Assembly (NCBI RefSeq): GCF_003711225.1
Contig: NZ_CP031030.1
Location: 4,588,001 to 4,652,000 of the forward strand
Source: Runella sp. SP2
GTDB taxonomy: Bacteria > Bacteroidota > Bacteroidia > Cytophagales > Spirosomataceae
Reading direction: 5' to 3'
DNA: 64,000 nt
Both the position numbers and the translations under genes were made by a program. Shown piece by piece: positions 1 to 64,000 of this stretch. The notes under the pieces were generated by a model that was given only the letters and a program-made list of their open reading frames with translations, had not been told where the DNA came from and made no database searches. Positions within the stretch are counted from its first letter, which is position 1; each line of letters begins with the position of its first letter.

Positions 1-1785
1 GTGTTCGGAAACGTATTTGCTGAGTTAGACATCCTTCCTGGGTTGAAAGCACGTACAAGCCTTGGTTTGGAATATAACCAATACAACCGCTCAGAGTACT
101 TCCACCGCGACATTGAAGCAGCCGAAGCACGTAACGCCAACAGTTTGAACGTGATTAATCAATTCGACCGTTCATTGACGTGGTTTAACACCTTAAACTA
201 CAGCAAAACAATAGGCGTTCACAATTTCAACGTACTCGTAGGTACAGAAGCCGTTAAAACGTATGCGTTTGCTTTCCAAGCCAGTCGTAGTGCTTTTGCA
301 TTCGATGACTTGGATTACCGCTACCTTGATGCAGGTTCGGCCTCAGGTTTGAGCAACGCAGGTGGTGGCGCAACGCTCAGTGCATTGTTCTCACAGTTTG
401 GAAAAATCAACTACGCGTACAAAGACTTCATTCTTGCTGACTTCACCCTTCGTCGCGACGGTTCTTCACGTTTCTCAGCAGCCAACCGCTACGCCATCTT
501 CCCTGCATTCTCGGTGGGTATGCGTATGACCGAGCTTGGTTTTATGAAAGAAGTGAAGTTTATCAACGACTTGAAAGTACGGGCAGGCTGGGGTAAAACA
601 GGAAACCAGTTGATTCCTAACGTTTACAACGCTTACACGCTTTACGCAGCAGACCCATCTAACAATGCCTACGACATCAACGGTACAGGAACGTCCATCG
701 TTGGAGGTTTTGACCTTGTGCAATTTGGTAACCCACAAGGTAAATGGGAAACCAACACCTCTACTAACATCGGTATTGACGCGGTGTTGTTGAACAACAA
801 AGTGGAATTGGTGGTGGACTGGTACAACCGTCTGACAAGCAACATGCTTACCCAAATTGCGATTCCACGTACGGCAGGAACGGGTACGATTCCATTCACA
901 AACATTGGTTCGGTACAGAACCGTGGGATTGACCTTGGTATCAACTTCCGTGACAAAAAAGGAGACTTCCGCTACCAAGTAGGTGTAAACTTTGGCCACT
1001 ACAAAAACGAAGTAAAGAAATTGAACGACGACCCGAACGCGACGGTATTTGGTTTTACAACTCGTCTTCCAGCAATTTCTGCCACCAAAGCTGGTTTGCC
1101 AATTGCTAGTTACTATGGTTATATCGTAGATGGTATCATCAAAGACGACGCAGAAGCTGCTGCTGCTCCTAAGTTTGGAACATATACCAGAGCGGGGGTA
1201 TTCAAATTCCGTGATATTAACGGGGATGGCGTAATCACTGCCGCTGACCGTACCATTATGGGTAACCCTCACCCTGACTTTACCTATGGTATCAACGTCA
1301 ATGTGGGTTACAAAAACTGGGATTTGACCATGTTTGGTCAAGGTGTTCAGGGCAATCAAATCTTCAACTACGTTCGTTACTGGACAGACTTCAACGTATT
1401 CCAAGGCAACCGCTCGAAAGACATGTTGTACAGCTCTTGGAGAAAACCAGGCGACGATGCGAAACTTCCTCGCTTGAATTCTGGGGATGCTACCAGCCAA
1501 CAAGTTTCGTCTTACTTCTTGGAAGATGGCTCGTACTTGCGTTTGAAAAACATCCAGTTGACTTACACTTTGCCTAGTAACTTGTTGAAAAAACTAGGAA
1601 TGAGTTCTGCGCAGGTTTATATCCAAGGCCAGAATATTCTTACACTTACCAAATATTCGGGTCTTGACCCAGATATCAACTTGAGAAGATCAGGTAACGA
1701 CAACCAAGACATCCACATGGGTGTTGACGAAGGCGCGTATCCTGTTGCCAAGTCGTATCTTGTAGGTTTACGCTTTGGTTTCTAA
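1..1785 (+). CDS. SusC/RagA-family TonB-dependent outer-membrane protein, 3' part
   Basis: This is the C-terminal 594 residues of a SusC/RagA-type receptor, which imports bulky nutrients across the outer membrane with its SusD lipoprotein partner, powered by TonB. The signal peptide, carboxypeptidase-like domain and plug are missing because the gene starts before the window; the GTG at base 1 is not a real start. Visible family marks are the FRDINGDGVI segment near residue 402, the late GSYLRLKNIQLTYTLP segment, and a C-terminus ending in Phe (VGLRFGF), as expected for a barrel inserted by the BAM machinery. A SusD gene follows 38 bases downstream, which supports the call. The substrate cannot be told from the sequence. 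Confidence 0.93.
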   Translation: MFGNVFAELDILPGLKARTSLGLEYNQYNRSEYFHRDIEAAEARNANSLNVINQFDRSLTWFNTLNYSKTIGVHNFNVLVGTEAVKTYAFAFQASRSAFAFDDLDYRYLDAGSASGLSNAGGGATLSALFSQFGKINYAYKDFILADFTLRRDGSSRFSAANRYAIFPAFSVGMRMTELGFMKEVKFINDLKVRAGWGKTGNQLIPNVYNAYTLYAADPSNNAYDINGTGTSIVGGFDLVQFGNPQGKWETNTSTNIGIDAVLLNNKVELVVDWYNRLTSNMLTQIAIPRTAGTGTIPFTNIGSVQNRGIDLGINFRDKKGDFRYQVGVNFGHYKNEVKKLNDDPNATVFGFTTRLPAISATKAGLPIASYYGYIVDGIIKDDAEAAAAPKFGTYTRAGVFKFRDINGDGVITAADRTIMGNPHPDFTYGINVNVGYKNWDLTMFGQGVQGNQIFNYVRYWTDFNVFQGNRSKDMLYSSWRKPGDDAKLPRLNSGDATSQQVSSYFLEDGSYLRLKNIQLTYTLPSNLLKKLGMSSAQVYIQGQNILTLTKYSGLDPDINLRRSGNDNQDIHMGVDEGAYPVAKSYLVGLRFGF

Positions 1786-1823
1786 TCTTAGTCAACAACA
1801 AGCAAAACATTTTTGAAACAACA

Positions 1824-3581
1824 ATGAAAAAAGTAATCATACTAACGCTTTTGGTCGGCCTAAGCTTCTCTTGTTCTGAGAGCTTCTTTGACCTCAAACC
1901 CCAAGGACGCGCGTCTTTGGATCAATTATCTACTAAAAACGGTATCAACGCCCTTTTGATTGGTGCTTATTCGTTGCTCGACGGAGTTGGTGCGGGTAAC
2001 ACAGGCCGTCAATCAACGATTTCAAACTACGTTTTCGGTGGCATCAGTAGCGACGACGCCGTAAAAGGCACTGATGCAGGTGACCAACCTGAGCAGTCGT
2101 TTATCGAACAATACAACTGGTTGTCAGATAATACGTATTTCTTAGGAAAATGGTGGCACTCGTACGACGGCGTGGCTCGTTGTAACGAAGTAATCCAAAT
2201 CGTAGCCAATGTAAAAGACATGACCGATGCTGAAAAAACACAGGCCATCGCCGAAGCTCGCTTTTTGAGAGGCCACTACCACTTTGAAGCAAAGAAAATG
2301 TGGAACAACGTACCGTTTATCGACGAAAAAGTCTATAATCGCGATGATCCAAACTCTACAAAGATTCCTAACGACAAAGACATTTGGCCAAACATCGAAG
2401 CTGATTTTGACTTTGCGGCCAAAAACCTTCCTGCGGTTCAGGCTCAAAAAGGAAGAGCTACCCAGTGGGCTGCGAAGTCTTACTTAGCAAAGGCTTACAT
2501 TTTCCAAAAGAAATGGGCAGCGGCAAAAACGTTATTAGAAGATGTAGTGAAAAACTCAGGCAAGAAATTAGTAGCCAACTACCACGACAACTACCGTACC
2601 GTAACTAACAACAACTCGGAGTCTATCTTTGAAGTACAGTTCTCAGTAAACGACGGTACAACGGGTAACAACGGTAACGCTGGTGACAACCTTAACTGGC
2701 CTTACTCGGCAACTGCCCCAGGTCGTGGCTGCTGCGGATTTTACCAACCTTCGCATAACCTCGTTAATGCGTTCAAAACAGAGGATGGTTTGCCAATGAT
2801 TGGCGCCGCCGCTGACGGCACGCTCGATACATACAACAAAGTAGATTTACCTAGTGACCAAGGTATCACTGCAGCAACTGCTTTTACCCTTGACAAAACA
2901 ATCCCTGTTGACCCTCGTTTGGACTGGACGGTAGGCCGCCGTGGCGTAAATTTCCTTGATTGGGGGCCAATGCCAGGTTCTACTTGGATTCGCGACCAAG
3001 CGTATGCAGGACCATTTACGGGTAAAAAATGGATGTACTACTTGGCCGAAGAAAACAGCACGACTCACTCAACTAGCCGCCGAAACGTAAACAACAACTA
3101 TCGTCTTATCAAACTTTCGCACGTATTGTTGTGGTTGGCAGAATGTGAAGTAGAGCTTGGTAACTTAGCGGCAGCAGAAGGTTACGTAAATCAAATTCGT
3201 GTACGGGCAAAAACAGGTTCGGTACAAGATCCAACAGTTACTTACAAAGTGGAACCGTATCCAACAGGTACTTTTGCAGGCAAAGGCGCTGACTATGCGC
3301 GTAACGCCGTTCGGATGGAACAACGCCTTGAGTTTGCGATGGAAGGCCACCGTTTCTTTGATTTGGTACGCTGGGGCATCGCCGAAAAAGTATTGAACAA
3401 ATACGCTGCCGAAGAATCAGTACAAGGAACTGAGCCATCAGGACGTAAGTTCAACAAGCGTTCGTACATGGCAGGAAAGGTGTTTGCCGCGAAAAACTTG
3501 TACTTCCCACTTCCACAAGACGAAATCTTGAATAGCCAAAAAGGAGGTCAACCAACGTTAAAACAAAACCCTGGTTACTAA
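1824..3581 (+). CDS. SusD/RagB-family nutrient-binding outer-membrane lipoprotein
   Basis: This is a 585-residue lipoprotein that forms the surface lid of the SusC channel encoded just upstream. A short signal peptide ends in a lipobox with lipidated Cys17 (GLSFSC). The SusD pattern is present: an early LKPQGRASLDQL stretch, TPR-like helices around an LRGHYHFEA segment, a late MEQRLEFAMEGHRFFDLVRW segment and the C-terminal PLPQDEI...QNPGY ending. The two genes almost certainly form one transcript. The transcript is closed by a strong hairpin 30 bases after the stop. No CAZyme or protease lies immediately beside the pair, so the ligand is unknown. Confidence 0.95.
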   Translation: MKKVIILTLLVGLSFSCSESFFDLKPQGRASLDQLSTKNGINALLIGAYSLLDGVGAGNTGRQSTISNYVFGGISSDDAVKGTDAGDQPEQSFIEQYNWLSDNTYFLGKWWHSYDGVARCNEVIQIVANVKDMTDAEKTQAIAEARFLRGHYHFEAKKMWNNVPFIDEKVYNRDDPNSTKIPNDKDIWPNIEADFDFAAKNLPAVQAQKGRATQWAAKSYLAKAYIFQKKWAAAKTLLEDVVKNSGKKLVANYHDNYRTVTNNNSESIFEVQFSVNDGTTGNNGNAGDNLNWPYSATAPGRGCCGFYQPSHNLVNAFKTEDGLPMIGAAADGTLDTYNKVDLPSDQGITAATAFTLDKTIPVDPRLDWTVGRRGVNFLDWGPMPGSTWIRDQAYAGPFTGKKWMYYLAEENSTTHSTSRRNVNNNYRLIKLSHVLLWLAECEVELGNLAAAEGYVNQIRVRAKTGSVQDPTVTYKVEPYPTGTFAGKGADYARNAVRMEQRLEFAMEGHRFFDLVRWGIAEKVLNKYAAEESVQGTEPSGRKFNKRSYMAGKVFAAKNLYFPLPQDEILNSQKGGQPTLKQNPGY

Positions 3582-3610
3582 GCGTTTCCGATACTATAAA
3601 TTCCAACCAA

Positions 3611-3655
3611 CCTCCCGAAAGTTTTAAACTTTCGGGAGGTTTCTTTTTTTAAACT
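3611..3655 (+). terminator. Rho-independent terminator after susD
   Basis: A perfect 14-bp inverted repeat (CCTCCCGAAAGTTT and its complement, one base between arms) is followed by TTTCTTTTTTT. The same core palindrome recurs around comM at 57671 and 59112. A partial third arm (AAACTTCCAGGAGG) follows immediately, so the structure may have been partly duplicated. Confidence 0.85.
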
Positions 3656-3673
3656 TCCAGGAGGTTTTTATTT

Positions 3674-4546
3674 TTATCCAAACAAATCACTTGATAAATA
3701 GCGGTCACCACGGTCGCACACGATAAAGACAATCACGCCTTCTTCGAGTTCATTGGCCAACTGAATCGCCGCGTGCGCCGCTCCTCCGCTACTCATTCCC
3801 GAAAAAATACCTTCTATTTTAGCCAAATCACGCGCCCGCTGCGTGGCATCGTCCTGCGATACCTCCATCACTCTATCAACGCGAGCAGGTTCAAAAATCT
3901 TTGGTAAGTATTCTTGTGGCCATTTCCGAATCCCTGGAATGCTCGACCCATCGGTGGGTTGGCAGCCTACAATCTGCACGTTAGGGTTTTGCTCTTTCAA
4001 ATAGCGCGACGTTCCCATAATTGTGCCCGTCGTTCCCATGGACGACACAAAATGCGTCACTTTCCCTTCGGTATCTCGCCAAATCTCGGGGCCAGTACTC
4101 CGATAATGCGCTAGATAATTATCAGGATTGGCAAACTGATTCAACATCAAATACCCGCCTTCGGCCACTTTGGCATCGGCATAGTCTCTGGCCGACTCAA
4201 TGGTATCCGTCAGAATTACTTTTGCCCCAAACGCCTCCATCGTAAGCACCCGCTCACGGGTAGAGTTTTTGGGCATGGTTAGCTCAATTTCAATGTCGTA
4301 TAAACGGGCTATCATCGCCAACGCAATGCCCGTGTTCCCGCTTGTGGCTTCGATGAGTTTCATCCCAGGTTTGATTTCCCCCCGCTCTACCGCTCCTTTT
4401 ATCATGCTATAGGCAGCGCGGTCTTTGACACTTCCTCCTGGGTTGTGGCCTTCGAGTTTAGCCAAAAGGGTTACTTTTGGGTTGGGATTTATCATTTTCA
4501 ACTCCACCAACGGAGTATTTCCTACAAAATCTAAAAGAGTGGGCAT
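3674..4546 (-). CDS. cysM: Cysteine synthase (CysM/CysK family, PLP-dependent)
   Basis: This 290-residue enzyme makes cysteine from an activated serine and sulfide or thiosulfate in the cytosol. The start is taken at ATG 4546 (MPTLLDFVGNTPLVEL), because the family begins right at this segment and the longer frame upstream has no counterpart. Visible motifs are the PLP lysine in GGSVKDRAAYSMI, the substrate loop EATSGNTGIALAM, and the phosphate-binding glycine loop SSMGTTGTIMG. The length is close to CysM (about 290-300 residues) and the C-terminus is short. CysM and CysK are hard to separate by eye. It would use the sulfide produced by the sulfite reductase at 14825, although the two are not in one operon. 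Confidence 0.9.
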   Translation of the reverse strand: MPTLLDFVGNTPLVELKMINPNPKVTLLAKLEGHNPGGSVKDRAAYSMIKGAVERGEIKPGMKLIEATSGNTGIALAMIARLYDIEIELTMPKNSTRERVLTMEAFGAKVILTDTIESARDYADAKVAEGGYLMLNQFANPDNYLAHYRSTGPEIWRDTEGKVTHFVSSMGTTGTIMGTSRYLKEQNPNVQIVGCQPTDGSSIPGIRKWPQEYLPKIFEPARVDRVMEVSQDDATQRARDLAKIEGIFSGMSSGGAAHAAIQLANELEEGVIVFIVCDRGDRYLSSDLFG

Positions 4547-4560
4547 GACAACGAGATACG

Positions 4561-4591
4561 TTTGTGTTAAGAAAAAAATACGGTAAATTTG
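4561..4591 (+). promoter_or_regulatory. Bacteroidota-type promoter for the PIN toxin-antitoxin pair
   Basis: TTTG at 4561-4564 is separated by exactly 19 bases from TAAATTTG at 4584-4591. This matches the Bacteroidota housekeeping promoter pattern TTTG-N19-TAnnTTTG. The start codon of the antitoxin gene lies 17 bases after the -7 element. Confidence 0.75.
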
Positions 4592-4608
4592 TTCAAAAAG
4601 TTTCAATT

Positions 4609-4821
4609 ATGAGTGCTCTACAAATTGAAAATACAGATAGATATCTAAAAATCACACTCGACAAAGAAGCCTTTGACGAAGCACAAATTATGGATTTACT
4701 AGATTACTTACGCACAGAGGATCTCGTAAAAAAAGCACAATTTGACGACTCCATTTTAGAACTAAGCAAGTCTATCAAGAAAAGCTGGTGGTCAAAGCAT
4801 AAAGACACTCTCTTAAAGTAG
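4609..4821 (+). CDS. Small putative antitoxin of a PIN-domain toxin pair
   Basis: This is a 70-residue acidic/basic helical protein (MSALQIENTDRYLKITLDKE...) that ends 3 bases before a PIN-domain gene. I do not recognise a named domain. Size, position and tight spacing are those of an antitoxin whose C-terminus, rich in Lys and Trp (KKSWWSKHKD), would wrap the toxin. The start ATG 4609 is chosen because it lies 17 bases downstream of a near-perfect promoter; a longer reading frame from 4564 would begin inside the promoter. The pair may autoregulate from this promoter, which is inference. Confidence 0.7.
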   Translation: MSALQIENTDRYLKITLDKEAFDEAQIMDLLDYLRTEDLVKKAQFDDSILELSKSIKKSWWSKHKDTLLK

Positions 4822-4824
4822 CTT

Positions 4825-5238
4825 ATGGAGAAAATTGTCATCGATGCAAACGTACTATTTGCAACGCTCATTTCAAATAACCGAAAGACTAGACTACTTT
4901 TAAGTGAAGGCCAGTACCAATTTTTTGCTCCCAAATTCTTATTTGTTGAGCTTTTTGAGCATAAAGACATTATCATTCAAAAATCAAAGCTTGCAGAAGT
5001 TGAAGTATATGAGCTGCTAGATAACCTTCTTCAGCATATTCATTTTGTTAGTAATGACTTTATTTCAACGTCTCAATACTGGCAAGCATATCGACTTTGT
5101 AAGGATGTTGACGAAAATGACACACCTTTTGTGGCCCTAACCTTAGCACTTGGTGCTCGTTACTGGACGCGTGATGACACCTTAAAAAGGCATTTACGTC
5201 AACAAGGCTTCAATCTTCTCTTTGAGCCATTTATTTAA
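4825..5238 (+). CDS. PIN-domain ribonuclease toxin
   Basis: This is a 137-residue PIN-fold protein, a metal-dependent RNase class that includes VapC toxins. The acidic residues that build the active site are visible: Asp7 in KIVIDANVLF, Glu42 in FVELFE, Asp96/Asp99 in DVDENDTPFVALTLA, and Asp117 in YWTRDD. It follows the small putative antitoxin by 3 bases, so the two are probably co-transcribed. The RNA target is unknown. All catalytic residues are present and the frame is intact, unlike the PIN gene at 10371. Confidence 0.85.
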   Translation: MEKIVIDANVLFATLISNNRKTRLLLSEGQYQFFAPKFLFVELFEHKDIIIQKSKLAEVEVYELLDNLLQHIHFVSNDFISTSQYWQAYRLCKDVDENDTPFVALTLALGARYWTRDDTLKRHLRQQGFNLLFEPFI

Positions 5239-5258
5239 CACTATTCGACATAAAATAC

Positions 5259-6782
5259 ATGAGTGTCCTCAAAAAATTAGCTGGTGAAACCGCCTTGTAC
5301 GGAGTGAGTAGCATTTTAGGCAGGGTAATTTACTGGTTTTTAGTTCCTCTTCATACCCACGTTTTTCTTCGTCCTGGCGAGCTTTCTTCCAACACCGAAT
5401 TATACAGCTGGGTAGCGTTGTTCAATGTCATTTTTACGTTTGGGATGGAAACGGCCTTTTTTCGTTTTGCCAACCGCAATCCCGAACGTCGTCAAGAATA
5501 TTTTAATCAGGCACAGACCGCAATTACGGTCGTTAGCCTTATTTTTTCGGGCTTGCTCATCGTTATGGCACCCACGTTAAGTCGATTGCTCAATTACCCT
5601 GGTGAATCGTCCAACATCGTTTTTCTTGCGCTCATTGTCGCCATTGACGCTATCGTAGCGATTCCTTTTGCGCGCCTTCGTTTGGAGAAAAAAGCCAAGA
5701 AGTTTGTGGCCGTGAAAATCATCAACATTGCCATCAACGTCATTCTCAACGTCTTTTTCTTGGTACTTTGCCGCGATATTGCTTTGGGTAAGTATCTGAC
5801 TTCGCTGCAACCAATTGGCGCATACTTGTACCGTCCTGAAATCGGCCCAGGGTATATTTTTATTGCCAACCTGATTGCCAATGCCTGCTTTTTACTTTTG
5901 CTTCGCGAGGCGTTTAAAGGTTTTCAATTTACGTGGAAAGGGCCTGTTTTTAGTGAAATGTGGGTGTATGCCTACCCCATTTTGATTTTGGGCTTGGCAG
6001 GAACCGTCAACCAAATGGCCGACCGCTGGTTTTTACGCCACCTGCTTCCCGAAGGGTTTTACCCCAAACTTACCTCAGAAGACGCCCTAGGAATCTACGG
6101 AAGTTGTTACAAATTATCGGTCTTTATGTCGTTGGCGATTCAGTCGTTTAAGTACGCCGCCGACCCGTTTTTTTTCTCCAAAGCCGAAGACAAAAACGCT
6201 CCCGAGCTGTTGGCACTTGTCATGAAATGGTTTGTGATTGTGTGCGTTGTACTTTGGGTGGGGGTTAGTTTAAACATTGATATTTTAGGGCATTTTATGC
6301 TTTCCAAAGCCTACCGCGTTGGGCTAGAAGTAGTTCCTATTTTGTTGTTAGCCAACCTTTTCCTTGGCGTTTACTACAATCTTGCTTTCTGGTTTAAATT
6401 GACCGACAAAACCCACTTTGGCACGCTTATTACGTTCATTGGCGCTGCTCTAACCGTCGGGCTAAACGTATGGCTCATTCCTCAAATGGGCTATTTAGGC
6501 TGCGCTTACGCCTTTTTGGTATCAAGCGTTGCAATGTGTGTGGTATGTTATTTGTTGGGGGAAAAATACTATTCCGTTCCCTACAATGTAGGGTCGGCAC
6601 TGGGGTATATTTTCAGCGCAGGGCTATTGATTTATTTTTCAGCCTTCGTAAAAATCTCCAACTTTTGGGTATCGGTTCCGTACCATCTGGCGTTATGTGT
6701 GCTGTATGGATTGGGCATTTTGCTCGTTGAGCGAGAATCAATACCTTTGAAAATCCGTCGAAAAATACCGTTTTTGAGCTAA
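5259..6782 (+). CDS. Polysaccharide/oligosaccharide flippase (MATE/Wzx-like membrane protein)
   Basis: This is a 507-residue integral membrane protein with about 12-14 hydrophobic segments and the N-terminal pattern of the polysaccharide biosynthesis exporter family (LAGETALYGVSSILGRVIYWFLVPLHT in two adjacent pieces). Members move lipid-linked sugar units across the inner membrane for exopolysaccharide or O-antigen assembly. No glycosyltransferase lies next to it, so the cargo cannot be named. It sits 12 bases ahead of gldH and may share its transcript. In gliding Bacteroidota, surface polysaccharide and motility genes are often neighbours, but that link here is only suggestive. Confidence 0.88.
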   Translation: MSVLKKLAGETALYGVSSILGRVIYWFLVPLHTHVFLRPGELSSNTELYSWVALFNVIFTFGMETAFFRFANRNPERRQEYFNQAQTAITVVSLIFSGLLIVMAPTLSRLLNYPGESSNIVFLALIVAIDAIVAIPFARLRLEKKAKKFVAVKIINIAINVILNVFFLVLCRDIALGKYLTSLQPIGAYLYRPEIGPGYIFIANLIANACFLLLLREAFKGFQFTWKGPVFSEMWVYAYPILILGLAGTVNQMADRWFLRHLLPEGFYPKLTSEDALGIYGSCYKLSVFMSLAIQSFKYAADPFFFSKAEDKNAPELLALVMKWFVIVCVVLWVGVSLNIDILGHFMLSKAYRVGLEVVPILLLANLFLGVYYNLAFWFKLTDKTHFGTLITFIGAALTVGLNVWLIPQMGYLGCAYAFLVSSVAMCVVCYLLGEKYYSVPYNVGSALGYIFSAGLLIYFSAFVKISNFWVSVPYHLALCVLYGLGILLVERESIPLKIRRKIPFLS

Positions 6783-6794
6783 ACCAATTTTGCC

Positions 6795-7295
6795 ATGTTT
6801 TTTACCACTTACGCAAGAAAAATTACTCAATTTGGGCTGCTTTTAGCCATTACTAGCTTACTTTCTTGCGACTCAAACGCTGTTTTCAAAGATCACGAAG
6901 ACATCGATGATGGCATGTGGTATGTCAAAAACGAGCCCTCGTTTACCTTCGAAATCACCGACATTTCACAGCCTTACAACGTGTATTATTTGGTACGTAA
7001 CAGCATTGGTTACCCGTATTACAACTTATTCGTAAAACGTTTTTTGTTGAATGACAAAAATAAAGTTGTCAACGAAGCCCTCAACGAATTGATTTTGATG
7101 GACGAACGTACGGGCAAACCCATGGGCGACGGGCTCGGCGATTTATTTGACCATAAAATCGTGGCACTCAAAAACTACCGTTTCCCAAAAGCAGGAAAGT
7201 ATTCCTTCAAAGTGCGTCAATACATGCGCCAAGACCCCCTGCCTGGCATCATGAGCATGGGCGTAAGTGTGGAGCCTACAGTTGTCAAACAATAA
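6795..7295 (+). CDS. gldH: Gliding motility lipoprotein GldH
   Basis: This 166-residue lipoprotein has a signal peptide and lipobox ending at Cys25 (ITSLLSC). After it come the segments I associate with GldH: YYLVRNSIGYPYYNLFVKR in the centre and the late YRFPKAGKYSFKVRQYMR. GldH is a membrane lipoprotein required with other Gld proteins for gliding and T9SS function in Flavobacterium; many relatives retain it without gliding. The window also encodes a T9SS cargo (17174), so a T9SS role is reasonable. The gene follows the flippase by 12 bases and precedes mutS. Confidence 0.85.
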   Translation: MFFTTYARKITQFGLLLAITSLLSCDSNAVFKDHEDIDDGMWYVKNEPSFTFEITDISQPYNVYYLVRNSIGYPYYNLFVKRFLLNDKNKVVNEALNELILMDERTGKPMGDGLGDLFDHKIVALKNYRFPKAGKYSFKVRQYMRQDPLPGIMSMGVSVEPTVVKQ

Positions 7296-7365
7296 AAAAG
7301 GAGCGTCTTTCCTCTTGATATTTTGACTATTTTTGCGGCCAATCCTTACAAATTACGAACTAGGC

Positions 7366-10020
7366 ATGGCCCGCACTGCAAAAAACGCAACCGAACCCGT
7401 TAAAGTCAAAGAAACACCCCTCAATCGTCAGTACAACCAAATAAAGTCGAAATACCCAGGCGCCATGCTCCTCTTTCGAGTAGGCGACTTTTACGAGACG
7501 TTTGGGGAAGATGCCGTACGCGCTAGTCGGATTTTAGGGATTGTCTTGACGCGCCGCAACAACGGTGGTTCGCAGGAAGAACTTGCGGGTTTCCCTCACC
7601 ATTCATTGGACAACTACCTGCCCAAGCTGGTTCGTGCGGGTGAACGCGTAGCCATTTGCGACCAGCTTGAAGACCCCGCCGTTGCCAAAGGAATCGTCCG
7701 AAGAGGCGTAACAGAATTGGTCACACCAGGAGTTTCGTTCAACGACAACGTGTTGGACGTTCGGCGCAACAATTACCTTGCCTCGGTTCATTTTGGCAAA
7801 AACAACGTCTTCGGCATTGCCTTTTTAGACGTATCAACGGGTGAATTTTTGACCACCCAAGGCACCAAAGATTACATCGAAAAACTTCTCCAAAGCTTTG
7901 CGCCGTCGGAGGTTTTGTACTGTAAAAAACACCGCCAAGAGTTTACCGAATTCTTTGGCGACAAGTTTCATACCTTTTCGTTTGAGGACTGGGCCTACAC
8001 CCACGATTTTGCCTACGAACTCCTTACTAAGCACTTCAACACGGCTTCCTTGAAGGGATTTGGAGTGGAAGCCCTGACCGAAGGCGTCGTAGCTGCTGGG
8101 GTGATTTTGAGGTACTTAGCCGACACTGAGCACCGCGAAATCCAGCACATTACGCGCCTTACCCGCCTCGACGAAGAAAAATACGTGTGGCTCGACCGCT
8201 TTACGATTCGTAACCTTGAGTTGGTCTATCCTCAGCAAGAAGGGGGCGTGCCTCTTATCCAAATTTTAGATCAAACCGTCACCCCCATGGGTGCGCGCTT
8301 GCTTCGCAAATGGCTGGTGTTGCCTCTCAAAGACAAAGCGCCGATTGAAGAGCGACTACAAACCGTTGAGCATTTTCTCAAACACGAAGAAATGCTGGAA
8401 ACGCTCACCCAGCACCTCAAGCAAATTGGTGATTTAGAGCGACTTATTTCTAAGGTGGCCGTTCGTCGTATCAATCCTCGGGAGATGGTTCAACTCAAAA
8501 AATCACTGAGTCACATTGCACCCGTCAAGGAGTTGTTGCAAGCGGCCTGGAACGAAACCGAAAACGCTCCTTCCGCATTAGGGCCACTTCGCAAATACGC
8601 CGACCAGTTGAACGCCTGCGAGTTTTTGCTCGAAAAAATTGAGACCGAGCTCCGCGACGATCCTCCGACGGTGACCAACCAAGGGGGCATGATTAAAGCG
8701 GGTATTGATGCGGAGTTGGACCGTTTGCAAGAACTGGCTTTTTCTGGTAAAGATTATTTGATTCAAGTTCAAAACCGTGAGATTGAACGTACGGGAATTA
8801 CGTCGCTAAAAATTGCGTACAACAAGGTGTTTGGGTATTACCTCGAAGTGACCAACTCCCACAAAAACCGCGTTCCGTCCGACTGGATTCGCAAACAAAC
8901 CCTTGTCAACGCCGAGCGCTACATCACGCCCGAGCTTAAAGAATACGAGGATAAAATTTTGAGTGCCGAAGAAAAACTGTTTGTGATAGAGCAGCGCATC
9001 TTCAACGATTTGGTCATGACGGCCAACGATTACGTGACTGCCGTTCAGCAAAACGCTCGGATTATTTCGGTGTTGGATGCGCTGTCGTCGTTTGCGGTGA
9101 TTGCCAAGAAAAACAACTATTACAAACCCGTCATCACCGACGATAAAGCGCTCAAAATCAAGGAAGGACGCCACCCCGTGATTGAGCAGCAGTTGCCGTT
9201 GGGCGAAAGTTACGTACCCAACGATTTATACTTGGACGACACCACCCAACAAATCATCATCATTACGGGACCGAATATGGCGGGTAAATCCGCTTTACTG
9301 CGTCAAACGGCCTTGATTGTGTTGATGGCACAAATGGGCAGTTTTGTCCCCGCACTGGAAGCCGAAATTGGGTTGGTGGACAAGATTTTTACCCGTGTAG
9401 GCGCTTCCGACAACCTCAGTCGCGGCGAAAGTACCTTCATGGTCGAGATGACCGAAACCGCCAGCATCCTCAACAACCTGAGCGAGCGCAGTTTGGTACT
9501 TATGGACGAAATCGGGCGCGGAACGAGCACCTACGATGGGGTAAGTATTGCGTGGAGCATTGCCGAATTTTTGCACAACCACCCGCGCCACCGCGCCAAA
9601 ACGCTTTTTGCGACCCACTACCACGAGTTGAATCAGTTGGCGGAAGATTTTCCTCGCGTCAAAAACTTCAATGTGGCCGTGAAAGAGATGGGGAATAAAG
9701 TCATTTTCTTGCGCAAACTCAAAGAAGGTGGCAGCGAGCACAGCTTCGGGATTCACGTGGCACAAATGGCAGGAATGCCGCAAGAAGTGGTACTGCGCGC
9801 CAACGATATTTTGCACAGCCTCGAAAAGAGCCACCGCAAGCAAGAAACCACCAAGGCTGTAAAGGAAATGCCAAAAGTGAACTACCAAATGACGCTTTTT
9901 GAACCCCAAGACCCTAAAATTGAAGAACTTAAATCGAAGCTCAAAACCCTCGACATCAACACCCTATCCCCCATCGAAGCCCTGCTCAAACTCAATGAGT
10001 TACGGCGGTTGGTGGAGTAA
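7366..10020 (+). CDS. mutS: DNA mismatch repair protein MutS
   Basis: This 884-residue ATPase recognises mismatched bases and starts repair with MutL. The mismatch-reading Phe-x-Glu is present in RVGDFYETFG. The ABC-type ATPase follows at the C-terminal end: Walker A in TGPNMAGKSALLRQ, a signature region around NLSRGESTFMVEM, and Walker B in LVLMDEIGRGTSTYDG. A helix-rich tail ends in SPIEALLKLNELRRLV, the usual MutS ending. ATG 7366 is chosen over an upstream TTG because it gives the expected N-terminal length. The length is normal for MutS1. Confidence 0.97.
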   Translation: MARTAKNATEPVKVKETPLNRQYNQIKSKYPGAMLLFRVGDFYETFGEDAVRASRILGIVLTRRNNGGSQEELAGFPHHSLDNYLPKLVRAGERVAICDQLEDPAVAKGIVRRGVTELVTPGVSFNDNVLDVRRNNYLASVHFGKNNVFGIAFLDVSTGEFLTTQGTKDYIEKLLQSFAPSEVLYCKKHRQEFTEFFGDKFHTFSFEDWAYTHDFAYELLTKHFNTASLKGFGVEALTEGVVAAGVILRYLADTEHREIQHITRLTRLDEEKYVWLDRFTIRNLELVYPQQEGGVPLIQILDQTVTPMGARLLRKWLVLPLKDKAPIEERLQTVEHFLKHEEMLETLTQHLKQIGDLERLISKVAVRRINPREMVQLKKSLSHIAPVKELLQAAWNETENAPSALGPLRKYADQLNACEFLLEKIETELRDDPPTVTNQGGMIKAGIDAELDRLQELAFSGKDYLIQVQNREIERTGITSLKIAYNKVFGYYLEVTNSHKNRVPSDWIRKQTLVNAERYITPELKEYEDKILSAEEKLFVIEQRIFNDLVMTANDYVTAVQQNARIISVLDALSSFAVIAKKNNYYKPVITDDKALKIKEGRHPVIEQQLPLGESYVPNDLYLDDTTQQIIIITGPNMAGKSALLRQTALIVLMAQMGSFVPALEAEIGLVDKIFTRVGASDNLSRGESTFMVEMTETASILNNLSERSLVLMDEIGRGTSTYDGVSIAWSIAEFLHNHPRHRAKTLFATHYHELNQLAEDFPRVKNFNVAVKEMGNKVIFLRKLKEGGSEHSFGIHVAQMAGMPQEVVLRANDILHSLEKSHRKQETTKAVKEMPKVNYQMTLFEPQDPKIEELKSKLKTLDINTLSPIEALLKLNELRRLVE

Positions 10021-10068
10021 GGTTTATTCGATTTTGTATTATATTTGTCAAAATTGACATAAAAAGCC

Positions 10069-10371
10069 ATGCTTATCCTCGAAATTAACGATGCCTCACT
10101 AGAACAGAAAATCGTTGAAAAGGCGCGCAAGGTTGGTAAGTCTGTACAAGAGATGCTCAAAGACATTGTTGTCGAAAAAATTCAAGAAGAAGTAAGTCTT
10201 GAAACCCTTCCTTTTGAAGTACCTAAATTGGACTATCGACAGTACATAAAAATCATTGATGAACCTCTTGGTGATGAGGCTATTGACGATGCCCCTATTT
10301 TTAAGAACGATATTGACACCGTTGAGTTTGCCAAACAATTAAGAAAACAAGCATGGAAAAGGAAATCTTGA
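10069..10371 (+). CDS. Putative antitoxin of a broken PIN toxin pair
   Basis: This is a 100-residue intact protein with a helical N-terminal half (SLEQKIVEKARKVGKSVQEM) typical of small DNA-binding antitoxins and an acidic C-terminal half (IDDAPIFKNDIDTVEF) likely to bind a toxin. Its stop codon overlaps an ATG of the PIN-domain reading frame that follows (TGATG), the standard translational coupling of toxin-antitoxin operons. A -7 like element TATATTTG lies at 10040-10047, but a matching -33 element is not clear. The toxin frame is interrupted, so this gene may now be an orphan antitoxin. Confidence 0.7.
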   Translation: MLILEINDASLEQKIVEKARKVGKSVQEMLKDIVVEKIQEEVSLETLPFEVPKLDYRQYIKIIDEPLGDEAIDDAPIFKNDIDTVEFAKQLRKQAWKRKS

Positions 10372-10745
10372 TGCTTGATACTAATATTGTCGTAGATTAC
10401 CTTCGCCAAAAGCCCCAAGTACTTACTTTTATTGAAACCTATGGCAAAACTAACTTGGCTATATCACCTATTGTTTCGATGGAAGTGTACCAAGGGGTTT
10501 TAGACAAAAAAGACTGACTCCGAACTCGCAAAAAACTCAATGGATTTGCATCTTTACCATTGAATCAAGAAATAATTCAGTTAGCTATGCAGTTACAGCA
10601 ACAATATATTCTTTCTCACCATGTAGGTATTCCAGATACTCTTATTGCTGCTACTGCCCTTGTGTATGACCTTGAGTTGAAAACCTATAATCTAAAGGAT
10701 TTCCAATTTATCCCTACCCTGAAAGTGAACAATAGCTTAGAATAG
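10371..10745 (+). pseudogene. PIN-domain toxin interrupted by an in-frame TGA
   Basis: Reading from ATG 10371 (or ATG 10353) gives the start of a PIN domain (MLDTNIVVDYLRQKP) with the catalytic Asp and then a conserved acidic segment SIVSMEVYQG-like region. A TGA stop at 10515-10517 then cuts the frame. The same frame continues without shift through NQEIIQLAMQLQQ and GIPDTLIAATALVYDLELKT to TAG at 10745, which is the second half of a VapC-like protein of normal length (about 125 residues). One base change would explain it, for example CGA to TGA after KKD. Expression of the second half from TTG 10560 would lack the first catalytic residues. I therefore call it an inactivated toxin. Confidence 0.8.
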
Positions 10746-10854
10746 TTTAACATTAATGCTACCCCCACCCATCAAATATTTACTAAAAATCAATGAGTTG
10801 CAGCAGATAGTGAAGTAGAAAAGATCTTTTATCTTTGACATAAAGCATCAAATT

Positions 10855-11829
10855 ATGCTACAAAGTATCGAAATAGAAAATTTCCGTTGTTTTGAGAAAG
10901 CCAGCATCAGCGGTTTTGAGCAAATCAACCTCATTACGGGCAAAAACAACTCAGGAAAAACGGCGTTGTTGGAGGCGATATATCTCTTATTGAGTTGTGA
11001 TTATAAGGGGTTGACTAGCACAACCCGCCAATCGGAAAAGGATGTAGAAAAGGAGAAAAATCTTTTTTACAATCAATTGACTCATAAGCCGATTCAAATT
11101 ATTTCATACGTCGGAACAGAATCTGGAATCCACTTTCAACTTTCAAGTACTAGTCCCAAACAGCACTTTTTTAATGAGATAGATACTCTTAAAAACGGTC
11201 AAAAGCAGTATATTAATAACAGTTTTCATATTGGTATTGCTCACACCTTTGTTTTTGATAAGTACAATCAATTACCTGTCAGTGGAAGCTTAACTTCTTT
11301 ACTTGATTATTGGGATAAGAAGGGCGAAAAATTTAGAGTGCTGGAAGCCCTTAAAATTATTGATAGTTCTCTTATGGATATTCGCACGTTTGCTACGTTC
11401 CCAGATGTCTTATATCTTCAAAAACAGGGTAGCTCTGAATACCAGCCGATTTATTATTTGGGAGACGCAGTACAAAAAATAGTTCGATATGTTATTAATA
11501 TTTTGAATAACTATCCCAACAAAGATGTTTTAAATGTACTTCTCCTCGACGAAATTGAGAACGGAATTCACTACACGGCACAGGCAGAAGTATGGCGAAT
11601 GCTGATGAAGTTATGTAAGCATTATAATATTCAACTTTTTGCAACAACACACAGCTTAGAAATGATAAAAGCGTTTCAGTCAGTGTGTGCAGAAAAAGAA
11701 TTTGTGGGAATGGGTGGGTATTTTGAATTGGGCAGAAGCCCCAAAAACCAACAAATCATCGGCGTAAAGCATGATTTAGAAACCCTTGAATATGAATTAG
11801 CTTCGGGAGATACCATACGAGGAGAGTAA
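10855..11829 (+). CDS. AAA/ABC-type ATPase of an OLD/PARIS-like defence pair
   Basis: This 324-residue protein has an SMC/RecF-like ABC ATPase fold. It shows Walker A GKNNSGKT at residues 29-36, an LGDA segment at 202-205 where OLD-type ATPases carry the signature, Walker B VLLLDEIENG at 228-237 and a switch His in ATTHS near 266. This layout fits the AAA_15/AAA_21 group. These ATPases are often encoded directly before TOPRIM-domain nucleases, as in PARIS (AriA/AriB) and two-gene OLD systems. Its stop overlaps the start of a TOPRIM frame (TAATG). A -7 like TATCTTTG lies at 10830-10837. The gene itself is complete. A defence role is inference from family and context. Confidence 0.82.
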   Translation: MLQSIEIENFRCFEKASISGFEQINLITGKNNSGKTALLEAIYLLLSCDYKGLTSTTRQSEKDVEKEKNLFYNQLTHKPIQIISYVGTESGIHFQLSSTSPKQHFFNEIDTLKNGQKQYINNSFHIGIAHTFVFDKYNQLPVSGSLTSLLDYWDKKGEKFRVLEALKIIDSSLMDIRTFATFPDVLYLQKQGSSEYQPIYYLGDAVQKIVRYVINILNNYPNKDVLNVLLLDEIENGIHYTAQAEVWRMLMKLCKHYNIQLFATTHSLEMIKAFQSVCAEKEFVGMGGYFELGRSPKNQQIIGVKHDLETLEYELASGDTIRGE

Positions 11830-12442
11830 TGAGAAAAGTTATCATCGTTGAAGGAAAAGAAGACGCAGCTTTTGTAAAAGCCCTTGCTCCTGATGTCGAA
11901 ACACGAGAAATTGAGATTCAGGAATTAGGTGGTGCTGGAAAAGGTGCCGTTAAAGAGCTAAAAAAAGCATTGGATAGTATAAAAAACGATGCATTACTTA
12001 CTTTCTAATCCCATTGAGAAAATTGGCATCCTACTTGATTTAGACCCCGCAGACTTCAATGAAGCAAGTAAATTAGCATTTGTTAATGCCGCCATTGCAT
12101 CCGTCTTTGGAGTAGAGGTAAAAGCCGTAGATAGTTTTTACCAAGTTCCTGAAATAGAGGCCCAAATTGCTTGCCATTTTATTTCCCCAAATCTCGATGT
12201 TTTACTAAAATCAATTGCTTCTAAACCTTCCCCTAAAGCGGATTGCCTTTTTGCTTGCTTCGAATCTAAAGGAGAAAGACAAAGCTTGGCTACTTTATTA
12301 CATGCGTTGGGACATTTGTACAGAAGCAGAACGACGTAACGGAGCTAATAATGTGAGTTTCAAGCACACTGCCACAAAAGGTGCATGGCAGTTGGATTCA
12401 GAAAAACTCAGTGAGATAAAGAATTTTCTAGCACTTTTTTAG
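11829..12442 (+). pseudogene. TOPRIM-domain (DUF3226-like) effector with two frameshifts
   Basis: From ATG 11829 the frame reads MRKVIIVEGKEDAAFVKAL, the first TOPRIM motif with its catalytic Glu, and stops after DALLTF. A second frame picks up at NPIEKIGILLDLDPADF, which carries the TOPRIM Asp-x-Asp motif, and stops at 12339. A third frame (DKAWLLYYMRWDICTEAERR... to TAG 12442) supplies the C-terminus. A tandem ACTT duplication near 11994-12002 would explain the first shift, and one extra A in the GGAGAAAGACAAAG stretch near 12270-12284 the second. Restored, the product is about 203 residues. It is translationally coupled to the ATPase before it. TOPRIM partners in such pairs act as nucleases. 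Confidence 0.78.
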
Positions 12443-12454
12443 AAAAGCCTAAGC

Positions 12455-12640
12455 CTATTTCTCGCGTTTAAACCCATAAGGGCAGTGGCGGCAGCCGTTT
12501 TTGCAGCAGTAGCCTCGCTTGAGATGATACGCCGCCGTGAATACAATGAAACCGTTTTCGTCGGTATAATAATCTTCTTTCTCTAAACCATGACGGCCAG
12601 AGGTAACTGTTGATTTTTGTGAAGAGGAAGGTTCGCGCAC
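12455..12640 (-). CDS. Small cysteine-rich DUF5522-like protein
   Basis: This is a 61-residue protein with the compact pattern ENGFIVFTAAYHLKRGYCC followed by KNGCRHCPYGF. The Cys pattern CC-x3-C-x2-CPY suggests a metal site. It matches small proteins I know as DUF5522, widespread in Bacteroidota and of unknown function. No ATG lies in the open frame upstream, so GTG 12640 is the best start, although the frame is open back to about 12706. It lies between the broken defence pair and the MFS gene. Confidence 0.7.
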   Translation of the reverse strand: MREPSSSQKSTVTSGRHGLEKEDYYTDENGFIVFTAAYHLKRGYCCKNGCRHCPYGFKREK

Positions 12641-12696
12641 TTTTATAGATTTTTGGGCACAGTAGGTATCTAACCAATTGTGCCCAAAAATGTTTT

Positions 12697-13947
12697 TTAC
12701 ATTAATTCAACTTTAAACAATTCCTTGGATTTAATCCACACCCAGATGACGATAACCATCGTCAGGCTACCACCCAAAAGCACCGACGGGACTGTTCCCA
12801 TCACTTTGGCAAGCACGCCTGACTCAAACGCCCCAATCTCGTTGGACGAACTCACAAAGACACTATTGACCGAAATAACGCGTCCTCGCATGTGATCGGG
12901 TGGGACAACTTGCAAAATTGTTTGGCGAATGACGACGCTAATGGCATCAAACGCTCCCGTGAAAAATAACATCACGACCGACAACCAAAAGTGGGTTGAA
13001 ACTGCAAAAACAAGCGTAGCTACCCCAAAACCTGCTACCGAAATAAGCATATTGCGCCATGCGTGCCGAGCGGGAGGAAAGTAGGCCGTCATAAAAATCG
13101 TCAAAACCGCCCCTACCGACGGTGCGGCGCGTAAGATTCCCAGTCCTTCGGCACCTACTTTTAAAATATCTTCGGCAAAAACGGGCAATATCGCAATTAC
13201 TCCCCCAAATAGCACGGCTGCCAAATCGAGCGAAATGGAGTAGAGGAGAATTTTTTGTTCATATACAAATTGAATTCCTTCTTTGATGCTTTGCCACAAA
13301 CTGACCGTTTCTTCTTCGGCAGCGTGCGGAATGGGTTTCTTAGAAATCAACAGCAACATCCCTTGCGTGACGGCTAAAATCACGACCACAACCCACAATG
13401 TATTTATCAATCCCAAATAAGCGTATAAAAATCCAGCTACACCTGGGCCTGCAATGGCGCCTACCTGCCAAAAAGTCCCGCTCCACGTAGCAGCGTTGGA
13501 ATATACTTCGCGAGGGGTTAAAAAAGCTTTCATCGACGATACGGCGGGTGAATAAAACCCTTTGGCAAAACCAATAACGGCCAAAATACCATAAACTGTC
13601 AGTAACAACGACGTCTGCGAAAGGTGGTTGCGGTTTTCGGGGTTCATCAAAGCAATCAATCCCAAAGAACAAACCAAAATCACCGATTGGCTGATTTGCA
13701 TGATGGTGCGTTTGTCTTTGCGGTCGGCATAATGGCCCCCAAATAAGGCCAACGAAATGTACGGAATGGCTTCGGCCAGCCCAATAAAACCTAATGAGAG
13801 TGGATCGTGGGTAATTTTGTACAATTCATACCCAATCACCACTTCCTGAATCAAAAGCGCCGCCGTAATGAGGCTATTGGTGGTTATCAGGTTGACAAAC
13901 TCTGGATAACGCAGCGCGGCGTAGGGATCGGTGGAGATAGTTTTCAA
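12697..13947 (-). CDS. MFS transporter (EntS-like exporter)
   Basis: This is a 416-residue inner-membrane protein with 12 predicted membrane segments. The MFS loop motif between segments 2 and 3 is visible as GGHYADRKDKRTIM. The N-terminus (YPEFVNLITTNSLITAALL) and the conserved late segment DHMRGRVISVNSVFVSSSNE are like the enterobactin exporter/EntS branch. Substrate unknown. The start is TTG 13947: no ATG occurs in frame between the upstream stop near 13980 and the first membrane segment. The gene stands alone on this strand. Confidence 0.88.
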   Translation of the reverse strand: MKTISTDPYAALRYPEFVNLITTNSLITAALLIQEVVIGYELYKITHDPLSLGFIGLAEAIPYISLALFGGHYADRKDKRTIMQISQSVILVCSLGLIALMNPENRNHLSQTSLLLTVYGILAVIGFAKGFYSPAVSSMKAFLTPREVYSNAATWSGTFWQVGAIAGPGVAGFLYAYLGLINTLWVVVVILAVTQGMLLLISKKPIPHAAEEETVSLWQSIKEGIQFVYEQKILLYSISLDLAAVLFGGVIAILPVFAEDILKVGAEGLGILRAAPSVGAVLTIFMTAYFPPARHAWRNMLISVAGFGVATLVFAVSTHFWLSVVMLFFTGAFDAISVVIRQTILQVVPPDHMRGRVISVNSVFVSSSNEIGAFESGVLAKVMGTVPSVLLGGSLTMVIVIWVWIKSKELFKVELM

Positions 13948-14023
13948 CTTAAATTTTTGGTTGATTAAGAAACGTACTCAAAAACTCAACCCAATTTGAG
14001 CGGGTAAAGTTGCTTGAGGTACT

Positions 14024-14054
14024 AAAAAAAAGCCCCCATGTATGATGGGGGACT
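14024..14054 (-). terminator. Terminator of the sulfite reductase/cobA operon
   Basis: On the minus strand, CCCCCAT and ATGGGGG form a 7-bp stem with a short loop, followed by CTTTTTTTT. It begins 23 bases after the stop of the methyltransferase gene. Confidence 0.85.
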
Positions 14055-14076
14055 TGTCAAATAAATGAAGGGTGGG

Positions 14077-14820
14077 CTAATAATCAGCTAATTGAGAAAT
14101 TTCTTTTACTTTGTCAGCGAGTTGTGCTACTTTGCCAATCACAATGATGGCGGGCGAGCCAATTCCCTCGGCTTGGGCTAGTTGAAGTATATTCCCGACT
14201 TTCCCCGTGACAATTTTTTCATCGGGACGACTGCCATTTTGGATGATGGCGACGGGCAAATTTATCTTTCCTAACTGCGCAAACGTCTCAACGATTTCGG
14301 GAAGTTTGTGCATTCCCATCAATACCACCACCGTTGCCGACGAACGCGCCGCCAACGACAGGTCGTTAGATAAGCTGTGGTCTTTGGTCGTGCCAGTAAT
14401 CACCCAAAAACTCTCGCTCATGCCTCGGGTCGTAAGGGGGATCCCCGCCAAAGCAGGCACTGCATAGCTACTCGAAATCCCTGGCACTACCTCTACAGTA
14501 ATGCCATGACGCTCAGCATATTCGAGTTCTTCGTAGCCACGACCAAAAATGAACGGATCACCACCTTTGAGGCGCACCACGTGGCCGTATTGTTGGGCGT
14601 ATTCGACAATCAAGTGGTTGATAACGTCTTGGTTACAGCTGTGTTGAGCAAAACGCTTTCCAACGTTGACTATCACGCAATTGGGTTTACAATACTCCAG
14701 CAATTCCGTACTTGCTAACGCATCGTGTAAAACTACGTCAGCGCTTTTGAGGGCTTTGATACCTTTCAAGGTGATTAATTCGGGATCACCTGGGCCTGCT
14801 CCAATGAGGGTGACTTTCAT
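14077..14820 (-). CDS. cobA: Uroporphyrinogen-III C-methyltransferase
   Basis: This 247-residue SAM-dependent enzyme converts uroporphyrinogen III to precorrin-2, the first step toward siroheme. Family motifs are VTLIGAGPGDPELITLKG at the start, VVRLKGGDPFIFGRG, and VVPGISSSYAVPALAGIPLT. ATG 14820 is chosen because it opens the first motif directly; the longer frame starts with TTG inside the neighbour's end. It lies 4 bases after the sulfite reductase gene, whose enzyme needs siroheme, so the two form an operon for sulfate assimilation. The oxidation and iron insertion step (CysG N-terminal type) is not in this gene. Confidence 0.93.
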   Translation of the reverse strand: MKVTLIGAGPGDPELITLKGIKALKSADVVLHDALASTELLEYCKPNCVIVNVGKRFAQHSCNQDVINHLIVEYAQQYGHVVRLKGGDPFIFGRGYEELEYAERHGITVEVVPGISSSYAVPALAGIPLTTRGMSESFWVITGTTKDHSLSNDLSLAARSSATVVVLMGMHKLPEIVETFAQLGKINLPVAIIQNGSRPDEKIVTGKVGNILQLAQAEGIGSPAIIVIGKVAQLADKVKEISQLADY

Positions 14821-14824
14821 AAAA

Positions 14825-16996
14825 CTAGCTGTCTTTTCCAAATTCTACCAACGATAACGCTGGCTCTTCTACTTCTTCCAATTGTGCTTGACGCAATTCG
14901 TTTACTTTGCTCAAAAACTGACCAGCAGCTTCCACAAACTGACGAGCAAAGGCTTCGCTTGGTTCGTTTTTGTTGATGCTAAATACTAACTCTTTGAAAC
15001 CACCTTCGGTCAAATGACCAAATTCTGCGCCGAAGTGCTCGTCAAAGTCACGGATGATGCCATACTGTGTATTGGTAGGCACGCCTTTGCTCACAAGCAT
15101 GGCTTTTGCCCCAGTTACAAACACATTGTATGAATGATAAATAGCGTCGGCCCAAACAGCTTTTTCAAGGTTTTCCAAGGCCCAGCCAAGTTTTTCTTGG
15201 GCTTCAATAAGCGTCGTACCCACCAAGTCAACCAATACACTGGCACATTCTCCTACTCCGACTTCCGTTTGGAAAGGCTCTTCGTGGTCCCAGTCAATGT
15301 AGTCGCTTGGCGTAGCGGTTGTCAAATCGGCCAACGGCTTCAACATCGCGTAGAAATATTTGTTTCCTTGGCGGAGGTAGTAATCGTTGTAATATTCACC
15401 TTCAAACGAATTGGCTTCATAGTCTTGCAACAACAAACGCAGTGCCGCAGGGCCACGCTTGGTCGGCACTTTCACCACTTTATCGCCAATCATGCCTTCG
15501 TTCAATCCGTTGAATCCGCCGCCCAACAACACTTGCAAGGCTGGCAATACGAGTTTACCATTTTTGATGGAACTTCCGTGAAAACCGATATTGGCGGCAC
15601 TGTGTTGACCGCAGCCGTTCATACAACCGCTGATTTTGATTTTGATGTCGTTGTTGTAAATGATGTCAGGGAATTCTTCTTTCATCATAATTTCGAGCGC
15701 ACGAGTGATGCCATAGCTGCTCGAAATCGCCAAGTTACAGGTATCCGTTCCTGGGCAAGTGGTGATGTCGGCGGTGGTATCAAAACCTGGCTCGGCCAAT
15801 CCTAAATCACTCAATTGTTGATAAACCGTGGCCAAATCTTCTGCTTTTACAAAACGAAGCAAATAGCCTTGATTGACGGTAACGCGAATATCGTCGGCGG
15901 CGTATTGGCGCACAATGTCGGCCAATTTACGCGCCGTTGACGAGTGCATATCACCCAACAAAACGCGGAGCTGCACGGCATACCAGCCTTTTTGTTTTTG
16001 TTCAAAAACGTTGGTTTGAAGCCATTTTGTATAGGTATCATCGGTCGAAGCCGCGATTAGTTCTTCTTTTGTCACTCCACCTTCACGCGTCGAAGTGTAT
16101 AAGTCCGAACTCGCAAAGTCGAGTCCTTCTGGAAGGTATTCTTTGTTTTTGATGGATGTCCACTCTTCATTTACGCGCTTCAAGAACTCCTCTAAACCAA
16201 TGTCAGCCAAAAGGAATTTCATACGCGCTTTGTGACGACGCACGCGCTCCCCGTAACGGTCAAATACGCGAATAACAGCCTCAATAAACGGTATAACGAA
16301 CTTTTCTTCCAAAAACTCGTGCGCAGGTTTTGCCAAAAGCGGCTGTGCGCCAAGGCCACCACCAATCAACACCCGAAAACCTTTGACTTCCTCGCCTTGC
16401 TCATTGAGACGGACGAGTGGAATCAAACCCACATCGTGCATAAAAGCATAAGCCGAGTCTTTTTCTGAAGATGACACCGCAATTTTAAACTTACGCCCCA
16501 TGTCTTGGCAAATTGGGTTGCGCAAGAAATACTCAAAAATACCGTGGGTAATGGTAGTTACATCAAAAGGCTCCAATGGATCCACCCCAGCGCGGGCAGA
16601 AGCCGTAACATTGCGAACGGTGTTTCCGCAAGCTTCGCGTAGGGTTATTTGCGCATCTTCCAAATCGGCCCATAAAGCAGGCGAGTCGGCCAACTTTACA
16701 AAGTGCAACTGAATATCTTGACGCGTAGTGGCGTGGAGATTTCCTGTGGCATATTTGTCAGAACAATCGGCAATTCGCACCAACTGATCGGCAGTAATAC
16801 GGCCATACGGAAGTTTGATACGAATCATTTGTACCCCCGCTTGGCGTTGGCCATACACCCCTCTTGCAAGGCGGAATTTACGAAAAGCTTCTTCGGGCAC
16901 GTTTCCGTCGCTAAAAAAGCTGATTTTGCTTTCTAACTCAAGAATATCGCGGCGCGCGGCTTCGCTTATGTTTGATGTGAATTGGATGTTTGACAT
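14825..16996 (-). CDS. Siroheme-dependent sulfite/nitrite reductase with C-terminal HEPN-like domain
   Basis: This 723-residue protein contains a duplicated nitrite/sulfite reductase core. The four Cys that hold the [4Fe-4S] cluster next to siroheme are at about 414, 420 (TCPGTDTCN) and 458, 462 (GCMNGCGQHS). The N-terminal ferredoxin-like half has GVYGQRQAGVQMIRIKLPYG. A further 130 or so residues at the end (CASVLVDLVGTTLIEAQEKL to about SKVNELRQAQLEE) look like a HEPN helical bundle fused to the reductase. ATG 16996 is chosen for the usual start. With cobA it forms an operon. Sulfite is more likely than nitrite as substrate because of cysM and cobA, which is inference. Confidence 0.88.
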   Translation of the reverse strand: MSNIQFTSNISEAARRDILELESKISFFSDGNVPEEAFRKFRLARGVYGQRQAGVQMIRIKLPYGRITADQLVRIADCSDKYATGNLHATTRQDIQLHFVKLADSPALWADLEDAQITLREACGNTVRNVTASARAGVDPLEPFDVTTITHGIFEYFLRNPICQDMGRKFKIAVSSSEKDSAYAFMHDVGLIPLVRLNEQGEEVKGFRVLIGGGLGAQPLLAKPAHEFLEEKFVIPFIEAVIRVFDRYGERVRRHKARMKFLLADIGLEEFLKRVNEEWTSIKNKEYLPEGLDFASSDLYTSTREGGVTKEELIAASTDDTYTKWLQTNVFEQKQKGWYAVQLRVLLGDMHSSTARKLADIVRQYAADDIRVTVNQGYLLRFVKAEDLATVYQQLSDLGLAEPGFDTTADITTCPGTDTCNLAISSSYGITRALEIMMKEEFPDIIYNNDIKIKISGCMNGCGQHSAANIGFHGSSIKNGKLVLPALQVLLGGGFNGLNEGMIGDKVVKVPTKRGPAALRLLLQDYEANSFEGEYYNDYYLRQGNKYFYAMLKPLADLTTATPSDYIDWDHEEPFQTEVGVGECASVLVDLVGTTLIEAQEKLGWALENLEKAVWADAIYHSYNVFVTGAKAMLVSKGVPTNTQYGIIRDFDEHFGAEFGHLTEGGFKELVFSINKNEPSEAFARQFVEAAGQFLSKVNELRQAQLEEVEEPALSLVEFGKDS

Positions 16997-17044
16997 ATCT
17001 ATTAACACTTAAACTCTATCGAATTGATATTTTATTTTATAAAT

Positions 17045-17072
17045 TTTTAAAGGGATTTTGCTCCCTTTAAAA
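17045..17072 (-). terminator. Hairpin between the protease gene and the sulfite reductase
   Basis: TTTTAAAGGGA and its complement form an 11-bp stem with a 6-base loop, about 100 bases after the protease stop and 49 bases before the reductase start on the minus strand. It may be the terminator of the susC-protease cluster, although the U tract is poor. A leader structure for the reductase gene is the alternative. Confidence 0.45.
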
Positions 17073-17173
17073 TGAGGTTGTCCTCTATTGCTGGTACAAA
17101 GTACGGTCTTGCCGTGCTAATTTCCTAATAATAAGCCCAAAAACAACGAATAGGCAATAACCAAAGGTTATTA

Positions 17174-19546
17174 TCAAAACTTCACGAGGCGTTTTCGATC
17201 GGCGTATTCTCCCAATTGCAAATCAATGAAATAATCGCCCGCGGGGTAAGTTCGAACGTTGATTGGTTGCACAAACGCATCGGTGTTCTTTTCAAACTCA
17301 GCTCGCCACACTTCCGCCCCCGTAATGCTTCGCAAGCGAAGAAGCACTTTTCCGCGCAATGAATTGGTAAATTTCACTTCCACCATGCCATCGGTTGGAT
17401 TAGGACTCAGTGTTAGTTCTTTGTCTGGCAATGTTTCACTGCCCAAAATTTGAACATTACGAACATAAATCGTGGCACTTGCCGAATCGCGACACACATC
17501 TGAGCCAGAGCCATTCACTAAATACGTCAATGTCCGAGTTGGACGGGCGGTTACTTGGGGCCCTAGCGTTGAGCTAAGTCCTTCCGACGGCGACCAATTA
17601 ATCACCCCTGCTCCCCGTGCTTGTAAGATAACGGCTTCGCCAGGGTTAATAAATTGTGCCGATGCTTGAATCTGCACCGAAGGTTTCATCCCTACATCGG
17701 CAGTGATGGCATGGGCAATGTTTAAACCTGTACGCACAATATAACGATCCCAACTACCACTTGAATTTCGTTCCCAAGAGGTAGCATTGAGCGATTCGCC
17801 GTCGCGGGTAGTGACAAGGGCTACGGTATCACCTGCTACGTAATCAAACTCGACTCCAATCAAGAATGCGAGGTTATTTTGGCTTAAAAGGTTGATATTT
17901 TGGTCAAAAACAACTTTGGTTTCTCGGTTGTTTTTCACGTCGTCCAAAATTTTACGCAACGGAATTTCTTTGACTGTCAATTCCGAACCTGGCCCCCCTT
18001 GGAAACCGCGGGCATTCCATACTTTAACCCGTACGACGCTTTCAGTTTCGGTACTTCTTGCGGCCTTGGCCACGCCAAATTTCAGGGTTGCTCCCCGTAA
18101 ATTGGTGTATCCAAGCGGGTTTGAATAAAGCTCTGCAACTGCTTGGGTTCGACGACTATTTTGTCCTGCAATATACCCCGTACCACCCGTTTGACGTAAG
18201 ACCGTTCCCGTACCAGAAAAGCTAGTGATGGTGGCGCATAATCCCGCGTTTATTACTTCAACATATTCTGTTCTTACAAGCGGGGCCGACGTTCCTGCCG
18301 TGTTTGACACCGTGAGCGTCACCTTAAACTTACCCGCAGTCGTGTAAGTTACAGTCGGATTTTGGCTCGTCGAAGTAGCAGGATCACCTCCTTCAAATTC
18401 CCATCTCCACGCGGTTGGAAAATTGGTAGAAAGATCCGTGAAACGTACTTGGCCTCCCAGCAATACGGTGCGATTTTCTGCCTCAAAATTAGGAATTGGG
18501 TTCCCTGATATAAGTTGACCACACACATTTGAGGTAAGCAAGCTTGCCCGCCGTGGACTTATCTCCATGACCGTTCGCATTCGTGTTTTTTGGTCTCTGG
18601 TAAAAATATTAAAACAGGCATCGTCCGAATAGTCCATGTAATTTTCAACCATGTTTGCCCCTCCACAACTAATACGCCCTTTTTGACAGCCACGGCTTTC
18701 TGACGCTTGGGTTGGGGTGTCGGCACAAAAATCATCTCCACAAGCAGCATCTCCCCAAATGTGGCGAAGGCCAAGCCAGTGGCCTGTTTCGTGCGTAAGT
18801 GTTCTTCCAAGATTATAAGGTGCTCTCAACAGAGAAAAGCTTCCTTTTTGAGAATTTCCAAAATTGGCGTAGTTAATCACAACCCCGTCAGTACTAGCCG
18901 CCCCACCACCCGATGGAATCCCCGACAGCCCCGAACTACTTGGAAACTGAGCATATCCCAATAGGTTATCGTCTTGTGCGGCAAAATCAAGCACCCAGAT
19001 ATTGTAATATTTGTTGGGATCCCATGACGTAGTTGGCTTTAGCGAACCTTCAATGTCAGTACGTGCCCAACTTGTACGATTTCCATTGACCCGATCAATA
19101 CCTGCCTCCGTCATTCGTTGGCCGTTGGGATTAAATTGGGCCATACAAAACTCTATTTCGATGTCAGCTCCTCGGGCGTCATTATTAAAACCGTTGGTAT
19201 TCACTCTTCGTCGAAAGTCTTCGTTAAGCGTCTCTATCTGCGACTGAATTTGCGCCTGACTGATATTTCGCCCAACACCTACTGCTTCTCCGTTGTGAAT
19301 CACGTGTACAACAACGGGAATGGTGATAATATCTGCCGCTCCTCTGCTAGACGCCATTTTAGACTTGAGCTCGACCATTTTGCGCTGTAAATCACGCTCA
19401 AAATCATCAAGGCTACCTTCGCTAGGAAATCGAAGTCGGCGTAGGCTGTCCATTTCCATGGTGGCACAGGGTTCTGGGCGCCGCTGTGCGTGGGCAGCAA
19501 AATTCGTTAGAATAGAAATGGCAAAAATGTATAGTAACTGGCGCAT
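17174..19546 (-). CDS. Secreted M43-family zinc metalloprotease with PKD domain and T9SS sorting domain
   Basis: This 790-residue secreted protein has a signal peptide (cut near residue 20, AAHAQ) and a pro-region. The M43 (pappalysin/ulilysin-like) zinc site HETGHWLGLRH is at 252-262, and a Met-turn candidate lies in VENYMDYSDDACF. A PKD domain lies at roughly 350-435 (FTDLSTNFPTAWRWEFEGGD). The last 80 residues (LTLSPNPTDGMVEVKF through YPAGDYFIDL to RKRLVKF) are a T9SS type A sorting domain. The protease is therefore exported by T9SS to the surface or medium. It is the last gene of a minus-strand cluster that begins with susC and susD, which suggests proteolysis coupled to peptide uptake. 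Confidence 0.92.
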   Translation of the reverse strand: MRQLLYIFAISILTNFAAHAQRRPEPCATMEMDSLRRLRFPSEGSLDDFERDLQRKMVELKSKMASSRGAADIITIPVVVHVIHNGEAVGVGRNISQAQIQSQIETLNEDFRRRVNTNGFNNDARGADIEIEFCMAQFNPNGQRMTEAGIDRVNGNRTSWARTDIEGSLKPTTSWDPNKYYNIWVLDFAAQDDNLLGYAQFPSSSGLSGIPSGGGAASTDGVVINYANFGNSQKGSFSLLRAPYNLGRTLTHETGHWLGLRHIWGDAACGDDFCADTPTQASESRGCQKGRISCGGANMVENYMDYSDDACFNIFTRDQKTRMRTVMEISPRRASLLTSNVCGQLISGNPIPNFEAENRTVLLGGQVRFTDLSTNFPTAWRWEFEGGDPATSTSQNPTVTYTTAGKFKVTLTVSNTAGTSAPLVRTEYVEVINAGLCATITSFSGTGTVLRQTGGTGYIAGQNSRRTQAVAELYSNPLGYTNLRGATLKFGVAKAARSTETESVVRVKVWNARGFQGGPGSELTVKEIPLRKILDDVKNNRETKVVFDQNINLLSQNNLAFLIGVEFDYVAGDTVALVTTRDGESLNATSWERNSSGSWDRYIVRTGLNIAHAITADVGMKPSVQIQASAQFINPGEAVILQARGAGVINWSPSEGLSSTLGPQVTARPTRTLTYLVNGSGSDVCRDSASATIYVRNVQILGSETLPDKELTLSPNPTDGMVEVKFTNSLRGKVLLRLRSITGAEVWRAEFEKNTDAFVQPINVRTYPAGDYFIDLQLGEYADRKRLVKF

Positions 19547-19579
19547 AGTATTTGTACAAAATTGAGACGAGGCACTAAA

Positions 19580-20068
19580 TTATTTCCCTGTGGATGTAAA
19601 TTTAAAACGGTAGCTCGCATCAACATCTCCGAAATAATACTCAAGAACCATCGTGTTTTCGGTCAATGTCTTTACGATAAACGGCAGCTTAAAGCCTCCA
19701 AACAACCGAGGAATACCCATTTCAAGCGTTGCATTGGCGCTCGTCAATTGCCACACATCTGTAATGAGAATATCTGGCTCCGTGGTACGGCATTTGGTTG
19801 CCCCGTTGGTGTATTCCATTTTCTTTTCTGCATTTGCATAAAACACAAACTGATCGTCGAGTTGGCACGCCTCAAGGACATCGCTTCCTGCCAAATCAAA
19901 CGGGTCTTTTTCATCAACAATCGTAACCCCACTCAGCACCCACGTTTTCTTTTCAGTACCAGTGAGTAACTGAGAGTAAGTCAACGGCTTAGGGTCTAAT
20001 TTTTCGGTACACCCACTTAGCGCACCTATGATTATACCTATTAAGGCAATAAGCATACTTTTTTTCAT
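19580..20068 (-). CDS. Lipoprotein with lipocalin-like fold (hypothetical)
   Basis: This is a 162-residue lipoprotein with lipobox LSGC (Cys20). After it comes a segment KTWVLSGVTIVDEKDPFDLA, typical of Bacteroidota lipocalin-like proteins (a Trp in a W-x-L motif near the start). Later strands include YTNGATKC and the final VLEYYFGD. I cannot assign a ligand. It lies 13 bases after the Calx-beta-like lipoprotein gene and 33 bases before the protease, so it belongs to the same cluster and may act on the cell surface with SusCD. Confidence 0.65.
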   Translation of the reverse strand: MKKSMLIALIGIIIGALSGCTEKLDPKPLTYSQLLTGTEKKTWVLSGVTIVDEKDPFDLAGSDVLEACQLDDQFVFYANAEKKMEYTNGATKCRTTEPDILITDVWQLTSANATLEMGIPRLFGGFKLPFIVKTLTENTMVLEYYFGDVDASYRFKFTSTGK

Positions 20069-20081
20069 CTCTGTAAGGCGG

Positions 20082-20957
20082 TTATTGTGGGACGTAATTT
20101 AGTGGAACAATGACGTTGGTATCTTTTCTAGTAGCATAACTATATACCTTCATTCTAATATTCAGCGAGATTCGTTTATTGACAGGATTCCAAACCCCCG
20201 TTCCTGACAAAGTATCATATCCACTGGCAAACTGAGGAATCACTTGCTGAGGAATCGTCAGGGTATTATTTCCGTTGTCAATAAAATCGAGGGTTGGTTT
20301 TTCGGCTTGGAAACCTACGGGTGCCTCCCAGTTAAAAAACTGTTGAAAACCTATCAATCCAACGTTAATGTTGGAGATAGTATAACGTTTGCAATCCGTA
20401 CTTGAAATTTCAATATCAGCCAATTGATACGATTGGGTAGCATTGACGGGCAATTGCCCCGTATAAAGCCCATCCATCAAGCAAGCATCCCGAATGGTGA
20501 ACACCATTTTATTGCCCATTCCACCTTTTCCAAAACCCACTTGTACTTTGTCAGCAGGTCTCACTGCTGTCAGGGCAAACTCAATAGTACTCGATTCGAG
20601 TATGTTATTGGCATTATTGAGCAGGTACAAAGTAATTTCGCCAAAACTCTGGCCTACAGGAATAATCACTGTTCCTTTCGTACCCTCGATGCGGTAATCT
20701 CTGCCTTCACGGGCAGTACCACCTACGGTATAACTGATGTTGATTGACTCATTGAGTACAGCCCCGCCGTTGTGAACTCTGATTTTGATGGCTTTGGAAT
20801 AACTTTCCTTGAAACTGAGCGCAGTATCATTAAAAACCACAAAATTTCCTCCTTGGTAGATAATACGTTGTTCTTCACAGCCCGCCAGCCATAACCCCGC
20901 TGACACCATCAGAAAAACAAAAACGACTGATTTTATGATTGAATAGTTAGATTTCAT
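20082..20957 (-). CDS. Lipoprotein with Calx-beta/DUF4843-like N-terminal domain
   Basis: This is a 291-residue lipoprotein (lipobox WLAGC, Cys27). Residues 40-150 resemble a Calx-beta-like or DUF4843-type immunoglobulin-like domain (INISYTVGGTAREGRDYRI, ESSTIEFALTAVRP). The rest is beta-rich and unrecognised. Such proteins commonly follow susD genes and are thought to be accessory surface lipoproteins of the SusCD complex. A repeat-rich 146-base gap separates it from susD, so it may have its own expression level. Function unknown. Confidence 0.6.
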   Translation of the reverse strand: MKSNYSIIKSVVFVFLMVSAGLWLAGCEEQRIIYQGGNFVVFNDTALSFKESYSKAIKIRVHNGGAVLNESINISYTVGGTAREGRDYRIEGTKGTVIIPVGQSFGEITLYLLNNANNILESSTIEFALTAVRPADKVQVGFGKGGMGNKMVFTIRDACLMDGLYTGQLPVNATQSYQLADIEISSTDCKRYTISNINVGLIGFQQFFNWEAPVGFQAEKPTLDFIDNGNNTLTIPQQVIPQFASGYDTLSGTGVWNPVNKRISLNIRMKVYSYATRKDTNVIVPLNYVPQ

Positions 20958-20984
20958 TTTCAGATTTTTAATTTACTTTTTCAG

Positions 20985-21095
20985 TTTTACAGTTTCGGGT
21001 TTAACGTTTACTGTTTCGGGTTTACAGTTTGCTGTTTCGGGTTTACGGTTAATATTCTAACCTCAAACAGGAAACCCCAAACCCCAAACAGTAAA
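20985..21095. repeat. Low-complexity GTTTCGGGTTTAC repeats with an inverted copy
   Basis: Three or more copies of a 12-15 base unit (TTTACWGTTTCGGGT) lie at 20985-21047. An inverted relative (CCCCAAACCCCAAACAGTAAA, quoted from 21075 in two adjoining pieces) ends at 21095, so the RNA could fold back. The same unit recurs at 63345-63440, inside a reading frame. Confidence 0.8.
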
Positions 21096-21103
21096 GAGAA
21101 AAC

Positions 21104-22483
21104 CTAATAACCAGGATTCTGCTGTCCAACCAAAGAGGGGTTTCGTTGAATTTCAGTTTGTGGTATTGGCCAAAGCTCATACTTAACGTTCCAGTTGGTT
21201 GAAAAAGCGGACATCACTGCCTGCGCCCGCCCTGTACGCACAAGGTCGTACCAACGATGTCCTTCAAATGCCAACTCATAGACCCGTTCACGTTCGATAA
21301 TACTAAGCATTTCGCTTTGAGTGGCTGTTGTAATCAACGGAGGCTGTTCAGCTGCTACCAACCCATCACCTGCGCGCGTACGTAACCTATTAATATCTGC
21401 GATAGCCCCCGTTGTACCCGTAATTTTTCCCTGCTGCGCCCGTGCTTCCGCCCGAATCAAGTACATTTCTCCCAAACGAAAAACCACAAAATTGCGGTTA
21501 CTTTCATCCGCCGTTCCATACTTACGGAGTGTCCAACCATTGTCATTACCTTTTTGTTTGGTAAAATCAAACTCAAGGGTTTGGCTACGATTTCCTGACT
21601 CTCTCGACAACAACGACACCACCACTTGATTGGAAGGAACCACCTCTCTACGACCTACAAAATAATTATTAATATCTCCCGAGTAATCGTTGAGGGTATA
21701 TCCAAACTCAAAAATTGATTCTTGGGTAAAATCTCTGGTTACCACGTCATTATAAGAAACCAGTGAATAATTGGTTGAATTGATGAGAAGTGTGGCATAG
21801 GCTTCAGCCTGCGCCCAGTTTTTTTGGTAGAGATAATAGCGCGCTAGTGCAGCACGAGCGGCGTTTTTGGTGGCATATCCTGCAAATACGTTACGGTCTT
21901 GCGGGTCGCCATCAGGCAAATCAGCAAGTGCCGCTTGAAAATCTTCCAGTGCCCAAGTCAAAATCTCCTCTTTGGAAGCGCGTGGGATGGTACGGTTGGT
22001 AGCTAATGTCGTTGAAGTAACTTTGGGAATACCTCCAAAGGTATGCGCACCGATAAAATTGGCATACCCGCGTAAGAATTTGGCTTCTGCTGTCAGCACC
22101 TTCGCATCAGCCGCCCGCACACTCGCGATGGTTGGAAGGCGCTCTAGCACAAAATTGGCCAAATAAATCGAGCGAAACACACTCCCCCACAAAGCCCCAA
22201 CGACTCCGTTGGAAGGGGTAATTTGTTTGGTACCCAATTCTCGGTAATCCGTAAAAGTTCCTAGGTGAATAATGTTATCGGCCGTAAAATCGCCCGCTTG
22301 CACCGTAGGACTTCCAATGCTCCGTGCCGCCGAATACAACCCAATTCGTACCGAAGGCAAATCGCTGGCAGTGGTAAATACAATGTCATCAATCAGCAAA
22401 TCAACGGCAGGTGGGTCAAGAACCACCGTGTTACACGCCGACATGAAAGCTGTTAGAAGTAATGCGTATGATAAACGTTTCAT
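21104..22483 (-). CDS. SusD/RagB-family outer-membrane lipoprotein
   Basis: This 459-residue lipoprotein has lipobox MSAC (Cys17), followed by the SusD fold: the LRGYANFIGAHTFGGIP segment, TPR-like helices, YLIRAEARAQQG, and the C-terminal RVYELAFEGHRWYDLVRTGR then QNPGY ending. It lies 23 bases after the susC gene and would be its surface lid. It is shorter than the SusD at 1824 (585 residues). The cluster also encodes a protease rather than sugar-cleaving enzymes, so a RagB-like peptide-binding role is plausible but not proven. Confidence 0.95.
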   Translation of the reverse strand: MKRLSYALLLTAFMSACNTVVLDPPAVDLLIDDIVFTTASDLPSVRIGLYSAARSIGSPTVQAGDFTADNIIHLGTFTDYRELGTKQITPSNGVVGALWGSVFRSIYLANFVLERLPTIASVRAADAKVLTAEAKFLRGYANFIGAHTFGGIPKVTSTTLATNRTIPRASKEEILTWALEDFQAALADLPDGDPQDRNVFAGYATKNAARAALARYYLYQKNWAQAEAYATLLINSTNYSLVSYNDVVTRDFTQESIFEFGYTLNDYSGDINNYFVGRREVVPSNQVVVSLLSRESGNRSQTLEFDFTKQKGNDNGWTLRKYGTADESNRNFVVFRLGEMYLIRAEARAQQGKITGTTGAIADINRLRTRAGDGLVAAEQPPLITTATQSEMLSIIERERVYELAFEGHRWYDLVRTGRAQAVMSAFSTNWNVKYELWPIPQTEIQRNPSLVGQQNPGY

Positions 22484-22506
22484 AAAATTCGGAAGATTAA
22501 AGCTGG

Positions 22507-25500
22507 TTAGAAATTTACGGTTACCCCACCCACAATCGTTTTTACTTGCGGTAACGTAAAGAAATCGATGCCTTGCGCGGCCGTCGAGCCGTCGAGCGTA
22601 CTTACTTCTGGATCAGCGCCTGTATAGCGCGTCAACGTCCAGAGATTCGTACCTGTAGCGTACAAGCGTACTGTACCAAGTTTTACTCTGCTTGTCCACT
22701 TGGCTGGAATTGTATAACCAATAGCTACGTTTTTAAGACGCAAATACGAGCCATCTTCCACAAGGCGGCTGCTTGAGTAGCTGTTGTAAGTATTGTTATA
22801 CTCATAACGAGGGACGTCCGTAATGTCACCCGCTTTTTGCCAACGTCGCAGTGCTGCCCTAGTTTGGTTTACCCGTAAATCTGTACCTGGGTTAAGCAAG
22901 AAAGAATTACCGTAATTCATGACACTATTTCCGTAAGAGAATTGCAGAAAAGCACTGACATCAAAACCATTCCAAGAGAATGTGTTTGTCAAACCACCTA
23001 TCAATTTGGGCTGGGCGTTTCCAATCACTTGAGCATCGTCAGTTGTAATTCGGCCATCGCCATTGAAATCTTCATACAAGGCATCGCCAGTAGCCACGTT
23101 CACTCCTAAGTACTTGAGTCCCCAGAAAGTTCCGAGGGGTTGACCTACTTGGATGACGTTGGTAGCCCCTACGCCTGCCGCTGAAAAACCACGGAACAGA
23201 GGTTGTTCTGAAGCCAATGACACCACCTTGTTATCATTTCGCGAAACGTTCAAATCAGTCGTCCAACGGAATGCGCCGTCAAAATTGACCGAACGTAAGG
23301 TAAACTCAAACCCTCGGTTTGAGATGCTACCGATATTTCCTTGAAGCGAGCCAAAGCCCGTAGTCGCAGGCAGTGGTTCGGCAAACAAAAGCGCATCAGT
23401 GAGGTTGTCATACACTTCGGCAGTGAAGCTCAAGCGGCCTTTCCAGAACGCGACGTCCAAACCAATGTTTGCCTCCCGCGTTCGTTCCCATTGCAAGTTT
23501 GGGTTGCTAAGGCTGATTGGCCCCACGCCCGACGAACCGTTGTAGGTCGTAGCTCCCCATGTTCCTAAAAATTGAAAGTTTCCGATGCGTTCGTTTCCTG
23601 TATATCCATAGCTCGCCCGAAGTTTAAGGTCTTCGATAAAGCCCACATCTTTCAAGAAGCTTTCCTCTTTCAAACGCCACCCTACCGAAGCCGATGGGAA
23701 GAAACCAAATTTGCGGTCTTGTCCAAAACGAGACGAACCGTCGTAGCGAGCAGTAGCGCTAAACAAATATTTGTCTTTGTAGTCGTATTTTATTTCTCCA
23801 AAACCAGATACTAAACCATTTTGAGCAAAAAATGAACTACCAGCATCGACAACCCCAGCGGATGCAATGTAAGTAAACTCATCGCGAGGAAAAATACGCC
23901 CCTGAACACCCGAAGAAAGCCCCTGAGAATGAAGAAGCTCCCCTCCCACCAATCCACTAATATGATGATCCTCCGAAATGCTGGTGTTGTAGGTCAAAAT
24001 GGTTGAATTCAAGAAGGTTGCCAACGAAGACGTCCCGTACGCCCCGTATCCTTGTCCCCCAATCGAAGGTAAACTTCCATAAAAAGTGCCCGTCGGGTTG
24101 TAGGTATCTTCTTGCGAACCGTTGTAATCCATGCTAAACTTGGTACGAAGGCGGAGGTTTGACATGAAGGCATATTCGGCATTCAGACCGCCCAAAAACT
24201 TAATCCCGTACGTCAACTGACGCGGCAACAATGCCTCGGCGACGGGATTACCGTTGGGGAAGCCTTGGTAGTTGGGATCGTTGGGGGTGTAAAGTTTTGA
24301 TTGCTCGTTGAAAGGTGCATAAAACGGTAAGCTACGAAGTGCCGAACCATAGACGCCATCCACGGCATTGTCGCTAAACACACGGCGGTTTTTGGTACTA
24401 CCGATACTTAGGTTTAGTCCAAACGAAAGTTTAGGAGACGCCTTATGATCGAGGTTAAAAGAACCCGTGTAGCGCGCAAAGCGGTTGTTGAGCTGCACCC
24501 CTTCTTCGTCACGATAGCTACCACTCAAATAAAAGCGCGTACGATCATTCCCCCCCGAAGTAGAAAGTTGGTATTGTTGATAAATCCCTTTACGAAGTAC
24601 TTCATCTACCCAATTGGTATTAACCGCATCCGTTACACCAGGAATCAAGCCGAGGGCATCGGGATCAACCATGTCCTGAAAACGCGTTTGTTTGGCGTTG
24701 AAATTGGCGACAGCTTCACGTTGAAGGGTCAAAATTTCGCTTGAGCTTAACAAATCGAGGCGCTTAACCACGTCCGATACCCCGCGCTGTACATCAAATG
24801 TAATATTGGTTTTTTGGTTGGCTTTGCCGCGTTTTGTCGTAATTAGTACTACGCCATTAGCTCCTCTTGCGCCATAAATTGCTTTCGCCGAAGCATCTTT
24901 GAGAACTTGAATGGACTCAACATCGCTGGTGTTAAAAGCCGCAATCGCATTGTCTTGCTGGCCTCCGTAGCTAAATTGTGATACGGCTCCGTCATACACT
25001 GGAATGCCATCAACAATCATCAACGGGCGGTTGGAAGCATTAATTGAGGTATTCCCACGGATGACAACCTTGACCCCGCCCCCAGGTGTTCCAGATGCGG
25101 CCGATACACGAACCCCTGCCGCCTGTCCTTGTAAGGCTTGGTCAATCCCTGAAACGGGCAAGTTTTTGAGGCGATCCCCTTTTACAGTGGTCATGGCACT
25201 AATGACATCCTTTTGCTGGGTGGTTGTGTAACCTGTCACCACGACTTCGTTAAGTTGGGTAGGGCTTTCGAGAAGCTCGACGTTGATGACCGTTCGGTTA
25301 GTGACCACTACCTCTTGACTGAGCATTCCGACAAACGAAAAAGCCAACGTTACTTTTCCGTCGGGCACCACAATCCGATAACTACCCTCGGCATCGGTCG
25401 AAACCCCCGTCGTAGCGCCTTTGAGGGTAACGTTTACGCCTGGCAAAGGCTGCGCGTCGGTAGCAGAAGTGACCTTACCCGTTATCGTACGATTTTGGGC

Positions 25501-25569
25501 CCAGAGTGCTCCATAGAAGCCCAAGGTCATGCTTAAAATGAAGAAAGACTTGCGTAACAATTGATTCAT
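22507..25569 (-). CDS. SusC/RagA-family TonB-linked outer-membrane receptor
   Basis: This complete 1020-residue receptor has a signal peptide ending near ALWAQ, then a carboxypeptidase-regulatory-like domain (ITGKVTSATDAQPLPGVNVT, residues about 28-110). The plug follows, with VVTGYTTTQQKDVISAM and VVIRGNTSINASNRPLMIVD, then the barrel, ending VGGVTVNF. The TonB box is probably in the segment just before the plug (NEVVVTGY). It is the first gene of the minus-strand cluster. With the susD after it, it forms an importer. I see no anti-sigma extension between signal peptide and plug, so it is unlikely to be a signalling transducer. Confidence 0.96.
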   Translation of the reverse strand: MNQLLRKSFFILSMTLGFYGALWAQNRTITGKVTSATDAQPLPGVNVTLKGATTGVSTDAEGSYRIVVPDGKVTLAFSFVGMLSQEVVVTNRTVINVELLESPTQLNEVVVTGYTTTQQKDVISAMTTVKGDRLKNLPVSGIDQALQGQAAGVRVSAASGTPGGGVKVVIRGNTSINASNRPLMIVDGIPVYDGAVSQFSYGGQQDNAIAAFNTSDVESIQVLKDASAKAIYGARGANGVVLITTKRGKANQKTNITFDVQRGVSDVVKRLDLLSSSEILTLQREAVANFNAKQTRFQDMVDPDALGLIPGVTDAVNTNWVDEVLRKGIYQQYQLSTSGGNDRTRFYLSGSYRDEEGVQLNNRFARYTGSFNLDHKASPKLSFGLNLSIGSTKNRRVFSDNAVDGVYGSALRSLPFYAPFNEQSKLYTPNDPNYQGFPNGNPVAEALLPRQLTYGIKFLGGLNAEYAFMSNLRLRTKFSMDYNGSQEDTYNPTGTFYGSLPSIGGQGYGAYGTSSLATFLNSTILTYNTSISEDHHISGLVGGELLHSQGLSSGVQGRIFPRDEFTYIASAGVVDAGSSFFAQNGLVSGFGEIKYDYKDKYLFSATARYDGSSRFGQDRKFGFFPSASVGWRLKEESFLKDVGFIEDLKLRASYGYTGNERIGNFQFLGTWGATTYNGSSGVGPISLSNPNLQWERTREANIGLDVAFWKGRLSFTAEVYDNLTDALLFAEPLPATTGFGSLQGNIGSISNRGFEFTLRSVNFDGAFRWTTDLNVSRNDNKVVSLASEQPLFRGFSAAGVGATNVIQVGQPLGTFWGLKYLGVNVATGDALYEDFNGDGRITTDDAQVIGNAQPKLIGGLTNTFSWNGFDVSAFLQFSYGNSVMNYGNSFLLNPGTDLRVNQTRAALRRWQKAGDITDVPRYEYNNTYNSYSSSRLVEDGSYLRLKNVAIGYTIPAKWTSRVKLGTVRLYATGTNLWTLTRYTGADPEVSTLDGSTAAQGIDFFTLPQVKTIVGGVTVNF

Positions 25570-25891
25570 GTAAACGTATTTTATAAATCAGGCGTTTCGG
25601 AAAAAAATTAGCTATTAGGTTAGAAAAAATATACGAATTGGGCTAATTGTCAGCGTTTTTTCGACTAGGTAAACGAAGCCACTTTTAGTAAACAACTGAT
25701 AATCAACAAAGTTTATCTAAAAACAAGCCTTATCTCTACGACAGGGCTTAGTTGTTGGCGAAAAGTTAGACAAAAAAGTCAGGCAAAAACAGGCTTATCC
25801 AAATTATTTGTACTTTTAAGAACGAAAGATTCTACTGAATGTTTTGCAAAGTACTGTATCTAATTTTGGGATAATTAACGACGACTTTAAG
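25570..25891. other. Divergent intergenic region between susC and a redoxin gene
   Basis: 322 AT-rich bases carry the promoters of both flanking genes, but I cannot place a convincing TTTG-N19-TAnnTTTG on either strand. The 17-base string CAACTGATAATCAACAA at 25693-25709 reappears with one change at 55271-55287 in another long gap. No reading frame or RNA gene is supported. Confidence 0.5.
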
Positions 25892-26398
25892 ATGGTTTGG
25901 TCAAAGTTGGTTTTATTCATGTCGTTCTATCTTTGTGGGTTAGCGGCTCATTCTCAGGGACGTTTGTTCGTTTTTTATGATACCGAGTGTCCAATTTGCC
26001 AAAAAACCACCAAACGATTACAAGAAATGTACGATAAATATGGCCAAAACGTTGCGTTTACGGCTGTTTTTTCAACCAAGTCCCTTAAAAAGTCGGAAAT
26101 AAAAGCTTTTGCCAAAGAATACCAATTTACATTGCCCTACGTAATAGACCGAAAACATAAGCTGGTCAAACGGTATGACGCACGCACGACCCCCGAGGTT
26201 GTACTGCTTAATGCCCAAGACCAAGAAGTGTATCGCGGGGCGGTTGACAACCAATTTTTTGGACTTGGGAAATACCGTCCCAAAACCACTGAGTTTTATC
26301 TTCAAAATGCTTTAGAGGCACTTACCAGCGGGAAGGCAATCTCACCCACACGTACTGAACCTGTCGGTTGTTTGATCAACCGTAGAAAAAGTGATTAA
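25892..26398 (+). CDS. Exported thioredoxin-fold redoxin with CxxC motif
   Basis: This is a 168-residue protein with a signal peptide (MVWSKLVLFMSFYLCGLAAHS) and a thioredoxin-like domain. The likely active site is CPIC in DTECPICQKTTKRL, and a Pro precedes the strand TTPEVVLLNAQDQEV as in thioredoxins. The C-terminal PTRTEPVGCLI carries another Cys seen in redoxins of heme and copper protein maturation. It probably acts in the periplasm on disulfides. ATG 25892 is chosen because it gives a proper signal peptide; the upstream TTG does not. No operon partner is obvious. Confidence 0.72.
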   Translation: MVWSKLVLFMSFYLCGLAAHSQGRLFVFYDTECPICQKTTKRLQEMYDKYGQNVAFTAVFSTKSLKKSEIKAFAKEYQFTLPYVIDRKHKLVKRYDARTTPEVVLLNAQDQEVYRGAVDNQFFGLGKYRPKTTEFYLQNALEALTSGKAISPTRTEPVGCLINRRKSD

Positions 26399-26477
26399 AA
26401 GTTTTAGTGGTTAAGACGCTGATAAAAAGGGACAACTTTGCACCTTTGCAGGGATTTTATAAACCATTCTTTCTGCT

Positions 26478-28502
26478 ATGTCTATCATTAAAGTAGCCGC
26501 AGGCACCATCAACACCACTCCTTTAGCGTGGGAGTCGAATCGTAAACATATCGTAAGTGCGATTGAAGACGCTCGCCGACAAGAGATTAGCTTGCTTTGC
26601 TTGCCCGAATTATGTATTACAGGCTACGGTTGCGACGATGCTTTTTACAGCGCCAATACCCTTACTCAGGCCATCGAAAGTTTGCACGAAATCGTTGCGC
26701 ATACGGCAGGTATTGCCGTGGCAGTGGGGCTTCCTTTGCGGTTTAATAACAAATTATATAACACGGCCTGTTTGATTGTAAACAAACGTATTCTTGGGTT
26801 TGCGGCAAAACAACACTTGCCCAACTACGGGCTTTTTTACGAAGACCGTTGGTTTCACCGTTGGCCTGCGGGCTTACGCGACGAGGTCAAAGTAGGTGAT
26901 TTTTCGTATCCTATTGGCGACTTGATTTTTGATGTATCAGGTATCAGAATTGGATTTGAAATTTGTGAAGATGCGTGGGTGGCTCAGCGCCCAGGCCGTT
27001 TGCACTTTGACCGAGGCGTTGACATCATCCTCAACCCTAGTGCCAGCCCGTTTGCTTTCCAAAAATTCATAACCCGCGAACGGCTGGTGATTGACGGCTC
27101 TCGTTCGTTTTCGTGTAGTTATGTATATACCAATCTACTTGGCAACGAAGCTGGCCGCCTTCTTTTTGACGGCGATGCCATGATTGCCAGCGATGGTACG
27201 TTGTTGGCATCAAGCCCACGGTTTGGCTATGCCGATTACTACATTACTTCGGCGGTCATTGATACTGATGTCACCCGACTTTCTCATTCGCAAATAAAGT
27301 CACCCGTTGCTGGCGGTAATTGGAAAGTAACGGATACCTTCCAGTGGCACGAAGTAGCGCCCGCGTATCAAACAGCGGAGTTAGAGCCATTTGAACGTGG
27401 CGGGTATTTAAAGGAAGAGGAGTTTGCGCGGGCAGTATGCTTGGCGCTGTTCGATTACCTGCGCAAATCCCGTTCGTATGGTTTTACGGTATCGCTTTCG
27501 GGTGGTGCCGATTCTTGTGTTTGCGTGGCATTGTGCGGTTTGATGATTCGACTGGCGGATGAAAGTATTGGACTCGAAGCGTTCAAACAAAAATTGGGGC
27601 ATATCAAAAAAATTCAACAAGAAACGACTGTAGAGGGTATCGCGAAGCAGTTGATTCATAGTATTTATCAAGGGACAGAAAACAGTTCTACGGATACCTA
27701 CGAATCAGCGGCAAGTTTGGCACAGTCGATAGGCGCGACCTTCCACCATATCAATATCAATGGACTTGTAGAAACTTACAAAGGGCTTATTGAGGAACAA
27801 ATAGGTCGTGACCTTACGTGGGAGCAAGACGATATTCCGTTGCAAAATATCCAAGCGAGGGTACGTGCCCCGAGTGTGTGGCTGTTGGCTAACTTGTACG
27901 GACATTTGCTGTTAGCAACTTCCAACCGTTCCGAAGTTGCAGTCGGTTATTGTACCATGGACGGAGATACAGCGGGAAGTATCAGTCCAATTGCGGGGAT
28001 TGATAAATACTGGTTGCGGCAGTGGTTGGTGTGGCTCGAAACCATTGGTTGCCACGTCAAAGGGCATCATATCAAAGTGGAAGGTTTGCAAAAAGTAAAC
28101 AGCTTGCAACCCACCGCCGAATTACGTCCGAAAGAACGAATGCAAACCGACGAGAAAGACCTGATGCCTTACGAGGTGTTAGATGCAATTGAGGAAGTAG
28201 CGATTCGAGACAAGAAGTCACCCGTTGACTGTTTCCGTAGCATGGAGGTTCGTTTTGCCGAAAAGTATTCTCGCGAAACGTTGTATGCGTCGGTGGATCG
28301 TTTCTTCAAATTATGGAGTCGTAATCAATGGAAGCGAGAACGCTATGCCCCAGGTTTCCACTTGGACGATTACAGCCTCGACCCGCGCGCTTGGTGCCGT
28401 TTTCCGATTCTCTCGGGAGGGTTTGAGAAAGAACTCGAAGAGCTTAAAACCTATTTTGAGGGGAAGAATGCTAAAGCTCGTAAGGGGAAAATTGGGTTTT
28501 AG
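26478..28502 (+). CDS. nadE: Glutamine-dependent NAD+ synthetase
   Basis: This 674-residue two-domain enzyme carries out the last step of NAD synthesis. Residues 1 to about 290 are a nitrilase-type glutaminase with the Glu (LPELCITGYG), Lys (AAKQHLPNYGLFYEDRW) and Cys (GFEICEDAW) of its triad. From about 310 the ATP-dependent synthetase follows, with the P-loop SLSGGADSCVCVALCG and the later ATSNRSEVAVGYCTMDGD region. Ammonia passes from the first to the second domain. The length is that of the long NadE type. The gene stands alone, followed by a repeat-filled gap. Confidence 0.95.
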   Translation: MSIIKVAAGTINTTPLAWESNRKHIVSAIEDARRQEISLLCLPELCITGYGCDDAFYSANTLTQAIESLHEIVAHTAGIAVAVGLPLRFNNKLYNTACLIVNKRILGFAAKQHLPNYGLFYEDRWFHRWPAGLRDEVKVGDFSYPIGDLIFDVSGIRIGFEICEDAWVAQRPGRLHFDRGVDIILNPSASPFAFQKFITRERLVIDGSRSFSCSYVYTNLLGNEAGRLLFDGDAMIASDGTLLASSPRFGYADYYITSAVIDTDVTRLSHSQIKSPVAGGNWKVTDTFQWHEVAPAYQTAELEPFERGGYLKEEEFARAVCLALFDYLRKSRSYGFTVSLSGGADSCVCVALCGLMIRLADESIGLEAFKQKLGHIKKIQQETTVEGIAKQLIHSIYQGTENSSTDTYESAASLAQSIGATFHHININGLVETYKGLIEEQIGRDLTWEQDDIPLQNIQARVRAPSVWLLANLYGHLLLATSNRSEVAVGYCTMDGDTAGSISPIAGIDKYWLRQWLVWLETIGCHVKGHHIKVEGLQKVNSLQPTAELRPKERMQTDEKDLMPYEVLDAIEEVAIRDKKSPVDCFRSMEVRFAEKYSRETLYASVDRFFKLWSRNQWKRERYAPGFHLDDYSLDPRAWCRFPILSGGFEKELEELKTYFEGKNAKARKGKIGF

Positions 28503-28538
28503 AAGAGGAGGATACAACATGAAGCCGCAGTGATTTTA

Positions 28539-28690
28539 TAAACACATAGAAAATAGTAGGCGGTCTTTTGTGTGCTATGTAAAAATTCTATCTGGACTAT
28601 GTGTTTACCTTTTCCTTGTCACCTAAAAAGTTGCGTATCCCCCTTTTTAAACACATAGAACATATGAGAATAAACACATAGAAAATAAAG
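28539..28690. repeat. Intergenic AAACACATAGAAAAT repeats with inverted copies
   Basis: The unit AAACACATAGAA occurs three times on the plus strand (28540, 28649, 28672 region), and its complement CTATGTGTTTA occurs at 28597-28607, with TGTGCTATGT nearby. The stretch can therefore fold on itself. A related block is at 44214-44279. It fills the gap between nadE and mgsA and has no reading frame. Confidence 0.75.
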
Positions 28691-28740
28691 AATTTAACCG
28701 AATGGGCCTTTAACTCTGTAACGAATACTGATACGACAAT

Positions 28741-29190
28741 ATGCAAACCCGCCTTACTCCAGCCCGAAAGCGAATTGCGCTTGTGGCACACGATAACAAA
28801 AAAGCCGAACTCATTGAATGGGCGGTGTACAACAAAGCCACGCTGGGACGCCATCAGTTGTTTGGCACAGGCACTACGGGCCGCTTGCTCGAAGATGCCC
28901 TTGATGTCCACGTAACGCGCCTGCTTAGTGGCCCGCTTGGAGGTGACCAGCAGATTGGGGCAATGATTGCCGAGGGGCGCCTTGATGTATTGATTTTTTT
29001 CTGGGATCCTATGTCGGCGCAGCCGCACGACCCCGACATCAAAGCGCTTTTGCGTTTGGGGGTACTTTGGAACATTCCCATGGCTTGTGACCGTATCACT
29101 GCCGACTATGTTCTCACGTCCCCATTGATGTACCAAGAATATGAAACCATCTTGCCCGACTACGACTCCTATCTTAAACGGAAGGTTTGA
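28741..29190 (+). CDS. mgsA: Methylglyoxal synthase
   Basis: This 149-residue enzyme converts dihydroxyacetone phosphate to methylglyoxal and phosphate, a bypass of lower glycolysis. The family motifs are all visible: ALVAHDNKKAELIEWA at the start, the phosphate-binding TGTTGRLLED, the catalytic-region SGPLGGDQQIGAMIAEG, and FFWDPMSAQPHDPDIKALLR. The length is typical (about 150). The stop codon overlaps the -33 box of the trpG promoter. Confidence 0.96.
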   Translation: MQTRLTPARKRIALVAHDNKKAELIEWAVYNKATLGRHQLFGTGTTGRLLEDALDVHVTRLLSGPLGGDQQIGAMIAEGRLDVLIFFWDPMSAQPHDPDIKALLRLGVLWNIPMACDRITADYVLTSPLMYQEYETILPDYDSYLKRKV

Positions 29191-29216
29191 GGTACGGACG
29201 GAATTGGGTACTTTTG
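29186..29216 (+). promoter_or_regulatory. Bacteroidota-type promoter for the trp gene string
   Basis: TTTG at 29186-29189, exactly 19 bases, then TACTTTTG at 29209-29216: a full match to TTTG-N19-TAnnTTTG. The trpG ATG follows 19 bases later. The -33 box overlaps the end of mgsA. Confidence 0.8.
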
Positions 29217-29234
29217 CCACAAATAGCTATTACT

Positions 29235-29801
29235 ATGAAAATTTTGGTTCTTGATAATTACGACTCTTTCACCTACAACTTGGTGTATATTCTTCGTGAG
29301 TTGCACGATGATGTGGAAGTACACCGCAACGATAAAATTGCGCTAGAAGAGGTCGCCAACTATGATAAAATTTTGCTTTCACCTGGCCCAGGCATTCCGT
29401 CAGAAGCAGGAATTTTGCAAGATTTAGTACGCACTTATGCACCCACAAAGAGCATCATGGGGGTATGTCTAGGGCATCAAGGCATTGGGGAGGTATTCGG
29501 CGCTAGTCTCAATAATATGTCGGATGTGCTTCACGGAATCAGTGATAAAGCCATTGTGACAGATACCAATGAGCCTTTGTTCAAGGGACTTCCTTCGTCG
29601 TTTCAAGTAGGACGATACCACTCGTGGACCGTTGTAGGAGAAACCGTACCTGATACCATGACCATCACGGCCGTGGATGAAAATGGCCAAGTAATGGCAC
29701 TTCGTCACAATACGTACGATGTGCGTGGGGTACAATTTCACCCTGAGTCGGTGCTAACGGAGCACGGAAAACAAATGCTACAAAATTGGCTTGCTATTTA
29801 A
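29235..29801 (+). CDS. trpG: Anthranilate/aminodeoxychorismate synthase glutaminase subunit
   Basis: This 188-residue class I glutamine amidotransferase supplies ammonia to TrpE (or PabB). Catalytic Cys is in MGVCLGHQGIGEVFGA, and the His-Glu pair in VQFHPESVLTEHG. The N-terminus ILVLDNYDSFTYNLVY is diagnostic. ATG 29235 follows a strong promoter and gives the standard start. TrpE is not in the window. The gene heads the string that contains trpD, trpC, trpF and trpB, so anthranilate synthesis is the likely role, with folate synthesis possible as a shared use. The next gene, hldE, begins 4 bases after the stop. Confidence 0.92.
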   Translation: MKILVLDNYDSFTYNLVYILRELHDDVEVHRNDKIALEEVANYDKILLSPGPGIPSEAGILQDLVRTYAPTKSIMGVCLGHQGIGEVFGASLNNMSDVLHGISDKAIVTDTNEPLFKGLPSSFQVGRYHSWTVVGETVPDTMTITAVDENGQVMALRHNTYDVRGVQFHPESVLTEHGKQMLQNWLAI

Positions 29802-29805
29802 TCGT

Positions 29806-30786
29806 ATGACTATTGACCAACTGTTTGATTCTTTTAACCAACTGCGCGTACTGATTGTAGGAGATGTGATGTTGGATGCCTACGTGTGGGGAAAGGTGGA
29901 GCGAATCTCTCCCGAAGCACCTGTTCCTGTGGTAGTGGCTCAACGCCGCGAATACCGCTTGGGAGGGGCAGGGAATGTAATTTTGAACATACACGCGCTC
30001 GGCGCTGAGCCCATTATTTGCTCAGTAGTGGGACAAGATACGGAAGGCCAAAATTTACTGGGTGAATTGACAAAACGTCATTTGCGTACGGATGGAATCT
30101 TACAAAGCCCCGACCGTATTACAACCATCAAAGAACGTATCATTGCGGGTTCGCAGCAGGTGGTTCGGGTGGACACCGAAACCGATAAAGTAATTACGTT
30201 GGAAGAACAAGCGCAACTGATTGAGAAAGCCAAAATGCTCTTGCCCGAATGTCACGTAGTGCTTTTTGAAGATTACGACAAAGGCGTTTTGTGTCCTAAT
30301 GTCATCAAAGAAATTACGGATGCGGCCAATTTACTAGGCATTCCGACGGTGGTTGACCCCAAAAAACGCAATTTCTTGGCTTACCAAAATGTCACTTTGT
30401 TCAAACCCAATCTAAAAGAGTTGAAAGAAGGACTGAAAGTAGAGTTTGATGTACGCAACGAGGACGAACTGAAAGCTGTCGTGAAAAAACTACGCTATGA
30501 ACTCAACGCCAAAGGAGCATTTATAACACTCTCGGAGCGAGGCGTGTATATTGATTATTTGGAACAACAACACCGCGTCCCAGCGCACCAACGCGAAATT
30601 TCAGACGTGTCAGGAGCGGGAGATACTGTAATTAGTATTGCGGCTTGCGCGGTGGCATTGGGGGTTGCCCCAACGACGGTGGCTGAGCTTTCCAACCTAG
30701 GCGGTGGACTCGTTTGCGAACACGTGGGGGTAGTGCCGATTGATAAAGAAATCCTGAAAGCGGAGGCGAAGAAGAGTTTAGGGTAG
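29806..30786 (+). CDS. hldE: D-glycero-beta-D-manno-heptose-7-phosphate kinase
   Basis: This 326-residue PfkB-family sugar kinase phosphorylates heptose 7-phosphate in LPS heptose synthesis. The N-terminus RVLIVGDVMLDAYVWG, the segment YRLGGAGNVILNIHALGAEP and the C-terminal anion-hole motif VSGAGDTVISIAACAVALG are those of RfaE domain I. The cytidylyltransferase half is absent, so this is the separate kinase (HldA/RfaE1 type). It starts 4 bases after trpG, an odd but not unheard-of partner for a tryptophan gene. Confidence 0.9.
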   Translation: MTIDQLFDSFNQLRVLIVGDVMLDAYVWGKVERISPEAPVPVVVAQRREYRLGGAGNVILNIHALGAEPIICSVVGQDTEGQNLLGELTKRHLRTDGILQSPDRITTIKERIIAGSQQVVRVDTETDKVITLEEQAQLIEKAKMLLPECHVVLFEDYDKGVLCPNVIKEITDAANLLGIPTVVDPKKRNFLAYQNVTLFKPNLKELKEGLKVEFDVRNEDELKAVVKKLRYELNAKGAFITLSERGVYIDYLEQQHRVPAHQREISDVSGAGDTVISIAACAVALGVAPTTVAELSNLGGGLVCEHVGVVPIDKEILKAEAKKSLG

Positions 30787-30802
30787 AAGGAGGGGGTTAA
30801 CA

Positions 30803-31222
30803 ATGGCAAAGGATATATTTCATCAGGCTGTAAGAGTGGCCCTTGAAAAAGAGGGGTGGAGCATTACACATGATCCTTATACAATCAATATACCTGAATT
30901 TCGCCCAAAACAAGATATTGATTTGGGCGCAGAAAAAATGTTTGCGGCAGAGCGAGGGATTCATAAAATTGCTGTTGAAGTTAAAAGTTTTTTGAACCCT
31001 TCATTGGTCTATGATTTTCATACTGCGCTAGGACAGTATATGAATTATTTGATTGGGCTACGTAAACAAGAACCAGAACGAATCCTGTACTTGGCGATTC
31101 CTTCCCATGCGAATCGAGCCTTTGAAAGTTTAGGAATGATAATAGAAGCGATAGAAACCTATCACATTAGGCTTATTGTTTATGATGCAAGCGAAAAAAT
31201 GATAGTATCATGGAAAAACTAA
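30803..31222 (+). CDS. xisH: XisH-family protein (PD-(D/E)XK nuclease fold)
   Basis: This 139-residue protein matches XisH, first known in cyanobacteria as a controlling factor for excision of the fdxN element. The nuclease-fold residues are visible as Asp38/Asp40 in KQDIDLGAE and Glu59-x-Lys61 in IAVEVKSFL, followed by the family segment DFHTALGQYMNYLIGL. The start ATG 30803 has a strong purine-rich ribosome site (AAGGAGGGGG). The next gene, xisI, overlaps it by 13 bases. No fdxN-like element is present, so its job here is unknown. A toxin-antitoxin-like or nuclease-control role is possible. Confidence 0.9.
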   Translation: MAKDIFHQAVRVALEKEGWSITHDPYTINIPEFRPKQDIDLGAEKMFAAERGIHKIAVEVKSFLNPSLVYDFHTALGQYMNYLIGLRKQEPERILYLAIPSHANRAFESLGMIIEAIETYHIRLIVYDASEKMIVSWKN

Positions 31223-31548
31223 CGCAGTATAGAGAGGCCATCGTGGGTTTGCTAAAACAGTACGTTCATAGTCAACCACAAAATAATATTGAGGAACACC
31301 TCCTTACCGATTTTGAACACGGCCATTTTCAAGTATTACGTTCTGGATGGGCTGATAAAGATACATTTCGTCTAGGTATTTTAATTCATATTCAATTAAA
31401 ACCGACTGGAAAAGTGTGGATTTTAGCCAATTGGACAGAAGATGATATTGCAAATGCCTTAGTAGAACAGGGAGTTGAACGCAATGATATTGTGTTAGGA
31501 TTTCAACCTGAATTTATACGCTCCTACTCGGGTTATGCTATAGCATAA
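31210..31548 (+). CDS. xisI: XisI-family protein, partner of XisH
   Basis: This 112-residue protein has the XisI pattern: a helical start LTQYREAIVGLLKQYV, the central GWADKDTFRLGILIHIQLK, and KVWILANWTEDDIANALVEQ leading to DIVLGFQPEFIR. The gene overlaps xisH by 13 bases, so the two are translated together. XisI has no recognised catalytic residues and probably binds or controls XisH, which is inference from their constant pairing. The pair sits between hldE and hemC inside a biosynthetic gene string. Confidence 0.9.
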   Translation: MEKLTQYREAIVGLLKQYVHSQPQNNIEEHLLTDFEHGHFQVLRSGWADKDTFRLGILIHIQLKPTGKVWILANWTEDDIANALVEQGVERNDIVLGFQPEFIRSYSGYAIA

Positions 31549-31597
31549 ATTTTACATTCAGTAATAAATACTTATTTACTCAGAACGGAAGTTATTC

Positions 31598-32521
31598 ATG
31601 CACATAAAAATCGGAACACGTGGAAGCCGTTTGGCCCTTTGGCAAGCGTATTACGTCGAAAAATCACTCCAACAGGGAGGGCTTTCGACGGAGATCGTCA
31701 TCATTGAAACCAAAGGAGACCAAATCCTCGACCGCTCGCTTTCTAAAATTGGAAGTAAAGGGGTTTTTACCCAAGAACTTGAAGACCAGCTTCGCGACGG
31801 TCGCATTGATATTGCCGTTCATAGTGCCAAAGACTTGCAGTCGGAGCTGGACGAAGACCTTGAGCTGATTGCTTTTACCGAGCGTGAACGCGTAAACGAT
31901 GTGCTTGTAAGCCACAACACAACGCTTTCATTAAAAAGCGGAGAGGCATTTGTGGTGGGCACTTCTTCGACCCGTCGAGTGGCGATGTTGAAACATTTTT
32001 ATCCCCACATCAAAACGGTGGATATGCGTGGAAACCTCCAAACGCGCCTTCGTAAGTTAGAAGAAGGGCAGTGCGATGCGATTTTGCTGGCCTATGCAGG
32101 CGTACACCGTATGGAATACGATTCGCTGATTTGTGAACACTTACAGCTTGATGAATTTACGCCTGCGGTGGGGCAAGGAAGTGTGGCGATTGAATGTAGT
32201 TCTACCATTGCCCCAGAAAAAAAAGAAAAGTTACGAGAGCTCCTTAATCACCCTGCTACTGAAGCGTGCCTGTTGGTCGAACGTGCCTTTTTGAGACGTT
32301 TGCAAGGCGGCTGTAGTGTGCCTGTATTTGGACTAGCAACGCACCAAGCAGATGGGTTGAGCATCACAGGTGGTGTTGTAAGCCTTGATGGGCAAACGTT
32401 GTTGAAACATACCGTAACGGGAGATACTTCAGCGCCAGAATCGATAGGCGGCGAATTGGCCGAAAAGCTATTGGCCGAAGGGGCGGCCGAGATTCTAGCC
32501 CAAATAAAACAGAATTTGTAA
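31598..32521 (+). CDS. hemC: Hydroxymethylbilane synthase (porphobilinogen deaminase)
   Basis: This 307-residue enzyme joins four porphobilinogens into hydroxymethylbilane for heme and siroheme. It begins IKIGTRGSRLALWQA as usual, and has the catalytic Asp in VHSAKDLQ, the basic cofactor-binding stretch VVGTSSTRRVAML and DMRGNLQTRLRKL, and the dipyrromethane-carrying Cys in RLQGGCSVPVFG. Complete, normal length. It is 49 bases after xisI and 25 bases before trpD. Its product leads on to uroporphyrinogen III, the substrate of CobA at 14077. Confidence 0.96.
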   Translation: MHIKIGTRGSRLALWQAYYVEKSLQQGGLSTEIVIIETKGDQILDRSLSKIGSKGVFTQELEDQLRDGRIDIAVHSAKDLQSELDEDLELIAFTERERVNDVLVSHNTTLSLKSGEAFVVGTSSTRRVAMLKHFYPHIKTVDMRGNLQTRLRKLEEGQCDAILLAYAGVHRMEYDSLICEHLQLDEFTPAVGQGSVAIECSSTIAPEKKEKLRELLNHPATEACLLVERAFLRRLQGGCSVPVFGLATHQADGLSITGGVVSLDGQTLLKHTVTGDTSAPESIGGELAEKLLAEGAAEILAQIKQNL

Positions 32522-32546
32522 ACAGAAAATGAGGTGCCAGACCGAT

Positions 32547-33536
32547 ATGAAAGCAACCCTTAACCACCTACTGAACTACCAAACGCTCGACGAACCAACC
32601 GCTTATCAGACGCTTTTGGGCATTGGCCGTGGAGAATATAATGCTTCTCAAATCGCTAGTTTTCTGACCGTTTTTGCGCTTAGAGGCATTACAGTAGAAG
32701 AGCTAACTGGCTTTCGTAAAGCGATGCTCGATTTACTTCTTCCCGTCGATTTCTCGGAGTTTGATGCGATGGACGTATGCGGTACGGGTGGGGATGGTAA
32801 GGATACGTTCAATGTATCAACCCTTTCGGCATTTGTTGTCGCAGGGACAGGGCAAAAGGTAGCCAAACAGGGCAACCATGGTGTATCATCGGCCGTAGGG
32901 TCATCGACGGTACTGGAGTATTTGGGAATTAAATTTACCAACGACATTGATTATCTCCGTCGGAAAATGGAAACGGCAGGCATTTGCTATTTACACGCGC
33001 CGCTCTTTCACCCTGCCATGAAAAACGTCGCTCCCATTCGTAAAGAGCTGGGAATAAAGACATTTTTCAATATGCTGGGGCCGATGATTAACCCTAGTTT
33101 TACACCTAAACAAATGGTGGGGGTATTTAGCCTTGAACTAGCTCGTCTTTATGCGTATCTTTATCAGCAGTCGGACATGAAGTACCTTATTGTTCATTCG
33201 TTGGATGGCTACGATGAAGTATCATTGACGGGCGATTTTAAGATTATTACGGCACAAAATGAGCAGATTCTCGTACCAGCCGACTTAGGACTAAAGACAC
33301 TCAAACCTGAAGACCTGTTTGGAGGGGAAACATTAGCAGATTCGGCGGCGATATTTCTCAATGTATTGAATAATGAAGCAACAGCCGCCCAAAAAGAGGC
33401 CGTGTTGGCCAATGCAGGTTTGGCTCTTTTTGCCGCTGATTCTACTTTGTCGTTAACTGATGCGGTAGCCATGGCCCGAGAATCGTTGGAAAGCAAGCGA
33501 GCGCTGGCGGCGTTCAAAACGTTGATTGAAGACTAA
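32547..33536 (+). CDS. trpD: Anthranilate phosphoribosyltransferase
   Basis: This 329-residue enzyme attaches phosphoribose to anthranilate, the second step of tryptophan synthesis. The PRPP-binding glycine loop DVCGTGGDGKDTFNVST is present, along with KQGNHGVSSAVGSSTVLEYL and the anthranilate site HPAMKNVAPIRKELG. ATG 32547 gives a typical start (MKATLNHLLNYQTL); ATG 32529 in the same frame is the alternative. A hairpin and a Uma2 gene separate it from trpC. Confidence 0.95.
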   Translation: MKATLNHLLNYQTLDEPTAYQTLLGIGRGEYNASQIASFLTVFALRGITVEELTGFRKAMLDLLLPVDFSEFDAMDVCGTGGDGKDTFNVSTLSAFVVAGTGQKVAKQGNHGVSSAVGSSTVLEYLGIKFTNDIDYLRRKMETAGICYLHAPLFHPAMKNVAPIRKELGIKTFFNMLGPMINPSFTPKQMVGVFSLELARLYAYLYQQSDMKYLIVHSLDGYDEVSLTGDFKIITAQNEQILVPADLGLKTLKPEDLFGGETLADSAAIFLNVLNNEATAAQKEAVLANAGLALFAADSTLSLTDAVAMARESLESKRALAAFKTLIED

Positions 33537-33544
33537 GTAGCGTA

Positions 33545-33568
33545 CTTTGGGTTACTTATAACCCAAAG
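33545..33568 (+). other. Inverted repeat in the trpD-uma2 gap
   Basis: CTTTGGGTTA and its complement form a 10-bp stem with a 4-base loop, ending 16 bases before the Uma2 start codon. There is no U tract, so it is more likely an mRNA processing or translation-control structure or an operator than a terminator. Confidence 0.6.
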
Positions 33569-33584
33569 AAAACTTGTATTTCTT

Positions 33585-34184
33585 ATGAGTGTGATGACAT
33601 TTGAAGAATTAGACCTTAATGGTACTTACTCCTACGCCGATTATTTAAAATGGACGTTTGAGGAACGTTTGGAGCTTATCAAAGGCAAGATTTTTAACAT
33701 GTCGCCTACACCCGCGCGGCGGCATCAAAAAATTTCTCGGCAGTTATTTACTCCTATAAGCAATGTCCTTGATGGAAAAAGGTGTGAAGTATATTCGGCT
33801 CCTTTTGACGTGCGACTTACACCGCTAAAAGGTAAAAAACGCGCGGATAATCAAATTTACACCGTTGTTCAGCCTGATATTTGTGTGATTTGTGACATTG
33901 ATAAACTCGACGACCGTGGTTGTATTGGTGCTCCTGATTTAATCATTGAGATTTTATCGCCAGGAAATACCAAAAAAGAAATGCGCGACAAATACGAAGT
34001 TTATGAAGAAAATGGCGTGAAAGAATACTGGTTGGTAGAACCCAACGATAACGCTATCTTTGTGTATGTACTCAATGACGAAGGAAAATACATTGGCTTA
34101 CGGCCTTTTACAGAAGACGACGTGATAACGACAAGTATCTTACCTGAGCTTGAAATATCGGTCGCCAAAATTTTTGAACCCTAA
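33585..34184 (+). CDS. Uma2-family (DUF820) putative endonuclease
   Basis: This 199-residue protein belongs to the Uma2 family, a PD-(D/E)XK nuclease-fold group very abundant in cyanobacteria. The start SYADYLKWTFEERLELIKGK contains the conserved Glu. The core strand pair VVQPDICVICDIDKLDDRG and APDLIIEILSPGNTKKEM supplies the acidic residues near 98, 118 and 122, followed by the DKYEVYEENGVKEYWLVEP segment. Its stop overlaps the trpC start (TAATG), so it is translated within the trp string although it has no known role in tryptophan synthesis. Biological role unknown. Confidence 0.9.
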   Translation: MSVMTFEELDLNGTYSYADYLKWTFEERLELIKGKIFNMSPTPARRHQKISRQLFTPISNVLDGKRCEVYSAPFDVRLTPLKGKKRADNQIYTVVQPDICVICDIDKLDDRGCIGAPDLIIEILSPGNTKKEMRDKYEVYEENGVKEYWLVEPNDNAIFVYVLNDEGKYIGLRPFTEDDVITTSILPELEISVAKIFEP

Positions 34185-34990
34185 TGAATATTCTTGACAA
34201 AATAGTAGCCCACAAACGTACCGAAGTTGCCGACGCGAAAAGTCGGGTGACTCTTGCCCAACTGGAACAAGCTCCGCTTTTTGGTCGCCCCACGCTCTCG
34301 CTCAAAAACGCCCTCACCGCCGACGGCGCTTCAGGAATTATCTCCGAGTTTAAGCGCAAATCTCCTTCTAAAGGTATCATCAATGACCGCGTTCAGCCCG
34401 AAATCGTGACCCAAGGGTACGTGGCAGCGGGTGCGAATGGGTTGTCAGTACTGACCGATACCGATTTTTTCGGTGGAACGTTTGAGGATTTTGGCAAAGC
34501 ACGCGCTGCCAATCCAACGACGCCCATGCTTCGCAAAGATTTTATGATTGACGAATATCAGTTATGGGAAGCCAAAGCCATCGGCGCCGATGTGATTTTG
34601 CTCATTGCGGCTTGTTTGACTCCTGACGAAATTAGCTATTTAGGACAAAAAGCCCACAGCCTCGGTTTGGAAGTACTGCTAGAGGTACACGACCGCGAGG
34701 AATTGGAGCAGAGCTTATGCGAGCACGTGGACATGGTGGGAGTAAATAACCGAAATCTTAAAACATTTGTCACATCAGTTGAAACATCGTTGGAATTAGC
34801 GCAACTTATTCCCGATGATTTCGTCAAAATATCCGAAAGTAGTCTCAAAGATGCCGATACAATCTTGCAGTTGCGAGCGGCTGGTTATCAAGGCTTTCTC
34901 ATTGGAGAAACGTTTATGAAAACCGAAGACCCTGCCGCTGCCTTGCGCGGTTTGGTCGCTGAGATTACGTCAAAAACACAATTTGCTTAA
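34184..34990 (+). CDS. trpC: Indole-3-glycerol phosphate synthase
   Basis: This 268-residue TIM-barrel enzyme closes the indole ring. The catalytic segments are visible: ISEFKRKSPSKGII with the catalytic Lys, MLRKDFMIDEYQLWEAKA, ADVILLIAACL, EVLLEVHDREELE with the catalytic Glu, GVNNRNLKTF, and SESSLKDADTI. The length is standard. Its ATG overlaps the Uma2 stop by one base. trpF follows after 51 bases. Confidence 0.96.
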   Translation: MNILDKIVAHKRTEVADAKSRVTLAQLEQAPLFGRPTLSLKNALTADGASGIISEFKRKSPSKGIINDRVQPEIVTQGYVAAGANGLSVLTDTDFFGGTFEDFGKARAANPTTPMLRKDFMIDEYQLWEAKAIGADVILLIAACLTPDEISYLGQKAHSLGLEVLLEVHDREELEQSLCEHVDMVGVNNRNLKTFVTSVETSLELAQLIPDDFVKISESSLKDADTILQLRAAGYQGFLIGETFMKTEDPAAALRGLVAEITSKTQFA

Positions 34991-35041
34991 TAGCCGACGT
35001 AATAGTTAACCTTTTAATGGTGCCTGCGCACTTTTTGCCTT

Positions 35042-35686
35042 ATGATGAAAATTAAAGTTTGTGGAATGCGTGACACGGCTAATTTGGCCGAATTGCTGGA
35101 GTTGAAACCTGATTTTATCGGATTTATTTTTTATGACAAATCACCTCGTTTCGTAGGGGAAAGCCTCGATGAGGAATTTATCAAAAATATCCCCAAGACC
35201 AGTAAAAAGGTAGGAGTTTTTGTCAACGCCAACCCTGACTTTATCCTTAGACAAGTAAAACGCTACGATTTACAATTTGTGCAGCTCCACGGAAACGAAA
35301 CCCCCGACGCTTGCCGAACCCTCAAAAGCAGAGGTATCAACATCATCAAAGCATTTTCGATTGACGAATCGTTTAACTTCAACAGCCTCAATAATTACAC
35401 CCCGCATTGTGAGTATTTCTTGTTCGATGCGAAGGGAGCACAACCAGGCGGAAACGGGGTAACGTTTGACTGGAATACGTTGAAACGTTACCAAAACGAT
35501 AAACCTTTCTTCCTAAGCGGTGGTTTATCTTTAGAAAATATACAGCAAGTCGCAGAACTGGGCATCAAAATTTTTGGATTGGATGTCAATAGTAAATTTG
35601 AAATTGAACCTGCGTTTAAGGATATTGAAAAACTAAGACAACTCTTCGAGCTGGTTCGACCCGCCGAAGAAGAAATCGAACTTTAA
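35042..35686 (+). CDS. trpF: Phosphoribosylanthranilate isomerase
   Basis: This 214-residue TIM-barrel enzyme catalyses the Amadori rearrangement between the TrpD and TrpC steps. The catalytic Cys lies in IKVCGMRD, the general-acid Asp in [19 protein letters not shown], and the phosphate site in [12 protein letters not shown] and GLDVNSKFE. Two ATGs lie side by side at 35042 and 35045; either is possible. trpB follows after 11 bases, so the two form an operon. Confidence 0.95.
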
Positions 35687-35697
35687 TAGCACGACAA

Positions 35698-36894
35698 ATG
35701 GCAACAACGTCAGTAAGCTCACCCTTCCAAGTCAACGAACGCGGTTATTATGGCCAGTTTGGAGGGGCATACATTCCCGAAATGCTTTATCCAAACGTGG
35801 AAGAGCTTCGCGAAAACTACCTTCATATCATCGCTCAACCCGATTTTCAAGAAGAGTTTCAGGCACTTCTTCGCGATTACGTGGGGCGTCCTACTCCGCT
35901 GTATTTGGCCCAACGCCTTTCTGAAAAATACAACACAACTATTTATCTCAAACGGGAAGATTTATGCCACACAGGAGCGCACAAAGTAAATAATACGATT
36001 GGGCAAATTTTGTTGGCGCGTCGCTTGGGTAAGAAAAAGATTGTGGCCGAAACGGGTGCGGGGCAGCACGGCGTGGCAACGGCCACAGTCTGTGCATTGA
36101 TGGGTATGGAGTGCATTGTGTATATGGGGGAAATTGACATTCAACGCCAAGCCCCAAACGTGGCTCGGATGAAAATGCTCGGCGCCGAAGTACGCCCAGC
36201 AACGAGTGGCTCTAAAACCCTCAAAGACGCGACCAACGAAGCCATGCGCCACTGGATTAACAATCCTACCGATACGCACTACATCATTGGTTCGGTCGTG
36301 GGGCCACACCCATATCCCGACATGGTAGCGCGTTTTCAATCGGTGATTTCGGAAGAAATTAAAAAACAGTTGCTAGAAAAAACGGGCAGCGAACTCCCCG
36401 ACTACGTCATTGCTTGCGTAGGTGGAGGTTCCAACGCCGCAGGAGCATTTTATCATTTCTTAGACGATACTTCGGTACAATTGGTGGCGGCAGAAGCTGG
36501 CGGCCACGGTATTCAGTCGGGCTTGTCGGCCGCAACCACGTTTTTGGGTAAAATTGGGGTATTGCACGGTAGTAAAAGCATTCTGATGCAAACCGAAGAC
36601 GGCCAAGTAGTTGAGCCTCATTCTATTTCAGCAGGTTTGGATTACCCAGGGATTGGGCCATTGCACGCGCATTTGCACGACAGCAAACGGGCGCAGTTCT
36701 ACGCCATCACCGACGACGAATCAATTGTGTCGGCCATGGAACTTGCCAAATTAGAAGGTATTATTCCTGCCCTCGAAAGCTCACACGCTTTAGCGGTGCT
36801 TCCCTACCTAAAAGCAGCTTCCAACGAAACAGTAGTGATTAATCTCTCAGGTCGTGGCGACAAGGATTTGGCTACGTACATGAAGTATTTATAG
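35698..36894 (+). CDS. trpB: Tryptophan synthase beta chain
   Basis: This 398-residue PLP enzyme joins indole and serine. The PLP lysine is in [18 protein letters not shown], followed by [20 protein letters not shown], and the phosphate-binding [12 protein letters not shown]. The ending [10 protein letters not shown] and [16 protein letters not shown] is standard TrpB1. The alpha chain gene trpA, usually adjacent, is not found after it; two membrane/lipoprotein genes follow instead. The alpha subunit must be encoded elsewhere if the pathway is complete. Confidence 0.97.
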
Positions 36895-36915
36895 AAAATG
36901 AAAGGGTAGTTGAAT

Positions 36916-37566
36916 ATGCGTTTTTCTCGATTTTCTCCTACCCTTTTCTTCCTCTCCGTTGCGGCATTTACCATCCTAATGCTCACGAAGGTAATTCCCT
37001 ACCTAAGTTTTGAACCAGAAATAGACTTCTTGACGACCAAAACCGACCGAGTTTTGGCAAAAAAAGATTTCCAAGTGGGGTTCTACGTCCATATCCTAAG
37101 TAGTTGGTGGGTGATGGGAATCGGCCTGTTGCAATTCATTCCAAGTTTTGTAAAAAAATATCGCCGTTTGCACCAAACCCTTGGAAAAGTTTACGTATTT
37201 TCGATACTGTTTTTGGCCGCCCCATCGGGTTTTGTACTGGCACTGTACGCCAACGGCGGCTTGCCTGCCAAAGTAGGATTTTCGTTGCAATGCCTTGTAT
37301 GGTGGCTAACTACCCTCGTCGCTTGGTATGAAATTCGTAAAAACCAGTGGCAAAGGCACGTAGAATGGATGATGCGCAGCTATGCCGTAACACTGGCCGC
37401 GATGAGTTTGAGGGTAGGAAGCTACGTAATGGTGTATTTTTTAAGTACCAAACCCATTGAAACATACCTGACGGTCACGTGGGCATCGTGGGTCGTTAAT
37501 TTGATAATTGCAGAAGTTTTGATTTATAATAACCTTGGTAAGTACCTAATCCATAAAATTCGTTGA
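36916..37566 (+). CDS. DUF2306-type membrane protein
   Basis: This is a 216-residue membrane protein with about six hydrophobic segments. The pattern HILSSWWVMGIGLLQFIPSF, then RRLHQTLGKVYVFSILFLA and later RHVEWMMRSYAVTLAAMSLR, is that of DUF2306 proteins, whose conserved His residues suggest heme or metal binding. Function unknown. ATG 36916 is taken over the upstream TTG. The stop overlaps the start of the next gene (TGATG). A second family member is at 44363. Confidence 0.82.
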   Translation: MRFSRFSPTLFFLSVAAFTILMLTKVIPYLSFEPEIDFLTTKTDRVLAKKDFQVGFYVHILSSWWVMGIGLLQFIPSFVKKYRRLHQTLGKVYVFSILFLAAPSGFVLALYANGGLPAKVGFSLQCLVWWLTTLVAWYEIRKNQWQRHVEWMMRSYAVTLAAMSLRVGSYVMVYFLSTKPIETYLTVTWASWVVNLIIAEVLIYNNLGKYLIHKIR

Positions 37567-38444
37567 TGCGCTTCTTTTTAAACAAAGCTTTTTTCCTGGG
37601 CTTCGCTGCTCTTACTTGGTATGGGTGTGCCCGCAATACCAACGAGAACTCAAAACCTACGGCCGTACCCGTCAAACTCGTGACGCACAAAGAAGCCGTG
37701 GATTCACTGCGAAAAGACACGACCGCCCCATTGAAAGCATTGATTGTTAGCCCACTTTCGGAGAAACAATTGGCAAGTTTTTTTGGAGAACATGATATTA
37801 CGCCGTTGTTATTTATGACTGATGCCGAAGGCGGATATGCCAACCGTTTTGACGGTTTCTATGGTGCGGATCACTATCGAATTGAGTTTTATTTCTCTGA
37901 AGTTCGCCGCGATTCGTTGAACCCAACGGTCTATTATGTAAAAGGAAAAAATCGCTATAAAAAGAATATTACGCCTTTTGAAGGAACGCTGACGTTTGAT
38001 AAGCTTGCGACCTTCAAAGACCCCAACCATAACGAAGAGCACTACGAAAGCGATGATTTTGCATTACGAGAAGCTTATTCGGCCCAAGCGACGTTTGAGT
38101 TAAAAGAAAATTCAATTTTTAAGGGTTCTGGTGTGTTTTCTGGAAAACTGTTTTTGGATTTTTATGAACACAAAAACGGTGGTATCGATTTATGGTACTA
38201 TTCTCAAAATGCGCCCGCACAAGGGAGTGGCTTTAAGTTTGAAGGGAATTGGCGCAACTACAAAACCAATCAGACCAAGCCTGTCGTCTGGGCAAAGGAT
38301 CTGTTCATCTTTGCCAACGATATTTTAACCGATTTTTCTATTGGTGAACGCGACGTCGAAATCAATAAAAAATACCGCCACCTCGGCTGGGACAATTACT
38401 GGGAAAACGACGAATGGTGGCACGATACCCCCACAATTCAATAA
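37566..38444 (+). CDS. Hypothetical lipoprotein, coupled to DUF2306 gene
   Basis: This is a 292-residue lipoprotein candidate with a hydrophobic start and Cys21 (ALTWYGCARN). The rest is beta-rich, with repeated aromatic stretches (FYGADHYRIEFYFSEVRRD, KENSIFKGSGVFSGKLFLDF, GLDLWYYSQN-like). I do not recognise a domain. It might be an outer-surface or periplasmic binding protein. The start overlaps the stop of the DUF2306 gene by one base, so the two products are probably made together. Confidence 0.72.
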   Translation: MRFFLNKAFFLGFAALTWYGCARNTNENSKPTAVPVKLVTHKEAVDSLRKDTTAPLKALIVSPLSEKQLASFFGEHDITPLLFMTDAEGGYANRFDGFYGADHYRIEFYFSEVRRDSLNPTVYYVKGKNRYKKNITPFEGTLTFDKLATFKDPNHNEEHYESDDFALREAYSAQATFELKENSIFKGSGVFSGKLFLDFYEHKNGGIDLWYYSQNAPAQGSGFKFEGNWRNYKTNQTKPVVWAKDLFIFANDILTDFSIGERDVEINKKYRHLGWDNYWENDEWWHDTPTIQ

Positions 38445-38517
38445 AGTCATCGAACTTTTTCCGCCTGATTCGGATTGACATTTAACCACATTATCCATTT
38501 ATACTCCTACTATTACC

Positions 38518-38718
38518 ATGGCAACATTAACCCTAATGGAAGTTTCAGAAATGAGACTCAAGCTCAAAAACCTTGAAAATCAAGTTGCTTCGGGCGAATT
38601 ATCGCTGTTTGACCGTTGCGAAATTGAGGACGAGATTTTGGAATTGAAAGAACAACTTGGCGATTTTGAACGTAGTGTTTTTGATAACACAGGCGAGTGT
38701 ATCAACTGCTCTGGGTAG
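38518..38718 (+). CDS. Small hypothetical protein with coiled-coil and CxxC end
   Basis: This is a 66-residue protein. It is almost wholly helical (EMRLKLKNLENQVASGEL, EIEDEILELKEQLGDFERS) with heptad-like spacing, ending in GECINCSG, a CxxC that could bind metal or form a disulfide. No signal peptide. I do not recognise it. It stands alone between two unrelated genes; coding character is reasonable but unproven. Confidence 0.6.
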   Translation: MATLTLMEVSEMRLKLKNLENQVASGELSLFDRCEIEDEILELKEQLGDFERSVFDNTGECINCSG

Positions 38719-38768
38719 ATTTTGAGGTTTTGCAACTTCCCTACTAAACACAGAACAGATATTTACAC

Positions 38769-39146
38769 ATGAAAAAAACATTCTTAGCCCTATTTTTAGC
38801 ATTATTTACTTTTGGCGCTATGGCACAATCTTCTTCCGACAAGGTACTTCGTCACGTCGTTTTATTTAAATTTAAAGACGGCACCACGGCCGAGCAAGTA
38901 AAAAAAGTAGAAGATGCTTTTCGTAAACTTCCTACCCAAATCAAAGAAATCAAAGGATTTGAGTGGGGAACTAACAATAGCCCCGAAGGTCACGACCAAG
39001 GTTTTACGCATTGCTTCTTCTTGACGTTTGCGTCGGAAGCCGACCGTGCGGTCTATTTGCCTCACCCCGACCACAAAGCTTTTGGGAAAGTCTTAGGACC
39101 TTACCTCGACAAAGTATTGGTGGTTGATTATTGGACTCAAAAATAA
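38769..39146 (+). CDS. Exported Dabb-family (stress-responsive A/B barrel) protein
   Basis: This is a 125-residue protein with a signal peptide (FLALFLALFTFGAMA, cut near AQS) and a dimeric alpha/beta barrel (Dabb) domain. The family start is KVLRHVVLFKFKDGTTAEQV, and the end is HKAFGKVLGPYLDKVLVVDYW. Export is unusual for the plant members but common in Bacteroidota. The catalytic or binding role is unknown. It ends 3 bases before ruvA and may be co-transcribed with it. Confidence 0.88.
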   Translation: MKKTFLALFLALFTFGAMAQSSSDKVLRHVVLFKFKDGTTAEQVKKVEDAFRKLPTQIKEIKGFEWGTNNSPEGHDQGFTHCFFLTFASEADRAVYLPHPDHKAFGKVLGPYLDKVLVVDYWTQK

Positions 39147-39149
39147 ACC

Positions 39150-39740
39150 ATGATAGCTTACTTACACGGTAAACTTGCTCATAAAGACCCCGCCTACGTC
39201 ATCATCGACGTAGGCGGCGTTGGTTATGAAGTAAAAGTATCTCTCCAAACCTTCGGGGCACTGCCCAATGTAGGAGATGCCTGCAAAATTTATACTTACC
39301 AACAAATCCGCGAAGACGCCCACACGCTGTATGGCTTTGCCGAACCTACTGAAAAGACCTTGTTTTTGGACTTGGTGAGCGTATCGGGCGTAGGGTCAGC
39401 AACGGCGTTGATTATGCTTTCGTCATTGTCGGCACCCGAAATCAAGCAGGCGATTGTCAACGAAGACGTGAAGTTGATTCAGACCATCAAAGGAATTGGT
39501 GGAAAAACGGCTCAACGCGTCATTATTGACTTGAAGGATAAAATCAAAAAAGAGGGTTTAATAGCTCCTCAGCCCAATGTCTTTATGGCAGCCAACAGCC
39601 AAGTGCGCAGCGAAGCGCTGGCGGCTTTGGTCATGTTGGGGATTCCAAAGCCTACCGCCGAGAAGAGTGTCGATACCATTCTAAAACGCGAAGGCGACCA
39701 AATCACCGTCGAACAACTCATCAAATTGGCGCTTCGCTAG
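39150..39740 (+). CDS. ruvA: Holliday junction branch migration protein RuvA
   Basis: This 196-residue protein binds four-way junctions and loads the RuvB motor. The OB-fold N-terminus is MIAYLHGKLAHKDPAYVIID. The acidic-pin region and two helix-hairpin-helix motifs follow (LVSVSGVGSATALIMLSSL and IKGIGGKTAQRVIIDLKDK). The C-terminal RuvB-binding domain is ALAALVMLGIPKPTAEKSVD. Length normal. RuvB is not next to it. Confidence 0.97.
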   Translation: MIAYLHGKLAHKDPAYVIIDVGGVGYEVKVSLQTFGALPNVGDACKIYTYQQIREDAHTLYGFAEPTEKTLFLDLVSVSGVGSATALIMLSSLSAPEIKQAIVNEDVKLIQTIKGIGGKTAQRVIIDLKDKIKKEGLIAPQPNVFMAANSQVRSEALAALVMLGIPKPTAEKSVDTILKREGDQITVEQLIKLALR

Positions 39741-39778
39741 TGCCTAGCAATACGTCTTTTATACACCAAAAGGCTCCG

Positions 39779-40741
39779 CTAGTACTTCAACGTCGTATCG
39801 GCGGGGCTGTCGGCGGGGCCTTTGTCTTTTTTACCAAAGACCGACACATTCACGTAGCGTTTAGGATATTGACGGAAGTTGGTCATCAGTTTGTTTACAC
39901 TCACAATCGTACGATTGATATTATCGTACAATGTTTGGTCTTTCAACAACTTCCCTGCCGTTCCTTGGCCTTGCTCAAGCGCAGTAAGTGATTTTTGAAG
40001 CGTAGCTACGGCCGAATTGGCTTGTGCGATTGTTTCACCCAAACGAAGCGCTTTCAACGAATCAGTCGTTGTTTTTAGATTCCCCAAAATTGGCTTAAAA
40101 CTCTTTTCCGTCTCAATCAAAGAGGCCGAAAGTGCATTGACATTGGCCAAAGTAGCCGCAATGGCTTGACGATTTTGCGCAATCGTAGCATTAATCCCCG
40201 AAGCTGTTTGGTCGGTCGTCGTAAGTAGTTTATTCAATACATACCCCGTTTGGTCAAACTGCTTTACGATACGGTTCAAATTGATGATGAGCGAATCGGC
40301 ATTCTTTACCACGGGCAAGGCTTGTTCTTGGAGCAACGCCTGAATCCCCTTTTCTGAATCAGCCATTAGCGTATCTCCTTGCTGAAGTTGTTTGCCGCCC
40401 GTCGCAATTTGAAGCATCAAGGCACTTCCACCCAACAACTCCGACGTCAGCATTACTTTAGAACCTTGGGTCAGCAATACATTTTTCTGAATTTCCAGGG
40501 TTACCAATACTTTATTACCACGGTCGGTCATTAGTTCAGTACTTTTTACCTGCCCTACTTGTACTCCGTTGAGTTTGATGGGGTTCGATGGCTGAAGTGA
40601 GCCCACGTTGTCATATACTACAAAATATCTGTATTTGCTCGAAAAGAAATCAGCACCTTTTAAAAAATTAAACCCAAAATAGAGCATCGACAACGCAACA
40701 ATTGCCATCAACCCTACTTTTGCTTCCTTAGAAATTTTCAT
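39779..40741 (-). CDS. MCE/MlaD-family lipid transport substrate-binding protein
   Basis: This is a 320-residue protein with an N-terminal membrane anchor (GLMAIVALSMLYFGFNFLKG). The MCE domain follows at about residues 37-115 (YVVYDNVG-like start, PIKLNGVQVGQVKSTEL), then a long helical tail with a low-complexity coiled section (residues 140-300). MCE proteins carry phospholipids between membranes, usually with an ABC transporter (MlaEF), which is not adjacent. The gene lies 28 bases after the amidase gene on the same strand, so the two may be one operon. Confidence 0.9.
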   Translation of the reverse strand: MKISKEAKVGLMAIVALSMLYFGFNFLKGADFFSSKYRYFVVYDNVGSLQPSNPIKLNGVQVGQVKSTELMTDRGNKVLVTLEIQKNVLLTQGSKVMLTSELLGGSALMLQIATGGKQLQQGDTLMADSEKGIQALLQEQALPVVKNADSLIINLNRIVKQFDQTGYVLNKLLTTTDQTASGINATIAQNRQAIAATLANVNALSASLIETEKSFKPILGNLKTTTDSLKALRLGETIAQANSAVATLQKSLTALEQGQGTAGKLLKDQTLYDNINRTIVSVNKLMTNFRQYPKRYVNVSVFGKKDKGPADSPADTTLKY

Positions 40742-40769
40742 GAATGTGAATCGTTGATTGTTTTTATGA

Positions 40770-41555
40770 CTACCGATCTTCTACTTCTTGCTTGTATTGC
40801 TTAAACGCCCGAAAAATAGCTTCCGCTATTTCGTCTTGGCCGTCGTCTGAATTGAGGTATTTTTCTTCCTGTGCGTGGCTAATAAACCCTGCTTCCACCA
40901 ACACACTCGGCATGGCTGTTTGCCAAAGTACCATAAAACCCGCTTGTTTTACGCCACGGCTGTTGCGATCGGCATATTTTTGAAATTGGCGTTCAATTTT
41001 TCCCGCAAAACTCAGGCTACTCGCGATGTAAGCATTTTGGCGATTGGCCAACATAATATACGCCAGTGGAGAATTGGGGTTAAAACCTTTATAGCGCTCT
41101 TCGTAATTTTGCTCTAATAAGATACTGGAGTTTTCGCGTTTTGCGACTTCCAAGTTTTCATCCGACTTGTGCAGCCCCATCACGAAGGTCTCCGTTCCAG
41201 CTGGACTCTTTTTGTTTTTGGGCAAAGAGTTACAGTGAATTGAAATAAACAAATCAGCTTTACGACGATTGGCGATATTGGAACGTTCGCTCAAATCAAC
41301 AAACTTATCCGAAGCGCGCGTCAGAATTATTTTCACTTCTGGCATTTCAAGTTTTATTTTTCGCGCCAGCCGCATTGTTATGTCCAAAACAATGTCTTTT
41401 TCTTTGGATATTTTTCCTTTGGCTCCCGTATCCTTTCCCCCATGCCCCGCATCCAACACGATAACATCGATACTCCCATCGGAGTCCGATTTGAAAGTAA
41501 AACTACAAAAAGTGATCCAACCAAGCAGTAATCCTATTTTGAACGTGTTCAACAT
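40770..41555 (-). CDS. N-acetylmuramoyl-L-alanine amidase (AmiC/Amidase_3 type)
   Basis: This 261-residue zinc amidase cuts the lactyl-peptide bond in peptidoglycan. The zinc and catalytic residues are visible in VIVLDAGHGGKDTGAKG (His), ADLFISIHCNSLP (His), and the closing Glu of MPSVLVEAGFISHAQEE. A signal peptide (ITFCSFTF) directs export. ATG 41555 is chosen; the longer frame runs through a terminator-like palindrome and has no signal peptide. An MCE protein gene follows. It is probably involved in cell separation or wall remodelling. Confidence 0.92.
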   Translation of the reverse strand: MLNTFKIGLLLGWITFCSFTFKSDSDGSIDVIVLDAGHGGKDTGAKGKISKEKDIVLDITMRLARKIKLEMPEVKIILTRASDKFVDLSERSNIANRRKADLFISIHCNSLPKNKKSPAGTETFVMGLHKSDENLEVAKRENSSILLEQNYEERYKGFNPNSPLAYIMLANRQNAYIASSLSFAGKIERQFQKYADRNSRGVKQAGFMVLWQTAMPSVLVEAGFISHAQEEKYLNSDDGQDEIAEAIFRAFKQYKQEVEDR

Positions 41556-41622
41556 GAGTGGTTCTTTAAGTTTATGGCTTATTGTGAATGAGTAAGAGAG
41601 GGTATTCGACCATAAATAAACG

Positions 41623-41675
41623 CTCCAAAACCTTCTAAATTTTTGTCTAATTGACAAACTTAGAAGGTTTTGGAG
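41623..41675 (-). terminator. Terminator after the Nfu-type gene
   Basis: A 16-bp perfect inverted repeat (CTCCAAAACCTTCTAA and complement) encloses a second short stem (TTGTC/GACAA). It lies 53 bases after the nfu stop on the minus strand and is followed by an AT-rich GTTTATTTATG. It insulates nfu from the amidase gene. Confidence 0.7.
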
Positions 41676-41727
41676 GATATTTTGCACAAAGAAACTCAAA
41701 AATACGGTAAATCGCACACGGAAGCGC

Positions 41728-42345
41728 CTATACTCCTTCCGCAACCACCTCTTTGACGGTCGGAACCATCTGCGTCAACAGGTTTTGGATACCTGCTTTG
41801 AGGGTCAGGGTTGAAGACGGGCAGCCACTGCACGAACCTTGTAAAAGTACTTTTACGACGCCCGTTTCTTCTTCAAACGAATGAAACGAAATAGCGCCCC
41901 CATCTGACTCTACCGCTGGACGCACGTAATCGTCCAACACAGTTTTGATTTGACGCACCGTTGGGCTGTCAGTATCCACAATCGTAGTGTTGCGTTCAAC
42001 CGTTTTTTGCTCAAAAACAGGGTGGTTTTCTTCAAAATAAATCTTCAAAAACTGCTTGGTATCCAAAATAACCTCACCCCAGTCGGTGGTGTCATCTTTG
42101 GTAAGAGTCACGAAGTTAGACGCCAAAAATACGCGCTGCACGAAAGGAAATTGGAACAAATCTCCCGCCAAAGGTGACGACTTTCCTTCGGCCTGCGTAG
42201 CGGCTAAATCGGGATAGTCGAACGATAAGCCTTGGGGAACAAGTTCAAAATTAAAGACAAACTTCATCGAGTTTGGATTGGGGCTTGCCTCAGTATAAAT
42301 AAATACGGGTTGCATAGAAAAAGTATGACTCGTTGTTTGATTCAT
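41728..42345 (-). CDS. NifU-like Fe-S cluster scaffold protein (Nfu type)
   Basis: This 205-residue protein has an N-terminal Nfu_N domain (YTEASPNPNSMKFVFN, residues about 15-110) and a C-terminal NifU domain (IKTVLDDYVRPAVESDGG, with the cluster-binding Cys-x2-Cys in LQGSCSGCPSSTLTLK). It assembles or passes on [4Fe-4S] clusters. The sulfite reductase at 14825 is a possible client. ATG 42345 is used; an internal ATG at 42315 (MQPVFIYTEASP) is the alternative and may be the true start. The gene stands alone between terminators and a toxin-antitoxin operon. Confidence 0.93.
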   Translation of the reverse strand: MNQTTSHTFSMQPVFIYTEASPNPNSMKFVFNFELVPQGLSFDYPDLAATQAEGKSSPLAGDLFQFPFVQRVFLASNFVTLTKDDTTDWGEVILDTKQFLKIYFEENHPVFEQKTVERNTTIVDTDSPTVRQIKTVLDDYVRPAVESDGGAISFHSFEEETGVVKVLLQGSCSGCPSSTLTLKAGIQNLLTQMVPTVKEVVAEGV

Positions 42346-42412
42346 CAAAGTAAATAGACAATCCTAAAAAGACCGTCCCCTTTGCAACAAAACTTTCGGC
42401 ATTTTGGTTTGC

Positions 42413-42445
42413 TTGTTCGCTGTTAGCTATTTTGTGGTAACTTTG
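42413..42445 (+). promoter_or_regulatory. Putative promoter of the YoeB-like toxin operon
   Basis: TAACTTTG at 42438-42445 matches the -7 pattern TAnnTTTG. TTG at 42413-42415 lies 22 bases upstream as a weak -33. The antitoxin ATG is at 42473. Confidence 0.5.
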
Positions 42446-42472
42446 TTAGTATAGAACTTTAAACCTACAAAA

Positions 42473-42697
42473 ATGGAAAGTATCATTGTTTATCCCAAAA
42501 ATGAACAACAAACGTCTTTACTCAAATCACTCTTGAAAGAGATGAAAGTGCGTTTTGAGATAGGAAATGACGACCCAACAACTGCTTTATCCGAATCAGA
42601 GTTTATTGCTAAAATAGATAAATCGATACAGCAAGCTGAAGCTGGAAAAACAAAACATATTTCTAAGGATGAACAGAAAAAGTTTTTGGGCTTATGA
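42473..42697 (+). CDS. Putative antitoxin of the YoeB-like toxin
   Basis: This is a 74-residue protein. It begins with a short beta-type segment MESIIVYPKNEQQTSLLKSLLKEMKVRFEI (two pieces) and continues in a helix rich in Lys and Gln (KIDKSIQQAEAGKTKHIS). This is the pattern of small DUF2683-like antitoxins found next to Txe/YoeB toxins in Bacteroidota. Its stop overlaps the toxin start (ATGA). It would repress its own promoter and neutralise the toxin. Confidence 0.75.
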   Translation: MESIIVYPKNEQQTSLLKSLLKEMKVRFEIGNDDPTTALSESEFIAKIDKSIQQAEAGKTKHISKDEQKKFLGL

Positions 42698-42972
42698 GTT
42701 ATTCCATAGAATTTACCGAAGAAGCCATTGATGACATTGAGAAACACAAAAGGGCTGGAGATAAAAAAGTATTAATAAAAATCGACAAACTCTTGGACGA
42801 GCTTCGAGCCCACCCAACTACAGGAACAGGAAAACCAGAAAAACTAAAGCATTACTCTGTCCCGACCTGGTCAAGAAGAATCACCGATAAGCACAGACTG
42901 ATTTACAGGGTTCAAGAAGAAAAAATTATTGTGCTAGTTTTGGCCTCTTGGGGGCATTATGGCGAAAAATAA
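42694..42972 (+). CDS. YoeB/Txe-family mRNA-cleaving toxin
   Basis: This 92-residue protein has the RelE/YoeB fold. It begins YSIEFTEEAIDDIEKHKRAG, continues with the conserved GTGKPEKLKHYSVPTWSRRI, and ends DKHRLIYRVQEEKI...VLASWGHYGEK, where the final His-Tyr matches the YoeB active-site His and Tyr. Arg/Glu catalytic candidates are present in the middle. Intact and probably functional. It is coupled to the preceding antitoxin by a 4-base overlap. Confidence 0.9.
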   Translation: MSYSIEFTEEAIDDIEKHKRAGDKKVLIKIDKLLDELRAHPTTGTGKPEKLKHYSVPTWSRRITDKHRLIYRVQEEKIIVLVLASWGHYGEK

Positions 42973-43045
42973 CGCACAGCATTTCTTTCGTATAGGGTAA
43001 TTCTCATTTGAGTTGTCATAGAAGAAAACCCTCGCTACCGCCTCT

Positions 43046-44194
43046 ATGATTTACCTCGTCGGAACATTCATTGCGCTGTTTCTTGCCGCCATAGCCCTCA
43101 CGAAAAAAGGTCGCACCACCGCCGACCTCCTCTTAGGAATCTGGATGATTGTTGTTGGTTTACACGTATTTTCGTATTACAGCTACCTCACTCAGCTCAT
43201 TTATAGCTACCCCGCCTTTTTGGGTTCCAACTTTCCCTTGCCCTTTCTGCACGGCCCATTGCTGTTTTTATATACCCTCGCCCTTACTCGTCCCGAACAA
43301 TTTCAGTCAAAAAGATGGCTACTCCACGGAATTTTGCCACTCAGCATCATTGCCCTCTACGCCCCTTTTTGGAGTTTATCGGCAGAGCAGAAAGTAGTAG
43401 TTTTTAAACAAGAAGGCAGAGGGTACGAAGGTGTCATGGAAATTAGTAGCCTACTACTGACGAGTTCGGGGATTTTTTACGTGGTGGCGACTCATTACCT
43501 CCTTCAAAAGCACCGCAAACGGATTTTAAACCAGTTTTCTAACCAAGAAAAAATCAATCTCAACTGGCTAAGATTTCTTTTTTATGCCATGGGGCTAATT
43601 TGGTTTTTTATCATTTTCTTACATAACGACCCCCTCATTTTCTCAAGCAGTAGCGTGTTTGTGGTACTTATCGGCTACTTTGGCATCAAGCAAACGGGAA
43701 TTTTTACCCATCTCCCCATTCCCCTTGAATCGCCTTCCTCCACCCCCGAATTGGCTTTACAACTTGCCGAAGTAGAGGTCGAAGAGACTAACTCAGACCT
43801 CCAACGAAAAAAATACGCAAAATCGGGCTTAAACGAAGAACGCGCCAACGAACTTCGAGAGCGCTTGGAAGAACTGATGCTCGTTGAACGATTATTTATC
43901 GAACCCGAGTTGACACTGACCGATTTGGCCAACCGTTTAGATACGCATCCTAATTATTTATCACAGGTAATCAACGAAATAGAAGGTATTAATTTCTATG
44001 ACTACATCAATCACCTGCGAGTAGAGGAATTTAAACGCCTACTGTTACTCCCCGAAAATCAACGTTTTACACTCCTTGCCATCGCTTACGGCTGCGGGTT
44101 TAACTCCAAATCGGCCTTCAACCGTTGTTTCAAGAAAACCACGGGGCTCTCCCCTTCTGAGTATGTGAAGCAATTGAAAGCGGTGTACAAATAG
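43046..44194 (+). CDS. AraC-family regulator with membrane-spanning N-terminal half
   Basis: This 382-residue protein has six or seven hydrophobic segments in residues 1-230 (for example FIALFLAAIALTKKG and FLFYAMGLIWFFIIFL). A cytosolic linker follows, then a C-terminal AraC-type double helix-turn-helix DNA-binding domain at about 280-380 (LTLTDLANRLDTHPNYLSQV, AIAYGCGFNSKSAFNRCFKK, TGLSPSEYVK). Membrane-bound AraC regulators of this shape sense an unknown signal and control nearby genes. The DUF2306 gene, the outer-membrane protein and the serine hydrolase that follow are possible targets, which is inference. Confidence 0.88.
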   Translation: MIYLVGTFIALFLAAIALTKKGRTTADLLLGIWMIVVGLHVFSYYSYLTQLIYSYPAFLGSNFPLPFLHGPLLFLYTLALTRPEQFQSKRWLLHGILPLSIIALYAPFWSLSAEQKVVVFKQEGRGYEGVMEISSLLLTSSGIFYVVATHYLLQKHRKRILNQFSNQEKINLNWLRFLFYAMGLIWFFIIFLHNDPLIFSSSSVFVVLIGYFGIKQTGIFTHLPIPLESPSSTPELALQLAEVEVEETNSDLQRKKYAKSGLNEERANELRERLEELMLVERLFIEPELTLTDLANRLDTHPNYLSQVINEIEGINFYDYINHLRVEEFKRLLLLPENQRFTLLAIAYGCGFNSKSAFNRCFKKTTGLSPSEYVKQLKAVYK

Positions 44195-44213
44195 GTTATG
44201 GTAGCATTCTTTT

Positions 44214-44309
44214 TAAAACACATAGAAAACAGTAGAATAAGCACATAGCAAACATAGACAGTCTTTTGTGTGCTATGTGAAAAGAGATTCACCTTACAAG
44301 CAAGGGCGC
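44214..44309. repeat. AAACACATAGAAAAC repeat block plus 30-bp duplicated gene tail
   Basis: 44214-44279 repeats the CACATAG unit seen at 28539 with an inverted TGTGTGCTATGT. Then 44280-44309 is a 30-base copy (one mismatch) of 44948-44977, the coding end of the DUF2306 gene that follows. Read in frame, this upstream copy still spells KRDSPYKQGR. Confidence 0.85.
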
Positions 44310-44362
44310 TATGAATGTGGGAAGTGGTCATTTTTGTGACGTCATTTTTAACCACTATCACC

Positions 44363-44992
44363 ATGAAAAAAATAGCTTGGATTCTCGTCGTTGTGCTGGC
44401 CTTTCTTGTCGGAATGATTCCGATTTCGTACCTAACCGATGTCAAACAGGGGTATTTAGAACTAAAATCTCCCGAAACACTCCGCAATACGTTTTGGCAA
44501 ATCGGCTTTGTCACACACATTGCGTTTGGGTCGGTAGCCATTACAATCGGCTGGCTACAATTCAGCCATAAACTGTTGACCAACTTCCCCAAATGGCATC
44601 GGCTCATTGGCAAAATCTATGTCATCACGGGTTTACTCTGCTCAGGAGCGGGCATTTTTATTGGTTTTTATGCCCACGGCGGTCCCATCGCAATGGCGGG
44701 TTTTGTCTGCGGAGGCTGCGTTTATTTTTACACAACCCTTCAAGGTTATGTATTGATTCGAGCCAAAAACGTAGTCAAGCATCAAGCGATGATGACCTAC
44801 AGCTATGCGGCCTGTCTGGGCGCGGTAAGCTTGAGAATTCTTATACCGCTCTCGGTTTTGCTCCCTTATGAATACACATCGGTGTACAACGTGGTGGCGT
44901 GGTTGAGTTGGCTATTTAATTTAGGAATTGCCTTTTGGGTCAACAAAAAAAGAGACTCACCTTACAAGCAAGGGCGCACAGCAGCGATTTGA
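44363..44992 (+). CDS. DUF2306-type membrane protein (second copy)
   Basis: This is a 209-residue membrane protein of the same family as the product at 36916. It shares LVVVLAFLVGMIPISYL-type opening, a TIGWLQFSHKLLTNF segment, WHRLIGKIYVITGLLCSG with the conserved His, and the late VKHQAMMTYSYAACLGAVSLR. The function is unknown, probably heme- or metal-related. Its last 10 codons (KRDSPYKQGR...) are repeated upstream at 44280. ATG 44363 gives the expected signal-anchor; the longer frame begins inside the repeat block. Confidence 0.82.
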   Translation: MKKIAWILVVVLAFLVGMIPISYLTDVKQGYLELKSPETLRNTFWQIGFVTHIAFGSVAITIGWLQFSHKLLTNFPKWHRLIGKIYVITGLLCSGAGIFIGFYAHGGPIAMAGFVCGGCVYFYTTLQGYVLIRAKNVVKHQAMMTYSYAACLGAVSLRILIPLSVLLPYEYTSVYNVVAWLSWLFNLGIAFWVNKKRDSPYKQGRTAAI

Positions 44993-45029
44993 AGGGGATG
45001 TTTGTGCCGAAATCAAACTTTTAGCACAC

Positions 45030-45629
45030 ATGTCTCTCTTCAACACAAAAACACTCCGCTATGCCTGCTTGCTCGCGGCGGGGTTTATCGCTTACGGCGC
45101 CAACGCCCAGACGTCCCTTAAAACGCTGCGGTTCTCACTCTACAACGAAACCTTGGGCGTACCTTCCGCCAAGCTCACCAAACTTCCTATTCACCCTGCA
45201 GTGAGTATTGGCACCGACCTACGGGTACGCTCGGGCAAGCATTGGCAAAAAGCCTTTGGCGTTGACTTGTATTATTATTACCAACAGTCGTTGGAGCACG
45301 CCCTCATGCTCGACGCGTCGTATCGGTTTGGGTATCGGTTCAATTTTGGATTGCAAACCAACCTACACACCGCGCTTGGCTACAAACACGCGATTTTGGC
45401 AGGCCAAAAGTATGCCCTAAAAAACGGCGAATACCAACCTACCTTGCATTTTGGCAAAGCCCAAGTCAACCTCAAACTCGGACTAGGGCTAGAATACCCG
45501 CTTTCGAAGCGTTATTCTGTCGCAGTTGATTACAAAACAATGGTCGCAGCACCCTTTGGCGACCGCATTATCCCTTTTACTATTCATACCTTCTTAGGGG
45601 CAGGTCTCAACATTCATTTACAACCATAA
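45030..45629 (+). CDS. Small outer-membrane beta-barrel protein (hypothetical)
   Basis: This is a 199-residue exported protein. The signal peptide is CLLAAGFIAYGANAQ. The rest is made of alternating aromatic strands (FGVDLYYYYQQSLEHALML, YRFGYRFNFGLQTNLH), with a C-terminus HTFLGAGLNIHLQP, as in eight-stranded barrels. No specific family is recognised. ATG 45030 is chosen for the signal peptide. It lies 16 bases before the serine hydrolase gene and may be co-expressed with it. Confidence 0.68.
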   Translation: MSLFNTKTLRYACLLAAGFIAYGANAQTSLKTLRFSLYNETLGVPSAKLTKLPIHPAVSIGTDLRVRSGKHWQKAFGVDLYYYYQQSLEHALMLDASYRFGYRFNFGLQTNLHTALGYKHAILAGQKYALKNGEYQPTLHFGKAQVNLKLGLGLEYPLSKRYSVAVDYKTMVAAPFGDRIIPFTIHTFLGAGLNIHLQP

Positions 45630-45644
45630 ACTTCACAACAGTCC

Positions 45645-46808
45645 ATGAAACGTATCTCATTCATACTCGTCATTGCGCTCTTTTCGCTTGGTTCATGCCG
45701 CGAAGAACTTGGCTCGGCGCAACCTTTGCCCAATTGTCCATTGACCAACACCCCCCCCCCCAAAGCCGCTAATTACCAAAAAATTATCGACAAGTTTATG
45801 GCAGCGGGCGCGGTGGGAGTGAGCGTCACCGTTCGGACGCCCGAAGGCACCTGGAGTGCTACCGCTGGCAAAGCCGACCTTGCCAACCACATCGACCTTA
45901 GCCCTTGCCATACGCTTGGCATTGGAAGTATTTCAAAGACATTTACGGCTGCCACGGTTTTAAAATTGCAAGAAGAAGGCAAACTCAATATCAATGACTT
46001 AGCAAGCAAATACCTTCCCGACGAATACGTTAAAAACATCCACAACCTCAACAAAGCCACCATCAAGCAACTGCTTCAGCACACCTCGGGCATTCGCGAT
46101 TACTTGGGGCTTGTAGGTTTGCTCAACATCCACAATCAATCGGTCAAAGCCCAATCGGCTCAAGAAAATTTAAAAACTATTTTTGGAAAAAAAGCCCTGT
46201 TTGAAGTGGGTACCGACTGGAGTTACTCCAACTCTAATTACCTGATTTTGGCCTTAATCATCGAGAAAGTTGGCAACAAAAGCGCCTTTGAAACGGTAAC
46301 GGAAAAAGTGCTACAGCCCCTCAAACTCCAAAACACTTACGCCTCCACCACCCGACCCGCAAGTTTGTCGAGGGGCTACTACGATTCGTTTAACAACGGC
46401 ATGATGCGTGACTTGACCAAATTTGACGGCTTCGCCGTGGGAGGACAAGACATTCTGGACGGCGGAATGGTTTCAAATTCCTACGATTTGGCCCTTTTTA
46501 TGGAAGCGCTCAAAACGGGCAAACTCCTTTCGGCGGCCTCAATTGCCCTGATGGAATCTCCCACCAACATCCAAGTCAAAGGCATTCCCGAAAACCTTTC
46601 GTACATCAAGGATTACGGACTAGGGCTTTTTTTGCTTGATATTGAGGGAAAGAAGGGAGTTGGGCACGGGGGCAATGTGCATTGTTTCAACGCAGTTACT
46701 TATTATTTCCCCGAACAAAAAGTCAGTATCGCTATTGCGCTCAATAGCTATTCCAGCAAATTAGACGAAGCTTTATACGACCGCGAAACGATTAAATTGG
46801 CCTTGTAA
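45645..46808 (+). CDS. Serine hydrolase of the beta-lactamase/penicillin-binding family, lipoprotein
   Basis: This 387-residue lipoprotein (lipobox LGSC, Cys18) belongs to the class C beta-lactamase-like family (D-aminopeptidase or esterase-like). The catalytic Ser95-x-x-Lys98 is in GIGSISKTFTA, the Tyr-x-Asn in DWSYSNSNYLIL, and the His-Gly-Gly in VGHGGNVHCF near 345. Codons 36-39 run through an 11-C tract at 45751-45761, so slippage would throw the frame out just after the lipobox. It may be an exported peptidase or esterase. It ends before a shared terminator. Confidence 0.9.
   Translation: MKRISFILVIALFSLGSCREELGSAQPLPNCPLTNTPPPKAANYQKIIDKFMAAGAVGVSVTVRTPEGTWSATAGKADLANHIDLSPCHTLGIGSISKTFTAATVLKLQEEGKLNINDLASKYLPDEYVKNIHNLNKATIKQLLQHTSGIRDYLGLVGLLNIHNQSVKAQSAQENLKTIFGKKALFEVGTDWSYSNSNYLILALIIEKVGNKSAFETVTEKVLQPLKLQNTYASTTRPASLSRGYYDSFNNGMMRDLTKFDGFAVGGQDILDGGMVSNSYDLALFMEALKTGKLLSAASIALMESPTNIQVKGIPENLSYIKDYGLGLFLLDIEGKKGVGHGGNVHCFNAVTYYFPEQKVSIAIALNSYSSKLDEALYDRETIKLAL
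45751..45761. repeat. C11 homopolymer inside the serine hydrolase gene
   Basis: Eleven consecutive C bases encode the Pro run of TNTPPPKAA, about residue 36-39. A gain or loss of one or two bases would end translation early. Such tracts are classic slip-strand phase-variation sites. Confidence 0.9.
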
Positions 46809-46820
46809 AAATAGTTTGCC

Positions 46821-46856
46821 CCCTGCGTTTTTCCACCTGTTTGGAGAAACGCAGGG
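46821..46856. terminator. Bidirectional terminator between convergent genes
   Basis: CCCTGCGTTT and AAACGCAGGG form a 10-bp stem with a 16-base loop. The hydrolase (+) and the redoxin (-) genes converge on it. ATTTT follows on the plus side and TATTTTT a little further off on the minus side. Confidence 0.75.
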
Positions 46857-46868
46857 ATTTTGAAATTA

Positions 46869-47978
46869 CTACTTCGTGTCGTTAAGGCGATTTTTTATCA
46901 AATGTTCAAATTTCTCTAAACTGTTATCATCGTACCCCACAAACTTTTCCACAATTTGCCCTTTGTTATCCACAAACAAAGTGGTTGGAATACTACCGTC
47001 AAACTGAAACAATTCATTAGCATATATTCGCGTCTTATCCGTCATTACTAGTTGTTTCCAAGGCATTTGTTCCTTGTCAAGAGCTTTGAGCCAATTTTGT
47101 TTATCTTCATCCAGTGATACTGATACCATGCTAAAACGAGGGTTACTAGAAAATTGGCTACTAATTTTCTTCAATTGTGGAATTTCTTTTCGGCAAGGAC
47201 CACACCAAGAAGCCCATAAAATAATCATATTCAAGGAAGAATTTTTGGTCAACACAGGGGAACTTTCACCATTTCTTGTCTCAAAAACTGTATTAAAATC
47301 CAATTTTTGAGTATTTCGCTTTACAACATACTCCTTTAAGCCTCGCCAAGTGTCACTTTTTTTTACCTCCTCATCAAATTGGTTTAAAAGGCCAATCATC
47401 TGGTCATTACTAAAACTAGAAACTCGCTTTTTTAAATGATTCAAATAATAGTATGAGTAGGGATGTATTTTAATCAGTCGCATCAATTCGCTTATCTTTT
47501 TTATTGATGAAAAACCCACAGAATCCTCAAACATAACTTTGGTTTGTTTTCCAACATTAATAGGTGCTAAGATGAATTTAATCTTGTTAGGAAGGTTAAT
47601 GAGTGTAGGCTTCGTTTCATCTATTTCACCCTCTAATTCTACCCCTTCTTCTAAATAAAAATTGGACAAATGCACTTCCCCATTATTGAATTTCTGTTTA
47701 GTTTTATACGTAAATAATCGTTTATAACCTGCGGAATCAATGTGCTGAAACTCAATCAACATAGGTGAGTCATTTTCTCTGACAGGCAACAAAAATTCAA
47801 AGTGACCGCTTTTAGATTTAGAAGAAGCCACGACTTTGTCAACGTCGGTGATTGCATTGACTGTACCATCGGGTAAATTTTTTAAATTACCAGTGATACG
47901 GACTGTGTTGCTTGACTTAGGTTCAGCACAGCTTATTATCAGTGAAAGCAATAATGAATAGCAAAATATTTTTTTCAT
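46869..47978 (-). CDS. TlpA-like thioredoxin lipoprotein
   Basis: This is a 369-residue lipoprotein (lipobox LIISC, Cys17). An N-terminal DUF4369-like beta domain (VRITGNLKNLPDGTVNAI, residues about 25-130) and a helical middle lead to a C-terminal thioredoxin domain with the active site WCGPC in ILWASWCGPCRKEIPQL. It is followed by a cis-Pro in GSIPTTLFVDNKG. It would act in the periplasm on disulfides, as in cytochrome maturation or redox repair. The region is AT-rich, and a related but divergent gene follows at 48089 on the same strand. Confidence 0.9.
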   Translation of the reverse strand: MKKIFCYSLLLSLIISCAEPKSSNTVRITGNLKNLPDGTVNAITDVDKVVASSKSKSGHFEFLLPVRENDSPMLIEFQHIDSAGYKRLFTYKTKQKFNNGEVHLSNFYLEEGVELEGEIDETKPTLINLPNKIKFILAPINVGKQTKVMFEDSVGFSSIKKISELMRLIKIHPYSYYYLNHLKKRVSSFSNDQMIGLLNQFDEEVKKSDTWRGLKEYVVKRNTQKLDFNTVFETRNGESSPVLTKNSSLNMIILWASWCGPCRKEIPQLKKISSQFSSNPRFSMVSVSLDEDKQNWLKALDKEQMPWKQLVMTDKTRIYANELFQFDGSIPTTLFVDNKGQIVEKFVGYDDNSLEKFEHLIKNRLNDTK

Positions 47979-48088
47979 AAAGTCAATAATTGATTAAATC
48001 CATTACTACAAATACAAAGGAGAATGGGCAGTACATAGGCAAGCATATTTTTAACTATTTATTGGTGAGGTTTATATAAAACATCTTA

Positions 48089-49639
48089 TTATTTCGACAG
48101 CTCTGTCAAAAGTTGCGTGAGTTCTTTACTTTCTACTCTAGGCGCATTTGGATACACCAGCTTACCGCGTTTGTCAACAATCATGTAACGAGGTATCGAA
48201 TCGATTTTTTGTTGCTTTAAGAAATCAGCATTTTGAGCGTTTAAAACCAAGAAACTGTTTGGATAACTGTTCAATTGCTCTTTTTCTGAGGCTTTTAACC
48301 AAGCTTCCATAGATTTATCAATCGACAAATAAACAAATACAATATTTTTATCTTTTAATGATTCTCTTAGCTTTACAGAATGTGGAAAAGCAGCCCTGCA
48401 AGGCCCACACCAGCTCGCCCAAAAATCTACATAAATCACTTTGCCTTGCGATTGTTTAATAATTGCATCAAGTGAGGTTTTCGTTTTATTATTATCCATC
48501 AACGTAAGTGATGTAGGCACGTAGCGCGTTGTATCAAGTTCTAGGACATACTTTACTTTAAGTTTTTCAATGAGGGAAGAATCTTTTACATCTTTCTCTA
48601 ACTTGTTAAAGTAGCTCAAAAAGTCATTTTTTGAAAGTGACTCCGAAATTCTGCCAATATTTTTTATCAGCAAATAATTTTTGATTGTTTCTGAAAAATT
48701 AAATTCTGTATTTATTTTATCATAAATCACCTTATAATTCCTATTAATTCCATCTTTTAAATCCAAATAAGGTGCTTTATCAACAATAAATCTATACTCT
48801 ACTATATCAACAAAATCTTTAAAATAGATTCCTTCATAATTTTCTAGGGTGTTTTCTTGGGAATTGCACCAATGATATACGTCATCAATCGAGAGTCGTT
48901 CTGTTTCAACCTCTATTAACTTTTTTAAATTTTCGATTTTATTTTTTTGAAATTTATACACATTTTCAGATATAAGACCTTGTTTACTAAGTGAATCAAT
49001 AATCTTTTTGTTTATATCAAGATACATCATGCACTTTGGATATAATTCATTTTTCATTAACAAAATCCCTTTTTTATTTCTATTCATTACTTGCTCTCCT
49101 GTCATATTTTTTGACTGAGAAAGTGCACTTTTATCATTCAATATCTTTTTTCCATGCAAGCTAACGGCGCCAAAATATTCACCCATTGGAGAATAGTTCA
49201 CAAACTCACACTGGCTCCTTACTAGGTCATCTACCTGATAATCATTTTTAGAAGTATTTCTATTTATAACCGTTACGATGGGAATATTTTTATTATATTC
49301 AATGACCACAGAGTCTCCCTTTTGCAAAATGTATTCGTTATAATCAAAGTAGTTAATCCAGTGCCGAAGAACACAATGGTTATTTTTCATTTTTAGTCGA
49401 ATATCTTTATTTTTAATGTTACTTTCAACTTCAATCCATTTCATCTCATCATCGTACATAAACCGCAACAAGTGCTTATTTTGAGTCCATGCTGTTTTTG
49501 TATAATAAAAATAATTATCAATCTTTTGAGTGTTTTTAAAGGAAACATAAACAATACCTTCTGTATCGTTTGAAAACGCATTTATATGACACAAAAATGC
49601 CATTTTTAACATTAATAAGCGAAGTAGTGTTATTTTCAT
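48089..49639 (-). CDS. Large exported TlpA-like thioredoxin protein
   Basis: This is a 516-residue protein with a hydrophobic start (LLMLKMAFLCHINAF) and a long, poorly conserved middle that is rich in Lys, Asn and Ile. The C-terminal thioredoxin domain (from about residue 380) carries WCGPC in FWASWCGPCRAAFPHS and a cis-Pro in DSIPRYMIVDKRG. The base composition is far more AT-rich than the neighbours, with an AT-rich flank on both sides. That suggests acquisition from elsewhere, perhaps with the gene at 46869, though selection on an unusual protein is another explanation. Function beyond the thioredoxin fold is unknown. Confidence 0.85.
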   Translation of the reverse strand: MKITLLRLLMLKMAFLCHINAFSNDTEGIVYVSFKNTQKIDNYFYYTKTAWTQNKHLLRFMYDDEMKWIEVESNIKNKDIRLKMKNNHCVLRHWINYFDYNEYILQKGDSVVIEYNKNIPIVTVINRNTSKNDYQVDDLVRSQCEFVNYSPMGEYFGAVSLHGKKILNDKSALSQSKNMTGEQVMNRNKKGILLMKNELYPKCMMYLDINKKIIDSLSKQGLISENVYKFQKNKIENLKKLIEVETERLSIDDVYHWCNSQENTLENYEGIYFKDFVDIVEYRFIVDKAPYLDLKDGINRNYKVIYDKINTEFNFSETIKNYLLIKNIGRISESLSKNDFLSYFNKLEKDVKDSSLIEKLKVKYVLELDTTRYVPTSLTLMDNNKTKTSLDAIIKQSQGKVIYVDFWASWCGPCRAAFPHSVKLRESLKDKNIVFVYLSIDKSMEAWLKASEKEQLNSYPNSFLVLNAQNADFLKQQKIDSIPRYMIVDKRGKLVYPNAPRVESKELTQLLTELSK

Positions 49640-49795
49640 AATTTTAATTAAAAAAAATACTTACATAACTCACTATATATTGACTATAACAAAAGTGTTA
49701 TTTACTAATGATTTGATAAAAATATTTAAAAACCTAGTAAAAACAAATAGTTTTGGATTTTTTTTAGAAAAAATAGTTTTTTGTTTTTGAGCCAC

Positions 49796-49826
49796 AAAAA
49801 AAGGGAATCACCTCCCGATGATTCCC
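49796..49826 (-). terminator. Terminator after the RicT-like gene
   Basis: On the minus strand GGGAATCA and TGATTCCC form an 8-bp stem with the 8-base loop TCGGGAGG, then a run of T (CTTTTTTT). It starts 23 bases after the gene's stop. Confidence 0.88.
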
Positions 49827-49848
49827 TCCTATGCACCTTTAGTGCTTG

Positions 49849-51339
49849 CTATTGCTTTTTCTCGTTTCCGCCGCCGCTGTTGCCACTATTGCCACCGCCA
49901 CCTTTGGGTTGATTATTATTTCCTCGACGGTGATGATTTCCTCGGTTGGCGTGCTGTTTGGCAGGCTTTGTTGCGTCGTTGTTGTTATTATTGGCATTGT
50001 TGTTTCCTTTCTGTGCAGGATTTCCCGCTGGGGCACTGGGCACTTTCGCGGGAGCCTGATTAGTAGGAGCTTTGGGAGCAGGAGTCTGTGGCTTCGGCGC
50101 AGGAGCTGAAGGCGTAGTGGCTGCCGCTGGCTGTGCCGTTTCTTTGGCGGCATTTGCGCTATTATTGCTATTTCCGCTTCCCTTTTTCTTTTTATTTCTG
50201 CGATTGCTGCTTCCTCCCCCGTTTTGTTGGTCGCGGTGGCTAAACTTCTTATCCATTTTAGCCAAGTCGCTATTGATACCTGCCGCAGGCAATGCCAACA
50301 CAGCCTCTTCGATATCCAACACATCCAACGACACAGGTTTTTCGCCTCTTGCGTTCATTTGCAAGATTTTGCTCACCTGCTCCATCGTGATTGGGTGCCA
50401 GGTCGTGCTATCGTTTTCGTAGCCAAACCACATGATTTTCTTGAAAATATCGGTTTTCTGCAAGTGCGCCTTCCCTTTTTGGGTTTGAAGGGGTGCATCC
50501 ACGTGCGGAATGTCCTTGAGGGCGTCGATGTAGGTTTCCAACTCGTAGTTGAGGCAGCACTTCAAACGTCCACATTGACCCGAAAGCTTCGTTGGATTCA
50601 ACGATAGGTTCTGGTAGCGAGCAGCAGAAGTCGTGATGTTTTTAAAGTCGCTCAACCAAGTTGAACAGCATAATTCACGGCCACACGCGCCCAAACCACC
50701 CAAACGCCCTGCTTCTTGGCGTAGGCTGATTTGGCGCATTTCGATGCGCACCTTAAACTCACCCGCCAATACCTTGATCAGTTCACGGAAATCAACCCGT
50801 TCGTCGGCCGAGTAGTAAAACGTCGCTTTGGTATTATCGGACTGAAACTCCACATCCGACAATTTCATGTTCAGTTTTAGCTCTTTGACCAGTTCGCGAG
50901 CGCGGTACATCGTTGGCAGGTCACGCGCAACACTCTGCTCGTGTTTTTCCATATCGCGTGGATTCCCCACCCGATAAATGCTCTTGATGTTTTCGTCGTC
51001 GGCTACTTTCTTCTTGGTCATTTGCAAACGCACCAAGTCGCCCTGCAACGATACCGCTCCAATATGATAGCCCGAAGCCATCTCGCACACGACGTAGTCG
51101 CCCGTGAGGAGTTCAAGCTGGTTGATATTGCGAAAATATTCTTTCCGCCCTCCTTTAAACTTCACTTCTACCACGTCAAAACGTTTTGCGATGGGCACAT
51201 CCATATCACTGAGCCAATCGAAAACATTCATTTTATTGCAACCACCTGTGTTGCACGCACCATTATTTTGACAACCAGCGGTTTTTCCGTTGCTTCCTTT
51301 CGTTCCGCATCCGCCCGTTGAACATGATTTACAACTCAT
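49849..51339 (-). CDS. PSP1-domain (RicT/YaaT-like) protein with disordered tail
   Basis: This is a 496-residue protein. Residues 1-36 are rich in Cys and Gly (MSCKSCSTGGCGTKGSNG), possibly a metal site. The PSP1 domain follows at about 60-290, with the conserved Cys pair regions LGACGRELCCSTWLSD and SGQCGRLKCCLNYE. RicT works with RicA and RicF on RNase Y in Bacillus, and that complex carries Fe-S clusters. From about 370 the tail is disordered and low in complexity: Asn, Gly, Pro, Ala and basic clusters (NRRNKKKKGSG, HHRRGNNNQPKGGGG). Such a tail could bind RNA, which is inference. It lies alone on this strand. Confidence 0.88.
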   Translation of the reverse strand: MSCKSCSTGGCGTKGSNGKTAGCQNNGACNTGGCNKMNVFDWLSDMDVPIAKRFDVVEVKFKGGRKEYFRNINQLELLTGDYVVCEMASGYHIGAVSLQGDLVRLQMTKKKVADDENIKSIYRVGNPRDMEKHEQSVARDLPTMYRARELVKELKLNMKLSDVEFQSDNTKATFYYSADERVDFRELIKVLAGEFKVRIEMRQISLRQEAGRLGGLGACGRELCCSTWLSDFKNITTSAARYQNLSLNPTKLSGQCGRLKCCLNYELETYIDALKDIPHVDAPLQTQKGKAHLQKTDIFKKIMWFGYENDSTTWHPITMEQVSKILQMNARGEKPVSLDVLDIEEAVLALPAAGINSDLAKMDKKFSHRDQQNGGGSSNRRNKKKKGSGNSNNSANAAKETAQPAAATTPSAPAPKPQTPAPKAPTNQAPAKVPSAPAGNPAQKGNNNANNNNNDATKPAKQHANRGNHHRRGNNNQPKGGGGNSGNSGGGNEKKQ

Positions 51340-51416
51340 TTCTGTTTAGTTTACAGCCTGACGTTTATACGAGCGCGTTACGGTTTCAACTACGTTACGA
51401 CCCGCTTTGCGTCAAA

Positions 51417-52706
51417 CTAATCCGTATAACGAATCAAATCTAAACCAATGTCTTTGCGGTAGTATTTCCCTTCAAACTGCACTGCTGTCGCTGCTTTTTG
51501 CGACTTATTTACAGCCCCTTCGAGGGAGTTTGCGAGTGCTGTCAGTGCCAGTACTCGTCCGCCATTGGTTACGACTTCTCCTTTGTCATTGGTGGTAGTT
51601 CCTGCATGAAACACCGTAATGTCTTCCATTTTTTCTAATTCAGCAATTACCTTGCCTTTTTCGTAGGCATCTGGGTACCCACCCGACACAATCACCGTTG
51701 TGACGGCCGTTTGGGGCGAAATAACGAAATCACTGTCGGCCAATTTTTGATCGGCGGCGGCCAGCAAAAGCGTCACTAAGTCCGACTGAATACGTGGCAA
51801 AACAACCTCCGTTTCGGGGTCGCCCATGCGTGCATTGTACTCAATCACGTACGGTTCGCCTTTCACGTTCATCAATCCAATAAAAATAAAACCAACGTAC
51901 GTAATTCCTTCGGCCTGCAAGCCCGCGAGGGTTGGTTTCACAATTTTCTGTTCTACTTTTCTCAGAAAGTTTTCGTCCGCAAAAATCACGGGCGACACTG
52001 CGCCCATTCCTCCCGTGTTGGGGCCTGTATCTTTTTCACCAATGCGTTTGTAGTCTTTGGCCTCGGGAAGGATTTTGTAATTGACACCATCCGAAAGCAC
52101 AAATACCGACAACTCAATACCGCGCAAAAACTGCTCTACCACCACTTTATTGCCCGCTTCGCCAAATTTAGCCCCCACAAGCATGTCTGTCATGGCCGCT
52201 TTGGCTGTATCGAGTGTTTCGGCAATGATTACTCCCTTGCCCGCTGCCAGTCCGTCGGCTTTCAACACGATTGGGAGTGCGTGTGTGCTCAAGTAGTTCA
52301 GCCCTTGGTCTAGTGTTTCAGACGTAAATGTCTGTGACGCTGCCGTAGGGATTCCGTACTTAGCCATGAAGTTTTTGGAAAAATCTTTGCTTCCTTCCAG
52401 CTGCGCCCCCAGGCGATCAGGGCCCACAATTTTGACCCTTGCCAGCTCTGGTTGAGCTTTTAAGTAATCAACAACTCCGTTGACCAGTGGTTCTTCGGGG
52501 CCGACAATCACTAATTTAATTTTAAAATCAACAATAGCTTTTGCAATGCCTTCAAAGTCATTGAACCCAACGGGCAAGTTGGTAGCCACTTGTGCGGTTC
52601 CCGCATTTCCAGGCGCTACATACAACTCGTCGCAATGTGGGCTTTGGGCTATTTTCCAAGCAAACGCGTGTTCGCGTCCGCCCGAACCCAGAATTAAAAT
52701 ATTCAT
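51417..52706 (-). CDS. purD: Phosphoribosylamine-glycine ligase (GAR synthetase)
   Basis: This 429-residue ATP-grasp enzyme performs step 2 of purine synthesis. It opens ILILGSGGREHAFAWKIAQS, has the ATP-binding segment LPIVLKADGLAAGKGVIIAE, and the metal-binding VIEYNARMGDPETEVVLPR. Length normal. A 14-bp hairpin lies 22 bases upstream of the start. No other purine genes are adjacent, so it is transcribed from its own promoter or read through from recQ. Confidence 0.97.
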   Translation of the reverse strand: MNILILGSGGREHAFAWKIAQSPHCDELYVAPGNAGTAQVATNLPVGFNDFEGIAKAIVDFKIKLVIVGPEEPLVNGVVDYLKAQPELARVKIVGPDRLGAQLEGSKDFSKNFMAKYGIPTAASQTFTSETLDQGLNYLSTHALPIVLKADGLAAGKGVIIAETLDTAKAAMTDMLVGAKFGEAGNKVVVEQFLRGIELSVFVLSDGVNYKILPEAKDYKRIGEKDTGPNTGGMGAVSPVIFADENFLRKVEQKIVKPTLAGLQAEGITYVGFIFIGLMNVKGEPYVIEYNARMGDPETEVVLPRIQSDLVTLLLAAADQKLADSDFVISPQTAVTTVIVSGGYPDAYEKGKVIAELEKMEDITVFHAGTTTNDKGEVVTNGGRVLALTALANSLEGAVNKSQKAATAVQFEGKYYRKDIGLDLIRYTD

Positions 52707-52728
52707 TTTTTGAGGTTAAAGTGTATAG

Positions 52729-52769
52729 AGTAAGGCGCGAAATCCCTTTCATTTGTTTCGCGCCTTACT
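52729..52769 (-). terminator. Hairpin between recQ and purD
   Basis: AGTAAGGCGCGAAA and its perfect complement (14 bp, 13-base loop) lie 18 bases after the recQ stop and 23 before the purD start. There is no clear U tract on the minus strand, so it is either a weak recQ terminator or a structure in the purD leader. Confidence 0.5.
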
Positions 52770-52786
52770 AGGAGTTTTTCACTTAC

Positions 52787-55027
52787 TTAGTTAGCCACTT
52801 CGGACATAAACTTGATACGCATCAAACGAAGCTCATCTTCGGTGACGTCATCTTTGGCCAATTCATCTAACGCAACTTTGATACTATCGGTTTCAGCCGC
52901 CATAAAGTAATCGTAAATATCGTACTGGCGGTCTTTGTCCATGATCTGGTTGATATAATAATCCAAGTTAAGCTTCGTACCCGAATAGCAAATGTGTTCA
53001 ATCTCCTCAATCAACTCGTCCATTGCTAATCCTTTGGCTTCGGCTATTTCATCCAAATCTACTTTTCGGTCGATTTGTTGGATGATAAAAATCTTCACTT
53101 TCGACTTATTAGCCGCCGATTTTACCACCACATCTTTGGCCGTTTCGATTTCGTTTTCCTCCACATAACGCGTGATGAGGTCAATGAACGGACGACCAAA
53201 CTTTTGCACTTTCCCCATTCCAACCCCGTTGATTTGGGCCATTTCTTGGGAAGTAGTGGGGTAAGTCGTCGCCATTTCTTCTAACGACGGGTCTTGGAAA
53301 ATAACATACGGAGGGAGGTTTTTCTCTTTCGCTATTTTTTTGCGGAGTGCCTTCAAAAGCCCCAAAAGCGCTTCATCGTAGGCATTTCCACCGCCCGACG
53401 GGGCCAAATCCGTTACATCTTCGTCATCGCTAGACTTAGGCGTATCGTTTTCGTCGAAAGTATGGTCTTTTGAAATCGTAATCGGATACGGGTCGTTGAT
53501 GTATTTAGCACCTTTTTCAGTGATTTTTAGTACACCGTAATTTTCGGCATCTTTACCCAAATACCCTAAAATCACTAACTGACGAATCATCGAACGCCAA
53601 TATTCTACGCCATACTCTTCGCCTTCCTCTTCGTCTTTAAACTTACCAGCACCATATACCTCAAGCTTGTTATGTTCGTAGCTCGTCACGTACATATTGT
53701 CGGTGGCAGTAATCAAATCCGCAATGTGATCACCGTCAAAACGCTGATCGGTCAGTTGAATCGCTTTCAAAACGATAACTGCTTCTTCTTGGACTTTGAA
53801 TTTTGGCGTTGGCTTGATACAGTTGTCGCAGAAACCGCAGTCCTTCTCCATGTATTCGCCAAAATAACTCAGCAACTGACGACGGCGGCACGCGCCAAGA
53901 TTGGCATACGCCACCATTTCGTTCAATAAATGGCGGGCATTGTCACGCTCCGTTACCGACTTATCTTTGTTAAATTTCTCTAGCTTTTGGATATCATCCA
54001 AGCTGTAAAACATCACGCAATTCCCCTCCAAGCCATCACGACCCGCACGACCTGTTTCTTGGTAATAACCTTCCAACGACTTAGGCGCATCGTAGTGAAT
54101 GACAAAACGAACGTCGGGTTTATCGATTCCCATTCCAAATGCAATGGTCGCGACAATGACATCGGCTTCTTCATTCAAAAACGCATCTTGGTTGTTCATC
54201 CGCGTTTGTCCGTCCAATCCAGCATGGTAAGGAAGCGCTTTTATATCATTTACTGTCAATAAATTAGCTACTTCTTCTACGGTCTTGCGGCTCAAGCAAT
54301 AGATAATACCCGACTTGCCTTTGTTGTTTTTGATGTACTTAATCAGCTGCTTATTGACATCTCCCAATTTCGGGCGCACTTCGTAGTACAAGTTTTTGCG
54401 GTTAAACGACGACTTATACAAAGCAGCCTCTTCCATCCGCAAGTTTTTCGCAATGTCTTGCTGCACTTTGGGCGTGGCAGTAGCAGTCAGCGCAATGAGT
54501 GGCAGGTTGGGATTGATGTTGTCAATAATTCCTCGAATACGGCGGTATTCTGGGCGGAAATCGTGCCCCCACTCCGAAATACAGTGTGCCTCGTCAACTG
54601 CCACAAAAGAAATGTTAGCCCGCTGTAAAAAGTCAAGGTTTTCTTCTTTTGTTAGCGATTCTGGCGCAATGTACAATAGTTTCAAAGTGCCATCGAGGGC
54701 ATCTTTTTTAACCTTCGTGATTTCAGCCTTGTTGAGAGTAGAATTCAAAAACTGCGCATTAATGCCGAAAGCGTTCAGTTGATCTACTTGATTTTTCATC
54801 AAGGCAATCAACGGAGAAATAACGATGGCAACGCCTTCAGTGGTAATAGCAGGCAACTGATAGCAAAGCGATTTCCCCGCACCTGTAGGCATAATAACGA
54901 AGGTGTTATTGCCTCCCATGATGCTATGAATAATCGACTCTTGTTCGCCTCTAAACTGACTGTAACCAAAAATTTCTTTGAGTCGCTCCTTTAGCGTATG
55001 CTGTACGCTCGTATCTACCTGAATCAT
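52787..55027 (-). CDS. recQ: ATP-dependent DNA helicase RecQ
   Basis: This 746-residue 3'-5' helicase works in recombination and fork restart. Walker A is IMPTGAGKSLCYQLPA, the DEAH-like box is AVDEAHCISEWGHDFRPEY, and the motif VI region is HYDAPKSLEGYYQETGRAGR. The zinc Cys of the RecQ-Ct region are in ACRRRQLLSYFGE and DCGFCDNCIKP. A winged helix and the HRDC domain (about residues 550-620, YVIFQDPSLEEMATTYPTT) follow. A further C-terminal extension of about 110 residues is present. Complete and typical of the Bacteroidota type. Confidence 0.96.
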   Translation of the reverse strand: MIQVDTSVQHTLKERLKEIFGYSQFRGEQESIIHSIMGGNNTFVIMPTGAGKSLCYQLPAITTEGVAIVISPLIALMKNQVDQLNAFGINAQFLNSTLNKAEITKVKKDALDGTLKLLYIAPESLTKEENLDFLQRANISFVAVDEAHCISEWGHDFRPEYRRIRGIIDNINPNLPLIALTATATPKVQQDIAKNLRMEEAALYKSSFNRKNLYYEVRPKLGDVNKQLIKYIKNNKGKSGIIYCLSRKTVEEVANLLTVNDIKALPYHAGLDGQTRMNNQDAFLNEEADVIVATIAFGMGIDKPDVRFVIHYDAPKSLEGYYQETGRAGRDGLEGNCVMFYSLDDIQKLEKFNKDKSVTERDNARHLLNEMVAYANLGACRRRQLLSYFGEYMEKDCGFCDNCIKPTPKFKVQEEAVIVLKAIQLTDQRFDGDHIADLITATDNMYVTSYEHNKLEVYGAGKFKDEEEGEEYGVEYWRSMIRQLVILGYLGKDAENYGVLKITEKGAKYINDPYPITISKDHTFDENDTPKSSDDEDVTDLAPSGGGNAYDEALLGLLKALRKKIAKEKNLPPYVIFQDPSLEEMATTYPTTSQEMAQINGVGMGKVQKFGRPFIDLITRYVEENEIETAKDVVVKSAANKSKVKIFIIQQIDRKVDLDEIAEAKGLAMDELIEEIEHICYSGTKLNLDYYINQIMDKDRQYDIYDYFMAAETDSIKVALDELAKDDVTEDELRLMRIKFMSEVAN

Positions 55028-55357
55028 CCTCTTTCGTTGTATTTTTTTGCCTTTATACCCTTGGTTAACAGGTACTTAAACAGCTTTTTTAGTGAGTTAA
55101 TTGGAAATCAATGGGAAGTTACTGAAGATTGCTCCTGCTGAGAAGTGGCAAAGTGGGCAAAGTCACTAACTACGTTTGAAATTAGTAAAAATAATCAAAT
55201 TTGACGCAACAAATTTTTGAAAGCAAGAGGTTGACTTTTTTTCAAAATAGGCTTACTTGCTCATACAAATCAACTTATAATCAACAACTTAACCCAGCAA
55301 GAGCATTTCAAAAAAGGCACTTTTTTACCCTAAAATTAGCATAATACACGCTTGATT
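55028..55357. other. AT-rich gap upstream of recQ
   Basis: 330 bases between the recQ start and the DUF4293 stop. The recQ promoter must lie here, but I see no full TTTG-N19-TAnnTTTG on the minus strand. CAACTTATAATCAACAA at 55271-55287 repeats, with one mismatch, a 17-base string in the susC gap (25693). No other feature is supported. Confidence 0.5.
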
Positions 55358-55831
55358 TTAGCGCATACGGTCTTGTGAACGAACCAGTTTTTCGTCGCGG
55401 CGGATAAAACGGTTGGCCAAAACATTCGCCAGCATTGACGTCACAAGCGCGTAGAAGCCAAAACCAAAGCTACCTGTGACGTTGGGCTCGAACAAATCTT
55501 TGGCTTTCCCAAAAATAAAATACATGATTAACCCCATAATGATGGTCATCAGGATAGAGTTTGCGGCACACAGCCCCGACTGAAGCAAGCGGTTTTTGTA
55601 CTGAGAAATGGCAAAAATTGCCACTCCTGCCACAATCCCGCCGACAAGCGCGATGTACCAAACAGGGGTAATGAACGAACTTGTTCCTTGTTCGTGCACC
55701 AATCGAAGGGCAGTAAGGTGAACCGATTGAGTGCCATCAACGGCAGTCTTGTCCCAAACAGGCAATGCCAATAGCCCGACGATACCAACGGCCACCACGG
55801 CTAAAAAGAGTGTTTGAATACGTTGTAACAT
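55358..55831 (-). CDS. DUF4293 four-helix membrane protein
   Basis: This is a 157-residue membrane protein with four hydrophobic segments: IQTLFLAVVAVGIVGLLALP at the start, WYIALVGGIVAGVAIFAISQY, SILMTIIMGLIMYFIFG and the last near FYALVTSMLANVLANRF. This pattern matches the DUF4293 family, usual next to recQ or rho in Bacteroidota, with no known function. It is read in the same direction as recQ but 330 bases before it, so is probably transcribed separately. Confidence 0.85.
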   Translation of the reverse strand: MLQRIQTLFLAVVAVGIVGLLALPVWDKTAVDGTQSVHLTALRLVHEQGTSSFITPVWYIALVGGIVAGVAIFAISQYKNRLLQSGLCAANSILMTIIMGLIMYFIFGKAKDLFEPNVTGSFGFGFYALVTSMLANVLANRFIRRDEKLVRSQDRMR

Positions 55832-56120
55832 AATGGTACGAAAAATTATAAGTTGACGAGTCGAAGTAAGTTACCAAACTTCATTTTTTTCGTCTTTTGG
55901 GTGTATAGAAAAATAAGTTCTGCCAAAAATGGACGGCAAAGGTAATCATTTGATGATGATTTTGGAACAGAGTTTTCAGAGAATGACCTACCTAAGGCAA
56001 TTACTCGTCTTGAGACGCTATTTTGGGTAAGAACCTGTAATTTTACAGTTTTTACGAGACGTAAACAATTTTCGATTAGTCACCCAATCGCCATTCATTC
56101 ATTTGTAACTCAAAAATAGT

Positions 56121-57662
56121 ATGCTTTCTAAAACGTTCGGTAGTGCGGTCTATGGTGTCAATGCCACAATGATAACCATTGAAGTAACAGTGGGGCAAGG
56201 AATGCGCTTTTTTATGGTAGGCTTGCCCGACAGCGCCGTAAAAGAAAGTGAGCAGCGCGTAGAAGCCTCTCTCAAGTTTTTTGACTACCGAATGCCGCGT
56301 CAAAAAGTAGTAGTAAACCTTGCCCCCGCCGACATCCGAAAGGAGGGTTCGGCCTACGATTTGCCCATTGCCCTGTGTGTGTTGCAGGCGTCGGACCAAA
56401 TCGTAACCAAGAAAAACCTCGAAGACTACATTATCATGGGTGAACTGTCGTTGGATGGCAAACTCCGTCCCATCAAAGGCGTCCTTCCCATCGCTGTGGA
56501 AGCTCGGAAGCTTGGCTACAAAGGGTTTATTTTGCCTGCGGCCAATGCCCACGAAGCCGCCATCGTCAATAGCCTCGACGTTATTCCTGTAGAAACGCTA
56601 CAAGATGCCATCGGCTTTTTTGAGGAAACCAAAGAAATCACCCCGTTGAAGGTGGACACGCGCGATTTATTCTTCAATACCCTAAACGACTACGACGCTG
56701 ATTTTGAACACGTTCAAGGCCAAGAAAACATCAAACGGGCCCTCGAAATCGCCGCTTCGGGCGGGCACAATGTGATTATGATTGGGCCTCCAGGGGCGGG
56801 TAAAACGATGCTTGCCAAGCGCCTACCTTCGATTTTACCCCCGTTGACCCTGCACGAGTCTCTCGAAACGACCAAAATCCATTCCGTAGCGGGGAAGCTG
56901 GGATCTAAAGCATCACTCATTGCAAGACGCCCTTTTCGCGCACCTCACCATACCATCAGCGACGCCGCGTTGGTCGGAGGCGGGACATTTCCGCAGCCTG
57001 GAGAAATCTCGTTGGCGCACAACGGCGTGTTGTTTTTAGACGAATTGCCCGAATTTAAGCGAACAGTACTTGAAGTGATGCGCCAACCGCTCGAAGAACG
57101 CCGCGTAACGATTTCTCGTACGAAATGGGCGATTGAATTTCCTGCCAACTTTATGCTTATTGCCAGCATGAACCCCTGCCCGTGTGGCTACTACAATCAC
57201 CCCGAAAAGGAATGTGTTTGCCCTCCAGGAACAGTTCAACGCTATCTGAACAAAATTAGCGGGCCACTCCTCGACCGCATCGACTTGCACGTAGAAGTCA
57301 CGCCCGTGTCGTTCGACCAAATTTCTTCGAACCGCAAAGCCGAAAAAAGTGAAGACATTCGTCAGCGTGTGATTACTGCTCGCGAAATTCAGACGGAGCG
57401 TTTCAAAGACAAAGAAGGAATTTATTGTAACGCCATGATGCCCTCTCCGATGGTGAAAGAAGTGTGTGAAATCAACCCCGCAGGTAAAGCCTTGCTCAAG
57501 TCTGCGATGGAACGGCTTGGATTATCGGCTCGGGCGTACGACCGTATTTTGAAAGTAGCGCGCACTATTGCTGACCTTTCCGCAAGTCCCGAAATTAAAA
57601 TTGAACACTTGGCCGAAGCTATTCAGTACCGAAGTCTAGACCGCGAGAATTGGGCGGGATAG
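56121..57662 (+). CDS. comM: ComM/YifB-family Mg-chelatase-like AAA+ ATPase
   Basis: This 513-residue AAA+ protein is related to ComM, a branch-migration helicase for natural transformation. The N-terminal Lon-protease-like half begins SAVYGVNATMITIEVTVG. Walker A is GPPGAGKTMLAKRLPS, the Mg-chelatase-type segment is RPFRAPHHTISDAALVGGG, and Walker B is VLFLDELPEFKR. A Cys-rich insertion (NPCPCGYYNH, ECVCPPG) is typical. The sequence ends LAEAIQYRSLDRENWAG. Its tail and terminator are repeated after the insertion sequence that follows. Length normal and the gene intact. Confidence 0.93.
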   Translation: MLSKTFGSAVYGVNATMITIEVTVGQGMRFFMVGLPDSAVKESEQRVEASLKFFDYRMPRQKVVVNLAPADIRKEGSAYDLPIALCVLQASDQIVTKKNLEDYIIMGELSLDGKLRPIKGVLPIAVEARKLGYKGFILPAANAHEAAIVNSLDVIPVETLQDAIGFFEETKEITPLKVDTRDLFFNTLNDYDADFEHVQGQENIKRALEIAASGGHNVIMIGPPGAGKTMLAKRLPSILPPLTLHESLETTKIHSVAGKLGSKASLIARRPFRAPHHTISDAALVGGGTFPQPGEISLAHNGVLFLDELPEFKRTVLEVMRQPLEERRVTISRTKWAIEFPANFMLIASMNPCPCGYYNHPEKECVCPPGTVQRYLNKISGPLLDRIDLHVEVTPVSFDQISSNRKAEKSEDIRQRVITAREIQTERFKDKEGIYCNAMMPSPMVKEVCEINPAGKALLKSAMERLGLSARAYDRILKVARTIADLSASPEIKIEHLAEAIQYRSLDRENWAG

Positions 57663-57683
57663 GCGTTTCACCTTCCCGAAAGT

Positions 57684-59022
57684 TGCTGTACGTCTTAAAG
57701 TTAAGTATTTATAGCGGCAAGAAGTTAAGTACTTTTGTTTTTTGATATACGCTCATACAAGCAACAACCGATGGGACAAGCGACCAATACAGCGATACGG
57801 CAGTCATTACTGGAGTTAAAAGCCTCAGGTAAAACACTAAAATATATTAGTGAACACTTAGGTGTTCCCTATGCTACCCTGCGAAACTTATGGCATAAAC
57901 ACCAAAAAACTCCCCAATCAAATTTACGAACAGCATATGAGAACTGTGGCAAAAAGCCGCCCAGTAGATCCGATGTGATTTATCGAGGAGCTCTTTGGCT
58001 AAAACGTTTACATCCAAATTGGGGAAGCCCCTTGATTCATATGCACCTGGTCAATCGCTATGGTTGCTCTCAGGTGGTTCATGTACGCACGATTCAACGT
58101 TGGTTTTTGTCAGCTCATATGAGCAAACCACGTTCCTAAAAATTAGAACCCAAAATTGGGCAATCAACACAGGTTCATAACATCTGGCAGGTAGATGCCA
58201 AAGAACGATTAAGCTTAGAAAATGGTCAATCAGCTTGTTATTTGACCATTGTGGATGAAAAAAGTGGAGCTTGTCTGGAAGCACCCGTTTTCCCCCTATG
58301 CCCGAATCAATCAAGTGCCCATTGACCAAATACGGCAAAAACTTATTGAGGTTTTCAACAAATGGGGAAAAGCAGGTTGTTTTAGAGTAGATAATGGCGA
58401 GCCATTCGGAAGTCCTGCTGGGGCACCTACTCCGCCTTTAGCGCTGTGGCTTATCGCTCACGATATTGATTTGACTTGGAATAAACCTTATTGTCCACAG
58501 ATGAATAATCGCGTTGAGAAAATGCAAGATACCACTCAACGCTGGGCAGAAGTGCAAGCTTGCCGTTGTTTACAAGAATTACAAGCCAAGCTAGATGCCC
58601 AAATTCATATTCAACGACAGCTGTATCCAGTAACTCGGCTGGAGGGAAAAACCAGGGCGATGGCTTTCCCTGAGTTAATTACTAAACAACGCGTATTTTC
58701 AAGTAAAGACTTTGATTCAAAGAGAGTTCATGAATTTATTGCAAAAAAAATCTACACTCGAAAAGTATCATCAGTAGGACAAATTACGCATTTCGGACAA
58801 ACGATTAGGGTAGGAAAAGAATTTGCTCACCAATTTGTCCAACTTAAATTCAAGCCAGATACCTTGAAGTGGCAAATCTCGAACTCCACTCAAATTATCA
58901 AAAATATTGCCGATAACTGTCTTACTGATGATAGAATCAAAAATATGACCGTATTTTCAAAACAAAAAAACCAATCAAACTAAATGTCTGTTTGAGCGTA
59001 CCTAACTTTAAAGCGTACAACA
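57684..59022 (+). mobile_element. Decayed insertion sequence (rve-type transposase) with inverted ends
   Basis: The 1339-bp element is bounded by imperfect terminal inverted repeats starting TGCTGTACG on the left and, reversed, TGTTGTACG on the right; 20 of the first 24 bases match (TGYTGTACGYYTTAAAGTTARGTA, quoted in parts). A 4-base target repeat AAGT lies at 57680-57683 and 59023-59026 (AAGTT if shifted by one). The insertion split the comM terminator palindrome in its loop. The transposase inside is a rve-fold DDE type, probably IS481- or IS3-related, and is disrupted. Confidence 0.82.
57771..58983 (+). pseudogene. rve-type DDE transposase with a stop codon and a frameshift
   Basis: From ATG 57771 the frame starts with a helix-turn-helix (AIRQSLLELKASGKTLKYIS) and ends at an in-frame TAA (58137-58139) just before the catalytic domain. 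The same frame continues KIGQSTQVHNIWQVDAKERL with the first catalytic Asp (58194). A shift by one base at the C5 run 58292-58296 moves to the third part, with the second Asp in RVDNGEPFGSP (58390) and the Glu in NNRVEKMQDT (58516). Restored, it would have about 404 residues. Two lesions make activity in cis unlikely. Confidence 0.8.
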
Positions 59023-59051
59023 AAGTTCTAAAACTTTCGGGAAGATCTCTG

Positions 59052-59103
59052 TTAGCCGAAGCTATTCAGTACCGAAGTTTAAACCGCGAGAATTGGGCGG
59101 GGT
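59052..59103 (+). pseudogene. Diverged copy of the comM 3' end
   Basis: This copy has about 92% identity to 57609-57660. It still spells LAEAIQYRSLNRENWAG and stops with TAA, and the differences are mostly synonymous (TTG/TTA, CTA/TTA, GGA/GGG, TAG/TAA; only Asp to Asn changes the protein). The similarity continues through the terminator palindrome. It is a fragment without start. Confidence 0.85.
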
Positions 59104-59111
59104 AAACGTTT

Positions 59112-59146
59112 CACCTTCCCGAAAGTTTAAAACTTTCGGGAAGGTG
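59112..59146. terminator. Second comM-type terminator palindrome
   Basis: CACCTTCCCGAAAGTTT and its complement form a perfect 17-bp inverted repeat with a 1-base centre. It is the intact version of the palindrome that the insertion sequence interrupted at 57671-57683/59027-59042. The U tract is weak on both strands. Confidence 0.6.
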
Positions 59147-59153
59147 TCTGTGA

Positions 59154-59175
59154 GTCGGGTTGCTCACAACCCGAC
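59154..59175 (-). terminator. Hairpin after the amine oxidase gene
   Basis: GTCGGGTTG and CAACCCGAC form a 9-bp stem with loop CTCA, starting 9 bases beyond the gene's stop codon on the minus strand. No U tract follows, so it may act jointly with the palindrome at 59112. Confidence 0.5.
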
Positions 59176-59183
59176 CGTTGCCA

Positions 59184-60554
59184 CTACACCACATCCCTCA
59201 GCAACTCCTCCACCGCGCGACGGCCCGACTCCATGGCACCGTGTACTGTTCCGCTGTGCCCGCCGTAGTGGGTAGCTTCTCCCGCAAAATAGACTTTGCG
59301 CTGAATAGGCTGCGACAACGTTTGGCGTGTGAGTAAGCCACCGCCGTTGGGAATTGGAAAAGAGTACGCGCCTTTGATAAAAGGTTCTTTGCCCCAATCC
59401 ATCACTTTGGCGTTGGTTAAGGAAGCCGTAGCTGTTCCTTTTCCGTAAATGGTATCCAATTCTTTTAGCAAATTTTGAATAATGACTGTAGAAGTCTGTC
59501 CACTGAGTGCTTCGGCTCGTTCGCCCGTCACAAACCCAGACAGCACAAAGGATGAGGTACTTCGTCCTGCGGAACTTACCCAATATTCTGGCACTGAGCC
59601 AGATGTATAAATAGAACCCGTATTGGCTTCCCAAAACCGACGATTAAAGACCAAAGCCACCTTGATGCCCGCGCCCATGCCGATGTTACGAATAGCCGTG
59701 AGCTTGGTTTCTGGCAATGAAGGGGTAAATTGAATGTCGTTAGCTTGTAAAATCGACAGTGGTACCGTCACAATCACCTTATCCGCAAAACGCCGCTGGG
59801 CTTGCGCATCTTCCAAGACAATCGGACTATTGGTAAAATCAATGCGTTTGATTTGTTTATTGAGCACTACTTTTGGAATAACACTTTTGCATTTTTCCTC
59901 AAGTACCGAAAGCAACGAACGATTACCCAACAAATAATTGTCCCTTCCCGCACTCCAAATTGCTTCGGTCTCGGCTACGCCCAAAAGCCCCAAACGGTTG
60001 GCCGAGGTGCCATAATTGTTGGCAATGAGCGCATCAGGAATATGTCGAACTCTCGAAACCAGTTTTGTGCTTTCCATCAATTGCGCCAGGGTTGTTTCGT
60101 TGCCCGAATATGACCGTGCCTGCTGAGAAAGTAACATGGCCAAACGAAAATCAAGGTCGGTATTCCATTGTGCTTCAGTGCGAAGCAACGTTCCTATTTG
60201 ATAATAATCGGTGCCAGAAGTAGGCAACAACGACGCCCCTGATTCTTTGGCCCAATCGTACAATGTCGATCTACTGCCACGAATTTTTTCAGCGCCCAAT
60301 TCCACGTCAAAATCAGCCAGACCTTTCAACGGACGAATGCGCCCCCCAATTTGTTCGGCCGCTTCGTAGATGGTATAGTTCGCGCCCTGTTGTTCTAGCA
60401 AATAGCCCGCGTACAATCCCGCCGCTCCTGCTCCAATAATGGCGATTTGGCCTTCGTATTTGCGGGGGGCATAGGGGTCTTTGGGTTGGCAATTTTCCAA
60501 CGCTACGGCTCCCGTGGCGAGCAAAGTATGTTTGATAAAATCGCGACGTTGCAT
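59184..60554 (-). CDS. Flavin-dependent amine oxidase with Tat-like signal
   Basis: This is a 456-residue FAD enzyme. The N-terminus MQRRDFIKHTLLATGAVA has a twin-arginine motif, followed by Cys20, so it is probably exported folded by the Tat system. The FAD-binding Rossmann fold is IAIIGAGAAGLYAGYLLEQ, then the YTIYEAAEQIGGRIRPL segment. The C-terminal flavin motif YFAGEATHYGGHSGTVHGAM closes the amine oxidase domain. The oxidised substrate is unknown. It lies 9 bases after folK on the same strand. Confidence 0.9.
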   Translation of the reverse strand: MQRRDFIKHTLLATGAVALENCQPKDPYAPRKYEGQIAIIGAGAAGLYAGYLLEQQGANYTIYEAAEQIGGRIRPLKGLADFDVELGAEKIRGSRSTLYDWAKESGASLLPTSGTDYYQIGTLLRTEAQWNTDLDFRLAMLLSQQARSYSGNETTLAQLMESTKLVSRVRHIPDALIANNYGTSANRLGLLGVAETEAIWSAGRDNYLLGNRSLLSVLEEKCKSVIPKVVLNKQIKRIDFTNSPIVLEDAQAQRRFADKVIVTVPLSILQANDIQFTPSLPETKLTAIRNIGMGAGIKVALVFNRRFWEANTGSIYTSGSVPEYWVSSAGRSTSSFVLSGFVTGERAEALSGQTSTVIIQNLLKELDTIYGKGTATASLTNAKVMDWGKEPFIKGAYSFPIPNGGGLLTRQTLSQPIQRKVYFAGEATHYGGHSGTVHGAMESGRRAVEELLRDVV

Positions 60555-60563
60555 AGTGACAAA

Positions 60564-61067
60564 TCAATTGGTTTTAAAACGTTTAAACAAGCTCACAATC
60601 CCCTCGTCCGTACATTCATTGAGCAGTTGTTGGATTGTTTTTTTAAATAAAGGATGAACAAACTCGGGGACAATTTCGGCCAAGGGAACCAGCGTAAATT
60701 TACGCTGATGCAGCCGTGGGTGGGGTACTTCCAATTCCTCTGATGTCAGTATCTTATTCCCATAAAACAACACATCGATGTCGATAACCCGTGCACCCCA
60801 GCGCAGTCTCCGCTCTCGTCCCAGTTCTTTTTCAATCGCAAGAGCCGCTTGCAATACAACATGAGCCGTTTTTTCAGTTTGCAACTCGATTACTTGGTTT
60901 AAGTAGGCGGGCTGCTCTTCAACGCCCCAAGGAGCGGTTTCGTACAAAGACGATGCTGAAATGACAGGAGCAATCCGCTCCGAAATCAGCGTAATCGCCT
61001 TTGAGAGTGTTGCTTCGCGGTCGCCCAAATTGGCCCCCAACAACAAAAAAACAGGGTACTGATTCAT
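60564..61067 (-). CDS. folK: 6-hydroxymethyl-dihydropterin pyrophosphokinase
   Basis: This 167-residue enzyme transfers pyrophosphate to hydroxymethyl-dihydropterin in folate synthesis. Motifs are PVFLLLGANLGDREATL, the SLYETAPWGVEEQPAYLNQV segment, and WGARVIDIDVLFYGNKIL with HPRLHQRKFTLVPLAEI. ATG 61067 gives the normal start; the longer frame would add a hydrophobic leader that FolK does not have. A TACCTTTG element (read on the minus strand) lies 4 bases upstream, so transcription may begin very close to the start codon. It is followed by the amine oxidase gene. Confidence 0.95.
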   Translation of the reverse strand: MNQYPVFLLLGANLGDREATLSKAITLISERIAPVISASSLYETAPWGVEEQPAYLNQVIELQTEKTAHVVLQAALAIEKELGRERRLRWGARVIDIDVLFYGNKILTSEELEVPHPRLHQRKFTLVPLAEIVPEFVHPLFKKTIQQLLNECTDEGIVSLFKRFKTN

Positions 61068-61196
61068 GCTACAAAGGTAGGTAAGGAAAGGAATAATAAT
61101 ACGCCCAAAAATGTAAAATGTCAGACTCAGCAGAAAAGGACTGCTTTTGTCTTTATAGAAAAGCGACATTGATCCTCCATTTTAAACCTAATCACC

Positions 61197-62090
61197 ATGC
61201 TACGCTTCGTTTTTCTGTCTCTGTTTTTTTGTATTTCGACCTTTGTAAGCATTGCCCAACAAGAAATACCGTTGTATGCTGGTGCCATTCCCAATGCCAA
61301 AGAGGCCACTAACGAAGAAAAACGCACCGCGTCGCAAATCGTTTCTAATGTTTCGGTGCCAACGTTAAGCGTGTTTCTTCCCCCAAAAGACAAAGCAACG
61401 GGCACGGCAGTGGTTATTTGTCCAGGCGGCGGGTACGGCGTATTGGTCACCAAACGCGAAGGCTACGATGTAGCCGAGGAATTTACCAAACGTGGCATTG
61501 CGGCTTTTGTGTTGAAGTACCGACTTCCAAACGAACGCACCATGATTGACCCATCCATTGGCCCCCTCCAAGACGCCCAACAGGCGATTAAAACCGTGCG
61601 CGAACGGGCTGCCGAATGGAGCATTAACCCCCAAAAAATCGGAATCATGGGCTTTTCGGCAGGGGGGCACTTGGCCTCAACGGCAGGTACTCATTTTGAA
61701 CGCACCGTTTTACCTAACCCTCAGGGCACTAGCCTGCGTCCTGATTTTTTGGTACTGGTTTATCCCGTCATTAGTTTTGCTGATGGAGTCGGGCACAAGG
61801 GTTCGGGGGTGAATCTTTTGGGCAAAAATACCTCTGCTGAGCAGTTGACACGTTACTCTAACGACCTCCAAGTAACCCAAAATACGCCTCCTGCTTTTAT
61901 CACCCACGCCAGCGATGATACCGTGGTGCCCGTCAAAAACAGCCTACTTTTTTACGAAGCCTTGCAGAAAAACCGCATCTTGAGCGACCTCCATATTTAC
62001 GCCAAAGGCGAACATGGCTACCTCAAAACACCGTCGTTCGACGAGTGGTTTGGTCGCTGTTTACACTGGCTCAACACCTCAGGTTTTTAA
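61197..62090 (+). CDS. Exported alpha/beta-hydrolase (esterase/lipase-like)
   Basis: This is a 297-residue secreted or periplasmic protein with signal peptide FVFLSLFFCISTFVSIAQ. The hydrolase fold has the oxyanion segment VICPGGGYGVLVTKREGYD, the nucleophile Ser in IGIMGFSAGGHLASTAG, the Asp in THASDDTVVPVKNS, and the His in KGEHGYLKTPSF. It resembles BD-FAE or acetyl-xylan-esterase-like enzymes of polysaccharide degradation. The natural substrate is unknown. No polysaccharide genes are next to it. Confidence 0.9.
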   Translation: MLRFVFLSLFFCISTFVSIAQQEIPLYAGAIPNAKEATNEEKRTASQIVSNVSVPTLSVFLPPKDKATGTAVVICPGGGYGVLVTKREGYDVAEEFTKRGIAAFVLKYRLPNERTMIDPSIGPLQDAQQAIKTVRERAAEWSINPQKIGIMGFSAGGHLASTAGTHFERTVLPNPQGTSLRPDFLVLVYPVISFADGVGHKGSGVNLLGKNTSAEQLTRYSNDLQVTQNTPPAFITHASDDTVVPVKNSLLFYEALQKNRILSDLHIYAKGEHGYLKTPSFDEWFGRCLHWLNTSGF

Positions 62091-62190
62091 CCCTCTCATC
62101 CCTTATCGCTCAACGTTTCTCTTTTATTTTTTTCTCTCATTCCAACCTTCTGGGTTGTTCGGTTCCTCTTTGTAGTTGAACGTGCCACTC

Positions 62191-62700
62191 ATGACTGAAA
62201 ACGAACTGATTCAACGCTGCCTCCAACACGACCGCTCTGCGCAAAGGTTGCTTTATGACCGCTACAAAACGGCCATGTACACCCTCGCGTATCGGATGAC
62301 GGGCGACTTTGACCAAGCCAATAGTGTATTGCAAGACACGTTTTTGGCCGTTTTTCAGAACTTGAGCCAGTACCGTAGTGAAGCGACGTTGGGAGCGTGG
62401 ATAAAAGCGATTTTGGTTCGTAAAGCGCACCGAAGTTCGCAGCAAACGCCTGCTTATTTATTGATGGAAACGCTCCCTTCCGATACTTCGTCGGTCGATT
62501 GGGGCAACGATGCCATTGACGCTGCCCACCTCGAAAAAGCCATTTTGAGCCTACCCGAAGGCGCGCGGGCGGTATTTGTGCTCATTGAGGTGGAAGGCTA
62601 CACCCATCGAGAAGTAGCGGAGTTGTTGGGCGTTTCGGAAGGGACGTCGAAATCGCAGTTAAACTATGCCAAAAAGCGGCTGAGGGAATTGTTAAAATAA
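62191..62700 (+). CDS. ECF-type RNA polymerase sigma factor
   Basis: This is a 169-residue sigma-70 family protein of the ECF group. Region 2 is at about residues 22-85 (DRYKTAMYTLAYRMTGDFDQ, VLQDTFLAVFQNLSQYR). Region 4 lies near the end (LPEGARAVFVLIEVEGYTHR, VAELLGVSEGTSKSQLNYA). ATG 62191 follows the usual start. The gene after it encodes a one-segment membrane protein that may be its anti-sigma factor, and then an exported protein. The three probably form one operon. Confidence 0.94.
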   Translation: MTENELIQRCLQHDRSAQRLLYDRYKTAMYTLAYRMTGDFDQANSVLQDTFLAVFQNLSQYRSEATLGAWIKAILVRKAHRSSQQTPAYLLMETLPSDTSSVDWGNDAIDAAHLEKAILSLPEGARAVFVLIEVEGYTHREVAELLGVSEGTSKSQLNYAKKRLRELLK

Positions 62701-62713
62701 TAACAAGCGCATT

Positions 62714-63277
62714 ATGTCAGACCTACTCAAACATAAACTTCCTACCTACACCCCACCCGAATCGGTTTGGGAGGCGGTGGAGGAGGGCCTAAATGAGGCT
62801 CCGTTGAAAGAAGCGCTCCAGCACTTGCCCGCGCACGAACCTCCCGCACAGGTATGGTTAGAGCTGGAGGAAACACTCCCCACTGTCCGTCCGCAACAGT
62901 GGTGGCGATACGCGGCAGCAGCGGCAATAACGGGCTTGTTGTGTTTTGTTGGGTATATTTTTCTGACCTCCCAATCGGAAGATGTTAAACTTAGCTATTC
63001 CCAAGAAAAAGCCCCCCCAACTACCCTGCCAGCTCAAAATGAGGCCCTCGACCAACAATACGAGAAATTACAGGCGTTCTGCGAAACAAAAACACCTGTG
63101 TGCGAAAAACCAGAATTTAAGGACTTAAAACACCAACTCGACGAACTCACCATCGCCAGCCGACAACTCAAAGAAGCCTTGGGCGAGTACAACACGGACG
63201 CTTCACTTTCGTCACAACTCTCTGATATTGAGCACGAACGAGCGGAACTATTAAAAAAACTGTCGGAACGGATTTGA
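62714..63277 (+). CDS. Putative anti-sigma factor, single-pass membrane protein
   Basis: This is a 187-residue protein with a cytosolic N-terminal part (about 70 residues, with two repeats PPESVWEAVEEGL and PPAQVWLELEETL). A single membrane helix follows (YAAAAAITGLLCFVGYIFL), then a periplasmic helical tail with Cys pairs. This is the shape of an anti-sigma factor next to an ECF sigma gene, but no zinc-binding HxxxC motif is seen. It follows the sigma gene by 13 bases. Alternatively it is an unrelated regulator. Confidence 0.7.
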   Translation: MSDLLKHKLPTYTPPESVWEAVEEGLNEAPLKEALQHLPAHEPPAQVWLELEETLPTVRPQQWWRYAAAAAITGLLCFVGYIFLTSQSEDVKLSYSQEKAPPTTLPAQNEALDQQYEKLQAFCETKTPVCEKPEFKDLKHQLDELTIASRQLKEALGEYNTDASLSSQLSDIEHERAELLKKLSERI

Positions 63278-63299
63278 TCATATTACACCAAAAATAGCC

Positions 63300-64000
63300 A
63301 TGAAGAATATTTTGCACTTTATCCACAACTTTTCCCCACCTGTTTTTATTCGTTTGGGGTTTCGAGTTTACTGTTTCGGGTTTACTGTTTCGGGTTTATG
63401 GTTTTGGGTTTACGGTTTCGGGTTTATGGTTTTGGGTTTTGCCCTTTGCCTTTTGCCCCTTGCCCCTTGCCCTTTACCTATTTCAATTTTGCGGTTTTTC
63501 AGTTTTCCATTTAACATTTTGCGGTTTGCCCCTTGCCCCTCGCCCCTTGCCCTTTGCTCTTTACCCCTCGCCCTTTGCCTCTTGCCTTTTGTTTCCTCTG
63601 CTCAAACGTTGCAGGTGATTACCAAAACGATAGAGAAAACCTTTGAAGTGCCCCAATACGCAAAGGTGCAGGTGTGGGGCGAGCGGAGCGATATAGAGAT
63701 AATGACTTGGAATAAAAATGAGATAAAAGCGACCATTGAGCTTACCGCAAAACACCCCACACGCAGCACGGCTGAGAAAGATTTGGAAACCTTGCATTAT
63801 ACCACCGACCAAAAAGGGAAAACGGTGAGTCTGCATAATTTTGTAGTACTGGCCAAAAACGGAAGTAAACCCCAATCCAACCTCAAAGCACGTTTTACGT
63901 TGTTTGTACCTGCCAATTGCGCCGTAGAAATTCAAAACAGTTTTGGGAAAATTTCCATCAAAGGGCTACAAACTCAAACCATGCAATTGCAAACAGAATT
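63300..64000 (+). CDS. Exported protein with repeat-expanded signal region, partial
   Basis: The frame from ATG 63300 is open to the end of the window. After a start MKNILHFIHNF, the next 85 or so residues are translated low-complexity repeats (GTTTCGGG and TGCCCCTTGCCC units) and are very hydrophobic (for example GLWFWVYGFGFMVLGFALC). They end in PFVSSAQT, a signal-peptidase site. The mature part (VITKTIEKTFEVPQYAKVQV, then YGERSDIEIM-like, and SNLKARFTLFVPAN) resembles DUF4097-type surface beta-sheet proteins, often found after sigma/anti-sigma pairs. The start cannot be fixed by homology here. Confidence 0.7.
   Translation, partial: MKNILHFIHNFSPPVFIRLGFRVYCFGFTVSGLWFWVYGFGFMVLGFALCLLPLAPCPLPISILRFFSFPFNILRFAPCPSPLALCSLPLALCLLPFVSSAQTLQVITKTIEKTFEVPQYAKVQVWGERSDIEIMTWNKNEIKATIELTAKHPTRSTAEKDLETLHYTTDQKGKTVSLHNFVVLAKNGSKPQSNLKARFTLFVPANCAVEIQNSFGKISIKGLQTQTMQLQTE
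63345..63592. repeat. GTTTCGGGTTTA and TTGCCCCTTGCCC repeats inside a reading frame
   Basis: Four to five copies of a GTTTCGGG/GTTTTGGG-type unit (63345-63440) are followed by TGCCCCTTGCCC-type units (63441-63480, 63527-63592). They resemble the intergenic block at 20985-21095. All units read through in the frame of the gene at 63300 without a stop. Confidence 0.8.

Follow-up and report, generated by a model that had tools for sequence, protein, structure and literature searches.

The gene at the right end of the window, by which we mean the whole 64,000-nucleotide stretch of the Runella sp. SP2 genome that was analysed, carries about 240 bases of 7-base repeats (63352-63591) in frame close to its start. 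The question is whether a signal peptide has here taken in repeat DNA of a kind found elsewhere between genes, as the first-pass annotation proposed, or whether the protein starts downstream of the repeats, which was its alternative. It is quite probable that the leader is translated and acts as a signal peptide, with a middle part built from 7-nt repeats that are also present in non-coding DNA and are kept in frame.

The locus and its leader

The features of the locus are the following.

62191..62700, + strand: ECF-type sigma factor gene, upstream (Pfam Sigma70_r4_2 1.6e-15, Sigma70_r2 4.9e-9)
62714..63277, + strand: ORF for a small protein with one transmembrane-like stretch (Pfam match sub-threshold only)
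63300..63302, + strand: ATG start, with an identical ATGAAGAATATTTTGCAC at the same position in the window's genome, R. defluvii and R. limosa
63352..63439, + strand: array of the GTTTCGG/GTTTACG type (GTTT type; TRF period 7/14/28, GGTTTCGGGTTTAC; genome pattern search)
63437..63591, + strand: array of the TTGCCCC type (GCC type) with an embedded TTTTGCGGTTTTTCAG block (TRF period 7/14/21; genome pattern search)
63594..63608, + strand: SSA^QT, probable signal peptidase site; the AQT boundary is common to the nearest orthologs
63603..64000, running past the window, + strand: mature Toast-rack (PspC C-terminal)-like protein (PF22744)

The sigma factor gene, the small gene and the repeat-bearing gene are co-directional, and judged by its position the product of the small gene would be anti-sigma-like. 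The ORF from the ATG at 63300 is 319 aa long and ends outside the window (L039 1500-2459). Its match to PF22744 lies close to the cut-off of 27 bits, with 27.1 bits (3.6e-6) for the part inside the window and 26.6, just below, for the full protein.

The leader consists of 98 residues before SSAQT (residues 99-103), mostly coded by degenerate 7-nt repeats of the two families. The first array encodes hydrophobic residues rich in G, F, V and L, and the second LPLAPCP-like residues. The sequence and the ORF bear out the earlier description of repeats that run in frame from this ATG and of a hydrophobic leader that ends at a cleavage-type site, the cleavage being putative. Judged by hydropathy, the layout is that of a Sec-type signal, with a positive n-region (K2, R18 and R22 are basic, and none of the 98 residues is acidic), a hydrophobic core and a cleavage site; hydrophobic segments start at residues 40 and 84 (Kyte-Doolittle 15-residue means 2.36 and 2.29). 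Two properties count against an export leader: at 98 residues it is unusually long for a signal peptide, where about 20-35 is usual for the Sec type, and it has many prolines. Elsewhere in the window, at 3622-3676, there is a 25-nt tandem repeat of 2.2 copies (TRF), which is unrelated to the 7-nt families.

Orthologs in related genomes

The window's genome (G000, 7.6 Mb) was compared within a set of 59 genomes, namely its own and those from its genus, family and order. Its nearest relatives are named Runella species, among them R. defluvii (G001), R. limosa (G004) and, in all likelihood, R. aurantiaca (G012). With the mature part as query, Toast-rack matches were found in 33 of the 59 genomes, and the best 16 of the 33, own genome included, were analysed. 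The leaders of distant orthologs were measured up to the start of the match, possibly a few residues inside the mature part, from a start codon chosen by us; the leader of G035 has 14 residues as scored, and 26 if an upstream ATG is used.

The window gene has the same DNA at its start, and the same mature protein, as its orthologs in R. defluvii and R. limosa. Their leaders, of 98, 137 and 68 residues respectively, are all open and in frame and are made from the same two repeat families, as expected if a signal peptide has absorbed an in-frame repeat expansion. A common leader of 50 residues with TTTTACATT-type units is found in G011, G012 and G002, one of 24 residues with GCTCCTGGCTCCTCGCTTCTTGC in G010, and one of 47 residues with TTTTCAC units in G018, which belongs to another genus. 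The leaders of the eight nearest orthologs, window gene included, are all 7-nt periodic (lag 7, P<0.01 against codon shuffles), in four unrelated sequences. None of the eight distant orthologs passes at lag 7, and their leaders have about 14-29 residues. The comparison that the first-pass annotation had called for therefore comes out in favour of an expansion, and orthologs with the same long leader free of repeats were not seen among those analysed.

The alternative of a true start after the repeats found no support, because fewer than 10 residues would then be left before the cleavage site and the signal peptide would be lost. A start inside the array, with the upstream repeats as 5' untranslated DNA, is a related possibility: the ATG at 63426 would give a leader of 56 residues, R. 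defluvii has an equivalent ATG, and the final part of the leader alone (RFAPCPSPLALCSLPLALCLLPFVSSA) resembles a signal peptide. We consider such a start unlikely, since R. limosa, after the conserved start, has TTG but neither ATG nor GTG until the mature protein is reached, since the frame from the upstream ATG is preserved in the three species, and since LptE, another gene with arrays, has an identical MILKK start in 11/11 genomes ahead of its arrays. What speaks against an export leader in R. limosa is that no stretch of 15 residues in its Toast-rack leader reaches a Kyte-Doolittle mean of 1.6.

Repeats are prone to sequencing and assembly errors, but an artefact is hardly credible when the separate genomes of R. 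defluvii and R. limosa have related arrays at the same place and other species have different ones.

Frame preservation and substitution

Start motifs were located in the DNA irrespective of frame before the lengths were compared. Between close species there were seven non-zero net length differences, two in the Toast-rack gene, three in the gene for an HlyD-type lipoprotein and two in LptE, and all seven are divisible by 3 ((1/3)^7=4.6e-4). The LptE net lengths include a 3-nt offset, two loci beginning one residue later, which leaves divisibility unaffected. For LptE 11/13 genomes were used, G002 (locus misplaced, contig end) and G005 (no locus) being dropped, and for the HlyD-type gene 12/13, G002 (partial match) being dropped. 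The leader alignments include individual gaps of 21, 42 and 63 nt. Four single gaps in the Toast-rack alignments are not multiples of 3, namely 1 and 53 nt against R. defluvii and 28 and 20 nt against R. limosa; these are changes split by the aligner, and only their sums with the other gaps are divisible by 3.

An array outside genes was used for comparison of gap lengths.

20978..21050, + strand: non-coding GTTT-family array (TRF; between ORFs 20082-20957 and 21104-22483)

When this array in the window's genome is aligned with its orthologs in R. limosa, R. defluvii and G008, 3/16 gaps are multiples of 3, and gaps of 7 nt are found against each of the three.

Over 89 codons, the leader of the window gene differs from that of R. 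defluvii by 11 synonymous and 9 non-synonymous changes, a larger synonymous share than under neutrality (P=0.002). The synonymous excess is not significant for the Toast-rack leader against R. limosa (5/10, P=0.22) or for LptE (4/5, P=0.17), and is absent from the HlyD-type leaders against R. defluvii (synonymous/non-synonymous 0/3). The leader evolves faster than the mature protein, with a pN of 0.044 as compared to 0.006.

Contingency loci have a known layout, and a gene that encodes an exported protein and carries 7-nt units close to its 5' end would fit it. One unit gained or lost would shift the frame and make the gene phase-variable. Stops within the leader number 0 in the used frame and 1 in each of the other two + strand frames. 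We nevertheless regard phase variation as very improbable. The units are degenerate, so slippage should be lower, and an in-frame ATG precedes any stop in all leaders of the HlyD-type gene (12), LptE (11) and the Toast-rack gene (16), a weak statement for leaders without a shared start motif. The comparison, which is one between species, turned up no ortholog that is out of frame.

Periodicity in signal peptides

Five signal-peptide genes were chosen for the periodicity test by the arrays that they carry in the window's genome, a choice that did not extend to arrays of unrelated sequence elsewhere. Their leaders pass at lag 7 in 26/46 cases and at lag 7 or 14 in 30/46, and at the control lags 5, 8, 10 and 11 the same 46 leaders gave P<0.01 in 4/184 tests. 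Among control signal-peptide-like starts of the window's genome, picked by a hydropathy rule and not by a dedicated predictor, only 2/118 pass at lag 7 and 3/118 at lag 14, which is about the control-lag rate.

We rejected the idea that signal peptides are built of 7-nt repeats throughout the genome: in 119 starts from 464 kb, lag 7 did not stand out from the control lags, the mean similarity giving a z of 2.7 at lag 7, 3.1 at lag 8 and 3.5 at lag 11. Most signal peptides of the genome are without such repeats, so the array leaders are a feature of a few genes. A slight excess of 11-nt periodicity was seen in signal-peptide DNA (6/118 at P<0.01; window and L212-L231).

Arrays in other genes

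Arrays were found in 14 genes when families are counted once, including a large-protein family with 18 clusters, and when two cases are left out: an 892-aa ORF and a Lnb-like gene (cluster 2878312), which has no ATG before its signal peptide. In five of the genes the array is in the signal peptide; these are the window gene and those for an HlyD/CusB-type lipoprotein, LptE, an MGH1-like glycoside hydrolase and a protein with a weak fn3 match. The remaining genes encode the large-protein family, LigA, a MeaB-methylmalonyl-CoA mutase fusion, a heavy-metal-ATPase-like protein, a KdtA-like protein (two arrays), a sigma-54 regulator, an FG-GAP protein, a 2-oxoacid dehydrogenase E2 and a PD-(D/E)XK protein.

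Signal peptides make up 2.8% of the called coding bases, and a share of 5/14 array genes is far above this (P=2.7e-5). The excess remains without the window gene (4/13, P=3.5e-4), with the 892-aa ORF added (5/15, 3.9e-5), and with that ORF added and the window gene left out (4/14, 4.8e-4). The hydrophobic strand is read in 5/5 signal-peptide arrays as compared to 3/10 other in-gene arrays (P=0.019; P=0.035 without the window gene). This is consistent with what each strand encodes, hydrophobic residues on one and hydrophilic residues or stops on the other: the products are LPLAPCP and GARGKGQ for the GCC type, and GFGFTVSGLRFRVY and a stop-containing peptide for the other family. The orientation bias is partly explained by which of the two strands is free of stops and hydrophobic.

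The HlyD-type leaders have 71 (window's genome), 50 (R. defluvii), 32 (R. limosa) and 39 residues (G008), with gaps of 63, 54, 21, 18 and 15 nt. In G012 the leader has 20 residues, about half of it CTTTTGC-type repeat, and in G007 the units are of a TTTTTGC type. The LptE start, judged by shared DNA, appears to overlap the preceding gene at its end. GTTT units come next in four species. In G007 the start is followed by AAAGTGG units, coding a basic KWKVESKKWKVE stretch, and then by TTTACTG units (LLFTVYCLLFAF). The leader of the fn3 protein has 22 residues in R. limosa and 40 in the window's genome, and for the glycoside hydrolase 2/5 species have a leader that passes at lag 7. Another exported-looking protein, in G007 (L270), has an array before LSPSANAQ; it was found through a GCC-type match and identified by eye.

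In R. limosa LptE (L202), hydrophobic GTTT units are followed by units of the same family on the opposite strand and then by the usual lipoprotein signal, so the N-terminus would run from hydrophobic to polar and back to hydrophobic.

Signal peptides tolerate sequence change, and the arrays might be neutral passengers, any stop-free hydrophobic insertion being tolerated and selection acting only against loss of the frame. That unrelated repeats occupy the same place in different species fits such an explanation, which to us comes close to an even chance without reaching it. Ordinary signal peptides are without arrays (2/118 at lag 7), yet the same three genes carry them across much of the genus, which speaks against passengers; the recurrence could also mean that the site persists, rather than selection. 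Passengers and signal peptides supplied by repeats differ only in whether the arrays do work, so the two explanations are not mutually exclusive.

The 18 clusters of the large-protein family lie in paralogous proteins (G000 2998690 to 4399244 and 7409148; L056, L063, L114-L118, L121, L122, L125-L129, L174, L049). They are of the GCC type, read on the hydrophilic strand, in a linker just before a C-terminal (L/M)PNPV domain and 83-107 codons ahead of the stop; in one member tested the domain is a T9SS type A sorting domain (TIGR04183, 1.8e-11). The KdtA-like glycosyltransferase (L124 3890-5209) has a GCC-type array on the hydrophilic strand at codon 37, found also in R. defluvii (L244) and G007 (L268), and a GTTT-type array on the hydrophobic strand at codon 298. 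In the linkers of the E2 acyltransferase and the metal-ATPase-like protein (L068 and L067), AGTCCAT and AGTCACC types seem to adjoin the array, judged by eye from the protein only.

Repeat families across the genome

A three-unit pattern of the GCC type has 84 matches in the window's genome and its reversed control 0; the GTTT-type pattern has 60 and its control 1. Both families consist of 7-nt tandem units at many sites, above chance, and can be classed as heptanucleotide repeat families. The GCC type is abundant only in the window's genome (84) and in R. defluvii (82) among the 59 genomes; R. limosa has 4 matches, all remaining genomes have <=5, and any match at all is found in 13/59.

Genes were called by a codon score of our own that misses some genes, such as the 892-aa ORF at 475 kb, which scored negative. 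This ORF (L075 186-2864) is membrane-like with GTTT-type arrays on the opposite strand; it has no Pfam match, and it may be a gene overlooked by the score.

The view that such repeats elsewhere lie between genes holds only in part. Of the 27 GTTT-type clusters, 20 are in neither a called gene nor a long ORF, 6 are in or at genes and 1 is in the uncalled 892-aa ORF. Of the 35 GCC-type clusters, 28 are in coding ORFs and 7 outside called genes; 18 of the 28 belong to the large-protein family, including cluster 3722812, which scored only 0.7 and was retained for its family likeness. In the 464-kb sample there were six lag-7 runs, four outside genes, one in the 892-aa ORF and the window's own, and no such run inside a called gene beyond the signal peptides.

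That no stop arises in the leader is correct for the used frame, and we had considered it as evidence of selection, a reading that was rejected after simulation of arrays from the genome's own non-coding units. Simulated GCC-type arrays of 252 nt, drawn from 26 units, are open with P=1.00 on either strand, and GTTT-type arrays of the same length with P=0.56 in sense and 0.05 in antisense; real GCC-type arrays have 101/102 sense and 97/102 antisense frames open. The lack of stops is weak evidence, because stops hardly ever arise in GCC-type repeats.

Outside called genes there is a TTGCCCC array with some 14 almost perfect units (L078 2001-2096; G000 1950103-1950198), and R. defluvii has a similar one (L243). 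The GCC-type survey of R. defluvii covered 67 of its 82 matches, which form 27 clusters. Two of these are orthologous to known cases (the window gene and the HlyD-type gene), and of the other 25, 19 are in genes and 6 are not, with no new signal-peptide case among them. One candidate, L259, was put aside when its array proved to precede the likely ATG, and an array in a P-type ATPase-like transmembrane stretch (L261) may be there by chance.

A probable source of signal peptides

Directly observed are the array and its frame, the conserved start and mature domain, the net changes that preserve the frame, and the recurrence in other exported proteins and species. From these we infer a protein start at 63300, export by means of the leader, and the way in which the arrays mutate. 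Our best reading of the sequences is that 7-nt repeats have repeatedly supplied the leaders of certain exported proteins, with the frame kept by selection.

Since 7 and 3 are coprime, every frame of a perfect 7-nt array gives one and the same cyclic heptapeptide; each strand has one peptide, and only the strand matters. A hydrophobic, stop-free strand (LPLAPCP or GFGFTVSGLRFRVY) could act as the core of a signal peptide, and the opposite GCC-type strand (GARGKGQ) as a linker. Array units would be gained and lost, probably by slippage or recombination, and selection would retain a change only if the frame is restored; several changes measure 21, 42 or 63 nt, three heptamers or a multiple of this.

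It is conceivable that some Runella signal peptides are lasting harbours of 7-nt repeats, refilled by whichever family is active in the species, with the strand deciding between signal peptide and linker. The site of the array would then persist as its sequence is replaced, the export signal would be remade repeatedly from repeat DNA, and strand sorting would be a general route from non-coding repeats to protein parts. We offer this wider proposal tentatively and would sooner doubt it than build on it.

Intergenic heptanucleotide repeats are known from several bacterial phyla, and the cyanobacterial STRR are one such family. Others, according to the parts of the papers at hand, are TAACTGA in Beggiatoaceae, cyanobacteria and some Bacteroidetes, GGGAATC in Xanthomonas and GGGGATT in Nostoc (PMC4679880, PMC4692102). 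They are like those of Runella in being 7-nt direct repeats between genes, in genome-specific families, and in lying in some cases inside ORFs, mainly at the protein periphery; in the TAACTGA repeat, every frame of one strand meets stops, whereas the opposite strand is open (PMC4679880, PMC4692102). The unit sequences differ, and the same parts of these papers mention neither signal peptides nor in-frame turnover between species, nor a strand chosen according to the part of the protein; the term 'signal peptide' has 0 occurrences in PMC4692102, and none of 5 listed uses of 'signal' in PMC4679880 is about signal peptides. The case in PMC2759123, as far as the portion at hand sets it out, is a single one with a 168-bp MITE-like unit, and relatives carry unrelated signal peptides; in Runella, by contrast, tandem 7-nt arrays of variable length are found in several genes and species. 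Among the matches listed in the open-access literature, no account of 7-nt repeats in signal peptides was found.

The palindromic elements of Rickettsia, which Ogata et al. reportedly described in 2000, are said to be repeats that have entered functional proteins in frame, at sites where an insertion is tolerated. They are palindromic and about 100-150 bp long, not 7-nt arrays, and are not known to be tied to signal peptides. What seems new here, judged by the open-access literature, is that tandem 7-nt arrays form the body of several signal peptides, change length in frame, and have their strand matched to the protein part.

Our results suggest that junk-like repeat DNA can remake bacterial export signals. 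If this is true, the starts of such genes may be misplaced, which is a warning to gene finders and signal-peptide predictors. There would also be a simple rule for repeats that enter proteins, a unit length not divisible by 3 giving one peptide per strand. A living genus would then show export signals arising, time and again, from repeat DNA, and the ortholog series would catch the steps.
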